Below, in pieces: positions 1-46,355 of a stretch of DNA of 46,355 bases (position 1 is the stretch's first letter; every line of letters starts with the position of its first letter). The position numbers and the translations under genes were made by a program. This DNA comes from Thiocapsa sp. (GTDB lineage Bacteria; Pseudomonadota; Gammaproteobacteria; Chromatiales; Chromatiaceae), in contig NZ_JAABRP010000021.1 of NCBI RefSeq assembly GCF_011390875.1, positions 1-46,355 of the forward strand, read 5' to 3'. The notes beneath the pieces were generated by a model. That model did no database searches, had not been told where the DNA came from, and worked only from the letters and a program-made list of their open reading frames with translations.

Positions 1-524
1 GCCAGCTCGGGACCCAGCGCCACCTGTTGGCGGACGCCGAGGATCCGATTGTGGCCGTCTTCGTTGTCGGTTTGATCCAGATAGCTCAGGGCGATCAACC
101 AATTGGGAGCCAGCGCATAGGCGGCCCCGAGGCCGGTCTGATATCCGTTGAAATACTCGTCGTCGTCGCCGAAATCGAACGAGCCGACGTGATAGGCGGA
201 GAGCTCCAAACGCTCGCCCCGCCACGCGAAGCGCGCACCGCGCCCGCTCACGCCCCGCTCCGTGAGCGGCGAAAGACCATAGGTCGCATCCCCGAGCGTC
301 ACGTCGAAGTTGCGACCCCGGTAGTCGACATAAAACCAGTCCTCCTGACCGAAGACCGACTCGTCGTTCAGACCCGGCCAGCGGAAGAAAAAGCTTAGGA
401 ACCGCTCGTTCGTCTCGTCCAACGCCCCGCTGCCGGACCACTCGAGCTGCACGCCGGCACCGTCGCTCCCGTCGTTCTTGCCGCTCCAACTGCCCCCGAC
501 TCGCCGGGTGAAGTAGGTCCTCAT
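1..524 (-). CDS. Beta-rich surface-type protein, C-terminal part, cut by the window edge
   Basis: Reading leftward from an ATG at 524 the frame stays open to the window edge (about 174 codons). I do not recognise a named family. The protein is rich in alternating aromatic and polar residues (for example SFFFRWPG, DWFYVDYRG, LSPLTERG, WLIALSYLDQ), which suggests amphipathic beta strands of an outer-membrane barrel or large surface protein. It has no signal peptide at this start. The frame is continuous with the preceding gene except for a single TAG at 531-533 and two codons, so the two may be one interrupted protein. A purine-rich AGGAG lies about 17 nt before the ATG, far for a ribosome site. 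That the frame codes is well supported; start and function are uncertain. Confidence 0.55.
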   Translation of the reverse strand, partial: MRTYFTRRVGGSWSGKNDGSDGAGVQLEWSGSGALDETNERFLSFFFRWPGLNDESVFGQEDWFYVDYRGRNFDVTLGDATYGLSPLTERGVSGRGARFAWRGERLELSAYHVGSFDFGDDDEYFNGYQTGLGAAYALAPNWLIALSYLDQTDNEDGHNRILGVRQQVALGPEL

Positions 525-530
525 GCTGTT

Positions 531-1010
531 CTAGGGCTTCTCCTTGCCGGTCACGCGCGGCAGGGTCTCGACAATGCGTTTGGCGGTGTCGGTCAGCGGC
601 GCCTCCATCCCGGGCGCCGCCGCGGTCGCGGTCAGGCTGATCTCGTCGCGGGTCGACTCGGTGATGGCAGGCGGCTTGATCGTCACCTCCACCGGTCGCA
701 CCTCGCCCGCCGCCAGGGTCATGCTGCCGGCGGCGGGTTCCAACTTTGACTCACCGCTGCTTTGGGCGCCGAAGCCGACGGTCAGCTCGGTATTGCTGTA
801 GTTGCCGATCTGGAAGGTCGCCCGGTAGGGCTCGCTCGCGATGGCGATGGTCGGCATGTCCAGGATGTCGACCTGAAGCTTGAAGACCGGCCGCACCCGA
901 ATCGCCAGGGTCGAGCGACCCAGCGCGCCGGGTCGTCCGCGGATGCCGACCCGATAGCTCACCCGATACTCGCCCGCCGCGATCCGCTCGGGCACGAAAT
1001 CGACCAGGAC
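531..1010 (-). pseudogene. Beta-sandwich domain protein (NEW3-like), 5' end lost
   Basis: The C-terminal ~160 residues look like two immunoglobulin-like or NEW3-type beta-sandwich segments (motifs RVSYRVGIRG, PYRATFQIGNYSN, AAGEVRPVEVTI). Such domains occur in large exported or surface proteins. The open frame continues to a possible ATG at 1118, but the residues encoded beyond about 1010 (LVRQRLKLSAHARLRG) are simply the antisense of a LysR-type regulator on the other strand. I therefore infer that the true N-terminus was lost at a recombination or assembly junction near 995-1020. The gene ends with TAG at 531-533, and the next frame resumes in phase right after it. Function unknown; the domain assignment is by pattern only. 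Confidence 0.5.
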
Positions 1011-1673
1011 TTCAACATCTCCGCCGCCGCCCAGGCGCTCTTCACCTCGCAGCCGGGCGTGAGCCGACAGCTTCAAGCGCTGGCGGACGAGCTGGGCGTG
1101 GATCTGTTCACTCATCACGGCAAGCGTCTGATCGGCCTGACCGAGCCCGGTCAGGAGATCGCGGTCCTGGTGGCCCGGGTGATCCAGGACGTGCAGCGGA
1201 TCGAAGAGGTCGCGGATTCACACGTGAACGCCGAGCGCGGGGGCCTTGTGGTCGTCGCCACCCGACACGCGGCGAGCACTCGCCTGCGAGACACCATGAT
1301 GCGTTTTTGTGAAGCCATGCCGGCGCTCAATGTGCGGGTGTTCGAGGAAGAGCCGCGGAGCGCATCGGCCATGCTCAGAGCCGGCGACGCGGACATCGGG
1401 ATCCTCTCCGAGCCGTCCGAGCACGATCCCGAGCTTCTGTATTTTCCGATCGAGACCTGGCGCCTGCTTCTGGTGGTTCCGAAGGATCGTCCGCTGAACG
1501 ACCGGACCGAGATCTCGCTGGAAATCCTCGCCCGCTATCAAATCTGCTCCTACGAGCGCACGGCGCATTCCCGCCGGATCGTGGAGGACGCCTTCCGAGC
1601 AGTCGGCATGGAAGCGCCGATCGCCCACGCCCTCGGCAGCTGCGCGATGATCGCAAACGCCTTGTCCGCGTAA
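1002..1673 (+). pseudogene. CysB-like LysR-family regulator, truncated at both ends
   Basis: From about 1002 the frame encodes an unmistakable CysB/Cbl-type LysR regulator: the second half of the helix-turn-helix (SAAAQALFTSQPGVSRQLQ), then the ELGVDLF...GKRLIGLTEPG linker region and the effector-binding domain up to LGSCAMIA. CysB proteins are about 324 residues and control sulfate assimilation. Here the first ~15 residues, including the start codon, are missing and replaced by unrelated sequence. The end is also premature: after SCAMIANALSA the frame stops at 1673, some 80-90 residues short, missing the second half of the second effector subdomain. No start codon or ribosome site belonging to the gene is visible, so it is almost certainly non-functional. 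An intact cysB is presumably elsewhere in the genome. Confidence 0.75.
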
Positions 1674-1815
1674 TCCGCCGCGCAACACCACACACAGCCG
1701 CGGGTGTCCTCGCCGGTCGTAGGGCCGCTGAGGCGATTTCCGAGAATAGGCATCCCGACTGGAAGGCTTCTAGCCCCTTACGCCGTACGTCTTGAGCAAA
1801 CCGTCGCAGAATTTT

Positions 1816-1872
1816 TCGTTGTCGTTGTCGTGTTCGTCTGGAATCCGATTACGATTGCGACAACGACAACGA
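1816..1872. repeat. Perfect 15-bp inverted repeat built of GTT/GTC steps
   Basis: TCGTTGTCGTTGTCG (1816-1830) is the exact reverse complement of 1858-1872, separated by 27 nt. Each arm is itself a short direct repeat of TCGTTG. It lies between the truncated regulator and the DUF368 gene. There is no T-run, so an ordinary terminator is unlikely; it may be the footprint of a dispersed repeat or a lost insertion. The rest of 1674-1941 shows no gene. Confidence 0.6.
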
Positions 1873-1941
1873 GTAGATCCTTGGTTGATTGTACCTCGCA
1901 GGCTCGGCACAACCCACGGCATGGAACTTGCGGAAACCGAC

Positions 1942-2901
1942 TCAGTCCGTCCGCGGTCCGAAGCGGTCGAACGCGTAGACAATGAGAAAGCCCAGCACAC
2001 AGGTCAAGACCGCACCGAGGACCAGCGGATCGCCCTCGTAGCCGGAGGGCAGAACATTGACCTCGGAGAGGATCTTCTCGGGGGTGAGTCCGTCTGCGGC
2101 CATCACGACCTGGCCCGAGCTATCCCTGAGCCAGTCCTCGGCGTTGCGCCAGGGATAGACCTTGTTGAGCGACCCGACCAGGAAGCCGGTCAAGATGGCC
2201 AGGGTGAGGCTTCTATAGCGCTTGAAGGTCCAGGAGAGCAGACGCGACATGGTCATCATCCCCGTCAAACAGCCCAGAGCGAAGACGCTCAGGATCAGGA
2301 GTTTATCCAGCGAGAAGTCGATCAGCAGCCCCTTTAGGGTGTCCTGGATGATGAACTGATACATCCCCAGCACCAGCAGCATGAAGCTCCCGGAGATGCC
2401 GGGCAGCATCAGTGCCGAGATGGCGATGGCGCCGCAGAGAAAGACGAACCAGAGCGCCTCGTTGCCGCTCGCGGGCGTGAGGGTGGTGATCGCGTAGGCC
2501 AGGATCGCCCCTAGGACGAAGAGCCCCACCTCGCCGGCGCGCCATTGCGGGATGCGCCGAACCATAAAGAGGATCGAGGCGAGGATCAGCCCGAAAAAGA
2601 ATGCCCAGATCAGCGGCGGATAATGCTCGAGCATCCAGGAGACGCCGAAGACGCCGACCAGGATGCCCATCGCCATGCCGGCGAGAAGGAGCGCCAGGAA
2701 GCCCCCGTCGACCGCGCGCCCGACGCCGTCGAGTCCTTCGCGACGATGCACGCCGATCAGCCCCGGACCGAACGCCTTCACGGCATTGAGCAGACGCTCG
2801 TAGATGCCGCTGATGAAGGCGATGGTTCCGCCGGACACGCCCGGGATCACCTCCGCGACACCCATGGCACCACCCTTTAGGATCAGGCTCAAGCGCGACA
2901 T
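1942..2901 (-). CDS. DUF368 membrane protein (PopT-type undecaprenyl-phosphate translocase family)
   Basis: A 319-residue polytopic membrane protein with the DUF368 signature at the N-terminus (KGGAMGVAEVIPGVSGGT, residues ~9-26) and about eight to nine hydrophobic segments. Members of DUF368 (PopT) were shown in other bacteria to return undecaprenyl phosphate across the cytoplasmic membrane for reuse in peptidoglycan and O-antigen synthesis. Transfer of that role here is by family membership. The length is typical. The start at 2901 is supported by AAGGA eight bases upstream on the minus strand. It lies downstream of batD in the same direction, but about 500 bp of repeat-bearing sequence separates them, so joint transcription is doubtful. 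Confidence 0.88.
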   Translation of the reverse strand: MSRLSLILKGGAMGVAEVIPGVSGGTIAFISGIYERLLNAVKAFGPGLIGVHRREGLDGVGRAVDGGFLALLLAGMAMGILVGVFGVSWMLEHYPPLIWAFFFGLILASILFMVRRIPQWRAGEVGLFVLGAILAYAITTLTPASGNEALWFVFLCGAIAISALMLPGISGSFMLLVLGMYQFIIQDTLKGLLIDFSLDKLLILSVFALGCLTGMMTMSRLLSWTFKRYRSLTLAILTGFLVGSLNKVYPWRNAEDWLRDSSGQVVMAADGLTPEKILSEVNVLPSGYEGDPLVLGAVLTCVLGFLIVYAFDRFGPRTD

Positions 2902-3142
2902 CGTTTATCCTTGAAAAACAGCATGAATTGGAGTGGGTCAACCGCCTTGGTGGTCCAGCGAACCGCGGTCGAGGCGTCCATCGAACGGCGCCGTTGCCCG
3001 CGTTGCGCCGGTCTGCGGCGATCGGCGCGCACGCGTCGCGGCCCGTCTGGAATCGCCGGGCGTCATCTTCTCATCCGGGATGAGAATCCGGAAGCGATCG
3101 ACCGCGCGACAGTCGGCCCGTAGGGGGACGAGCGAGAGCGAA

Positions 3143-3174
3143 GTCCACCAAACCCTGCGACGGGGCTGGTGGAC
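3143..3174. repeat. GTCCACCA/TGGTGGAC stem-loop
   Basis: An 8-bp perfect inverted repeat enclosing a 16-nt GC-rich loop. Words such as GTCCACC next to AGCGAGAGCGAAG resemble a dispersed repeat seen in several proteobacteria (from memory, not searched). There is no T-run after either arm. Confidence 0.45.
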
Positions 3175-3230
3175 TGCGCTGCTCTTGTCCACCCTGCCCG
3201 GCCAGGAAGAAACTCATAAATTAACGAAAT

Positions 3231-3395
3231 GTAGGATGGGTAGAGCGCAGCGAAACCCATCCTCCCCGCTCCGACGCCCAGACTCCGGCACCGAATAGAG
3301 CGCAGCGAACCCCATCAATGGGGGGTGAGATTGCGAACCCCATCAGGGCTCCGGCACCGGATGATGGGTTTCGCTTCGCTCGACCCCTCTTACGT
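3231..3395. repeat. GGATGGGT...ACCCATCC palindromic repeat cluster 1
   Basis: It starts with GTAGGATGGGTAGAGCGCAG followed by CGAAACCCATCC and continues through degraded copies (AGAGCGCAGCGAACCCCATC, GATGGGTTTCGCTTCGCTCG) up to the 3' end of batD. The same core appears at 8612-8877 and 11636-11866. Each core can fold as GGATGGGT pairing with ACCCATCC around a GC-rich loop. Confidence 0.8.
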
Positions 3396-3405
3396 GTGAG
3401 ACAGG

Positions 3406-5385
3406 TTACATCCGGCGCGGATAGAGCTCCGGCAGGGCTGTCGAGGGATCGGACGGGGTGTCGGCCTCGTCGCCGGACAGAGAAGACTCCAGTGTCTGCC
3501 AGGCACCGAGGCCGTCCCAGGCCGCCCCGGGGCCAGTGCTCGCGTACGTGGCGCCCGCGTAGAGGGCGCGGTCGAGTTGCGCCAGCGTCTCGGCCGCCAC
3601 GGCATCGTCCAGGCGCCGGGCCAAGGCGCCGAGCCCCGCCGGAGCCTGCCCGGCCCAGCGGACCCGACCCCAATCGAGCAAGGCCATGCGCGCGCCGCGG
3701 GCGTCGTTGGCGAGGCAGGCCTGCTCGATGCGTCGGCGTGCCTCGCGCAGCGCCTGCGGCGAGGCGTGGGTCTCGACCTGATCCGAGGCCTCGCGACGAC
3801 GCACTCCCCGTTTAATCCAGACGAGGGCTGCGAGCCAACCCAGACCGATGAGGCCGAGCGCGGAAACCCCGAGGCCGATCGGACCGGCGATCGCCCGAGG
3901 CATCCAGTCCTCTGCCCTGGACGCCAGTGTGCCGGGTTGTCGAGGCTCGGCGTCCGCGTCGACGCGATCGGAGACCACTGCAGCGTCCTCCGACGCCGAC
4001 TCGCCCGCGCTCGCAAACGCCCCGGTCGACCCGCCGCTCGCGGTCCCCGCCGGCGCAGCGGCCACCTCCAGCGTCCGGGCGGGCACGACCGCCACCCGCT
4101 CGCGATCTTCGCGTGTATCCCACCAGGGAACACGCACCTCGGGAAGGGTCACGCGACCGGCGCGGGTCGGTACCAAGGCCACCTCGAGGCTCCTGATTCC
4201 GACCGGCGCACCGACGCCCGGCAGATCCTCTGCGCTGGTCTGACCAGGGTAGATCTGTGCGCCGTCCGGCGGATCGAGCACGAGCGGTGGCAGCTGGGCT
4301 GCAGTGGCTCCGCGCGCGGTGACCGTCAGAACACGGGTCACCGGCTCGCCGACCTGGAATCGCGGCGACGCGGGGACCCATTCGTCCGAGATCTCGACGG
4401 ACTCCGCCGGCAACCAAGGCGAGCTCGAACCGGGCGGCTGCGCACGGACCTGGATCTCCAGGTCGGGCGCCCGCTCCACGATCCGTCGTCCGTTGGCCGT
4501 CATCCCCGACAGCCCCGCAAAGGGTCCGGCGCCGAACAGCGCATCGAAATCGTCGGCCGGACGGCGGCCGGACGGCCGCGGTGCCGGCATCACCGCCTCC
4601 AGTCGCGGACCGCGAATGACGAGGGGTCCGCTCTGTAGCGGCACCACGAGAAAGCGCCGTTCGATCACTTGATAGCGCCGGCCGTCGATCACCTCGACCG
4701 AGCTGCGGTCCTCGCCGTCGCGCTCGATCGTCGCACCTTCCACCTGCGGCTCGGAGAGGACCGCCCGCTGCGGCGGCTCGCGCTCGCGGTAGAGCACCTG
4801 GACCCGATAGTGAAACGCCTGCTGCACGTAGGGCGTCGAGTCGTCCGTCTCGGTCCGCACGAAGATCGGCTTCGGACCGGCGGAGGGGTCATCGGCCGCG
4901 GCGTCCTCGACGACCTCGACCGCGAGCGGCTCGCTGCGTGCATCGCCCCACGCCAGCGCGGGGATCTCCAGTCGGCCCGATCGCTTGGGGGCAAGCTCGA
5001 TGCGCCATTCGCGCGTGTGCGACACGGCGCCGTTCAGAACGCTCATGCGCTCGCTCTGGCTGCGACTCAAGATGTCGAAATCCGCCTCCAGGACTTGGAG
5101 GTCGGGCTCGCCCGAGAGTCGGCCGTCGCCGAACAGCTGCAGGATCAGGGTCTCGTTCCCGGCGATGCGGTCGCGATCGATCTCGGCGCGAACCCCGTCG
5201 CCGAGCGTGTCCTGCGCCGACGCCGGCGTGACGAACATCAGGGCAGCCAACACCGGTGCCGCCAACAGCCTGACGGCGCAGAGCATCGGGAGCAGAACGG
5301 CGAGAAGCAGGCGCCACGGCCGCTTGTCCGTCGCATCGTACGCTCCTAGAGAAGAGGTCCAGGCAAGTCGAATCAAGTCATACAT
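3406..5385 (-). CDS. batD: BatD-family membrane-anchored protein
   Basis: A 659-residue protein with a hydrophobic N-terminal export segment (about residues 25-57, ending in TPASAQ), a long beta-rich periplasmic region containing the typical BatD EIDRDRIAGNETLILQL beginning, and a single transmembrane helix near residues 510-530 followed by a basic stretch (WIKRGVRRRE) and a cytoplasmic tail. BatD (oxygen-tolerance family) works with the vWA proteins BatA and BatB at the membrane; its molecular role is not settled. It is the last gene of the moxR operon, 60 nt after batB/C. The start is uncertain: the ATG at 5385 has no clear ribosome site, and an internal ATG at 5286 just before the hydrophobic segment would also give an exported protein. 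Confidence 0.85.
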   Translation of the reverse strand: MYDLIRLAWTSSLGAYDATDKRPWRLLLAVLLPMLCAVRLLAAPVLAALMFVTPASAQDTLGDGVRAEIDRDRIAGNETLILQLFGDGRLSGEPDLQVLEADFDILSRSQSERMSVLNGAVSHTREWRIELAPKRSGRLEIPALAWGDARSEPLAVEVVEDAAADDPSAGPKPIFVRTETDDSTPYVQQAFHYRVQVLYREREPPQRAVLSEPQVEGATIERDGEDRSSVEVIDGRRYQVIERRFLVVPLQSGPLVIRGPRLEAVMPAPRPSGRRPADDFDALFGAGPFAGLSGMTANGRRIVERAPDLEIQVRAQPPGSSSPWLPAESVEISDEWVPASPRFQVGEPVTRVLTVTARGATAAQLPPLVLDPPDGAQIYPGQTSAEDLPGVGAPVGIRSLEVALVPTRAGRVTLPEVRVPWWDTREDRERVAVVPARTLEVAAAPAGTASGGSTGAFASAGESASEDAAVVSDRVDADAEPRQPGTLASRAEDWMPRAIAGPIGLGVSALGLIGLGWLAALVWIKRGVRRREASDQVETHASPQALREARRRIEQACLANDARGARMALLDWGRVRWAGQAPAGLGALARRLDDAVAAETLAQLDRALYAGATYASTGPGAAWDGLGAWQTLESSLSGDEADTPSDPSTALPELYPRRM

Positions 5386-5445
5386 CCAGTTTCAAGATCG
5401 ACGCATGCGTGCGTGTCGAGGTGTGGTTTTCGCGCATGAGGCGGC

Positions 5446-7482
5446 TCAGGGCAAGCGCCCTTCGCGGCGCAGATGCTGCAGGAGAAACCGCTGCCGCAGC
5501 AAACCGCCCGGGTCGTCGGGGACTCGGCGCAATTGAGCCTCCATTGCCTGCTCGCGTTCTTGCGCCTCGGGACTGAGGGCGTCCGACAGTGCGCTGTCCG
5601 AGGGCGCGGACCCTTCGGTCGTCGGATCCGATGCCCCGTCCGGGTGCTGCGCCGATCCACCGGGTTCATCCTCCGGTAGCGAGACATCTTCGGTCTCGGC
5701 GATGTCGTCAGGACCGATGTCGCCCGGATCGCCGGTCGGCCCGGATTTTCCGCTCGATGCGGGTCCGGTCTCGGAGCGCTTCGGCGAGGCCTGATCGGAC
5801 GACGCGTCGGCGCCCGGCTCGCCCGCGGCATCCGAGCCGTCCTGCTCGGCCGAATCGGATGCGGTCTCGGACGCAGGTTCGGATGTCGGCTCGACGCCGT
5901 CTTTGCCCTCAGCCGCCTGCTCGCCCGAGTCCTCGGGGCTTTCGCTCGGGTCCGTTTGCGTGTCGTCGCTGCCGGGGGAGCCGGACGGATCTCCTCCGCC
6001 GCCCGAGGGTTCTTTACCGGAAGTGCCTTGCGAGTCGCTCGCGGCGTCACCCTCCTCGCCCTCGCCTTGGCCCTCGCCCGATTCGCCGTCCTCGGACGAC
6101 TCGGGCGGGCGGTCCCGCAGCGCTTGGAGCAGCTCCAGGTTGTGACGCGCATCCGCATGGTTTGCATCGCGTTCCAGCGCTCGCTCGTAGGCGGCGATGG
6201 CCTCGTCGATCCGTCCGAGGCGTGCGAGTGCATTGCCGCGGTTGTAGTCCACATCCGGATCCGGCACATCCGACAAGGCTGCAAGTGCACGCTCGTAATC
6301 GCCGGCACGATAGCTGGCGGCGGCACGCCACGCCGGATCCCGAAACAGCTCGGCCGCCTCGGCATTCGCGCCGGCCTCGAATTCTCGGGCCGCCTGTTGA
6401 TCCGGTCGCCACCAGAAGTCGGACCACTCGAAGGCCCATCCGGGGGACGGCGGCAGAATCATGACACAGGCGAGGATCGACAACAGCCAACCGCGCCGGA
6501 AGGCCAAGGCGGCGAAGGGCAAGAGTGCGAGCAGCAGCCAAGGGCCCTCCTCGCGCCATTGATCGGACAGGAGCGACGGCTCCTCGGTCAACTCCGCGTC
6601 CATCGAGCCGAGGCCCATCAGTAAGCGGGTGTCGGCGTCGCCTGCGTCCGATTCGACATAGCGGCCGTTGCCGAGCCGGGCCAGCTCGCGCAGATCGGAC
6701 TCGGGCAGGCGCGCAATCCGGACCCCGCCGTTGGGGTCGGACTCGAAACCACGTGCCCCGTCCGAGGCCAAGGGCACGGGCGCACCGTCGGAGGTGCCGA
6801 CCGCAAGCACCGAGACGCGATGTCCGCCGGCCGCCAATGCCTGCACGGCAAACCGGGCCGCGGCCAGGTCGCCGACACCGTCGGTCACCAGGACGATGTC
6901 GCCGCGACCGGCGGAGGCGCGCCCCAGCAGCTCGCCGGCCGCGTTCAAGGCCCGTGCAGTATCGCGCGCTCCCGGTACCGGGATCAGGTCGGTCGTGAGT
7001 TGGGGCACCTGGGCCGAGATGGTCACGGCATCCCGCGTCAGCGGCGAGACCACGAAGGGCTCCGGGCCGAAGGCGAGCAGGGCGATCTGGCCTTCCTCCG
7101 ATGCCTTCAGCAGATCCATCACCTCGAACCGGGCACGCGCCAGGCGGGATGGCCGCAGATCGGCCGCGTTCATGCTCGGAGAGAGGTCGAGTAGGATGAC
7201 TCGCGCCGCACTAGTCCCGTAGACGGGCTGCGCGACACGCTCCCAGGCCGGTCCGGCCAACGCCAGCGTCGCCAGTAACCAACCGAGACCCAACAGCAAA
7301 AGCGGCAGACGTCGCGGCTCACGATCCGCGCCCACCAGGAGATGCGGCAGCAGATGTGCATCGACCAGGCGCCGCCACACCAGCGCACCGGCCGGTCGTC
7401 GCCACAGCAGCACAAGCAGGATCAGCGCCGGGATCAGGGCCAGCAGCCAAAACGGGCGCAGAAGCTGCAACTCAGGCCACAC
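5446..7482 (-). CDS. batB: BatB-BatC fusion: vWA domain plus TPR repeats
   Basis: A 678-residue protein. Two N-terminal hydrophobic segments (about 10-27 and 58-77) precede a von Willebrand A domain with the MIDAS motif DLSPS (D99, S101, S103) and the later VTDGVGD. Another membrane helix lies near 325-345, a signal-like WLLSILACVMILPP at 352-366, and then tetratricopeptide repeats (about 370-450, FEAGANAEAAELF, YNRGNALARLGRIDEAI). The last ~200 residues are low-complexity Ser/Glu/Gly/Pro/Asp, followed by a short conserved tail (LRQRFLLQHLRREGR). In Bacteroidetes BatB and BatC are separate proteins; the fused form is common in proteobacteria. Its start overlaps the end of batA by 11 nt, so translation is probably coupled. 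Confidence 0.88.
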   Translation of the reverse strand: MWPELQLLRPFWLLALIPALILLVLLWRRPAGALVWRRLVDAHLLPHLLVGADREPRRLPLLLLGLGWLLATLALAGPAWERVAQPVYGTSAARVILLDLSPSMNAADLRPSRLARARFEVMDLLKASEEGQIALLAFGPEPFVVSPLTRDAVTISAQVPQLTTDLIPVPGARDTARALNAAGELLGRASAGRGDIVLVTDGVGDLAAARFAVQALAAGGHRVSVLAVGTSDGAPVPLASDGARGFESDPNGGVRIARLPESDLRELARLGNGRYVESDAGDADTRLLMGLGSMDAELTEEPSLLSDQWREEGPWLLLALLPFAALAFRRGWLLSILACVMILPPSPGWAFEWSDFWWRPDQQAAREFEAGANAEAAELFRDPAWRAAASYRAGDYERALAALSDVPDPDVDYNRGNALARLGRIDEAIAAYERALERDANHADARHNLELLQALRDRPPESSEDGESGEGQGEGEEGDAASDSQGTSGKEPSGGGGDPSGSPGSDDTQTDPSESPEDSGEQAAEGKDGVEPTSEPASETASDSAEQDGSDAAGEPGADASSDQASPKRSETGPASSGKSGPTGDPGDIGPDDIAETEDVSLPEDEPGGSAQHPDGASDPTTEGSAPSDSALSDALSPEAQEREQAMEAQLRRVPDDPGGLLRQRFLLQHLRREGRLP

Positions 7483-8488
7483 GACGGCGTGCCCCCGCGG
7501 ACAGAAGCGGCGCGGCGGCCAACCCGAAGCTCAGGAGCAGCGCACCGGCCGCCGGCCACATGTAGAGCGAGCGCCTCGGCGTGAGCGAGCGCTCGTCGCG
7601 CTCGCTCGGCTCGAGACGATCGAGCTCGGCGTAGATCTCTTCGAGCTGTTCGCGGGCATAAGCCGAGAAGAAGCGTCCGCCGGTCATCTCGGCGATGCGC
7701 TGGAGCGTCGCCGGATCGAAATCGCTGCCCGCGCGCGCCGGACCGCCGCCGAAGGGCGAGCGCGACTGCGACATCCCCCCGCCGTTGCCGCCGCCGATCC
7801 CGATGGTGTAGACGCGCACGCCGGCCTGAACCGCCAGCTCGGCCGCTGCGAGCGGTTCGATGTGTCCGGCGTTGTTGGCGCCGTCGGTCATGAGGATGAC
7901 GACGCGATTGTCCTCCGGCTGGTCGCGCAGATGCTTGACCGCCAGGGCAAGGGCATCGCCGACCGCGGTCTCGCGACCGGCCAGGCCGACCACCGCCTCG
8001 GTCAGCATGGTCCCGACCGTCGTGCGATCGAATGTGAGCGGCGTCATTAGATAGGCCCGGGAGCCGAAAAGGATGAGTCCGAGACGGTCCTGCTCGCGCC
8101 GCGCGATGAATCGCTCCGCGACCGCCTTTACGAGTGCGATGCGCGCGACCATGCGGTTGTTCAGCTCGTAGTCGGCCACCTCCATGCTCCCGGAGATGTC
8201 GAGCGCGATCATCAGATCTCGACCGGAGACGGGGAGTCTGACGGGTTCCCCGACCCATTCCGGACGCGCCGCGGCGAGCACCAGAAGGACCCAGGCGACC
8301 AAGGCGAGGATCAGACGCGGACTCAGCGAGCCGCTCCCTCGCGTGCCCCGCGCAACCTCCGCCGCGAGGTCCGGATCCAGGTGGAAGCGCAGGGCCGCGC
8401 CCTGCTCGGCGGGGGCGCGGGGGAGCCAGGTCGCGATGAGCGGGAGAGGGAGGGCGAGAAGGGCTAGGGGCCAAGCCAGCGTGATCAT
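7472..8488 (-). CDS. batA: BatA-like vWA-domain membrane protein
   Basis: 338 residues from the ATG at 8488. Layout: an N-terminal membrane helix (about 5-21), a second helix (56-74), a von Willebrand A domain starting near 90 with an intact metal-binding MIDAS (DISGS, D97/S99/S101; LTFDRTT; LMTDGANN), and a C-terminal helix (about 310-330). BatA family proteins are membrane partners of MoxR-type ATPases. I chose this start because it begins exactly at the hydrophobic segment; the frame extends further upstream but there reads through repeat sequence. An 84-bp palindromic repeat unit ends three bases before this ATG, so the ribosome-binding region lies inside the repeat and no strong Shine-Dalgarno is visible. 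Confidence 0.87.
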   Translation of the reverse strand: MITLAWPLALLALPLPLIATWLPRAPAEQGAALRFHLDPDLAAEVARGTRGSGSLSPRLILALVAWVLLVLAAARPEWVGEPVRLPVSGRDLMIALDISGSMEVADYELNNRMVARIALVKAVAERFIARREQDRLGLILFGSRAYLMTPLTFDRTTVGTMLTEAVVGLAGRETAVGDALALAVKHLRDQPEDNRVVILMTDGANNAGHIEPLAAAELAVQAGVRVYTIGIGGGNGGGMSQSRSPFGGGPARAGSDFDPATLQRIAEMTGGRFFSAYAREQLEEIYAELDRLEPSERDERSLTPRRSLYMWPAAGALLLSFGLAAAPLLSAGARRRVA

Positions 8489-8490
8489 GC

Positions 8491-8574
8491 TGAAACGCGC
8501 TCGGGGGATCTTTGAATTTTCATTGCATGGCCGTGAGGTCGCACGACATGCTCGCCTCGGAGGGGCGCGTTTCA
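8491..8574. repeat. 84-bp unit with inverted ends TGAAACGCGC / GCGCGTTTCA
   Basis: Perfect 10-bp terminal inverted repeats bound an 84-bp unit lying between the tandem palindrome array and the start of batA. Length and end design match the units at 12534, 22667, 22786, 28266, 28373, 43606 and 43715, so I place it in the same family with diverged ends (AAACGCGC rather than AACCGCG). Confidence 0.65.
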
Positions 8575-8611
8575 GAAGGTTCAAGGAGCGATTGAAAACC
8601 AACCGAAAAAC

Positions 8612-8877
8612 GTAGGATGGGTAGAGCGCAGCGAAACCCATCCTCACAGCTCAACAGCACGATCCGGGCGTCGCAGCGGGGAGGATGGGTTTCGCTGCGC
8701 TCTACCGGTAACGAAGCTTGGGCGTCGGAGCGGGGAGGATGGGTTTCGCTGCGCTCTTCCGGTGCCGAAGCTTGGGCGTCGGAGCGGGGAGGATGGGTTT
8801 CGCTTCGCTCTTCCGGTGCCGAAGCTTGGGCGTCGGAGCGGGGAGGATGGGTTTCGCTTCGCTCTACCCATCCTACG
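8612..8877. repeat. 54-bp tandem array of GGATGGGT palindromes, cluster 2
   Basis: After GTAGGATGGGTAGAGCGCAG come four copies of GGGGAGGATGGGTTTCGCT, spaced about 54 bp and joined by GCTC(T/T)(A/T)CCGGT and GAAGCTTGGGCGTCGGAGCG. The array closes with GCTCTACCCATCCTAC, the mirror image of its opening. The unit is a multiple of three, so long open frames with an 18-residue repeat run through it on both strands; I regard these as artefacts. The array sits inside the operon, between DUF4381 and batA. Confidence 0.88.
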
Positions 8878-8905
8878 TCGGGTGTTTTTGGGGTGATTAT
8901 TGGGG

Positions 8906-9472
8906 TCATCTCGTTGCTAGGGGCGTGGCATCGGCCTCTGGGTCGGCAGGCGTTTCCCCGGCTCCGCCAACTGCGGGGCCGCCGTGGCGACGGTTGGCGC
9001 GGATCCAGGTTTCCGCCAAATCGGCCAAGGCATCCGGATTCGGCAGTGGATCGCCGTCGCGGGTCGCGCCGTATACCAGGTCGGCGAGTGCCCGCCCCGG
9101 TCCTTGACGAAAGCCACCCCCGCCGCCGGTCGCGTCCAGGAAGGCGAGCCAGGCATCCCCGGTGAGTCCGGCGACCTGCTCGCGCGGAAAGCGCACAAGC
9201 GCGAACCGGCGCAGCAGGCGCGAGAGTGCGGCGACGAAGGCGCGGGTGTCGCCGTCGGCCCGGACGGCCGCCCGCAGCGCGGCGAGCTCGCGCAGGGCCG
9301 AACGGGCGGCGGCACCCCGACGCCGATGTCGGCGCCAGCGCACACCGGCCACCCACAGCAGAACCGCCAGAAGCACGGCGGCGGAGATCCACCAACCGGG
9401 GGCCGGCGGCCACCATTGGATGGGATCCGGCAGATGCCAGTCGCGCAGTTGCGCCAAAGGATCGCCGTTCAC
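8906..9472 (-). CDS. DUF4381 membrane protein of the MoxR/Bat operon
   Basis: 188 residues from a GTG at 9472. One transmembrane helix (about residues 28-45, WWISAAVLLAVLLWVAGV) is followed by a basic stretch (RWRRHRRR) and a helical cytoplasmic domain with the motif LSRLLRRFALVRFPREQVAGLTG, typical of DUF4381. These small membrane proteins accompany MoxR, DUF58 and vWA proteins in many proteobacteria, with no defined activity. The GTG start overlaps the TGA of the DUF58 gene in a GTGA arrangement, which fixes the start and indicates translational coupling. The open frame extends far upstream, but only in antisense of the neighbouring gene. The C-terminal 25 residues are Gly/Ala/Pro-rich and probably disordered. 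Confidence 0.85.
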   Translation of the reverse strand: MNGDPLAQLRDWHLPDPIQWWPPAPGWWISAAVLLAVLLWVAGVRWRRHRRRGAAARSALRELAALRAAVRADGDTRAFVAALSRLLRRFALVRFPREQVAGLTGDAWLAFLDATGGGGGFRQGPGRALADLVYGATRDGDPLPNPDALADLAETWIRANRRHGGPAVGGAGETPADPEADATPLATR

Positions 9473-10470
9473 GCGAAGCCCCCCGCGGCGGGCAAGCGCC
9501 CTCGCCCGCCGAGACCGAGCGCCAGCGCGGGACCGACCGGGGCATCGGCGGTCAGACGCAGCAGGTGGGCACGGTTGCGCCGCGCCAGCCGCTCCAGGGT
9601 CTCCATCCGGGTGCGAAACAGATCTTCGTATGCCTCGCGGCTCCCGGAGCGGGTCAGATCGAGTAGGCCGCGCCGGCGCCCGTCGGTCACGGGGTAGCGT
9701 CCGGAGGGCGGCGCCTGGATCTCGATGCTGTCGTGCACCGGCAAGAGGATGACCTCGCAACCGGCGGCCAGCTCGGTCATCCAACGTGTCGGCCCGCGCA
9801 GGATGTCGGCGAAATCGCTGATCACGGCAACCAGACTGCCGGGGCGCACCAGCCGGACGAGGTGTCCCGCGGCGTCCCCGAGCGAGGCGTAGCCGCCGGC
9901 CGGGCCGGAGGATTCGGCGTCTGCACGCCAGGCGGGCGACGGACTCGCCAGACGGTCGAGAAGCGGCAGGAGTCCCGCGGCACGCGAGGCCGGGCGGCGC
10001 TCCAGGTGCCGGGTCTCGTCGAAGACCAGACCGCCGACACGATCGCCGCGATCCACGGCAGCCCAGCCGAGCAGCGCGGCCGCACGCGCGGCGACGACGG
10101 ACTTGAAGGCGATGCGGGTGCCGAAGCGCATGGACGGCCCCTGGTCGACCAGCAGCCAGACCGGCCGCTCGCGCTCCTCTCGGAAGAGTTTGACGTGCGG
10201 ACGACCGGCCCGGGCCGTGACACGCCAGTCCATGTTGCGCGGGTCGTCGCCGGGCTGATAGACGCGCGATTCGTCGAACTCCATCCCGCGCCCGCGAAAG
10301 CGCGCCACATGGCCGCCGGTGCGCGTCGCCAGGACCCGCCCGCGCGGCGCAAGATCGAGCCGCCGCGCCTGCTCGCGCAGGGCGATCAACTCGGTCAACT
10401 CGGGGAGGACGCCCTCGGTCCGCGCATGAGACGTCTTCGCGTCCTTCGCACTTGGTGGGTTCAATCGCAT
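9469..10470 (-). CDS. DUF58-family protein
   Basis: 333 residues. The DUF58 hallmark YQPGDDPRNMDWRVTAR lies at about residues 71-87, preceded by RGRGMEFDE. The following LLVDQGPSM resembles a degenerate vWA metal site, as is usual in this family. DUF58 proteins are encoded directly after moxR across bacteria and are thought to be clients or partners of the ATPase; their biochemical role is unknown. The gene begins 12 nt after the moxR stop and overlaps the next gene by four bases. There are no membrane segments, so it is probably cytoplasmic. The start at 10470 is the most upstream plausible ATG; conserved sequence only begins around residue 25, so a slightly later start is possible. Confidence 0.87.
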   Translation of the reverse strand: MRLNPPSAKDAKTSHARTEGVLPELTELIALREQARRLDLAPRGRVLATRTGGHVARFRGRGMEFDESRVYQPGDDPRNMDWRVTARAGRPHVKLFREERERPVWLLVDQGPSMRFGTRIAFKSVVAARAAALLGWAAVDRGDRVGGLVFDETRHLERRPASRAAGLLPLLDRLASPSPAWRADAESSGPAGGYASLGDAAGHLVRLVRPGSLVAVISDFADILRGPTRWMTELAAGCEVILLPVHDSIEIQAPPSGRYPVTDGRRRGLLDLTRSGSREAYEDLFRTRMETLERLARRNRAHLLRLTADAPVGPALALGLGGRGRLPAAGGFA

Positions 10471-10482
10471 GGCACGGACCGC

Positions 10483-11547
10483 CTACGGCGCCGGGACGCG
10501 CCCGAGCAAGGCATCGATGAAGTCGTCCGGCCGGCGGCCTTCCGCCTCCATCTCGTAGGACAGGAGCACGCGGTGACGCAACACATCCGGGGCGAGCGAC
10601 TGGATATCCTCGGGCGAGACGAAGGTGCGCCCGTTCAGCCAGGCCAGGGCGCGCGAGCAGCGGTCCAGGGCGATGGTCGCGCGCGGGCTCGCGCCGAAAC
10701 GCAGCCACCCGGCCAGGTCGGGCGAATAGGCCTCCGGCTTGCGGGTCGCCATCACCAGATGGACCAGATAATCCTCGACCTCGGGCGCCATGTAGAGATC
10801 GAGAATGGCGTGCCGTGCGGCAAAGACGCTTGCCTGACTCAGGACGACGCAGGGGGCCGACGCGCGATCGCGTCGCGCCTCGTCGCGATTGAGGCGCAGG
10901 ATGGCACGCTCGGTCTGGATATCCGGATAGTCGACCCGGACATGCATCAGGAAGCGGTCGAGCTGGGCCTCCGGCAGTGGGTAGGTGCCTTCCTGCTCGA
11001 TCGGGTTTTGAGTCGCCATCACCAAAAAGAGCCGCGGCAACAGGTAGGTCTCGCGACCGACGGTGACCTGGCGCTCGCCCATCGCCTCGAGAAGTGCCGA
11101 CTGCACCTTGGCCGGCGCGCGGTTGACCTCGTCGGCGAGCAGCAGGTTGTGGAAGATGGGGCCGCGGTCAAACCGAAAGGTCCCGTCTTGGGGGCGATAG
11201 ACCTCGGTCCCGGTCAGATCCGCCGGCAAGAGGTCCGGGGTGAACTGGATGCGATGGAAATCGCCCTCGAGCCCGGCTGCAAGCTCCTTCACGGCCGTGG
11301 TCTTGGCCAGCCCCGGGGCGCCCTCGACCAACAGATGACCGTCGGCGAGCAGGGCGATCAGCAGCCGATCGATCAGGCCGTGTTGACCGAGGATGCTCTC
11401 GCCGACCTGCCGCCGCAGTGCGGAAAATTCTGTCGCGAGTGAATCAGGCGAGGTATCGGCAGCAGCGGAGCCGGGGGTGGAGGCGCTTGTTGTTGCGGCG
11501 TTGCGTTGTGAGGCGGTGATCTGATCCAAGGTCGTCGGTTCCTTCAT
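10483..11547 (-). CDS. moxR: MoxR-family AAA+ ATPase
   Basis: 354 residues from the ATG at 11547. It contains Walker A (GAPGLAKT), Walker B (LLLADEVNRAP), sensor 1 (MATQNPIEQEGTYPLPEAQLDRF) and the AAA lid domain with SPRATIALDR, all in the order expected for MoxR. MoxR ATPases act as chaperone-like remodelers together with vWA proteins, for example in metal insertion or maturation of other complexes. The first ~45 residues are Thr/Ala/Ser-rich and not conserved. An upstream ATG at 11631 exists but would add a stretch reading into repeat DNA. It is the first gene of the six-gene operon running to batD; a palindrome array lies directly upstream, where the promoter should be. Confidence 0.9.
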   Translation of the reverse strand: MKEPTTLDQITASQRNAATTSASTPGSAAADTSPDSLATEFSALRRQVGESILGQHGLIDRLLIALLADGHLLVEGAPGLAKTTAVKELAAGLEGDFHRIQFTPDLLPADLTGTEVYRPQDGTFRFDRGPIFHNLLLADEVNRAPAKVQSALLEAMGERQVTVGRETYLLPRLFLVMATQNPIEQEGTYPLPEAQLDRFLMHVRVDYPDIQTERAILRLNRDEARRDRASAPCVVLSQASVFAARHAILDLYMAPEVEDYLVHLVMATRKPEAYSPDLAGWLRFGASPRATIALDRCSRALAWLNGRTFVSPEDIQSLAPDVLRHRVLLSYEMEAEGRRPDDFIDALLGRVPAP

Positions 11548-11635
11548 CGTGGTGTCGTCTCGGACGCCATCGGCACCTGCCGTCGTGCGTCTCTTATGTT
11601 GCCCGCGCTCCGGTTGCCCGGGGTAAGTCACGGCG

Positions 11636-11866
11636 TAGGATGGGTAGAGCGCAAGCGAAACCCATCCAGCCTACGCCAAAGGCATCAGACCGAAACTCGG
11701 CCACCCAGCAACCCGGGTGTTTGGAGGATGGGTTTCGCTGCGCGCTACCCATCCTACAATGCCAACTTGGCGGTTTGGAGGATGGGTTTCGCTGCGCTCT
11801 ACCCATCCTACAATGGCAACTCGGCGGTTTGGAGGATGGGTTTCGCTGCGCTCTACCCATCCTACA
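11636..11866. repeat. 54-bp tandem array of GGATGGGT palindromes, cluster 3
   Basis: It opens with GTAGGATGGGTAGAGCGCAAG and then has three copies of GGAGGATGGGTTTCGCTGCG followed by CTACCCATCCTACAAT, repeating every ~54 bp. Each copy is a complete palindromic hairpin (GGATGGGT / ACCCATCC), unlike cluster 2 where inner copies lack the closing arm. It lies between moxR and the HAD gene. Confidence 0.88.
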
Positions 11867-11889
11867 TCGATCGATGTGTTCTCCTTGCC

Positions 11890-12522
11890 TCAGGGCTGCC
11901 CGGCGGCGATCGAGAGCAAATCCCGCGGATGACGGCACTGAAAGTCGGGGCCTGCGGCTGCCAGACTCTCCAAGGGCGTATAGCCCCAGGCCACGGCGGC
12001 AAAGCGGACCCGCGCATCGCGCGCCGCCTCGAGATCGCGCAGCTCATCGCCGACATAGACCAGGCACCCGGGCTCAAGACCCTGCATGCGGGCCTGTCGG
12101 CGCAATGCCCCGGCCTTGCCGAACAGACCGGTTCCGCCGACCACGACATCGAGACCGGGCAGCCGATGGCGGCGGACGTACTCACGCACGCTCGCCCGCG
12201 CATTCGACGACAGGATACCCAACCGATGCCCGCGTTGCAGCAGCGTCTCCAGCACCTCGCCGATACCCTCGATCGGGGCCGTCTCCATCAGATCGGCACG
12301 CATAGCACGACGCATCCGCGTGGCCAGTTGCGGAAGCCGGTACATGGGCACACCCAAAGCATGTACGACCTCGAGCGCGTGCATCCCCCTGAGCCGCTCC
12401 AGCCGCTCCCGACTCAACGGCGCGCAGCCGAACTCGGGGCCAACCTGCCGGAAGGCCTTAAAGGCCGCCTCGAGACTGTCGACAAGAGTACCGTCGAAAT
12501 CGAACAGGATACGAACCGACAT
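11890..12522 (-). CDS. HAD-superfamily phosphatase (phosphoglycolate phosphatase-like)
   Basis: 210 residues from the ATG at 12522, which has AGGA ten bases upstream. The four HAD motifs are visible: motif I DFDGTLVDS (residues 7-15), motif II LSSNA, a lysine in FGKAGAL and motif III/IV YVGDELRDLEAAR. The helical cap inserted after motif I is of the C1 type. Enzymes of this group hydrolyse small phosphate esters such as phosphoglycolate or sugar phosphates; the substrate cannot be read from sequence. It is transcribed in the same direction as the CDGSH gene 102 nt upstream, with a palindromic repeat unit filling the gap. Family assignment is firm, substrate open. Confidence 0.88.
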   Translation of the reverse strand: MSVRILFDFDGTLVDSLEAAFKAFRQVGPEFGCAPLSRERLERLRGMHALEVVHALGVPMYRLPQLATRMRRAMRADLMETAPIEGIGEVLETLLQRGHRLGILSSNARASVREYVRRHRLPGLDVVVGGTGLFGKAGALRRQARMQGLEPGCLVYVGDELRDLEAARDARVRFAAVAWGYTPLESLAAAGPDFQCRHPRDLLSIAAGQP

Positions 12523-12533
12523 GTTTTTATTCC

Positions 12534-12616
12534 TGAACCGCGTCTCACATCGGCCGTTGACCGAGACAAGGCCGAACAAATCGACTCACGACGCCTGTCA
12601 CTCCGGACGCGGTTCA
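12534..12616. repeat. 83-bp unit with inverted ends TGAACCGCGTC / GGACGCGGTTCA
   Basis: A unit of the 82-86 bp family between the CDGSH and HAD genes, with ends TGAACCGCGTC (12534) and GACGCGGTTCA (to 12616). Eleven bases further right the CDGSH stop codon is itself the start of another minus-strand TGAACCGC, a partial second copy of the terminus. Confidence 0.75.
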
Positions 12617-12624
12617 GTTGCGGT

Positions 12625-13272
12625 TCAACCTTTAAAGCCGACCTTCTTATGCGACCCGTCGCAAAACGGCTTGTTCTGCGACGCCCCGCAGCGACAGAGA
12701 AACGCCTTGTCGCCCTGCCAGGCGAGCCGCCCGCTGCCGGCGCGGATACTCAGATTTCCGGTCAGGACCAGCGGGCCATCGGGCCGCATCTCGACCGTCA
12801 GCTTCCCGCCCGTCGCGGTCAGTCCCGGCCCTTTCTCGCCTACGGCACCATAGTCCTCGAACTTGGCCTCGACATGACTGTTGTCGCAGAACGGCTTGTT
12901 CTTGGAAGCCCCGCACCGACAGAGCGCCGCGCGGAAACGCACGCCGGGCATATCGTCTCCTGCACCTTCGATCTCCAGATCGCCGGTGAGATAGAGCGGG
13001 CCATTGTAGGCGACGGTCAGGCTGTTTTCCGCGGGTGCCGACTCCGGGACACCGGCCTTGTCGGTGTAGGTCAAGGCGCCGCTCGGACAGCGCTCGATGA
13101 TCTCGCGGACCTCCGCCTTCGACACGAGGTCCGGCACACACCATGGCTGGCGGTCGGCCACGAAGAGGTCGCCCTTGGAGTGACCGCATTCGCCGACGTG
13201 AATACAGAGGCGCCCGTCGAAACGGACGTCGATCTCCTTACCCGCGAAGTCCAATTGTCGTTTCTTACTCAT
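12625..13272 (-). CDS. Iron-sulfur protein: 4Fe-4S-type domain plus two CDGSH domains
   Basis: 215 residues from the ATG at 13272. The N-terminal third (about 5-75) has the Fer4_19/DUF1271 pattern (RFDGRLCIHVGECGH...ERCPSGAL), a predicted single 4Fe-4S cluster domain. Two CDGSH zinc-finger-like domains follow: CRCGASKNKPFCDNSH and CRCGASQNKPFCDGSH, each with the three cysteines and one histidine that hold a labile 2Fe-2S cluster. The first has Asn where the motif name has Gly. It is therefore a predicted three-cluster redox or cluster-transfer protein in the cytoplasm; the reaction is unknown. The open frame extends to 13371, but the part before this ATG is not conserved-looking. It is divergent from nhaR across ~350 bp. 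Confidence 0.86.
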   Translation of the reverse strand: MSKKRQLDFAGKEIDVRFDGRLCIHVGECGHSKGDLFVADRQPWCVPDLVSKAEVREIIERCPSGALTYTDKAGVPESAPAENSLTVAYNGPLYLTGDLEIEGAGDDMPGVRFRAALCRCGASKNKPFCDNSHVEAKFEDYGAVGEKGPGLTATGGKLTVEMRPDGPLVLTGNLSIRAGSGRLAWQGDKAFLCRCGASQNKPFCDGSHKKVGFKG

Positions 13273-13623
13273 GCCTGCCTCGATGGGATCGGCCGGGACC
13301 CGGGGCGCGATGTTCCGGGGCGATCCGCCGACGTTTTTGGATGGATGGGTTCTCGGACCGGCAAAGGTCAACAGCCCCGGTGATTCGCAAGCGCGCGGCC
13401 GCGGCCGTCATCGCGCTTCGACGGAGAGTGGGGGCCCGCAGTTGATCAGGCAACGTCCGGCACGGGCCATTGCATGCGCAAAACGGCTTTCGGGTTATCA
13501 TCCCGAGCGATCCGGTCACAGCCTCCGCCGCTTAGCCGCCGATAGCCATCGCCGAGACCGCCCGCGGGCATCACCTCGACCCGGATCCTTCGCATTCCAC
13601 CCAAACGCGCGGATCCGCCCCCG
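13273..13623. other. Divergent intergenic region, CDGSH gene / nhaR
   Basis: About 350 bp between two divergent genes, which must contain both promoters. I see no convincing sigma-70 boxes, hairpin or operator; short open frames here look like noise. Confidence 0.4.
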
Positions 13624-14532
13624 ATGCCGAACCTGAACATGAAGCACCTGCGCTACTTCTGGGCCGTAGCGACCCATGGGTCCATTGCCCGCGCATCGGA
13701 GGTCCTGCACCTCACGCCCCAGACCATCAGCGGGCAGCTGCGCGAGCTCGAAGAGCAGATCGGGACCAAGCTGTTCGGCAAATCCGGACGCAACCTCGCC
13801 CTGACCGAAAGCGGCCAAGTGGTGTTCTCCTATGCCGACGAGATCTTCAGACTGACGGGGGAGTTGCAGGACGTGGTCTCGGGCCGCCCGCCGGCCTCCG
13901 GCATCACCTTCAGGGTCGGAATCGCCATGGTCGTGCCCAAGCTGCTCGCTTATCGCGTCTTGGCGCCCGTACTGGCCCTCCCGGACCCGGTGCGTCTGGT
14001 CTGCCACGAGGCACCACTGACCGACCTTCTGGCCGATCTCTCGGTGCACAAGCTCGACCTGGTCCTTGCCGATAGCCCGGTGAATCCGGCGCTGAACATC
14101 CGCGCCTACAACCATATCCTGGGCGAATCCGGAATCAGCTTTTTCGCCGTCCCGGAGCTCGCGGCACGCTATCGCGAGGACTTTCCCCGATCACTCAACG
14201 GCGCGCCGATGCTGATGCCGACGGGCTCGAGCGCACTGTATCGCGCGCTCGAGCATTGGTTCGACCGCCACGACCTGAAACCGCGCATCGCCGCGGAGTT
14301 CGAAGACCGCGCGCTGATGAAGGCCTTCGGCGAGGCCGGGGTCGGGATCTTCACAACACCGACCGCTGTGGAACAGGACATTCTCGACAAGTACGGGGTC
14401 GCACTGATCGCCCGGGTCGACGACATCAAGGAGCGGTACTACGCCATCTCGGCCGAGCGCCACATCAAGCACCCGGCGGTCTCGACGATCACGGAGTCAG
14501 CCCGGCATGACCTATTCGGCCCGCAGAGTTGA
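13624..14532 (+). CDS. nhaR: NhaR-type LysR-family transcriptional activator
   Basis: 302 residues. The N-terminal winged helix-turn-helix (MKHLRYFWAVATHGSIARASEVLHLTPQTISGQLRELEEQIG) has the LTPQTI(S/T)GQ signature that separates NhaR from other LysR proteins. Later NhaR-like words include HKLDLVLAD, FEDRALMKAFGEAGVGIF and ISAERHIKHPAV. In E. coli NhaR activates the Na+/H+ antiporter gene nhaA in response to Na+ and also regulates pga. No nhaA is in the window; the next genes on the same strand are an HvfA-like peptide and a Kef-type antiporter. The start at 13624 gives the typical length; an ATG at 13639 is the alternative. Identification is confident, the target is unknown. Confidence 0.88.
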   Translation: MPNLNMKHLRYFWAVATHGSIARASEVLHLTPQTISGQLRELEEQIGTKLFGKSGRNLALTESGQVVFSYADEIFRLTGELQDVVSGRPPASGITFRVGIAMVVPKLLAYRVLAPVLALPDPVRLVCHEAPLTDLLADLSVHKLDLVLADSPVNPALNIRAYNHILGESGISFFAVPELAARYREDFPRSLNGAPMLMPTGSSALYRALEHWFDRHDLKPRIAAEFEDRALMKAFGEAGVGIFTTPTAVEQDILDKYGVALIARVDDIKERYYAISAERHIKHPAVSTITESARHDLFGPQS

Positions 14533-14736
14533 CGCGCCCGAAACGCCCGGCGTGTGGACCCGGTCTGCCTCGATAGCTTCGCCGGCTAGGCCAACGCGCT
14601 TTTCAGCGCCGAGAGCAGTGACTCCGTTGAACCCTTGAGGTTCTGACGTATCAAATCCGAGCGTGTTGCTGCGATAATGGTGACGGATGTCCGATTCCGG
14701 AAGCCACCCTTCTTATTTCGACACGAGGACACGACC
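14533..14736. promoter_or_regulatory. Leader region of the HvfA-like gene
   Basis: About 200 bp between nhaR and the peptide gene. A GATAAT that could serve as a -10 box sits near 14672-14677, without a good -35 at 17 bp, so another sigma factor is possible. GAGGA at about 14725 precedes the ATG at good spacing. No other gene is visible. Confidence 0.3.
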
Positions 14737-15051
14737 ATGAACAAAAAAACCATCACACCGGCCGCCGCCCTTGTCGGTGCCGCCATCGTCGGTAGCCTCG
14801 GCGCCGTCGGCGTTGCGCAGGCCTCCGGCAACCCGTTCGCCGCTCAGTCGCTCGATACCGGCTACATGCTGGTCGCCGGTGCCGACACCGAAGGCAAGTG
14901 CGGCGAAGGCAAATGCGGCGGGACCAAGGATGCGGAAGGCAAATGCGGGGAGGGCAAGTGCGGTGCCGATAAGGGAACCGAAGGCAAGTGCGGCGAGGGC
15001 AAATGCGGCGCCGACAAAGACAAGGAAGGCGCATCCGGCAGCACCACCTGA
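14737..15051 (+). CDS. HvfA-type RiPP metallophore precursor with six EGKCG motifs
   Basis: 104 residues from the ATG at 14737 with a ribosome site (GAGGA) just upstream. The N-terminus is a Sec-type signal peptide (MNKKTITPAAALVGAAIVGS, cleavage after about AQA), then the NPFAAQSLDTGYML segment typical of HvfA leaders, then three spaced pairs of EGKCGEGKCG giving six cysteines, all in EGKCG context. In the Haemophilus HvfA family the cysteines in these motifs are converted to oxazolone-thioamide groups by the DUF692 iron enzyme HvfB with HvfC (DUF2063), and the product binds copper. Neither hvfB nor hvfC nor a DoxX gene is within the window, so this is an orphan precursor here. The family call is strong; modification and metal binding are inferred. 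Confidence 0.85.
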   Translation: MNKKTITPAAALVGAAIVGSLGAVGVAQASGNPFAAQSLDTGYMLVAGADTEGKCGEGKCGGTKDAEGKCGEGKCGADKGTEGKCGEGKCGADKDKEGASGSTT

Positions 15052-15328
15052 AGCGACCTCGTCGACGGTCTCCTCGGGAGGTCGATATCTACGGGATCGC
15101 CCCGGAGGATTTGAGCGGCATGGGCGGCGCGAGCGCGCGCCGCCTAATCTCACCGTCGTCGAGATACTGCGCGACACCCGGCGTTCTTCGATGAAAGGCG
15201 CACCCCTTCTGAAGTAGACTCCATGGCGGGTGATGCGGTTGGCCGGCATCCGAAGCACGATCGGCGCGAGGCCCCCACATCAACCGATCAAACCGGGGGC
15301 GATCGATGAGTGCGGCAGGTCGAACGGC
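15052..15328. other. Intergenic region after the HvfA-like gene
   Basis: A possible weak hairpin CGACCTC / GAGGTCG (15055-15085) follows the stop codon by a few bases but has no T-run. The remainder up to the antiporter shows no gene on either strand that I would defend. Confidence 0.35.
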
Positions 15329-16990
15329 GTGATTGAAATAACCGATGCCTTTGCGGAGCTTGCCGTCCTTCTGGTGATCGCGGCCGTTGCTGGCGCGATT
15401 GCGGTGCGCCTGAAACAGCCCCTGCTGATTGCGTACATCGTCGTCGGCATCGCGGTCGGACCGGCAGGTTTCTCGCTGGTCCAATCCCACGATCAGATCG
15501 AGGTGCTCGCCCAAGTCGGCGTGGCGGTGCTCCTGTTCGTCGTGGGACTGAAGCTGGACCTCACCCGGGTGCGCGATATCGGCCCGGTCGCCTTGGCCAC
15601 CGGATTGGGCCAGCTCGCCTTTACGATCGTCTTCGGCTTCCTGATTATCCTGGCATTGGGCAAGGGACTGGTCGAAGCACTCTATGTCGCGGTCGCACTG
15701 ACCTTCTCGAGCACCATCATCATCGTCAAGCTGCTCTCCGACAAGGGCGAGCTCGACGCGCTGCACGGACGCATCGCGATCGGTTTCCTGATCGTGCAGG
15801 ATATTGCCGTCGTGCTGGCGATGATGGCGATGAGCTCTCTCGGCTCGGGCGCCGACGCATCGGCCTGGGCTGTCGCGATCTCGCTGGTGGGGCGCATCAC
15901 GGCCGCAGCGGTGCTGATGTTCGTGCTGATGCGTTACGTGCTCCCGGATCTCCTGCATCGTATCGCGCGCTCGCAGGAGTTGCTCCTGATCTTCGCAATC
16001 GCCTGGGGAACCGGGCTCGCAGCGCTCGGGGAATGGGTTGGATTCTCCAAGGAAGCCGGGGCCTTCCTGGCCGGTTTCTCGTTGGCATCGACCGCCTATC
16101 GCGAGGCGATCAGCGCGCGACTGACGGGCATCCGCGACTTTCTGCTGTTGTTCTTCTTCATCCATCTCGGAGCCGAGCTTGACCTGACGACCCTCGGTGC
16201 CGAGGTCTGGCCCGCGATCTGGCTGTCGTTGTTCGTGCTCATCGGCAATCCGTTGATCGTGATGGCCATCATGGGCGTGATGGGCTATCGCAAGCGCACA
16301 GGGTTTCTGGCGGGCCTGACGGTCGCGCAGATCAGCGAATTCTCGATCGTCTTCGTGGCGATGGGCATCAGCCTGGGCCATGTCGGGGTCGAGGCGCTCG
16401 GGCTGACGACCTTGGTGGGGCTGATCACCATTACCCTGTCGACGTACATGATCCTGTACTCGCATCCCCTGTACCGCACCCTCGCGCCTCTGCTCGGGCT
16501 ATTCGAACGACGCCGGCCTTACCGGGAGCTCATGGGCGACAATCCATCTTCGGACGGAGCGCAGCCGGAGGTCCTCGTGATCGGGCTTGGCCGCTACGGA
16601 CTCCGTCTGGCACGACGTCTGCGCGACGAAGGCCTGCAGGTCATCGGTGTGGACTGTGATCCTGACGTCGTGCGGCGCCTGAGCGGCGCCGGCTTGAATG
16701 TCCGCTTCGGCGATGGCCACGACGCTGCCTTTTTGGATAGTCTCCCCATGGAGGGGCTGAGCTGGGCCATCAGCACCCTGCCCGACCTGGATTCAAACCG
16801 AGTACTGCTCTACGCCCTGGCCGAGCGACGTTTCTCCGGCGAGATCGCCGTCGTCGCCCGCGACGACGCGCAGGGCGCACAGCTCTGGCAGATCGGTGCG
16901 CCGGTCATTCTGTACCCCTTCCGAGATGCGGTGGACTTCGCCGCGGACAACATCATGACCATCATGCGCCGCCACAGGCAGGCCATTTGA
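15329..16990 (+). CDS. Kef-type CPA2 cation:proton antiporter with RCK/TrkA-N domain
   Basis: 553 residues from a GTG at 15329. About twelve hydrophobic helices form a CPA2 antiporter domain (residues ~5-380; motifs AYIVVGIAVGP, GFLIVQDIAVV, EAGAFLAGFSLAS, FFFIHLGAELDL). A C-terminal Rossmann RCK_N domain follows (about 415-540) beginning VLVIGLGRYGLRLARRL, which would bind NAD(H) or another nucleotide and gate transport. Kef-type proteins exchange K+ (or Na+) for H+ in the inner membrane. The first conserved residues (EITDAFAELAVLL) start right after the GTG; the more distal ATG at 15230 gives a non-conserved extension. AGGT lies about nine bases before the GTG. Its neighbour two genes upstream is nhaR, which suggests a role in cation homeostasis. 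Confidence 0.85.
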   Translation: MIEITDAFAELAVLLVIAAVAGAIAVRLKQPLLIAYIVVGIAVGPAGFSLVQSHDQIEVLAQVGVAVLLFVVGLKLDLTRVRDIGPVALATGLGQLAFTIVFGFLIILALGKGLVEALYVAVALTFSSTIIIVKLLSDKGELDALHGRIAIGFLIVQDIAVVLAMMAMSSLGSGADASAWAVAISLVGRITAAAVLMFVLMRYVLPDLLHRIARSQELLLIFAIAWGTGLAALGEWVGFSKEAGAFLAGFSLASTAYREAISARLTGIRDFLLLFFFIHLGAELDLTTLGAEVWPAIWLSLFVLIGNPLIVMAIMGVMGYRKRTGFLAGLTVAQISEFSIVFVAMGISLGHVGVEALGLTTLVGLITITLSTYMILYSHPLYRTLAPLLGLFERRRPYRELMGDNPSSDGAQPEVLVIGLGRYGLRLARRLRDEGLQVIGVDCDPDVVRRLSGAGLNVRFGDGHDAAFLDSLPMEGLSWAISTLPDLDSNRVLLYALAERRFSGEIAVVARDDAQGAQLWQIGAPVILYPFRDAVDFAADNIMTIMRRHRQAI

Positions 16991-17311
16991 CCGCGAGCAT
17001 CCGGCGAGATCGCCGTCTTCAATCGTCGACCAAGGTTGTACCGAGATCGGTATACTGTCGACTAGACGATCGAGCGTTTGCCCTCGGCTCCAACCGCTCC
17101 GGTTTGCTCACTGATCTCTGAGGATTCAGCGAGAATCACGGCATGTTCCTTGTCCAAGGAGTGACGAGCGAACGTCGCTTTTCCGCCGACCCGGTTACCT
17201 CGACTCTTCCGCAAACCACCGTGGAAGAACCCATCCGCAACAGGCTCGCGCTTTGTTCCGGCCCCCGTCGGTACGTGCCCCAATCACCCATTCACCCGGA
17301 ACCCCGCGCTC
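16991..17311. other. Intergenic region upstream of the CoA-binding protein
   Basis: About 320 bp. A TATACT at 17051-17056 flanked by GTCGAC words could be a -10 element but lacks a matching -35. There is no hairpin with a T-run after the antiporter stop and no credible small gene. Confidence 0.35.
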
Positions 17312-17749
17312 ATGGCTTCGAACTACGAAAGCTTCTTTAACCTCGGCCGCTTCGGCGTCGTCGGACACACCACAGCCAAGCCTTTTCCGCTCCTCAGTTA
17401 TCGGCGGCTGAAGGCGATGGGGAAAACCGTCTATCCGATCGACCCCAGCACTATGCTGGTCGACCGGGATCCCGCGTATCCCACGCTCGCGTCCTTACCC
17501 CAACCCATCGATGGTCTCATCATCGAGGTGCCGAAGGCGGAAAGCGCGGGCTGGGTTGCCGCGGCCGCGGATGCAGGGATCGGTCATGTCTGGATCCACA
17601 TGGCCCACGAGACCCCGGAGGCGGTGGCGCTCGCCGCGGAGAAAGGCATCAATCTACGCACCGGGACCTGTGCCGTTATGTATCTGAATCCCGGACCGTC
17701 CGTTCACGGCATCCATAAGCTCGTCATGAAGCTGACCGGGAAGTATTGA
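17312..17749 (+). CDS. CoA-binding domain protein
   Basis: 145 residues comprising one Rossmann-like CoA_binding_2 domain: an FGVVGHTTAKPFP nucleotide-binding loop near residue 14, conserved YPIDP and YPTLASLPQPIDGLIIEVP, and VWIHMAHETPEA. Small proteins of this kind (YccU-like) bind CoA but have no established enzymatic activity. A cysteine lies in LRTGTCAVMYLNP where family members usually have CP(V/L)MY, so the family cysteine is kept but the following residue differs. It stands alone, convergent with the exported protein gene to the right. No clear ribosome site is visible; the start is chosen because the domain begins within a few residues. Confidence 0.8.
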   Translation: MASNYESFFNLGRFGVVGHTTAKPFPLLSYRRLKAMGKTVYPIDPSTMLVDRDPAYPTLASLPQPIDGLIIEVPKAESAGWVAAAADAGIGHVWIHMAHETPEAVALAAEKGINLRTGTCAVMYLNPGPSVHGIHKLVMKLTGKY

Positions 17750-17902
17750 GGCGCGGCCTTCGATTGCCCCCGGAAGGTGCCCGCCGGTCTTGCCCGGAAC
17801 GCAGGCGTCTCGGCCGACCGACGTCGCCTCGAGACGTCGACCTCAAGGCGGAGGCGATCCGGTCGCTGCGGCCCCGCCCGGCAAGCCGGATCCGCAAGCG
17901 AC

Positions 17903-18376
17903 TCACTCGGCGCCCACTTCGACTTGCTCGGTCCACTTCAGAGAGGGCGGTCCGGGCGGGATATCCTTGAAGCTGTCGCCGTCTGCGGCGATGGCGAACT
18001 GCCGCCCTGCCTCGGCGCCGGCGGCCGCGGGGTCCGGGTTGAGATAGGCAACCCCAAGCCAGCCCGGAGCCAAGACCTGTGGTCCTGCGACGCCCCTGTC
18101 CAGGGCCTCTTGGCTCAAGGCGTAGGAACGTACGGTGATGGTGTCCCCCGGCTGCACGGGAGAGGTGGAGCGCAGCACCGAGATGACCTCCATGCGGTAG
18201 AGCACTTCCGAGCGCTCTCCTTGGCCCGTGGGCGCCTGCGCTTCCAGCACCCGGACCTCGAGCTCCGCCGCCGCGGCATCTTTGAGCCCCTGCCCCGCCC
18301 GGGCGCTCAACGACAGAGCCAGAAGCACGCCGAGAGCGGCCACGGTCGCGATGCGAATCAAATGGACTTGCAACAT
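17903..18376 (-). CDS. Exported protein of unknown function
   Basis: 157 residues with a clear signal peptide (basic-poor MLQVHLIRIA, hydrophobic core VAALGVLLALSLS, cleavage near ARA-GQ) and a soluble beta-rich remainder (LEVRVLEAQAP, YRMEVISVLRS, PGDTITVRSYAL, GWLGVAYLNP). I do not recognise a family. The pattern of VLYRMEVISV...GDTITV resembles small periplasmic domains annotated as nucleic-acid-binding or DUF-type beta folds, but I cannot assign one. The start at 18376 is secured by GAGGAG at the right distance. No cysteines are present. It is transcribed in the same direction as the lipase-like gene about 240 bp upstream, from which it may be separately transcribed. Confidence 0.75.
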   Translation of the reverse strand: MLQVHLIRIATVAALGVLLALSLSARAGQGLKDAAAAELEVRVLEAQAPTGQGERSEVLYRMEVISVLRSTSPVQPGDTITVRSYALSQEALDRGVAGPQVLAPGWLGVAYLNPDPAAAGAEAGRQFAIAADGDSFKDIPPGPPSLKWTEQVEVGAE

Positions 18377-18614
18377 AGCGATCTCCTCTGCAGTTGATGA
18401 CGACCACCGCAGCCTCGATTGGGCTGCGATGGATCCTGCTTCCAGTCTAGTCCGGGGCGCAGATCGGTCAACGTCGCGACCTACCTCCGTCAACAGAGCC
18501 GCCCGGGCACCCCGGCCGCGAATGTGTCGGCAGGTCGATCCGATTGTCGGGGGGCTATCGCTGTCGCACAGCTGAAGCAGAAGCAGAAGCAGAAGGCAGC
18601 TTACTTTGCGGGTC
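18377..18614. other. Intergenic region with a short GAAGCA tandem repeat
   Basis: Between two minus-strand genes. A hexamer GAAGCA is repeated about four times at 18573-18596. No hairpin or gene was identified. Confidence 0.5.
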
Positions 18615-19493
18615 TCACTGCGAACCGGTCGCGCGGGTTTCGGCGGGTTTCGCCACCAGGTGCGACAACAGCAGCCCGTCCTGCCGACTGAGTTGGTGAT
18701 CGCCGGCCACCACCTGGATGTCGGCGCGGCCATTGAGCGCCGGCACCCGGCGCAGATCCTGACTGGAGGCCGGCACGACCTGGTCGCCCGGCAACCCGAA
18801 GGCGGCCCCACGGACCACTCCGACGTAAGCGATGTCGGGGTGTCGGCGACCGTTCAGCCAGTACAGCAGGTTGCCGGGCACCGGTGGCGATAGGTCTGCA
18901 AGGACCCCGCGCGAAGACTGTACGGTGCGATACATGTCGTCGCCCACCTTGCGTTCGACGAACCAGCGTTTGATTCCGCCGAACAGTCCGCTGTCGTCGG
19001 TCGCATCCAGCGCCTGCCAGGCGCGCTCGGTGCCCGAATGGGGGGCTGCGATGGTGATCAGTCGGGTGACGGTGCCCGCACCGTAGTTCACCAGTGCGAG
19101 CCGAGCCACGACGCCGCCGGCCGAATGCCCGATGAGCTCGACCGTGTCCGTCGGGTGCCGTTGCGCGATGGCGCCCAGCATCCCGCCGAGAAAGCGCGCC
19201 TGCTCCATCAGCGGGGCGGTGGAGGGCAGATCGACCGTGTAGATTGCGAACTCCCCCGCTGGTCGCACGACCGGCTCCAGCCGCACCCCCGACGAGGTAG
19301 ACCGCCAGTTACCGGCGACTCTCCAGCCAGCCTCTTCCAAGACCGGCAAGACTCCGCTCTGCCGCCAGGATGCAGAATCGCCGAGGTAACCGTGCACCGG
19401 CACCAGAATGCGACCGGCCCCGGCGGTACCGGCATACGCCAGCCCCAGCGCGCAATATAGGGCCAGCCACCACCGACCACGCCAATGCTTCAT
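18615..19493 (-). CDS. Exported alpha/beta hydrolase, triacylglycerol lipase-like
   Basis: 292 residues from the ATG at 19493, which has GGAGG at good spacing. It begins with a signal peptide (WWLALYCALGLAYAGTAGA). The mature part has the lipase oxyanion region ILVPVHGYLGDSASW, the nucleophile elbow GHSAGG (Ser is the presumed catalytic residue), and candidate acid and base residues in PGDQVVPASSQDL and VAGDHQLSRQDGL (His). It is a predicted periplasmic or secreted esterase/lipase of the family I type; the substrate is unknown. The ATG overlaps the end of an upstream, apparently frameshifted gene as ATGA, implying translational coupling in the ancestral operon. Confidence 0.83.
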   Translation of the reverse strand: MKHWRGRWWLALYCALGLAYAGTAGAGRILVPVHGYLGDSASWRQSGVLPVLEEAGWRVAGNWRSTSSGVRLEPVVRPAGEFAIYTVDLPSTAPLMEQARFLGGMLGAIAQRHPTDTVELIGHSAGGVVARLALVNYGAGTVTRLITIAAPHSGTERAWQALDATDDSGLFGGIKRWFVERKVGDDMYRTVQSSRGVLADLSPPVPGNLLYWLNGRRHPDIAYVGVVRGAAFGLPGDQVVPASSQDLRRVPALNGRADIQVVAGDHQLSRQDGLLLSHLVAKPAETRATGSQ

Positions 19494-19847
19494 ACTTCGT
19501 CCTCCGGGTTGATCAGGCGTCCGACGCCTGCGATCTCGATGCTGACCCATGCCGACCCGGTTGCCGGCCGCCGGGAATACCGACGGTCGACCTGCAAGGG
19601 CCAAAGAGAGGGCCGAATGGTCAGCTCGTGTTGGCGCCGGCCGAATCGAGAGGGTTTCCCCGCCCGGCTTGAAGATCACGCCATCGCGAGGTGCTGCGTC
19701 GCCCCATTTCTTCGGGTCCAGTCCGAGATCAGTGTACGCGAAATCTCCCCATGTCCTCGCGGGTACTCTGACGGGAGCGCGCAATCGGCTGATGAGAAAA
19801 TTGATCGTGTCGGCAAGGGATGGGACCGAGATGCCCGACGCTCGCAT
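19490..19847 (-). pseudogene. Small unknown gene with an apparent frameshift, overlapping the lipase gene
   Basis: One frame from an ATG at 19847 encodes about 75 protein-like residues (TINFLISRLRAPVRVP, KKWGDAAPRDGVIFKPGG) and then becomes arginine-rich noise. A second frame picks up sensible sequence near 19618-19635 (ELTIRPSLWPLQVDRRYS, SAWVSIEIAGVGRLINPEDE) and ends in a TGA overlapping the lipase ATG. Joined, they give one product of about 118 residues. I read this as a single gene broken by a 1-nt indel, a sequencing error, or less likely programmed frameshifting. No family recognised and no clear ribosome site at the ATG. Confidence 0.45.
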
Positions 19848-20015
19848 CGAGGTTCTTTAACCCGGCGACGGACGACGGGGAGAAGCGGGGCAGTTCGGGG
19901 GCGTTGAACTTGCCTGAAGGCGCGCGGGTCGAGTAAAACCCGACGATCCTTGGAGCCCGTGGTCAATCCGCACGGGCGGGAACGATGAGCACGCCAATCA
20001 CGAACCGAGACAAGC

Positions 20016-20462
20016 ATGAGCCGATTGGACACGACAGAGGACCCTTACCTGCGCGCCTTTCGCGGCAGCTTCACCTCCGCCTTGCGCTGGCATCAGCTCG
20101 ACGATCTCTGGGCACGGATCGACGCGCGTGCGGATGCGGGTTGGTTTCTCTATGCAGTCGGCGAGCCGCCGCCGACGGCGGCGACCGATGCGGCCGGCGT
20201 CAGGGACTTCGTCGCGGAGATCGACCGCCTGCTGCGCGCCGAGCATCGCGAGGACTATTGCGGCATCGTCTATGCCGACGATCCGCGCGCGCCGACCTTC
20301 GTGAAGATTTATGATCCGAACAATCTCGGCGTGGTGTGCGGTTTCAGCGACTCTCCGCCCCTGCCCGGCTGGGTGATGAGTTTGATTCCGCCGGTTGACC
20401 TGCCGAGCACGCGCCCCCCGCCGAAGAACCGGCGGCGCTGGTGGCAACGATTGTTCGGATAG
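20016..20462 (+). CDS. Conserved-looking protein of unknown function
   Basis: 148 residues, soluble. Recognisable stretches are HQLDDLWARIDARADAGWFLYAVGE, DFVAEIDRLLRAEHREDYCGIVYADD, PTFVKIYDPNNLGVVCGFS and a basic C-terminus (PPKNRRRWWQRLFG). The composition and codon use are those of a real gene, and I have the impression of a gammaproteobacterial hypothetical family, but I cannot name it. The ERCC4 nuclease gene follows 78 nt downstream on the same strand, so co-transcription is possible. There are no transmembrane segments or signal peptide. The start has no strong ribosome site; the ATG at 20016 is the first codon of the conserved-looking part. Confidence 0.7.
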   Translation: MSRLDTTEDPYLRAFRGSFTSALRWHQLDDLWARIDARADAGWFLYAVGEPPPTAATDAAGVRDFVAEIDRLLRAEHREDYCGIVYADDPRAPTFVKIYDPNNLGVVCGFSDSPPLPGWVMSLIPPVDLPSTRPPPKNRRRWWQRLFG

Positions 20463-20540
20463 ACGGGGCTCGGACCCGAACAAGGCGCCGGTTCGGCAAC
20501 GCACGTCGACGACGCGATCCCCCGATGGAGGCACGACGCG

Positions 20541-21224
20541 ATGGATCCGAGTCAGGCTTTCTCGATGCGTGTGGACGATCGCGAGGCATCGAGCCCGGTC
20601 CTCGCGGCCTTGCGTGGTCACCCCGAATTCCGAATCCAGGTCGAACGCCTCCCTGTCGGCGACTACCTAATCGACGACAGCCTACTCTTGGAGCGCAAGA
20701 CGCTGATTGATTTGGTGTCGTCGATCAAGGACGGGCGTCTTTTCGCGCAGGCCGAACGTCTCGCGACTGCCGGACCGCGCGGCGCGCTGATCCTCGAAGG
20801 CACCACACGGGACCTGACCGAGAGCCGCATGCGGCGCGAGGCGATCCAAGGCGCACTCGTGACCTTGACGCTGTTCTTCGGTCTGCCGCTGCTGCGCGCT
20901 CGGGATCCGGAGGAGTCGGCCCGGCTGATGCTCTTCGCCGCGCGTCAGCAACGCTCATTCGCCCGGGGCGCAATCCCGCGACACGGCAAGCGGCCACGCG
21001 GGAAGGCGCGTCTCCAGAGCCATATCCTCCAAGGGCTGCCGCGGATCGGACCCGAGCGGGCCAAGCGACTGATCGAGCACTTCGGCAGCATCGAGGCCGT
21101 GATCACGGCGGATACCGAGGCATTGACCGCGGTGCCCGGCATCGGCGATGCAGTCGCCGAGACGATTCGTTGGGCAGTCCGAGAGATCCCGCCAATCTAC
21201 CCGGACACGCCCTGCCAGGTTTGA
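20541..21224 (+). CDS. ERCC4/XPF-type nuclease with helix-hairpin-helix domain
   Basis: 227 residues. The N-terminal half is an ERCC4 nuclease domain as in XPF, Mus81 and archaeal Hef: DDRE near residue 12, GDYLIDD around 43, and the catalytic [15 protein letters not shown] (ERKxxxD), followed by LILEGT. The C-terminal part has tandem helix-hairpin-helix motifs ([22 protein letters not shown] and [17 protein letters not shown]). The helicase part of archaeal/eukaryotic XPF is absent. Family members cut branched or flap DNA structures; activity here is inferred. GGAGG nine bases before the ATG at 20541 supports this start. It stands between an unknown gene and argG and is not part of a recognisable repair or defence cluster. 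Confidence 0.85.
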
Positions 21225-21369
21225 ACCGAGCCGCAGTGAAGGTTGGGCCGAGCGGGAGCGAGGCCCAACAGATGCCGCCATGCGGACCGCCGAATGTCGG
21301 TTTCGATTACTTCGGACGAGGTCAAGATTCTGTTTTTCTTCGAGTCCTTCCTGCCTTCGCAGTTCACAT

Positions 21370-21383
21370 TCCCGGATCCGGGA
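21370..21383. promoter_or_regulatory. Palindrome upstream of argG
   Basis: The perfect 14-bp palindrome TCCCGGATCCGGGA lies 63 bases before the argG start, directly upstream of a TATACT (about 21412-21417) that could be its -10 box. It could be an operator; no known ArgR box pattern is seen. Confidence 0.3.
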
Positions 21384-21445
21384 TGATCGACCGGGGCCGG
21401 CGAACTGGGTATATACTCACCGATTTTCCGAGTTGGAGCAGAACG

Positions 21446-22669
21446 ATGGCGCAAGGCGCAATCAAGAAGGTGGTGTTGGCCTACTCCGGTGGTCTGGATA
21501 CCTCGGTCATCCTCAAGTGGCTTCAGGAGGAGTATGGCTGCGAGGTCGTGACCTTCACGGCCGACATCGGCCAGGGTGAGGAGCTCGAGCCGGCGCGCGC
21601 CAAGGCCACTGCCGCGGGGGTGAAGGAGATCTACATCGACGATCTGCGCGAGGAGTTCGTGCGCGATTTCGTCTTCCCCATGTTCCGCGCCAATGCCATC
21701 TACGAGGGCGAGTATCTGCTCGGCACCTCGATCGCACGTCCCTTGATCGGCAAGCGTCTGATCGAGATCGCCGCCGAGACCGGTGCCGACGCCATCTCGC
21801 ACGGCGCGACCGGCAAGGGCAACGACCAGGTCCGTTTCGAGCTGACCGCCTATGCGCTGAACCCGGACATCAAGATCATCGCGCCCTGGCGCGAGTGGGA
21901 TCTGCTCTCGCGCGAGAAGCTGATGGACTATGCGGCGAGCCGCGGGATCGCGGTCGAGATGAAGCGCGACGGCACCAAGTCGCCCTACTCGATGGACGCC
22001 AACCTGCTGCATATCTCCTATGAAGGCTACGACCTGGAAGATCCCTGGGTCGAGCCGGGTGCGGACATGTGGCGATGGAGCGTCGCGCCGGAGGATGCAC
22101 CGGATCAGGCAACCCTGATCGAGCTGATGTTCGAGCGTGGCGATTGTGTCGGAATCGACGGGCAACGCATGTCGCCGGCCGAGGTCCTCGCCGAGCTCAA
22201 CCGGATCGGCGGGGCCAACGGAATCGGGCGCAGCGACATCGTCGAGAACCGCTATGTCGGCATGAAGTCACGCGGCTGCTACGAAACACCCGGCGGCACC
22301 ATCCTGCTCAAGGCCCACCGCGCCATGGAGTCCTTGACGCTCGACCGCGAGGCCGCGCACCTCAAAGACGAGCTGATGCCGCGCTATGCGAGCCTCGTCT
22401 ACAACGGATACTGGTTCGCACCCGAACGGTTGATGCTTCAGGCCGCGATCGACGCAACCCAAGACGTGGTCAACGGCGTCGTGCGCCTGCGGCTCTACAA
22501 GGGAAATGTAATGGTGGTCGGACGCAAATCCGAGACCAACAGCCTCTTCGACGCCTCGATCGCGACCTTCGAGGAGGATGCCGGGGCCTACGATCAAAAG
22601 GACGCGACCGGGTTTATTCGCTTGAATGCGTTGCGGTTAAGGGTCGCCGGGCGCAAAAACCGCTGCTAA
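21446..22669 (+). CDS. argG: Argininosuccinate synthase
   Basis: 407 residues from the ATG at 21446 (GGAG eight to ten bases upstream). It condenses citrulline and aspartate with ATP to argininosuccinate, the penultimate step of arginine synthesis. The ATP-binding AYSGGLDTS lies at residues 12-20; other family blocks are [33 protein letters not shown] and [15 protein letters not shown]. The length is typical. The open frame reaches back to 21170 inside the nuclease gene, but the family always starts at this position. The stop codon TAA is the first three bases of an 82-bp palindromic repeat unit. No other arginine gene is nearby. Confidence 0.96.
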
Positions 22670-22748
22670 ACCGCGTCCGAGGCGATCTGCTCGGCCGGAG
22701 ACAATTCCAACCTCGTCTCCGTCCATTGCGTCGGCGAGACGCGGTTTA
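22667..22748. repeat. 82-bp unit with inverted ends TAAACCGCGTC / GACGCGGTTTA
   Basis: The left terminus TAAACCGCGTCC coincides with the argG stop codon; the right terminus is GACGCGGTTTA ending at 22748. With the unit at 22786 it forms a pair joined by a 37-bp linker that contains its own hairpin (AAAGCGCTTC / GAAGTGCTTT). Confidence 0.8.
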
Positions 22749-22785
22749 GGCAAAAAAGCGCTTCGAGAGAAGTGCTTTCGAATCC

Positions 22786-22871
22786 TAAAGCGCGTCCGGA
22801 GATGCCTTGCTTGGATGCGCCAAGGCTCGCACATCCGCCTGACATGGCGGAGACACTCGGGACGCGCTTTA
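22786..22871. repeat. 86-bp unit with inverted ends TAAAGCGCGTCC / GGACGCGCTTTA
   Basis: The second unit of the pair between the convergent argG and sugar dehydrogenase genes, with perfect 12-bp terminal inverted repeats. Its right end TAAAGCGCG (minus strand) supplies the TAA stop codon of the dehydrogenase gene. Confidence 0.8.
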
Positions 22872-24029
22872 GCGAGGCCGGATCCGCAGTAAAGACCCCT
22901 CTCCGGAGTCGATCAGCACATAGAGATAACCATCCGGCCCCTGCCGGACGTCCCTCACGCGATTGCCGATGGTGAGCTTTTCCTCGTCGACGACCTTCGC
23001 GCCGTCCAAGACGATGCGCCGTACCTCGCCGAAGACCAGGGCGCCGCTGAAGAGGTTGCCCTGCCAACCGGGATAGCGATCGCCGGTATAGAAGGCCAGG
23101 CCGCTCGGCGCCTTGGAGGGTGTCCAGTTGATCAACGGGTCGACCACCCCGGGGCGAGTGGTCTCGTCGGAGATGCGTGGCCCGCGGTATTCCATGCTAT
23201 AGGTGACCTCGGGCCAGCCGTAGTTCTTGCCGCGCTCGATCAGGTTGAGCTCGTCCCCGCCCCGGGAACCGTGCTCGTTGGCCCAGACGCGTCCGCTCGC
23301 GGGATCCAAGGCGAGGCCCTGGATGTTGCGATGCCCGTAGCTGTAGATCTCGGGACGCGCGCCCTTTCGATCGACAAAGGGATTGTCCGGGTGCGGACGC
23401 CCGTCTTCCGTCAGTCTCAGCACCTTGCCGAAATGGGTCTCCAGGCGTTGAGCCTGGTCGCGGATATTGCCGCCTGCAAAGGAGACCGGCGGGTTGCCGC
23501 CGTCGCCGATGCTCATCAGCAGGCTCTTGTCCGGCAGCCAGACGAGGCGCGAGCCGAAGTGCTGTCCGCCGCTCTTGGCATCGGCGTTCTCGAAAATCAC
23601 CTCGACGTCCCGAAGCCGGTCGTCTTGGAGCCGTCCGCGTGCAAGTGCGGTCCGATTCGCGTTTGGGGTGCCTGTCGCGAAGGTGAGATAGACGAGTTGG
23701 TTGCGCTCGAAATCCGGGTGCAAAGCAACATCCATCAGACCGCCTTGACCGTGGGACAACACCGCAGGCAGACCGGCGACGGGCTTGCCGACCAAGGCCC
23801 CGTCGCGCAGGATTCGCAGACGCCCCGGACGCTCGGTGATCAGTGCCGAACCGTCCGGGAGCCAGGCGATGGACCAGGGATGTTCCAGTTCATCCACCAC
23901 CACCTCGCTGTTCCACCCCTTCGCCTCGGGCACATCCGCGGTGGGTTTGACCGGCCCTTCCACCGGTGCGCAGTGGGCGAGCGGGAGCCAAAGCACCCCG
24001 AGGACGGCGAGCAAGATCGGGCGGATCAC
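22869..24029 (-). CDS. PQQ-dependent sugar dehydrogenase family protein (YliI-like)
   Basis: 386 residues. An export signal (residues 1-20, ending in PLAHC, possibly a lipobox with an unusual His before Cys) precedes a six-bladed beta-propeller with the soluble glucose dehydrogenase family motifs: HPWSIAWLPDG, GLMDVALHPDF, HFGSRLVWLPD, SYGHRNIQGLALDP, WANEHGSRGGDELN and QGPDGYLYVLID. Relatives such as E. coli YliI oxidise aldose sugars in the periplasm with pyrroloquinoline quinone; PQQ dependence is inferred, as no pqq genes are in the window. The ATG overlaps the stop of the DUF971 gene, suggesting coupling. The stop codon TAA belongs to a palindromic repeat unit. Confidence 0.87.
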   Translation of the reverse strand: MIRPILLAVLGVLWLPLAHCAPVEGPVKPTADVPEAKGWNSEVVVDELEHPWSIAWLPDGSALITERPGRLRILRDGALVGKPVAGLPAVLSHGQGGLMDVALHPDFERNQLVYLTFATGTPNANRTALARGRLQDDRLRDVEVIFENADAKSGGQHFGSRLVWLPDKSLLMSIGDGGNPPVSFAGGNIRDQAQRLETHFGKVLRLTEDGRPHPDNPFVDRKGARPEIYSYGHRNIQGLALDPASGRVWANEHGSRGGDELNLIERGKNYGWPEVTYSMEYRGPRISDETTRPGVVDPLINWTPSKAPSGLAFYTGDRYPGWQGNLFSGALVFGEVRRIVLDGAKVVDEEKLTIGNRVRDVRQGPDGYLYVLIDSGEGSLLRIRPR

Positions 24030-24490
24030 GGGGCCGCCTCCTCGGTCGTTTCGGTCGGGTTGGCCGCTATGCGGGCAGGCAACTCGGACGGTAGCTCACC
24101 GCGCGCCTTCATGGTCTCGAAGGGGTCCGGTGCCGTGCGCGTGTATCCGGCGGCCCCGATCTTTTCCAGATAATCGAACCAAAACGGCTGCCAGGCCCGC
24201 CCCAGTTTGTAGAGGTAGTCCCAATCATAGAGGCCGGACTTGTGGCCGTCGTCGAAGAAGATCTTCACCGCATAATTGCCGACCTGCTGCAGATCGGTGA
24301 TGTTGACCTCTTCTTTCTTGACCTGGAGCTTCGCGGTGCTCGGGGAGTGGCCGCGGACCTCGGCAGACGGCGAATAGACCCGCAGATACTCGCAGGGCAG
24401 CCTGAAGCGTGCGCCGTCGTCGAAGGCCACCTCGAGGATGCGTGACTTTTGATGCAGGTTGATTTCGGTCGGTCGGGCGCGTTGGTCCAT
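24026..24490 (-). CDS. DUF971 domain protein
   Basis: 154 residues from the ATG at 24490. The DUF971 (gamma-butyrobetaine hydroxylase N-terminal-like) core spans residues ~10-100: ILEVAFDDGARFRLPCEYLRVYSPSAEVRGH, then VGNYAVKIFFDDGHKSGLYDWDYLYKLG. Stand-alone proteins of this kind are linked to iron-sulfur and redox genes, but no activity is established. I prefer 24490 to the ATG at 24514 because GGAGGAG sits ideally before it. The gene lies 36 nt after hemH and overlaps the sugar dehydrogenase start by four bases, so hemerythrin-hemH-DUF971-dehydrogenase may form one transcript. The C-terminal 25 residues are Pro/Glu/Ala-rich and probably flexible. Confidence 0.86.
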   Translation of the reverse strand: MDQRARPTEINLHQKSRILEVAFDDGARFRLPCEYLRVYSPSAEVRGHSPSTAKLQVKKEEVNITDLQQVGNYAVKIFFDDGHKSGLYDWDYLYKLGRAWQPFWFDYLEKIGAAGYTRTAPDPFETMKARGELPSELPARIAANPTETTEEAAP

Positions 24491-24526
24491 GGTGGACTCC
24501 TCCAATCCAGACATCGGTTTGGCGCG

Positions 24527-25627
24527 TCAAGCCGCAGCACCAAGGGCAACCGCTCGCTCGCGCCGTGCAGTCAGTGCGGCGTCGTCGGCCGCCGAGCGGT
24601 TGACCTCGGTCCAGCCCGAGCTGTGGCGTTCGATCAGACCGCCCAGCATCGCGATATGGTCCGGACGGTCGTTCAAGCAATGGATATAGCTGAACTCCTT
24701 GCCGCCTGCACCGAGAAAATAGCCGCGATTCTCCTCGTCGATCTCCTCGATGGTTTCCAGGCAATCGGCCGAGAAACCGGGCGACAAGACCTGGACCGAA
24801 CGGACTCCTTCCCCTCCCCACGCTTTCAGAGTCTCGTCCGTATAAGGCTTGAGCCACTCTTTGAAGCCGACGCGCGACTGGAAGGTCAATGCCCAACGAT
24901 TCGACGGCAGACCGAGACGATCGGTCACCAACCGCGCGGTCTTCTGGCAGTGGCAATAGTAGGGGTCGCCGTTCTCGAAATAATCCTTTGGGATCCCATG
25001 GAAAGAAAACAGCAAGCGCTCGGGCTCGCCCTGCTCGGCCCAGTGATTGCGGATGCTCTCGGCCACCGCGTCGATATAAGCCGGCTCGTCATGGTAGTGG
25101 TTGATGAAGCGCAGCTCGGGGAGCCAGCGCCAACGCTGCAGCTCCCGCGTGACGGCGTCGAACACGGAGGCGGTGGTGGACCCGGAATACTGCGGGTAAA
25201 GGGGAAACACCAGGACCCGGCGGGCATTGGCTTGGCGCAGCTCGGCCAGTGCAGCGGGTATGGACGGGTTGCCGTAGCGCATGCCCAAGGCGACCTTGAC
25301 CGGTCCGACGAACCGCTCGCTCAGGCAAGCCTGGACGGCGGCGGCCTGCCGCCGAGCGATGCTCAAGAGTGGCGAGCCCTCTTCCTCCCACACCGCCCGG
25401 TATGCCTTTGCGGAGCGAGCCGGGCGCACGCGCAGGATGACGCCGTGCAGGATCGGGAGCCAGAGCGCGCGCGGGAGCTCTACGACGCGCGGGTCGGCCA
25501 GGAACTCAGCCAGGTAGCGGCGCACGGCCGGCACGGTCGGCGCATCCGGGGTGCCGAGGTTGACGAGCAGGACCCCGAGGCATTCCGGGGTATCGTGGCG
25601 AAAATCAGGGGTACTTACGAACGTCAT
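24527..25627 (-). CDS. hemH: Ferrochelatase
   Basis: 366 residues from the ATG at 25627 (GGAG at good spacing). It inserts Fe2+ into protoporphyrin IX, the last step of protoheme synthesis, at the cytoplasmic membrane. Visible family features: GVLLVNLGTPDAP near the N-terminus, YNPSIP-like MRYGNPSIPAAL, the active-site SFHGIPKDYFENGDPYYCHCQKT with the catalytic histidine, and SPGFSADCLETIEEIDEE. Upstream in-frame codons back to 25846 are not conserved. The neighbours are a hemerythrin and a DUF971 protein, so the block has an iron theme. In a phototroph this enzyme sits at the branch between heme and bacteriochlorophyll synthesis. Confidence 0.95.
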   Translation of the reverse strand: MTFVSTPDFRHDTPECLGVLLVNLGTPDAPTVPAVRRYLAEFLADPRVVELPRALWLPILHGVILRVRPARSAKAYRAVWEEEGSPLLSIARRQAAAVQACLSERFVGPVKVALGMRYGNPSIPAALAELRQANARRVLVFPLYPQYSGSTTASVFDAVTRELQRWRWLPELRFINHYHDEPAYIDAVAESIRNHWAEQGEPERLLFSFHGIPKDYFENGDPYYCHCQKTARLVTDRLGLPSNRWALTFQSRVGFKEWLKPYTDETLKAWGGEGVRSVQVLSPGFSADCLETIEEIDEENRGYFLGAGGKEFSYIHCLNDRPDHIAMLGGLIERHSSGWTEVNRSAADDAALTARRERAVALGAAA

Positions 25628-25677
25628 GACTCCGTCTCGGCTTTGGAGTGGGTCAGGTGATGGGTCGAGTCGACTGA

Positions 25678-25701
25678 GCTCAGGCGCGATCGCGTCTGAG
25701 C
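25678..25701. promoter_or_regulatory. 24-bp near-perfect palindrome between hemerythrin gene and hemH
   Basis: GCTCAG and CTGAGC flank a central CGCGATCGCG; only one pair of the 24-bp palindrome mismatches. It lies between the hemerythrin stop and the hemH start, with no T-run. It may be an operator, an attenuating hairpin, or an expanded GCGATCGC site. Confidence 0.4.
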
Positions 25702-25731
25702 CCGAACTCGACCCGAATCCGGTTGAAGAGA

Positions 25732-26283
25732 TCAGTCCCTGGATTCGGCCGAAAGGCGCGCGTAGAGCGCTTGATAACGCAGCGGATCCAGGTTCCCGAA
25801 CAAGGGATCGTCCTGAGTTGGCGCCTGCGCCTCGATCTGTGCCCAATCCTCCTCGGACAGACGTTCGAGCGCGATCGGAAAGGCCTCCTCGTCCTCGAGC
25901 CTCTTGTGGGCACGCAGCGTCCCGATCAGCTCGCGCCCATGCGCCTCGACGTCTTCGCGCAGCAAGACCTCTTCGTGAAGGATGCCGTCGAGCGATTGGC
26001 GAAAGCGCTTACTCAGCTGCCCGAGCGCCTTGTGCTGCCGCATCAGAACCTCGAAGACATCATGTCGCTCGGTGCCTTTCTCCAAAACGCGCTCGAAGAT
26101 GATGTCCTCGGTCGGGTGATGAACGATGTCGGAGTAGTTGTCCATGTACTCGAGCATCTCGGCCATCAGCTCGTAATCGGGCTCCGCTCCCTCGTGAAAC
26201 CGATTCAGGAGGTCTTCGAACAGATCGAGCAGCCTTGCGAGACGGACGTGGTCCTCGGCGAGTCGGGTCATTACCGGGTACAT
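25732..26283 (-). CDS. Hemerythrin-domain protein
   Basis: 183 residues, four-helix hemerythrin fold. Candidate iron ligands appear in order: EDHVRLARLL (His12), YSDIVHHPTEDIIFE (His and Glu), MRQHKALG (His) and the LRAHKRLEDEEAF segment (His, Glu/Asp). Such proteins bind a di-iron centre that reacts with O2 or NO; here it could serve oxygen sensing, storage or iron protection. The start is supported by GAGGAAAAGG before the ATG at 26283. It is the first gene of a probable unit with hemH. The C-terminal extension after the helices (LFGNLDPLRYQALYARL) is not part of the core domain. Confidence 0.88.
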   Translation of the reverse strand: MYPVMTRLAEDHVRLARLLDLFEDLLNRFHEGAEPDYELMAEMLEYMDNYSDIVHHPTEDIIFERVLEKGTERHDVFEVLMRQHKALGQLSKRFRQSLDGILHEEVLLREDVEAHGRELIGTLRAHKRLEDEEAFPIALERLSEEDWAQIEAQAPTQDDPLFGNLDPLRYQALYARLSAESRD

Positions 26284-26543
26284 AGGCCTTTTCCTCGTGA
26301 CAGCGGTCGACGTGACCGCAGTATGCCATCAACCTCATCTCGATACCGAGCACACGCGGATCTTTCGCGGCATTGCACGCGCCGCGCACGCCGAAACCGC
26401 GTTGCACCTCCTCGCCGTAGGGGCCGCTCCGCATCCTCGGCGCGCCTTGTCCCGAAACGCACGGGCGCCCCCTGCGTTCCGAAAACCCACGTGCGCTCGG
26501 CATACCAAACCTCGCGGCGAGGCTAGGCACCGCCGGGTGGCGA
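26284..26543. other. Intergenic region, no gene seen
   Basis: About 260 bp between the K+ channel gene and the hemerythrin gene, both on the minus strand. It should carry the hemerythrin promoter; I see no clear boxes or hairpin. Confidence 0.3.
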
Positions 26544-28262
26544 TCAGATGCCGGAGGCGGTACGCGCGCGACGCCGTGCCAACCAGCGCCAGATCAGCCC
26601 GCCGGGAGCGGCGTTCCCGGTCAGGACATAGTCGAGCACGTTGAGGTTGCGCAGCGTCCACGCCAGGCTACGGCTCGCATCGGCGCGCCCGCACAGCAGC
26701 AGACGATCACCGCTGCACACCCGCACGTCCGGCGCCGGGAGCAGCTCGCGCGCTCCGTCATGCATCCGCAACAAGACGATCAGCGGCAGCGTCCGATCGC
26801 GATCGCGTGGATCGCGCGAGAGCTCTTCGAGGGTGACGGGGCTGCCGCGCCGATCCATAGCGCATAACGCCGGGGCATCGGTCTCGTCGATCGTGATCTC
26901 CCAGACATGGGGCGGGTGCTCGTCGACCAATGCGACGACGCGGCTGACCAACTCACAGGCCCAGTCGTCTCCGCGAACGCGCGCCAGCATCGTGAGCTCA
27001 GCCAGCAACGGCGTGCCCAGACGCACCCGGATGCGATCGGCGATGATGCTACTGGGCGTCATCACGACCTGCGCCCCCACACGCTCGAACAAGACCTTGT
27101 TGTGGAGGTGATTCTGTCGTGCCACGACGAACAGGGACCGGTTCAGCGCAAGTGCGGTCATGATGATCGAGAGGTTGTCCGCGTCGCTGTCGGTGCCGGC
27201 CACCAAGCCGACGGCGTCGCCGATTCCGGCTTGTTCAAGCGTCACCGCCTCGGTGCCGCGCCCGTGCACGACGCCTTCCTTCGGGATCCCGGTTTTGTGC
27301 GGAAGCGCCTCGATGACGGTGAGCTTTAGGCCCTGGTCGCCCAGGTGGCGATACATCGCCTTGCCGAAACGCCCGAAGCCGCAGAGCACCCAGCGCCCTT
27401 CGGCCGGCGGAAAAATCGGCGCATCGAGTGCTCGGTCCTCGTAGCCGGCCAGCCATTTGCTCAACAGGGCCAGACAGGGCGACTGAATGGCGATGGCCAT
27501 GTCGAGGGCGAAGGTATCGAAAGGGTCGTAGATATAATCGGTGCCGAACGAGGCCATATTGGCCTCGACCTCTTGGGAATCGGCACGACAGATCACGGTG
27601 ATCTCCGGATGCAGGAGCTTCGCTGCGATGGCGATCTTGAGATTGGCCTCGTTGACGTTGGTCAGCGCCACGACCCCTTTGCAGAGCGGATGTCGCAGGC
27701 CTGCGGCCTCGAGACTGGACGGCTCGCGGGCATCGGCACACAAGGCGGGGACGTATTCGCGCAGGTTGTCCAGCTTGAGCAGGTTCACGCGCTCCGGATC
27801 GATATCGATCGCCACTGCACGTTGGTGACGATCGGTCAGGCTGCGCACCAATGCGGTGCCGGTCTGGCCATAGCCGCAGACAAGGTAGAAGGGCTCCCGC
27901 AGCCGCCGGACCCGCCAACGAAACCGGCTCTCCAGAATGGCACGCTGAAAGGTCGTGTCCTGCAGCAGCGTGATCAGTGTTCCGATCGCATAGAGCCAGA
28001 CCGCCACCGTGGCGAACACGCTGAAGGAGACCCAAATCCGCTGCGCATCCGTGAAGGCATTCGGCAGTTCGCCGAACCCGATGGTCGTCGACATGTAACT
28101 GACGAAGTAGAAGGCATGAAAAAGGCTCATCGGAACCGGATTGCCGGCCGCATCCTGCGCGGGAATCAGCGCCATGCCCGTCATCGCAACGGCGTAGGTC
28201 CCGATCAGGACCAACAGCGGCATGCGCATCCGCCGCATGATGAGAAAGACGACGTTGTCCAT
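26544..28262 (-). CDS. Potassium channel protein with two RCK (TrkA-N) domains
   Basis: 572 residues. The N-terminus has two transmembrane helices (about 15-35 and 75-100) around a pore loop with the K+ selectivity filter TTIGFGEL (TxGFG). Then come two Rossmann RCK domains: FYLVCGYGQTGTALVRSL (about 125) and GRWVLCGFGRFGKAMYRHL (about 290), and a C-terminal TrkA-C-like segment with SGDRLLLCGRAD. This is a two-TM, tandem-RCK architecture as in ligand-gated K+ channels (GsuK/MthK-like), which form tetramers in the inner membrane gated by nucleotides or Ca2+. The ATG at 28262 is four bases from a palindromic repeat unit, so its ribosome site is inside or next to the repeat. The DUF6394 gene lies upstream on the same strand. 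Confidence 0.87.
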   Translation of the reverse strand: MDNVVFLIMRRMRMPLLVLIGTYAVAMTGMALIPAQDAAGNPVPMSLFHAFYFVSYMSTTIGFGELPNAFTDAQRIWVSFSVFATVAVWLYAIGTLITLLQDTTFQRAILESRFRWRVRRLREPFYLVCGYGQTGTALVRSLTDRHQRAVAIDIDPERVNLLKLDNLREYVPALCADAREPSSLEAAGLRHPLCKGVVALTNVNEANLKIAIAAKLLHPEITVICRADSQEVEANMASFGTDYIYDPFDTFALDMAIAIQSPCLALLSKWLAGYEDRALDAPIFPPAEGRWVLCGFGRFGKAMYRHLGDQGLKLTVIEALPHKTGIPKEGVVHGRGTEAVTLEQAGIGDAVGLVAGTDSDADNLSIIMTALALNRSLFVVARQNHLHNKVLFERVGAQVVMTPSSIIADRIRVRLGTPLLAELTMLARVRGDDWACELVSRVVALVDEHPPHVWEITIDETDAPALCAMDRRGSPVTLEELSRDPRDRDRTLPLIVLLRMHDGARELLPAPDVRVCSGDRLLLCGRADASRSLAWTLRNLNVLDYVLTGNAAPGGLIWRWLARRRARTASGI

Positions 28263-28265
28263 AAT

Positions 28266-28350
28266 TAAGCCGCGCCCGGCGCAGTATGCGATGTCTTTGG
28301 ATGAGATCGACCCCGGAAGACTTGACGACCGCTGGAGCCGGCGCGGTTTA
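28266..28350. repeat. 85-bp unit with inverted ends TAAGCCGCGCC / GGCGCGGTTTA
   Basis: The first unit of a pair placed between the K+ channel start and the DUF6394 stop. Similar to the unit at 43606 (shared CCGCGCCCGG and GTATGCG). A 22-bp AT-rich linker (GATATTAAAAATACTTAA) separates it from the second unit. Confidence 0.75.
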
Positions 28351-28372
28351 AGATATTAAAAATACTTAATTT

Positions 28373-28456
28373 TAAACCGCGTTTCACCGAGATCGAGGAC
28401 ATCTCCAAAGCCAAACACAAAATGAAAATGACGCATGTCGCTCTGGACGCGGTTTA
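28373..28456. repeat. 84-bp unit with inverted ends TAAACCGCGT / ACGCGGTTTA
   Basis: The second unit of the pair. Its right end supplies the TAA stop codon of the DUF6394 gene (28454-28456). By eye about 85-90 percent identical to the unit at 43715-43797 (shared CACCGAGATCGA, GACATCTCCAAAGCCAAAC, ATGAAAATGACGC). Confidence 0.8.
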
Positions 28457-28837
28457 GCGGCGCAGGGTGAAGGTCTCGATCACCAGCAGTACCACAGACA
28501 CCACGTTGGCGATCATGGCCCCGCCGCTCAAGGAGACGATGCTGGCCATGATCCCTGGTGTCATGCCCGACTCGGTCGCGTGAACGGCGATCGTCCAAAC
28601 CAGGGCAGCGCCGATCAGCTGCAGCATGGCGACCAGACTGGTCGCCAACAACAAGGCGCCCATGTGGGTGCGGTCGCCGAACTTCAGCACGGTCGCGACC
28701 AGGTTGACCAAGATGACGGCGAACAACTCCCAGACGTGATGATGCTCGGGGTTGTCGATCTCGCCGACGAAGAACCCGAAGTTCAGGGTCAACGCCAAGA
28801 CGATGAAAAAGCCGAAGACGACCTTCTCGGGATTCAT
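28454..28837 (-). CDS. DUF6394 membrane protein
   Basis: 127 residues with about four hydrophobic segments and the distinctive family sequence EKVVFGFFIVLALTLNFGF, IDNPEHHHVWELFAVILVN and ATVLKFGDRTHMGALLLATS. I recall this as DUF6394, a small inner-membrane protein of gammaproteobacteria with no known activity. It is encoded just upstream of the two-RCK potassium channel on the same strand, which points to a role in ion transport; that is an inference from context. The stop codon TAA is the terminus of a palindromic repeat unit, and the last residues before it (ETFTLRR) look native. The start at 28837 gives the usual length; no strong ribosome site is seen. Confidence 0.82.
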   Translation of the reverse strand: MNPEKVVFGFFIVLALTLNFGFFVGEIDNPEHHHVWELFAVILVNLVATVLKFGDRTHMGALLLATSLVAMLQLIGAALVWTIAVHATESGMTPGIMASIVSLSGGAMIANVVSVVLLVIETFTLRR

Positions 28838-28921
28838 GTTGCGGGGCTCCTTGCGCGAAATCGCGCGTCTATCCGGATCGGGGTGCTCGACGGGGCGCGT
28901 CGCATGAATGCCTGCACACAG

Positions 28922-30535
28922 TTACGCCGCCGAGGACTCCGCTTCGGCGGCGCGCTGCGCGGCAAGCGCACGATGCATGACGATGTTGAGCATCCGCACG
29001 GTCGCTCCGATCGCCGCGAAGACCTGATTGGCATGGACTCCGCGGGTGCGCAGCTCGCCCTGGTCGGTGTCCCAGGTGATGCTGCATTCGGTGAGCGCAT
29101 CGGTGCGTCCGCCCTTGGGAATGCGGACCTCGTAGTCGAGCAGCGTCGGCAGGCTGAGCCCGCGCTTCTTCACGATCTTGGCCAGGGCATTGTTGAAGGC
29201 GTCGAAACCGCCGTTGCCGCTGCCGGCGGCCATGTGGACCTCGTCGACGATGCGGATCTTGATGCTGGCCGTCGATTCCAAATCCAGTGTCGAGGACACC
29301 GAGCAAGCCAACAGCTCCGCATGGTTGTAATCCTTGCTCTCCAAGACCTCGGCGATGATGAACGGTAGGTCTTCGATCGTAATGGTCTTTTTGGAGTCGC
29401 CGAGCTCGACGATACGCCTGAGGACCTTGGCCTGGTTCTCCTCGGAGAGCGTGATATCCAGACGTTCCAAATTCTTCGCGAGCGATGCCTTGCCGGCAAG
29501 CTTGCCCAGCGCGTATTTGCGCCGTCGTGCGAAGCGCTCAGGCGAGAGGCGCGTGTGATAGAGGCTGCCTTTGCGATCGCCGTCGGCATGGATGCCGGCG
29601 GTCTGGGTGAAGACATCGGCGCCGATGATGGGCGCATTGTCGGCGATGCGTTTTCCCGAGAAGTATTCGACCAGCTCGCTGATGCGCGCGAGGTGGCTCT
29701 CGTCGATCCCGATCTGCAAGCCGAGCTGATCGCGCAGATTGACGGCGACCTCGGCCAAGGAGGCATTGCCGGCACGCTCGCCGAGACAATTCACGGTGCA
29801 ATGCACGGCCGCCGCACCCGCTCGGGCGGCGGCGAGCACGTTGGCGGTCGCAAGCCCGTAGTCGTTGTGCGGATGGAAGTCGAGCTTGATTCCCGGAAAG
29901 TGCTCGAGCATATCGGTGAAGGCGTCGAAGACCCGCTCGGGCGTCATGACGCCGAGCGTATCCGGGAGCATGAAATGACCGACCCCGCAATCGGCGAGGC
30001 GCTCCACCAGCCCGAAGACGTATGCCGGGTTGTCGCGGTAGCCGTTCGACCAGTCTTCGAGATAGAGATTGACGGCCAGACCGCGGTCATGGGCGATCGC
30101 GATCGTGTCCCGGACATCGGCGGCGTGCTGATCGAGTGTCTTGCCGAGCTGGCCGCGACAGTGCTTCTCGCTGCCCTTGGCGAGCAGGTTGATGACGTGC
30201 CCGCCGGCATCGCGGATCCAGTCGACGCTGCGCCCGCCGTCGACGAAACCCAACACCTCCACGCGCCTCGCCAGATCACGCTCTTCGGCCCAGCCGATGA
30301 TCTGAGCAACGGCATGGGCCTCGCCGGAGGACACGCGAGCGGAGGCCACCTCGATGCGGTCCACCCGAACAAGTTCCAGCAAAACCTTGGCGATATTGAC
30401 CTTTTCATCAGGCGAAAAGGAGACGCCCTGGGTCTGCTCGCCGTCGCGCAGGGTCGTGTCCATGACATAGACGTAGCGGCCGGGCACAGGGGCGCCTGCG
30501 ATTGCGTCGTGTGGTACGGATGTCGTCGGGCTCAT
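28922..30535 (-). CDS. Citramalate / 2-isopropylmalate synthase-like enzyme
   Basis: 537 residues from the ATG at 30535 (AAGGA upstream). It has an N-terminal TIM barrel of the HMG-CoA-lyase-like family with DTTLRDGEQTQGVSFS (about 26-41), metal-binding LDFHPHNDYGL and TVNCLGERAGNASLAEV, then a linker (GIHADGDRKGSLYHTRL) and a C-terminal LeuA-type regulatory domain (about 400-520, SSTLDLESTASIKIRIV). Such enzymes add acetyl-CoA to pyruvate (citramalate, isoleucine route) or to 2-oxoisovalerate (leucine route). I favour citramalate synthase because it overlaps threonine synthase by four bases and both pathways lead to 2-oxobutyrate, but sequence alone does not settle the substrate. Confidence 0.85.
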   Translation of the reverse strand: MSPTTSVPHDAIAGAPVPGRYVYVMDTTLRDGEQTQGVSFSPDEKVNIAKVLLELVRVDRIEVASARVSSGEAHAVAQIIGWAEERDLARRVEVLGFVDGGRSVDWIRDAGGHVINLLAKGSEKHCRGQLGKTLDQHAADVRDTIAIAHDRGLAVNLYLEDWSNGYRDNPAYVFGLVERLADCGVGHFMLPDTLGVMTPERVFDAFTDMLEHFPGIKLDFHPHNDYGLATANVLAAARAGAAAVHCTVNCLGERAGNASLAEVAVNLRDQLGLQIGIDESHLARISELVEYFSGKRIADNAPIIGADVFTQTAGIHADGDRKGSLYHTRLSPERFARRRKYALGKLAGKASLAKNLERLDITLSEENQAKVLRRIVELGDSKKTITIEDLPFIIAEVLESKDYNHAELLACSVSSTLDLESTASIKIRIVDEVHMAAGSGNGGFDAFNNALAKIVKKRGLSLPTLLDYEVRIPKGGRTDALTECSITWDTDQGELRTRGVHANQVFAAIGATVRMLNIVMHRALAAQRAAEAESSAA

Positions 30536-31953
30536 CGGGTGTCCTTCAAGGTGTCCCGGATGTGCGCCTTCAGCGTATCGGCACCGGCATCGAGCTCGAG
30601 ACACCGCGTCGGCAAATCCATCAACCCTTGCAGCGCAAGGGGCAGCGGTGCATCACAGCCGATGGCCAAACGGATCGCCTCGTTGAATTTGGCTGGATGG
30701 GCCGTGGCGAGACAGATGACGTCGGCACCGGAACCCGCCGCCTTGACGCCGACCGCGGTATGCGGACAGAGGATGTACCCGCTGGCGGCGTAGGTCAGGC
30801 GAATCTGCTCGAGCGTCTCCTCATCGCTCACCGCGACGGCATCGAAATCGGCCCTGGCGCGGGCATGATGTGCCGCATCGACCTGCAGCTGGCCGGTCGC
30901 CTGCAACGTCTCGAGCAGCGCACGGACCTTCCCGGCATCCCCGTCGTGGAGGAAATAGAGGTAGCGCTCGAAGTTCGATGCGATCTGGATGTCCATGGCG
31001 GGGCTGAGGGTCTGATAGACCTCGCCGACGGCGTAGACGCCCGTATCGACGAACCGTGTCAGGATGTCGTTGCGATTGGTCCCGATGATCAGCCGATCGA
31101 TCGGGACTCCCATCCGCTTGGCGAGATAGCCCGCGAAGACATCGCCGAAGTTGCCGGTCGGCACCGCAAAGCTCACGCGCCGCTCGGGATCTCCGCCGCT
31201 GGCGCGCCCCCAAGCGAAGACGTAATAGACCATCTGGGCCAGGATCCGCGCCCAGTTGATCGAGTTGACCGCCCCCAGGCTAAATTCGGATTTGAACGGC
31301 AGGTCGTTGAAAAGCTCCTTGACGATGCGTTGAGCGTCGTCGAAGCTGCCGCGAACCGCGATGTTGTGGACGTTGGCATCGAGCACGCTCGTCATCTGGC
31401 GTTCTTGGATCGGCGAGATGCGGCCCTTGGGATGGAGCATGAAGATGCTGATCCGCGCCTTGCCGCGGACGCCGTAGATGGCCGCGGAGCCGGTATCCCC
31501 GGAGGTGGCGCCGCAGATGTTGAGCTCCCCTCCGTCGCGCGCCAGGAGATACTCGAAGAGATTGCCGAGGAATTGAAGCGCAACGTCCTTGAATGCCGCG
31601 GTCGGTCCGTGGAAGAGCTCGAGGATCCGCAGATCGCCCACATCGGCGATCGGCGTCACCTCGGGGTGCGTGAAGGTGGCGTAGGAGTACTCGATCAGCG
31701 CGCGCAGATCGGCTCGCGGGATGTCGTCCCCGACGAAGGGAGTCATCACCTCGAGGGCCAAATCCTGAAAGCGCAGGCCGGACCAGGCATGCAGGGTCGC
31801 CGCATCCAAGCGCGGCAGATCCGTCGGGACCAAAAGGCCTCCGTCGGTTGCCAAGCCCATCAAGACGGCCTCGGCAAAGCCGACCGAGGCAATCCCGCCG
31901 CGCGTGCTTGAATACCGCATATCGATCGAACCCGCTGCTGTGTGTTGTGACAT
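30532..31953 (-). CDS. thrC: Threonine synthase
   Basis: 473 residues. It converts O-phosphohomoserine to threonine with pyridoxal phosphate. The N-terminal block MRYSSTRGG, the PLP lysine in FHGPTAAFKDVALQFLGN (about residue 112), ATSGDTGSAAI and the phosphate-binding VPTGNFGDVFAGY match the longer, bacterial/yeast type of ThrC. The first ATG (31953) is used; the ATG at 31920 directly before the conserved RYSSTRGG is a real alternative, because the first 11 residues are not conserved and neither has a strong ribosome site. The stop overlaps the start of the citramalate synthase-like gene (ATGA), so the two are almost certainly co-translated. Confidence 0.93.
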   Translation of the reverse strand: MSQHTAAGSIDMRYSSTRGGIASVGFAEAVLMGLATDGGLLVPTDLPRLDAATLHAWSGLRFQDLALEVMTPFVGDDIPRADLRALIEYSYATFTHPEVTPIADVGDLRILELFHGPTAAFKDVALQFLGNLFEYLLARDGGELNICGATSGDTGSAAIYGVRGKARISIFMLHPKGRISPIQERQMTSVLDANVHNIAVRGSFDDAQRIVKELFNDLPFKSEFSLGAVNSINWARILAQMVYYVFAWGRASGGDPERRVSFAVPTGNFGDVFAGYLAKRMGVPIDRLIIGTNRNDILTRFVDTGVYAVGEVYQTLSPAMDIQIASNFERYLYFLHDGDAGKVRALLETLQATGQLQVDAAHHARARADFDAVAVSDEETLEQIRLTYAASGYILCPHTAVGVKAAGSGADVICLATAHPAKFNEAIRLAIGCDAPLPLALQGLMDLPTRCLELDAGADTLKAHIRDTLKDTR

Positions 31954-32398
31954 GATCGTGCTGCAGGGTAAGAAACACGGCGGCCGTTGGCAACCGAGAT
32001 TCCGTCCAAGCCCGTTGATTCATGACCGGCTGTTGCCGAAGGTCGTGCTTTACCGATACATTCGGTGCACCGGATGACTGCGCTGTCGTTGACAGCATGA
32101 CGTGGCGGGCCAGACAATGCCGGCGCCTCGACCGGAGATTCGGACGAGGCAAAAAATGGAAACTTGCCGGGCCGCGCCGCGGGGTGGGACCGGCTTCGCA
32201 ACTCGATTGAGAGCACGGGTTCGGGTTGCGCGACCGACTGATCGCTCGCTTTGATCCGCGCGGCGAGCCGTCGACAACAACAAGATCGACCGAGGGGGCA
32301 CAGGTCACGGCCGACGAGCCAGCCGTATGAAGGGTTCCGTCATCGCCCCGTCACCCCGACCCATAACACTCATCCGACACTACGGAGTGACACAACCT
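31954..32398. other. Divergent promoter region, thrC / acetate symporter operon
   Basis: About 445 bp separating thrC (left) from the DUF4212 gene (right). It should hold both promoters; TTGACAGCATGACG near 32091 contains a TTGACA but no fitting -10. No CRP-like TGTGA-N6-TCACA site, no hairpin with T-run and no convincing gene was seen. Confidence 0.4.
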
Positions 32399-32971
32399 AT
32401 GACACCTGGCAAACGGGCGGAATACTGGAGCGCGAATCTGCGTCTCCTGGCAATTCTGCTGACGATCTGGTTCGTCGTCTCCTTTGGCTTCGGCATCCTG
32501 TTGGTCGAGCCATTGAATACGATCATGCTCGGCGGCTACCCGCTCGGGTTCTGGTTCGCGCAACAGGGATCCATCTACATCTTCGTCGTGCTGATCTTCA
32601 TCTATGCCATCTCGATGAATAAGCTCGACAATAAATTCGATGTCGGCGAGGATTCGAGCAGCGGTACATCCTATGACTCCGGCAGTTACGACTCCCATTC
32701 CGAGCATGCGCACGCGCAACCGAGCAAGCACGCGCAGTACTGGAGCGAGAATTTGCGTCTCCTCGCCATCTTGCTCACGATCTGGTTCGTAGTGTCCTTT
32801 GGCTTCGGCATCCTGCTGGTCGAGCCCTTGAATGCCATCATGCTCGGCGGCTATCCGCTCGGTTTCTGGTTTGCTCAACAGGGATCCATCTACATCTTTG
32901 TCGTCTTGATCTTCGTCTATGCGACAGCGATGAACCGTCTGGACAAAAAATACGATTTCGGCGAGGAATAA
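32399..32971 (+). CDS. DUF4212 symporter small subunit, internally duplicated
   Basis: 190 residues from the ATG at 32399 (GGAG upstream). DUF4212 proteins are normally ~85-95 residues with two transmembrane helices and act as the small partner of sodium:solute symporters. Here the whole unit occurs twice: residues ~6-80 and ~107-182 are nearly identical (both contain NLRLLAILLTIWFVVSFGFG, LGGYPLGFWFAQQGSIYIFV and end MN(K/R)LD(N/K)K(F/Y)D). The copies are joined by a hydrophilic Ser/Tyr/Asp/His-rich linker (about 83-106). The predicted protein has four helices. An upstream in-frame ATG at 32327 adds non-conserved residues. The large subunit gene follows 13 nt downstream. The duplication is in frame and both copies look functional. 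Confidence 0.88.
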   Translation: MTPGKRAEYWSANLRLLAILLTIWFVVSFGFGILLVEPLNTIMLGGYPLGFWFAQQGSIYIFVVLIFIYAISMNKLDNKFDVGEDSSSGTSYDSGSYDSHSEHAHAQPSKHAQYWSENLRLLAILLTIWFVVSFGFGILLVEPLNAIMLGGYPLGFWFAQQGSIYIFVVLIFVYATAMNRLDKKYDFGEE

Positions 32972-32984
32972 GGGGCGCAACTCT

Positions 32985-34790
32985 ATGACATCACTTGAGC
33001 TTTGGACTTACAGCATTGTCGGCGTGACCTTCGCGCTGTACATCGGGATCGCGGTGTGGGCACGCGCGAAGACCACCGGGGATTTCTACGTTGCGGGCGG
33101 GGGTGTACACCCGGTCGCCAACGGCATGGCAACTGCCGCGGACTGGATGTCGGCCGCATCATTCATCTCAATGGCCGGCATGATCGCCTTCGGCGGTTAC
33201 GGCGGATCGGTATTTTTGATGGGTTGGACAGGCGGCTACGTGCTGCTGGCACTTCTCCTGGCCCCGTATCTGCGCAAGTTCGGCAAGTTCACGGTGCCCG
33301 AATTCATCGGTGACCGCTATTACTCGCAGACCGCGCGCGTGGTGGCCGTCATCTGCCTGATCTTGGCATCGGTCACCTACGTTATCGGTCAGATGACAGG
33401 TATCGGTGTGGCCTTCTCACGATTCCTGGGCGTGACCTACGAGATGGGTATCCTCGTCGGCATGGGCATCGTCGCCATCTACGCCATCACCGGCGGCATG
33501 AAGGGCATCACCTACACCCAGATCGCGCAGTATGTCGTGCTGATCTTCGCCTACACGGTCCCGGCAATCTTCATCTCGCTGAACCTCACCGGCAACCCGC
33601 TCCCGCAACTCGGCCTCGGCAGCGAATACGCTCGCGACGGTATCGCCAGTGGCGTGTCCTTGCTCGCAAAGCTCGACCAGGTGGTCACCGACCTCGGGTT
33701 CAAAGAGTACACGACGCAGGTCATGGGCAGCTCGCTCAACATGTTCGTCTACACCCTGTCGCTGATGATCGGTACGGCCGGACTCCCACACGTCATCATC
33801 CGCTTCTTCACGGTCCCGAAGGTGCGTGACGCTCGCTTCTCGGCCGGCTGGGCACTGGTCTTCATCGCGATCCTCTACACCACGGCACCGGCTGTCGGTG
33901 CCATGGCTCGCCTGAATTTGATGGATACCATCCAAATCGGTCCGGTCGGCAGCGAAACCGGAAACCTCGTCTACGACGAGCGTCCCGAATGGTTCAAGCG
34001 TTGGGAGACCACCGGTCTGCTCAAGTGGGAAGATAAGAACGGCGACGGTCGGATCCAGTACTACAGCGATCAGAACCCTGAGTTCGCCGCGAAGGCCGAA
34101 GGGTTCGGCTGGAAGGGCAACGAGATGGTCACGGTCAACAACGACATCATGGTGTTGGCCAACCCCGAGATTGCGAATCTACCCGCATGGGTCATCGCCT
34201 TGGTCGTTGCAGGCGGTCTCGCGGCGGCGCTCTCGACGGCGGCGGGTTTGCTGCTGGCGATCTCTTCCTCGATCTCTCATGACCTTCTCAAGGGCGTCTT
34301 CATGCCCAAGATCTCTGAGAAGCGCGAACTGATGGCGGGACGTTTGTCGATGATCGGTGCCATTATCCTGGCGGGCTATCTGGGCTTGAATCCGCCGGGT
34401 TTCGCGGCGGGAACGGTCGCAATCGCCTTCGGTCTCGCGGCCTCGTCAATCTTCCCGGCGCTGATGATGGGAATCTTCGCAAAGCGGATGAACTCGCTGG
34501 GGGCCGTTGCCGGCATGATCGGCGGCGTGACCATCACGCTGCTCTACGTGTTCCAGCACAAGGGCATCTTCTTCGTGAAGGGAACCGAGTTCCTGATGCC
34601 CGAGCTGGGCATGGGCGCAAATTGGTTCTTCGGGATCACGCCGGAAGCGTTCGGCGCCGTCGGCGCACTGTTCAACTTCCTCATCGCTGCGGTTGTCTTT
34701 AAATTCGCGGCACCGCCTCCGGAGCACATCCAGCACCTCGTCGAGGATGTGCGCATTCCGCGCGGCTCGGGAGTTGCGACCGGCCACTGA
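32985..34790 (+). CDS. Sodium:solute symporter, acetate/monocarboxylate type
   Basis: 601 residues, about thirteen transmembrane helices, SSS family. Signature regions: RAKTTGDFYVAGGGVHPVANG, MATAADWMSAASF, MLWTGG-like LMGWTGGYVLLALLLAP, and GLAAALSTAAGLLLAISSSISHD (the sodium-binding region). A soluble insertion of about 60 residues (PEWFKRWETTGLLKWEDKNG) is typical of the VC_2705-like subgroup that pairs with DUF4212. The substrate is probably acetate or another short monocarboxylate, because acs is encoded downstream; this is an inference. Two hairpins, the second a classical terminator, follow the stop codon, so the downstream genes likely have their own promoter. Confidence 0.9.
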   Translation: MTSLELWTYSIVGVTFALYIGIAVWARAKTTGDFYVAGGGVHPVANGMATAADWMSAASFISMAGMIAFGGYGGSVFLMGWTGGYVLLALLLAPYLRKFGKFTVPEFIGDRYYSQTARVVAVICLILASVTYVIGQMTGIGVAFSRFLGVTYEMGILVGMGIVAIYAITGGMKGITYTQIAQYVVLIFAYTVPAIFISLNLTGNPLPQLGLGSEYARDGIASGVSLLAKLDQVVTDLGFKEYTTQVMGSSLNMFVYTLSLMIGTAGLPHVIIRFFTVPKVRDARFSAGWALVFIAILYTTAPAVGAMARLNLMDTIQIGPVGSETGNLVYDERPEWFKRWETTGLLKWEDKNGDGRIQYYSDQNPEFAAKAEGFGWKGNEMVTVNNDIMVLANPEIANLPAWVIALVVAGGLAAALSTAAGLLLAISSSISHDLLKGVFMPKISEKRELMAGRLSMIGAIILAGYLGLNPPGFAAGTVAIAFGLAASSIFPALMMGIFAKRMNSLGAVAGMIGGVTITLLYVFQHKGIFFVKGTEFLMPELGMGANWFFGITPEAFGAVGALFNFLIAAVVFKFAAPPPEHIQHLVEDVRIPRGSGVATGH

Positions 34791-34845
34791 TCGAGGACCG
34801 AGGTACAGGCACTCGAAGCGTAATCACCGCCTGGACCTGATTGAA

Positions 34846-34871
34846 TGTCCCGAGGCGATGACCTCGGGACA
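34846..34871 (+). other. Hairpin between symporter gene and terminator
   Basis: TGTCCCGAGG pairs perfectly with CCTCGGGACA around a 6-nt loop, 55 bases after the symporter stop. There is no T-run directly after it. It may act together with the following terminator or stabilise the 3' end of the mRNA. Confidence 0.6.
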
Positions 34872-34886
34872 TCCTCGAGAGTTTTC

Positions 34887-34910
34887 AGCCCCGCTTCGGC
34901 GGGGCTTTTC
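34887..34910 (+). terminator. Rho-independent terminator after the symporter gene
   Basis: AGCCCCGC-TTCG-GCGGGGCT is a perfect 8-bp stem with a TTCG tetraloop, followed by TTTTC. This is the clearest intrinsic terminator in the window. Confidence 0.88.
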
Positions 34911-34969
34911 ATTGACGTCGCGCCTGCGAGCCCGGCCAAGCCGCCGAGACAGACCGAGGGTACCGTGCC

Positions 34970-36835
34970 ATGAACATCGAGCTGATCGAGATCCGAGACT
35001 TCCTGGCCAGTCACCCGCCTTTCGATCAACTGCCGCAGGACACGCTCGAACGTCTTCCCCAGCGCCTTTCGGTGCGCTATTTTCGCCGCGGCACACCCTT
35101 CCCGCCGGAAAACGCCGATCCGCCCTGCGTCTATCTCCTACGCCGCGGCGCGGTAGAGCTACGTGATTCCAACGGCGAGCTGGTCGGCAAGCTGGCCGAG
35201 GGCGATTTGTGCGACATGCCCTGTCGGCCGACACCCGAAGGTGGTCGATTTTTCGGCAATACCTCGGAAGACACCTTGGTCTACGCCCTCCCCTGCGCGG
35301 AGTTGGCGGATCTGCGCGAGCGGCACGCCGAATTCGCGGAGCATTTCGACCAATCCATCTCCAGTCGACTGCGCAAGGCGCTGGACATCATGGTGGACGC
35401 GCCGGCCGCCGGCACCGGCCTGATGACGGTGCAGATCGGTAACATGATCAACCGCACGCCGATTGTCGCAAGCCCGGAGACGAGCATTCGCGAGGCCGCG
35501 CAGGTGATGTCCGAGCACCGCGTCTCATCTCTGTTGATCATGGAAGGGGACCGGCTCGCCGGCATGATTACGGATCGAGACCTGCGCAGTCGCTGCGTCG
35601 CCGTCGGTCTGTCGACCGAACGACCGGTCCGCGAAATCATGACCGAGAAACTGCAGACTGCGCAGGTCGATACACTGGGTTTCCAGGCGCTGATCACCAT
35701 GACTCGCCTCAATGTGCATCATTTGCCGGTCTTGGACGGCGAGCGCGTCGCCGGCTTGATCTCGACGACCGACCTCACCCGCTTTCAAAGCGCGAACGCC
35801 GTGTATCTCGTCGGCGATATCCACCGCGCGACATCGATTGAAACCCTGGTTCAAATCAGCGCCAAGATCCCCGAGCTTCAGGTCCACCTCGTCAACGGGG
35901 GAGCGACCGCAAACCACGTCGGGCAGGCCATCAGTGCCGTCACCGACGCGATCACGCAGCGCCTGATCGCGCTTGCCGAGGCGGACCTCGGCAGCGCGCC
36001 TGTCCCCTACGCCTGGATCGTCGGGGGCTCGCAGGCGCGCCGCGAGCAGTCCTCGCACTCGGATCAAGACAACGCGCTCCTGATCGCGGACCACGCCAAA
36101 CCGGACGATGACGCCTACTTCGCGGCACTCGCCAAGATCGTGAACGACGGTCTCGATGCCTGCGGTTTCGTCTATTGTCCGGGCGATGTCATGGCATCGA
36201 ACCCGAAATGGCGCCAACCCCTTCGGATCTGGCACAAATATTTCACCAATTGGATCCTCAAGCCCGAGCCCATGTCACTGATGCTCGCAAACGTCTTTTT
36301 CGACCTGCGTGCCGTGCATGACCCGGACAATCTCTTCCCCGAGCTACAGGAGCGCGTCCTCGAGCGCTCCAAGGCGAATCGGATCTTCGTCGCCTACATG
36401 GTCGCGAATGCGCTCAAGTATCGACCACCGCTGGGATTCTTCCGCAACATCGTGCTGATCCAGGGCGGCGACCACGACCACACCTTCGACATCAAGCACA
36501 AGGGCATCGTGCCCATCGTCGACTTGGCGCGCATCTACGCACTCTCGGGCGGACTGCCCGAGACCAACACCATCGAGCGCCTGAGCTCCGCGGCGGAGTA
36601 CGGAACCTTGAGTAAAGACGGAGCAGCCAACCTGACCGACGCCATCGAGCTGGTCGGAACCCTGCGGATGCGTCATCAGGCCAATCAGCTCGCTCACGGC
36701 AAGAAGGCGGATAACTTCCTGTCTCCGGACGAGCTCTCTGCGCTGGAGCGCGGACATCTCAAGGACGCCTTTCTCCTGATCAACACCATGCAGGAGTCTC
36801 TCGGACAGCGCTACCAAGCGGGTCGCTTCGCGTAG
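34970..36835 (+). CDS. cNMP-binding / CBS / DUF294 nucleotidyltransferase-like regulator
   Basis: 621 residues with four parts in order: a cyclic-nucleotide-binding-like beta barrel (about 25-125), two CBS motifs (about 155-275; IREAAQVMSEHRVSSLLIM, LNVHHLPVLDGERVAGLIS), a DUF294 nucleotidyltransferase-like domain (about 310-450; IVGGSQARREQSSHSDQDNALL keeps the GG...R...DxD pattern) and a DUF294 C-terminal substrate-binding helical domain. The architecture resembles GlnD-like signal transducers. In many gammaproteobacteria it lies between the acetate-type symporter and acs, where it may modulate acetate use; adenylate or energy sensing through the CBS pair is plausible but unproven. The exonuclease gene begins eight bases after its stop. 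Confidence 0.88.
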   Translation: MNIELIEIRDFLASHPPFDQLPQDTLERLPQRLSVRYFRRGTPFPPENADPPCVYLLRRGAVELRDSNGELVGKLAEGDLCDMPCRPTPEGGRFFGNTSEDTLVYALPCAELADLRERHAEFAEHFDQSISSRLRKALDIMVDAPAAGTGLMTVQIGNMINRTPIVASPETSIREAAQVMSEHRVSSLLIMEGDRLAGMITDRDLRSRCVAVGLSTERPVREIMTEKLQTAQVDTLGFQALITMTRLNVHHLPVLDGERVAGLISTTDLTRFQSANAVYLVGDIHRATSIETLVQISAKIPELQVHLVNGGATANHVGQAISAVTDAITQRLIALAEADLGSAPVPYAWIVGGSQARREQSSHSDQDNALLIADHAKPDDDAYFAALAKIVNDGLDACGFVYCPGDVMASNPKWRQPLRIWHKYFTNWILKPEPMSLMLANVFFDLRAVHDPDNLFPELQERVLERSKANRIFVAYMVANALKYRPPLGFFRNIVLIQGGDHDHTFDIKHKGIVPIVDLARIYALSGGLPETNTIERLSSAAEYGTLSKDGAANLTDAIELVGTLRMRHQANQLAHGKKADNFLSPDELSALERGHLKDAFLLINTMQESLGQRYQAGRFA

Positions 36836-36843
36836 GCCGGCCG

Positions 36844-37521
36844 ATGTCGCGACTGCTTGATTGGCGCCGCCGCTGGCAATTGCGCCGGACCCCGCCGGGT
36901 CCCTTGCGCTCCTATCTGGATCATCCGTTTCCGCTGGCGAAAACGGACTACCGGGAGGTGGACTATCTCGCCATCGATCTGGAAACGACCGGTTTGGACC
37001 TCGCCAACGATCTGATCCTGAGTGTTGGATATGTCGCAGTCAAAGGCACCTCCATCGACCTGTCGAGCGCCCGCCATCGTGTCGTGCGGATCGATCGATC
37101 CATCCCCGAGGCGACGGCGATCATCCATCAGATCACGGACGACGAGTCCGCCGAAGGCAGCGAGCTCGCCGACGTCATCGAGGAGCTTCTCGAGGTGCTG
37201 GCGGGTAAGGTGATGATCGCCCATCACGCACGGATCGAGCGCGGCTTTCTGACCAATGCCTGCAAGCGGCTCTGGAAGCAAGGGCTTTTAATGCCTGTCG
37301 TGGATACCCAAACGCTGGCCTACCGAACCTTCGAGCGCCGCCAGACCCCGTTCAAGGCGTCCGATCTGCGTCTGCACGCACTCGGCGATCGTTACAATCT
37401 GCCACGTTACAGCGCACACAATGCACTGAGCGATGCCCTGGCCTCGGCCGAGCTGTTCCTCGCCCAAGCCGCCTATCGGGACAACGGCAACGGACTGCCG
37501 CTGCGCGACTTCTTATGCTGA
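36844..37521 (+). CDS. DEDDh 3'-5' exonuclease (DNA polymerase III epsilon-like)
   Basis: 225 residues. Exo I is YLAIDLETTGLDL (about 41-53), exo II around IAHHARIERGFL, and exo III HNALSDALASAELFL with the DEDDh histidine. The N-terminal 35 residues (LLDWRRRWQLRRTPPGPLRS) are a basic extension found in the symporter-associated group of these proteins. It is a single-domain exonuclease without polymerase-binding regions. Its biological role in the acetate cluster is unknown: the gene order symporter-DUF294-exonuclease-acs is conserved in several gammaproteobacteria as I remember it, which suggests a nucleotide or RNA rather than DNA-repair function. It is closely spaced (8 nt) behind the DUF294 gene and so probably co-transcribed. 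Confidence 0.88.
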   Translation: MSRLLDWRRRWQLRRTPPGPLRSYLDHPFPLAKTDYREVDYLAIDLETTGLDLANDLILSVGYVAVKGTSIDLSSARHRVVRIDRSIPEATAIIHQITDDESAEGSELADVIEELLEVLAGKVMIAHHARIERGFLTNACKRLWKQGLLMPVVDTQTLAYRTFERRQTPFKASDLRLHALGDRYNLPRYSAHNALSDALASAELFLAQAAYRDNGNGLPLRDFLC

Positions 37522-37673
37522 GACTCGGCCCTCCCCGGGTAGGCACCGGCATATCCCGGCTGGCTGCGCCCTATTGGAGCGTTTACTATTAGGCGTTCGC
37601 TCGCGCCGGTACCGAAGAAAGCCCGCAGTGCACCGGCGCAGATCACTCCACCAAGTCCGAGGAGACAACAACC

Positions 37674-39620
37674 ATGTCGGAAGAGAAGGTCTACCAGGTT
37701 CCCGCGGCCATCGCCGCGAAGGCCCACGTCAATGCCGAGCAGTACGCCGCCATGTACAAGCGGTCCATCGACGACCCGCAGGGCTTCTGGGCCGAGCAGG
37801 CCGAGACGTTCCTGACCTGGTCCAAGAAATGGGACTCTGTCATGGACTACAGCTACCAGGCAGAAGACCTGCACATCAAATGGTTCCAAGGCGGGAAGCT
37901 GAATGTCTCCTTCAACTGCTTGGATCGTCATCTCGAGACCCGCGGCGATCAGGTCGCCATCATTTGGGAGGCCGACAACCCGGCTGAGGATCGCAAGCTC
38001 ACCTACCGCGAGCTCCATGCCGAGGTCTGCAAGCTCTCGAACGTGCTGAAATCACGTGGGGTGCGCAAGGGCGACCGGGTCTGCATCTATCTGCCGATGA
38101 TCCCCGAAGCGGCGGTGGCAATGCTGGCCTGCACGCGCGTCGGAGCAACCCACTCCATCGTCTTCGGCGGTTTCTCGCCCGACTCGCTGCGCGATCGCGT
38201 GCTCGACTCCGAGTGCCGCCTGGTCATCACATCAGACGAAAGCGTACGCGGCGGGCGTCACATCCCGCTCAAGAAGAATGCCGACACCGCGCTGCAGGAA
38301 TGTCCCAACGTCGATACCGTCGTGGTCGTGCGCCGTACCGGCGGCACGGTGGAGTGGACCGAAGGTCGCGACATCTGGTACGACGAGGCCCTCGCCGGCG
38401 CATCCACGGATTGCCCGCCGGAGGAGATGGACGCCGAGGATCCGTTGTTCATCCTCTACACGTCCGGCTCTACCGGTAAGCCAAAGGGTGTCCTTCACAC
38501 CACGGGTGGCTATCTCGTCTTCGCCGCCATGACCCACAAGTACACCTTCGACTACCAGGACGGCGAGGTGTATTGGTGCACCGCCGACGTCGGCTGGGTC
38601 ACCGGTCACACCTATATCGTCTATGGCCCGCTGGCCAACGGCGCGACCTCGCTGATGTTCGAGGGCATTCCGAACTATCCGGACATGTCCCGCTTCTGGG
38701 ACGTGATCGACAAGCACCAGGTCAATATCTTCTACACCGCCCCGACCGCCATCCGTTCCTTGATGCGTGCGGGGGAGGAGCCCGTGAAGAAGACCTCGCG
38801 CAAGTCGCTGCGGATCCTCGGCTCGGTCGGCGAGCCGATCAATCCCGAGGCATGGGAGTGGTACCACCGGGTCGTCGGCGACGAGCGTTGCCCGATCGTG
38901 GATACCTGGTGGCAGACCGAGACGGGCGGCCACCTGATCACCCCGCTGCCGGGCGCGACCGCGCTCAAGCCGGGCTCGGCCACTCTGCCCTTCTTCGGAG
39001 TCGTGCCGGCGCTCGTGGATCCGGCCGAGGGCACCCTGATCGAGGGTCCGGGCGAGGGCGCGCTGGTCATCAGTCAGCCGTGGCCGGCGCAGATGCGCAG
39101 CGTCTACGGCGACCACGCGCGTTTCATCGACACCTACTTCAAGCAGTATCCGGGCTACTACTTCACGGGTGACGGCGCACGTCGCGACGCCGACGGCTAC
39201 TACTGGATCACCGGGCGCATCGACGACGTGTTGAACGTCTCCGGGCATCGCCTCGGCACCGCGGAGATCGAGTCGGCGTTGGTGCTGCATCCACACGTCG
39301 CCGAGGCGGCCGTGGTCGGTTACCCGCACGATCTGAAGGGTCAGGGCATCTATGCCTACGTCACGCCGATGGCCGGTGTCGACCCGACCGACGACCTGAA
39401 GAAAGAGCTGGTCGCAATGGTGCGCGGGGAGATCGGCCCGATCGCCATCGTCGATATCATCCAATGGGCGCCAAGCCTGCCGAAGACCCGTTCGGGCAAG
39501 ATCATGCGCCGGATTCTACGCAAGATCGCCGCCAACGAGATCGATTCGCTCGGCGATACTTCCACGCTTGCCGATCCCACCGTGGTGAATGATCTGATCG
39601 AGAATCGCGCCAATCAATAG
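37674..39620 (+). CDS. acs: Acetyl-CoA synthetase
   Basis: 648 residues, full length for Acs. It activates acetate to acetyl-CoA through acetyl-AMP in the cytoplasm. Motifs: A3 [18 protein letters not shown] (about residue 260), [51 protein letters not shown], and the C-terminal [15 protein letters not shown] whose lysine is the usual acetylation site for control by Pat/CobB enzymes. GAGGAG precedes the ATG at good distance. About 150 bp separates it from the exonuclease gene, so it may have its own promoter. Together with the symporter upstream it gives the cell acetate uptake and assimilation, a common trait of purple sulfur bacteria grown photomixotrophically. Confidence 0.96.
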
Positions 39621-39779
39621 TGCGAAGGGGTCGGTCGTGTGCCGGCAACGGCACGGGCGACCGACCAAACGAAGAGGTCCGCCGGCGGCGGACCGCAGGG
39701 TACACGTGAGCCTCGCACTCGTTATGCAAGAGGGCGAGGCCTGCGTTTGCCGTGCACCGAACGCGAATTCATCATCCCT

Positions 39780-40613
39780 ATGAGCTCCAGCTTCAGAGTC
39801 GGCGTCTTCGTCGATGCCGAGAATGTCCGCTACAACGGCGGTTTTCAGATGCGCTACGACGTGCTGCGACGATTCGCTGCGCGCGAAGGCGGGGTCCTGC
39901 AACGCTTGAACACTTACATGGCCTTCGATGCCGAGCGCGCTCGCGAGGACCTGGAGTATCGGAAGAAGGCACAGACCTACCAACAAATGGTGCGTGACTT
40001 CGGTTGGAAGATCACCGTGAAGTTGGTCCGGCGCTATACTGACGAGAGCGGCAATGTCACCACCAAGGCCAACGCCGATCTCGATATGGCCGTCGATGCC
40101 ATGTTGCAGGCCAACAAACTCGATCAAGTCCTGCTGGTGACGGGTGACGGCGATTTCCTCCAAGTCGTCGAAGCGTTGCAGAACACAGGTTGCAGGGTCG
40201 AATTGATGGGTTTCAAGAACGTCTCTCGCCAACTTCAGCAACAGGTCGACGCCTATTACTCCGGATTCCTGATCCCCGATCTGTTGCCCATTTCCTACGA
40301 GCCGCGCAACGAGTGGGGCAAGCCCGGATCCTGCGTACGCGGGGTCTGTACCAAATGGTTCACCGATAAAGGCTACGGGTTTTTGAGGATCATGGACCGC
40401 ATCTCGCCGTCGCTCTGGGTAACGGATCCAAGGGAAGCGGATTCGCCTTACATCAGTGTCTTTTGTCATGTCAACGAGTTGGCCGACGATGTCACCGAGG
40501 ACATGCTGATGAGCCGCGAGACGGTTCTTGAGTTTTATCTCAACGAGAGCGAACAGAAGGACAACGGTCTCGTCGCAAGCAACGTCCGACTCGCCTTTTC
40601 AGTCAACCGCTGA
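39780..40613 (+). CDS. NYN-domain RNase-like protein with cold-shock-like C-terminus
   Basis: 277 residues from the ATG at 39780. Residues ~5-165 form a NYN/LabA-type PIN-like nuclease domain with the expected acidic residues: GVFVDAENVRYNGG, KANADLDMAVDAML and VLLVTGDGDFLQVVEAL. The C-terminal ~85 residues (VRGVCTKWFTDKGYGFLRI, ISVFCHVNELADD, TVLEFYLNESEQKDNGLVASNV) read like a cold-shock or S1-like RNA-binding fold with the WF-x-x-KGYGF pattern. That makes a likely RNA-processing enzyme with its own RNA-binding module; the target is unknown. The gene lies 20 nt before pilB on the same strand, so it may be expressed with the pilus genes. The open frame reaches further upstream to 39639, without conserved features. 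Confidence 0.83.
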   Translation: MSSSFRVGVFVDAENVRYNGGFQMRYDVLRRFAAREGGVLQRLNTYMAFDAERAREDLEYRKKAQTYQQMVRDFGWKITVKLVRRYTDESGNVTTKANADLDMAVDAMLQANKLDQVLLVTGDGDFLQVVEALQNTGCRVELMGFKNVSRQLQQQVDAYYSGFLIPDLLPISYEPRNEWGKPGSCVRGVCTKWFTDKGYGFLRIMDRISPSLWVTDPREADSPYISVFCHVNELADDVTEDMLMSRETVLEFYLNESEQKDNGLVASNVRLAFSVNR

Positions 40614-40633
40614 GGTCCGACAACAGACAAGCC

Positions 40634-42349
40634 ATGGCGACGGACCAAACAGCCAAGAACAAGCTCTCGGGCCTCGCCCTGCGCCTGGTGCGCGACAACC
40701 TCATCACCGAGCGCGAAGCGATCGCCGCCTACGACGACGCGGCCCGCCGCCGACAAGCCTTCGTGGCTTATCTCGTCGAGCAAAAGCTGCTCGACAGTCG
40801 ACGAATCGCCGTCGCGGCCTCGCATGAGTTCGGGGTGCCGCTGCTCGACCTCCATGCGCTGGATTTGTTGAACCTCCCGGTGAACCTGGTCGACGAGCGA
40901 CTGGTGCGCAAACACCGGGCGCTGCCGATCTTCCGCCGCGGCAACCGCCTCTACCTGGCCCTGTCCGATCCCACCAACGACCAAGCACTCGAAGAGATCC
41001 GCTTCAACACCGGGTTGGCGACCGACGCGGTGCTGGTGGAGGAGGACAAGCTCAAGGCCGCGATCGAGACCGCGATCGAAGCCCAGGACACGACCATGAC
41101 CGAGCTCATGGACGCGGACCTGGAGAAGCTCGAGATCACCCCCGACGACGAGGATCTGCGCGAAGACGCGGACATCAACATCGACGACGCGCCGATCGTG
41201 CGGTACGTGAACAAGGTGTTGGTCGATGCCATCTCGGCGGGCGCCTCGGACATCCACTTCGAGCCCTACGAGAAGTTCTTTCGCGTGCGCTTCAGGCAAG
41301 ACGGCATGCTGCGCGAGGTGGCAAGTCCACCCTTGAATATCGCCGGGCGACTGGTCGCACGCCTCAAGGTCATGTCACGGATGAATATTGCCGAGCGTCG
41401 CGTCCCGCAGGACGGACGCATCAAGCTCAAAGTCAGCCGCACGCGCGACATCGATTTCCGCGTCAATACGCTGCCGACCCTCTACGGCGAAAAGGTCGTG
41501 CTGCGGATCCTCGACTCGGCATCGGCGCAGGTCGGCATCGAGGCCCTGGGCTTCGAGCTCGAGCAGCGCGAGGCATTCCTGGAGGCCATCCATAAGCCCT
41601 ACGGCATGATCCTGGTCACCGGACCAACCGGATCCGGAAAGACGGTGTCGCTCTACACCGCGCTCAATCTCTTGAATCAGCCGGACATCAATATCTCGAC
41701 GGTCGAAGATCCGGTCGAGATCCAGGTTCCGGGGATCAACCAGGTCAGCATGAATCCCAAGACGGGGCTGACCTTCGCGGCCGCGCTCCGAGCGTTCCTG
41801 CGTCAGGACCCGGACATCGTCATGGTCGGCGAGATTCGCGACCTCGAGACCGCCGAGATCGCGGTGAAGGCCGCCCAGACCGGACATCTGGTGCTCTCCA
41901 CACTCCATACCAACGACGCCCCGCAGTCGCTGACCCGACTCGCGAACATGGGCGTGGCGCCCTTCAACATCGCCTCCTCTGTCCTGCTTATCATGGCGCA
42001 ACGTCTTGCACGACGACTCTGCTCGCATTGCAAAGCTCCCGAGGACCTTCCCCGCGAGGTCCTGCGACAAGAGGGCTTCAGCGAAGCGGATATCGAGGAG
42101 GGGGTCGTCGTTTTCGGACCCGTCGGATGCGAGCGCTGCACCAAGGGCTACCGCGGGCGTGTCGGTATTTTCCAGGTGATGCCCGTATCGGAGTCCATCC
42201 GTCGGCTGATTCTCGAGGGCGGCAACTCGATGCAGCTCGCCGAGCAGGCCCATCGCGAAGGCGTCGCGGACCTGCGGGAATCCGGTCTGCGCAAGGTCAA
42301 AGAAGGGATGACAAGCCTCGAAGAGCTCAACCGAGTCACCAAGGAGTGA
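40634..42349 (+). CDS. pilB: Type IV-A pilus assembly ATPase PilB
   Basis: 571 residues, normal for PilB. An N-terminal T2SSE_N domain (about 30-170) precedes the ATPase core with Walker A GPTGSGKT, the Asp box SDIHFEPY, Walker B MVGEIRDLETAEIA and the His box GHLVLSTLHTNDAP. A tetracysteine zinc site (LCSHC ... CERC) follows near residues 455-505. The hexameric enzyme powers pilus extension from the cytoplasmic face. It heads the pilB-pilC-pilD-coaE block; the usual pilA (pilin) is not in front of it, its place being taken by the NYN gene. pilC starts 11 nt downstream. Confidence 0.95.
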   Translation: MATDQTAKNKLSGLALRLVRDNLITEREAIAAYDDAARRRQAFVAYLVEQKLLDSRRIAVAASHEFGVPLLDLHALDLLNLPVNLVDERLVRKHRALPIFRRGNRLYLALSDPTNDQALEEIRFNTGLATDAVLVEEDKLKAAIETAIEAQDTTMTELMDADLEKLEITPDDEDLREDADINIDDAPIVRYVNKVLVDAISAGASDIHFEPYEKFFRVRFRQDGMLREVASPPLNIAGRLVARLKVMSRMNIAERRVPQDGRIKLKVSRTRDIDFRVNTLPTLYGEKVVLRILDSASAQVGIEALGFELEQREAFLEAIHKPYGMILVTGPTGSGKTVSLYTALNLLNQPDINISTVEDPVEIQVPGINQVSMNPKTGLTFAAALRAFLRQDPDIVMVGEIRDLETAEIAVKAAQTGHLVLSTLHTNDAPQSLTRLANMGVAPFNIASSVLLIMAQRLARRLCSHCKAPEDLPREVLRQEGFSEADIEEGVVVFGPVGCERCTKGYRGRVGIFQVMPVSESIRRLILEGGNSMQLAEQAHREGVADLRESGLRKVKEGMTSLEELNRVTKE

Positions 42350-42360
42350 CGAGAACGCTC

Positions 42361-43608
42361 ATGGCAACCGCACTCAAGACCAAGCCAAAACCCAAACCAC
42401 AGGCCGAGAAGGCGTACGTCTTCACTTGGGAGGGACGCGACCGGCGCGGGGCCAAGGTGACGGGCGAGACCCGCGCCCCCAGCATGACGATGGTGCGGGC
42501 TGATCTACGACGGCAAGGCGTGAGCCCGACCAAGGTCAAGAAAAAGCCTCAACCGCTCTTCAGCGGCAAGAAAAAGATCACGAGCACCGACCTGGCCATC
42601 TTCAGCCGGCAGCTTGCGACCATGATGTCCGCCGGCGTGCCCTTGGTGCAGGCGTTCGATATCGTCGGACGCGGCCACGAAAACCCGGCAATGCAGGACT
42701 TGATCCTGGGGATCAAGCAAGACATCGAGAGCGGAACTGCCATGGCGCTCGCGATGGGCAAATATCCGCTCTATTTCGACGACCTGGTCTGCAACCTGGT
42801 GGCAGCCGGCGAGCAGGCCGGCGTGCTCGACGTCCTGCTCGACAAGATCGCGACCTACAAGGAAAAGACCGAATCGATCAAGGGCAAGATCAAGAAGGCC
42901 ATGTTCTATCCCGTCGCGGTCATCGCGGTGGCCATCATCGTGAGCGCGGTTCTGCTGATCTTCGTCATCCCGCAGTTCAAGGATCTATTTGCGAGCTTCG
43001 GCGCAGATCTGCCCGCATTCACACTCATGGTGATCGGTCTTTCCGATGCCCTGCAGAAATGGTGGTGGGCGATCCTCCTCGGACTCGGCGCGATCGGCTA
43101 TGTCATCGCCAACACGTTCAAGCGCTCCCGCGCGTTCCGCGAGGCCGTCGATCGCACGGCGCTGAAGATCCCGGTGATCGGCCCGATCCTGAACAAGGCC
43201 GCGCTCGCGCGTTTTGCGCGCACCCTGTCCACCATGTTCGCCGCAGGCGTACCGCTGGTCGAGGCCCTGGACTCGGTCTCGGGTGCCACCGGCAACATCG
43301 TCTACCAGAACGCCGTCTTGAAGATGCGCGAAGAGGTCGCGACCGGGCAATCGCTGCAACTGTCGATGCGCCAACAAGACTTGTTCCCCCATATGGTCAT
43401 TCAGATGACATCCATCGGAGAGGAGTCGGGATCGCTCGACGACATGCTTGCGAAGGTCGCCGACTTCTACGAGGAGCAAGTCGACAACGCGGTCGACAGC
43501 CTCAGCAGCCTCCTCGAACCCCTGATCATGGTCGTGATCGGCGGCCTCGTCGGCAGCTTGATCATCGCCATGTACCTGCCGATCTTTAAACTGGCCTCGG
43601 TGGTTTAA
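42361..43608 (+). CDS. pilC: Type IV pilus inner-membrane platform protein PilC
   Basis: 415 residues from the ATG at 42361, with the two T2SSF domains (about 80-205 and 285-405) and membrane helices around 180-205, 230-250 and 385-405. Motifs: FSRQLATMMSAGVPLVQAF, FARTLSTMFAAGVPLVEAL, MTSIGEESGSLDDML and the terminal MVVIGGLVGSLIIAMYLPIF. It couples the PilB motor to pilin assembly. The frame runs back into pilB, but conserved sequence begins only after this ATG. The stop codon TAA is the first three bases of a palindromic repeat unit; PilC proteins I remember usually carry one more Gly after the final VV, so the insertion may have replaced the last codon. Confidence 0.94.
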   Translation: MATALKTKPKPKPQAEKAYVFTWEGRDRRGAKVTGETRAPSMTMVRADLRRQGVSPTKVKKKPQPLFSGKKKITSTDLAIFSRQLATMMSAGVPLVQAFDIVGRGHENPAMQDLILGIKQDIESGTAMALAMGKYPLYFDDLVCNLVAAGEQAGVLDVLLDKIATYKEKTESIKGKIKKAMFYPVAVIAVAIIVSAVLLIFVIPQFKDLFASFGADLPAFTLMVIGLSDALQKWWWAILLGLGAIGYVIANTFKRSRAFREAVDRTALKIPVIGPILNKAALARFARTLSTMFAAGVPLVEALDSVSGATGNIVYQNAVLKMREEVATGQSLQLSMRQQDLFPHMVIQMTSIGEESGSLDDMLAKVADFYEEQVDNAVDSLSSLLEPLIMVVIGGLVGSLIIAMYLPIFKLASVV

Positions 43609-43691
43609 ACCGCGCCCGGTGCGGTATGCGTCGTTTATTGGAGTGGTTCGACCGCGCCAGCTCCGAAGACTGTCGGAGCTGGCGCGGTTTA
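43606..43691. repeat. 86-bp unit with inverted ends TAAACCGCGCC / GGCGCGGTTTA
   Basis: Starts with the pilC stop codon (TAAACCGCGCCC) and ends GGCGCGGTTTA at 43691, the first of a pair in the pilC-pilD gap. An inner hairpin CCAGCTCCGA / TCGGAGCTGG makes the right half strongly structured. Confidence 0.8.
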
Positions 43692-43714
43692 AAGCATTAA
43701 AAAAATTAAATCTT

Positions 43715-43797
43715 TAACCGCGTCTCACCGAGATCGAAGACATCTCCAAAGCCAAACGCAACATGAAAATGACGCGTTTCGCTCTGGACCCAGTTGA
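43715..43797. repeat. 83-bp unit, degraded right end
   Basis: Second unit of the pair, after an AT-rich linker (GCATTAAAAAAATTAAATCT). The left end TAACCGCGTCTC is good; the right end has decayed to GGACCCAGTTGA. The interior closely matches the unit at 28373-28456, so this is an ageing copy of the same element. Confidence 0.75.
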
Positions 43798-43903
43798 GTT
43801 CGCATCGGACCTTGACCATGCCGCTCTCACCGGGCGCCGTCGCGGCTGCGGCTCGGAAACCTGCTTTCACTGATCACTGACTCGACGGCCAAGGGGGCCC
43901 TGC

Positions 43904-44782
43904 ATGGATTGGATTGACGTCTTCGAGCAAACCCCGCTTCTGCTCTATGCGGTCTCGATCCTCGTCGGACTGATCGTCGGCAGTTTTCTCAATGTCGTCA
44001 TCCTGCGGCTTCCTCGGATGCTCGAAGACGAATGGGCGCGTGATTGCGCCGAGATCTCCGGCACGTCGGACCCGAGCGAGCGACCGGACCAAAAACGGCT
44101 TTCGCTGGCCCATCCGCCCTCCACCTGCTCGCACTGCGGCCATCGGATTCGCGCCCACGAGAACATCCCGGTATTGAGCTATCTCCTCTTGCGGGGCCGT
44201 TGCTCGGCCTGCGGTGCGGGAATCGGTCTACGCTATCCATTGGTCGAGGCCGTCACGGCGCTCCTGACCCTGATCGTCGTCCTGCAGTTCGGTCTCACCT
44301 GGCAAACCGGCCCCGCACTCCTGCTGACCTGGGCACTGATCGCACTCGCCGCGATCGACTTCGACACCCAACTTCTACCGGACAGCATCACACTGCCGCT
44401 GGTGTGGCTCGGCTTGGTCCTGAGCCTCTTCACGGTCTTTACCGACAGTCACTCGGCGATCATCGGCGCGGTCGCCGGCTACCTCAGCCTCTGGTCGGTC
44501 TTCCATCTGTTTCGCCTCACCACCGGCAAGGAGGGCATGGGCTACGGCGACTTTAAGTTGTTGGCACTTTTCGGCGCCTGGCTCGGTTGGCAATTCCTGC
44601 CGCAAATCATCCTCTTGTCCGCATTGACCGGGGCGGTGCTCGGGGTTGCCCTGATCCTGAGCGGGCGCCATGAGCGGGGTGCGCCCATGCCTTTCGGCCC
44701 CTTTCTCGCTGCAGCGGGCTGGATCAGCCTGATGTGGGGGGAGCAGATCAATCAGACCTATCTCCAGATGGTCGGACTCTGA
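43904..44782 (+). CDS. pilD: Prepilin peptidase / N-methyltransferase PilD
   Basis: 292 residues, eight membrane helices. It cleaves the leader of type IV pilins and type II secretion pseudopilins and methylates the new N-terminus. The N-terminal domain has the zinc-binding pair CSHCG and CSACG (about residues 75 and 103) and GSFLNVVILRLP; the A24 aspartic protease residues are in LAAIDFDTQLLPD and GMGYGDFKLLALFGAWLG. The length is typical. The ATG at 43904 is the obvious start since the first helix begins within ten residues. It is separated from pilC by 295 bp containing a pair of repeat units, which is long for this operon and may place transcriptional control or termination inside the block. 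Confidence 0.94.
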   Translation: MDWIDVFEQTPLLLYAVSILVGLIVGSFLNVVILRLPRMLEDEWARDCAEISGTSDPSERPDQKRLSLAHPPSTCSHCGHRIRAHENIPVLSYLLLRGRCSACGAGIGLRYPLVEAVTALLTLIVVLQFGLTWQTGPALLLTWALIALAAIDFDTQLLPDSITLPLVWLGLVLSLFTVFTDSHSAIIGAVAGYLSLWSVFHLFRLTTGKEGMGYGDFKLLALFGAWLGWQFLPQIILLSALTGAVLGVALILSGRHERGAPMPFGPFLAAAGWISLMWGEQINQTYLQMVGL

Positions 44783-44916
44783 ACTGCGCTCCTGCTGGCG
44801 TGCGCCCCGACGGTGAAACCTCCACCCGGCATGGACCATGAGTGCGCGGCCAATCGCGATTCGAAACGGCTTCTTTTGACGCGTCCGCTGTGAGGCGCGG
44901 GGATTTGGACAACGAG

Positions 44917-45525
44917 ATGCTTGTCATCGGCCTGACCGGGGGTATCGGCAGCGGCAAATCCACCGTTGCCGACGCATTAGCCGCGCGCGGCGCGGCCGTC
45001 ATCGACACCGATGTCATTGCGCGCGAACTGACCGAACCGGGGCAACCGGCTCTCGCCGAGATCGCCGCCGCCTTCGGCAACAACCTGATTGCCGGGGACG
45101 GTCGGCTCGACCGCGATGCCTTGCGCGCCCAGGTCTTCTCCGACCCGGAAGCACGCGTCCGGCTGGAAGGCATCCTGCATCCGCGGATCAAAGACCGGAT
45201 GCTCGAGCGACTTGCCGCGCTCCACGCACCCTACGCCGTCTTGGTCATCCCGCTCCTCTTCGAGACCAACCAACACACGCTCGTCGATCGCGTCCTCGTC
45301 GTCGATATCCCGGAGTCGGCACAGCGCGAGCGCGTGCGTCGCCGCAGCGGACTGACACACGGCGAGATCAACCGCATCGTCGCCAGCCAGATCAGTCGCG
45401 CCGAACGTCTCGCCCGAGCAGACGACATCCTCGACAACAGCGGCGAGCGCCCTGCCCTCTTGGCACAGGTCGAGCACCTCCACGGTAAGTACATCGCGCT
45501 CGCCGAAGCAGTTAAGGACCGATAG
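44917..45525 (+). CDS. coaE: Dephospho-CoA kinase
   Basis: 202 residues from the ATG at 44917, where the family begins (MLVIGLTGGIGSGKS, P-loop at residues 8-15). It phosphorylates dephospho-CoA at the 3' hydroxyl, the last step of CoA synthesis. Other family words are DTDVIAREL, HPRIKDRM, IPLLFET and DDILDNSG. The frame is open from 44842, but the added residues are not conserved. coaE after pilD is the normal order in gammaproteobacteria; the usual next genes (zapD/yacG) are absent, replaced by an rRNA operon. Confidence 0.95.
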   Translation: MLVIGLTGGIGSGKSTVADALAARGAAVIDTDVIARELTEPGQPALAEIAAAFGNNLIAGDGRLDRDALRAQVFSDPEARVRLEGILHPRIKDRMLERLAALHAPYAVLVIPLLFETNQHTLVDRVLVVDIPESAQRERVRRRSGLTHGEINRIVASQISRAERLARADDILDNSGERPALLAQVEHLHGKYIALAEAVKDR

Positions 45526-45593
45526 ATTCGTTGGATCGCGCGGCGGTCTGAGCCTACCTTTGGCCCCTTCGCAACATTATCGTCACACAGGTC

Positions 45594-45621
45594 TTGACAG
45601 CGCATCCGAGTCGTATAGAAT
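45594..45621 (+). promoter_or_regulatory. rRNA promoter P1
   Basis: TTGACA (45594-45599), 16-bp spacer, TAGAAT (45616-45621), then a GC-rich GCGCGGCTC discriminator as expected for a promoter under growth-rate and stringent control. Confidence 0.8.
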
Positions 45622-45721
45622 GCGCGGCTCGCTGAGGGGGAACCCGAGCGGAGCGGTCCGGGAGGGGCTGCGGAGTGAAGGAGAGGGGAGGTTGATTGGC
45701 GAGGGAGCGCGAGACGAGGGG

Positions 45722-45749
45722 TTGACAAGTTCCTCGGGTCCTGTAGAAT
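45722..45749 (+). promoter_or_regulatory. rRNA promoter P2
   Basis: A second TTGACA (45722-45727) with 16-bp spacer and TAGAAT (45744-45749), 128 bp downstream of P1: the same core boxes and spacing, giving tandem promoters as in E. coli rrn operons. The discriminator is less GC-rich than that of P1. Confidence 0.8.
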
Positions 45750-45798
45750 TGTCGGTCTTGGCGGAGCGGAAGTTCAGCGACGCCGGAAGCAAGATTTA

Positions 45799-45810
45799 GA
45801 TCTTTAACAA
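45799..45810 (+). promoter_or_regulatory. rRNA antitermination boxA
   Basis: GATCTTTAACAA in the leader resembles the boxA core (TGCTCTTTAACA) bound by NusB/NusE. It lies about 50 bases after P2 and 137 bases before the 16S start, the expected position. Confidence 0.72.
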
Positions 45811-45946
45811 TCGGGTCATCAGATAATTTGTGCGGGTGCTCCGGTGTCGTTTGGATGATTCCAAGAGATATCGGCAAGCACTTCGGTGACGAAGAGTTTG
45901 TTGAGCAAGGAAAGAAGTCGGTCGTTTCGGCGATCGGCGACGGTTT

Positions 45947-46355
<409 letters not shown>

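Follow-up and report, generated by a model that had tools for sequence, protein, structure and literature searches.

A captophorin precursor gene of Thiocapsa probably left behind by loss of hvfB, with the likely modifying enzymes encoded at a remote locus

The closest described systems are oxazolin, fontiphorin and the bufferins. Oxazolin of nontypeable Haemophilus influenzae (hvfABCX) has a signal peptide and three paired motifs with six cysteines in all (PMC13419390), and so resembles the Thiocapsa peptide analysed here, which starts with a Sec-like signal sequence. According to that report, H. influenzae HvfB requires HvfC, the two proteins were inactive when purified separately and then mixed, the HvfBC pair favours the full-length peptide, which makes the signal peptide leader-like, and its product is a 5-thiooxazole (PMC13419390). 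The likeness extends to the enzymes, as HvfB and HvfC equivalogs are encoded in the Thiocapsa genome, but the Thiocapsa genes are unlinked and a relic of hvfB lies beside hvfA. Fontiphorin (fonABC, Fontimonas thermophila) shares with the Thiocapsa system the EGKCG-type repeats and the Arg-Arg and Asp-Phe residues of the enzyme, whereas the fon genes form one cluster and the Thiocapsa precursor and enzymes are encoded apart (PMC13097082). Fused to MBP, fontiphorin bound as many as four atoms of Cu (PMC13097082). An earlier reading of the locus, made from the sequence only, had assumed conversion of the cysteines into oxazolone-thioamides; later work replaces this chemistry by 5-thiooxazole (PMC13097082, PMC13419390).

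The bufferins Buf1 and Buf2 are similar in that an MNIO enzyme has a DUF2063 partner, and their precursors have a Sec signal (PMC12452194), as the Thiocapsa peptide seems to have. For both Buf1 and Buf2, sizeable shares of the precursor genes have no MNIO gene next to them (Antoine et al., PMC12452194), and the legend of Fig. 3 of the same paper refers to stand-alone genes, with panels including Buf_EGKCG. Its authors suggest that such unlinked precursors may stay unmodified or may be substrates of an enzyme encoded elsewhere (PMC12452194). A precursor gene without an adjoining MNIO gene, as in Thiocapsa, is of a known kind; enzyme relics, reciprocal gene loss at two loci and unlinked hvfB and hvfC, as in the Thiocapsa genome G118, were not found described in the parts of the Results of PMC12452194 that were consulted. 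A literature search for Thiocapsa and MNIO found no papers, and the literature on split or in-trans MNIO precursors held nothing on point among the matches listed.

The window, i.e. the whole stretch of DNA analysed, comprises 46,355 nucleotides of a Thiocapsa sp. assembly (G000; 3.98 Mb, 390 contigs, 91.5% complete). The features discussed below are:

13624..14532, + strand: LysR regulator of the nhaR type, bounding locus 1 on the left (NF008284; beside hvfA in 8 Thiocapsa genomes)
14629..14678, + strand: conserved upstream block with GAACC-N5-GGTT, ATCAAA and GCTGCGATAAT (upstream alignment)
14737..15051, + strand: captophorin precursor of the hvfA type with six EGKCG motifs (104 aa)
14737..14823, + strand: Sec-like signal peptide, residues 1-29, perhaps leader too (by eye)
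14830..14868, + strand: NPFAAQSLDTGYM segment (NPF..GYM; sequence, aligned among orthologues)
14890..15009, + strand: three pairs of EGKCG motifs, the core (NF050137 match starts at 14890)
15070..15145, + strand: relic of hvfB, codons about 27-52 (DNA and translated alignment)
15230..16990, + strand: Kef/CPA2-like antiporter ORF, start uncertain (TrkA_N domain in Pfam; NCBIfam matches all below cut-off)
17312..17749, + strand: CoA-binding protein, bounding locus 1 on the right

The ORF has the apparent signal sequence, the NPF...GYM segment and the six EGKCG motifs in three pairs described in the sequence-only reading, and its assignment as HvfA-type was borne out by the NCBIfam model KCGExKCG_twice (NF050137; 51.5 bits, cut-off 19.5, E 5.8e-14). 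With the HvfA equivalog NF050188 the peptide scored 66.9 bits, under the cut-off of 95. Because the hvfA products of G118 and G122, both encoded next to hvfB, also miss this cut-off (59.2 and 22.0), we do not claim the narrow equivalog; judged by its sequence, the peptide is an HvfA / Buf_EGKCG captophorin precursor of the wider family defined by NF050137. It has no linked MNIO or DUF2063 gene, linkage being usual in the family, not defining. With a charged start, a hydrophobic stretch and AQA, residues 1-29 look by eye like a Sec signal, and this region is closely alike in the alignment of seven orthologues. By analogy with HvfA (PMC13419390) it perhaps serves as a leader too. The mean dN/dS of hvfA was 0.24 over the 21 pairs of seven locus-1 orthologues and that of hvfB 0.11 over 21 pairs, the pairs not being independent in either case; for the window gene against its six orthologues the values ranged from 0.14 to 0.38. 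Part of this signal may be older than the loss of hvfB. Six EGKCG motifs are present in five of the seven locus-1 hvfA genes, five in G119 and four in G023.

Shortly past the hvfA stop, 76 bases (15070-15145) show 81.6% DNA identity to hvfB of G118 (E 2e-17). In a translated search (tblastn) the segment 15024-15167 aligned with HvfB at 43.8% identity over 48 aa (40.4-41.2 bits); elsewhere in the window no alignment exceeded 23.1 bits, and 100 shuffled windows gave at most 29.3 bits. The similarity to G118 continues for 17 bases downstream of the hvfA stop codon. The window then lacks the start and the first 26 codons of hvfB, as well as everything beyond codon 52. Neither an intact DUF692 nor an intact DUF2063 gene was found in the window, and assembly-wide matches at E ≤ 0.001 were confined to contig C156. 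The earlier statement that no modification gene lies in the window was correct for intact DUF692 and DUF2063 genes and overlooked the relic. The term "orphan" likewise holds locally, but a relic stands directly after hvfA, and in the congener G118 the hvfB gene at this place is intact.

The neighbours had been named as nhaR and a Kef-type antiporter gene, in agreement with the profile matches. NhaR scored 271 bits with NF008284 (cut-off 219) and is 92-96% identical to the copies of Thiocapsa marina, T. roseopersicina and others; the antiporter ORF contains the TrkA_N domain. In the seven related locus-1 stretches the antiporter was detected only as a fragment, in G023 (E ≤ 1e-8). Pairing of nhaR with hvfA as a general feature of the wider group was ruled out by three loci, those of T. 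imhoffii, Gammaproteobacteria INTA.AUR.070 and Thiocapsa ALJrbin.11, where no hvfA match was found beside an 84% identical NhaR.

The 160 bp preceding hvfA were aligned for the eight locus-1 copies. The element GCTGCGATA is present in all eight, ATCAAA in seven and the GAACC-N5-GGTT dyad in only five. The block at 14629..14678 is a possible promoter/operator of hvfA's own. The genome contains a single instance of its pattern (14629-14655), and the reversed control gave 0, so that no wider regulon can be read from it, and inspection by eye recognized no promoter element common to locus 1 and locus 2, the second hvf locus described below. Farther upstream, at 11709-11870, the window contains a 54-base unit in three tandem copies, the later ones sharing 87-89% identity with the first; related stretches occur at other places in the window and also in G118.

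Profile searches of the assembly (E ≤ 0.001) revealed one DUF692 match, C156:19140-19928, and one DUF2063 match adjoining it. The sequence-only reading had offered, as one option, that the enzymes act from another locus and had proposed a genome search for DUF692 and DUF2063 genes; the side-by-side pair on C156 supports this option, modification in trans being what homology would predict. A genome devoid of DUF692, named there as part of a refuting outcome, was thus not what the search showed. The DUF692 protein passed the HvfB equivalog NF003818 (440.7 bits, cut-off 360) and remained below the BufB cut-off (265.6 bits, cut-off 310). The DUF2063 protein matched the HvfC equivalog NF050145 with 316.5 bits (cut-off 142). 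The solved structure closest in sequence to the C156 HvfB is 3BWW (E 1e-76). The enzyme's passing the HvfB and not the BufB cut-off distinguishes the system from the bufferins, as does the absence of a DUF2282 match; a DUF2282 bufferin (Buf1) as the real substrate was rejected, since the genome gave no such match at E ≤ 0.001.

Enzymes acting on Lys-Cys (EGKCG) substrates conserve Arg15, Arg16 and Asp249-Phe250 (Gadgil et al., PMC13097082). Because Ala variants of these Arg and Phe residues remained active (PMC13097082), the residues mark a class and are no proof of the substrate. The corresponding motifs LGLRR and ERDF are present in the C156 enzyme, in the G118 enzyme and in the four family relatives that were aligned, of which two come from separate loci of G105, one from G058 and one from G084. 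Four more distant DUF692 paralogues (G023, G071, G116, G117; 36-39% aa identity to HvfB), which we provisionally call BufB-like, have GLK and ERDQ instead. As far as sequence can tell, C156 encodes an HvfB/HvfC pair of the class that fits an EGKCG substrate. On C156, genes for an ECF-type sigma factor, a response regulator and a DUF302 protein precede hvfB and hvfC; a histidine kinase gene and then a KatG-like gene (named by eye) follow. The DUF302 gene (L007 6532-7038) immediately precedes hvfB in G000 and G102, and in G122 it lies upstream of hvfA; DUF302 is a possible extra part of the system.

Among 11 genomes of the genus a match to the window peptide was found in 9, DUF692 in 10 and DUF2063 in 10. 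Locus 1 (HAD, CDGSH, nhaR, hvfA, CoA-binding) is retained in eight of them: G000, G102, G023, G121, G118, G117, G119 and G071. Of these eight, G118 keeps an intact hvfB behind the locus-1 hvfA, its product sharing 92% aa identity with the C156 enzyme. G071 has hvfB there in pieces, and the remaining six have truncated copies with five different end structures. In G071 (L110 7242-8158) hvfA is cut near codon 39 and fused in frame to hvfB codons 61-160, and a piece of hvfC follows the fusion. The remains of hvfB in the six truncated cases are:

G000: codons 27-52
G121: to about codon 19; a later piece is also present
G102: to about codon 34
G117 and G119 (shared): to about codon 19, then a jump into downstream DNA
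G023: to about codon 96

Six structures among the seven genomes without an intact locus-1 hvfB suggest more than one loss, although successive deletions on one lineage could explain some of the differences between the ends.

At locus 2, hvfB and hvfC are both intact in G000, G102, G121, G117, G119 and G023, and no hvfA match was found in the stretch around hvfBC in these six genomes. A search with three hvfA queries for an hvfA relic between DUF302 and hvfB in the same six genomes found none; elsewhere it returned just short, chance-like matches. In G118 locus 2 has an intact hvfC and no hvfB, the hvfB (L168 9452-10321) and hvfC (L104 8754-9608) of this genome being about 2.7 Mb apart. G122 has the linked order DUF302-hvfA-hvfB-hvfC. 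In the single-contig genomes the distance from the locus-1 hvfA to hvfB is 1.69 Mb in G121 and 3.70 Mb in G023, or 1.95 Mb in the opposite direction if the G023 contig is circular.

A second full hvfA (type B) is kept in G102, G117 and G121, so the locus-2 precursor may have been displaced there, not lost. The type-B hvfA (L107 2811-8821 in G117; L108 8255-8536 in G121) has an upstream region that differs from that of locus 1, and pieces of the locus-2 neighbourhood lie near it. The type-B gene lies about 23 kb from hvfB in G121 and about 4.3 kb from the sigma-regulator-DUF302 set in G117. In each of G118, G119 and G023 just one hvfA match was found. The search for other EGKCG peptides that had been proposed for the window genome gave one further copy, C49:1437-1649 (L008), on a 3.6-kb contig; it breaks off behind its first EGKCG, and none of the NCBIfam models matched it at E ≤ 1. 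This copy adjoins a frame that by eye resembles a methyltransferase. Two weak matches were dropped, one at C383:43-195 (E 0.09), where the ORFs of at least 60 aa at the contig start contain no EGKCG, and one on C113 (E 8). In the hvfA tree (150 bases) the type-B copies join the C49 copy (support 80) and then G122 (85). The hvfB trees do not split locus 1 from locus 2: supports at key nodes were 17-35 and, in the FastTree tree, 0.25-0.52 at most key nodes, the G071 fragment having just 300 bases.

Intact hvfA, an intact HvfB-type enzyme and HvfC occur together in 8 of the 11 Thiocapsa genomes, and the other three (G071, G116, G120) have neither an intact hvfA nor an intact HvfB-type enzyme (Fisher p 0.006, a value that ignores shared ancestry).

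We consider it likely, with a probability of about 0.78, that the window encodes a captophorin precursor stranded by the loss of hvfB, modified in trans by the locus-2 HvfBC pair and exported to sequester copper. An nhaR-linked hvfABC operon would have lost hvfB, and probably hvfC too, with hvfA left behind, while hvfBC would have survived intact at the second locus after their own hvfA had gone from beside them. HvfA would be expressed separately, from its own promoter. The HvfB-HvfC pair encoded on C156 would bind HvfA in the cytoplasm via the signal/leader sequence and, as homology predicts, convert its six Lys-Cys sites to 5-thiooxazoles in trans; the modified HvfA would then pass to the periplasm via Sec and sequester copper there, export and copper binding again being expected by homology. 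The pathway would thus probably work now from separated parts. We also lean towards a history in which an hvfABC operon present twice was eroded by loss into unlinked, mutually dependent parts, an arrangement in which the free hvfA could be dosed independently of the enzymes. The unlinked parts are hvfA and hvfBC at separate loci and, in one species (G118), hvfAB and hvfC, although HvfB and HvfC depend on each other in H. influenzae. Since G102, G117 and G121 keep a second hvfA, the loss is not fully reciprocal there.

A peptide that functions unmodified, as a plain periplasmic Cys-/Lys-rich metal binder, would account for the lack of an enzyme gene adjacent to hvfA, and metals can be bound by unmodified Cys-rich peptides. 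We regard this as unlikely: the genome does hold a matching HvfBC pair, which would have no full EGKCG substrate but for the window peptide, because the only other EGKCG copy found in this genome, on C49, ends after one motif; and hvfA is broken or absent in the three congeners without an intact HvfB-type enzyme. The truncation of the C49 copy, together with its failure to match any NCBIfam model, also argues against the window hvfA being a decaying leftover in a cell where HvfBC works on another precursor encoded elsewhere. That a second copy exists on C49, that full type-B copies are present in G102, G117 and G121, and that G119 and G023 have just five and four EGKCG motifs speak in favour of decay, yet in the window copy the frame is intact with six motifs, the dN/dS values are in the range given above and the upstream block is conserved, and we think decay quite improbable.

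The assembly, at 91.5% completeness and in 390 contigs, could lack a further operon, and a complete hvfABC set in the missing part might serve the window peptide or make it redundant. The single-contig genomes G121 and G023 are split likewise, with no hvfA match adjoining an HvfB-type gene, which leaves a missing operon a very slim chance.

If the window precursor is indeed modified by the remote HvfBC pair, gene-neighbourhood mining can miss substrate-enzyme pairs. Thiocapsa is a natural series in which trans modification is directly testable: the genes are linked in G122, G118 has hvfAB and a distant hvfC, six genomes have hvfA and distant hvfBC, and in G071 the genes are broken.

In a sample of 116 genomes of the family, EGKCG matches were found in 33. 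DUF692 was present in all 33 of these versus 45 of the 83 others (p 1.3e-7, again ignoring shared ancestry). Precursor and DUF692 matches are separated by no more than about 400 bases in 29 of these 33 genomes. The other four are G000, G023, G102 and G105, the last having a weaker precursor match that adjoins one DUF692 gene. Further EGKCG precursors away from a DUF692 match were seen in G058, G084, G105 and G066 (in G066 at a contig end). In G109 (C1:533089-533875) the DUF692 gene beside the EGKCG precursor consists of two pieces in different frames.
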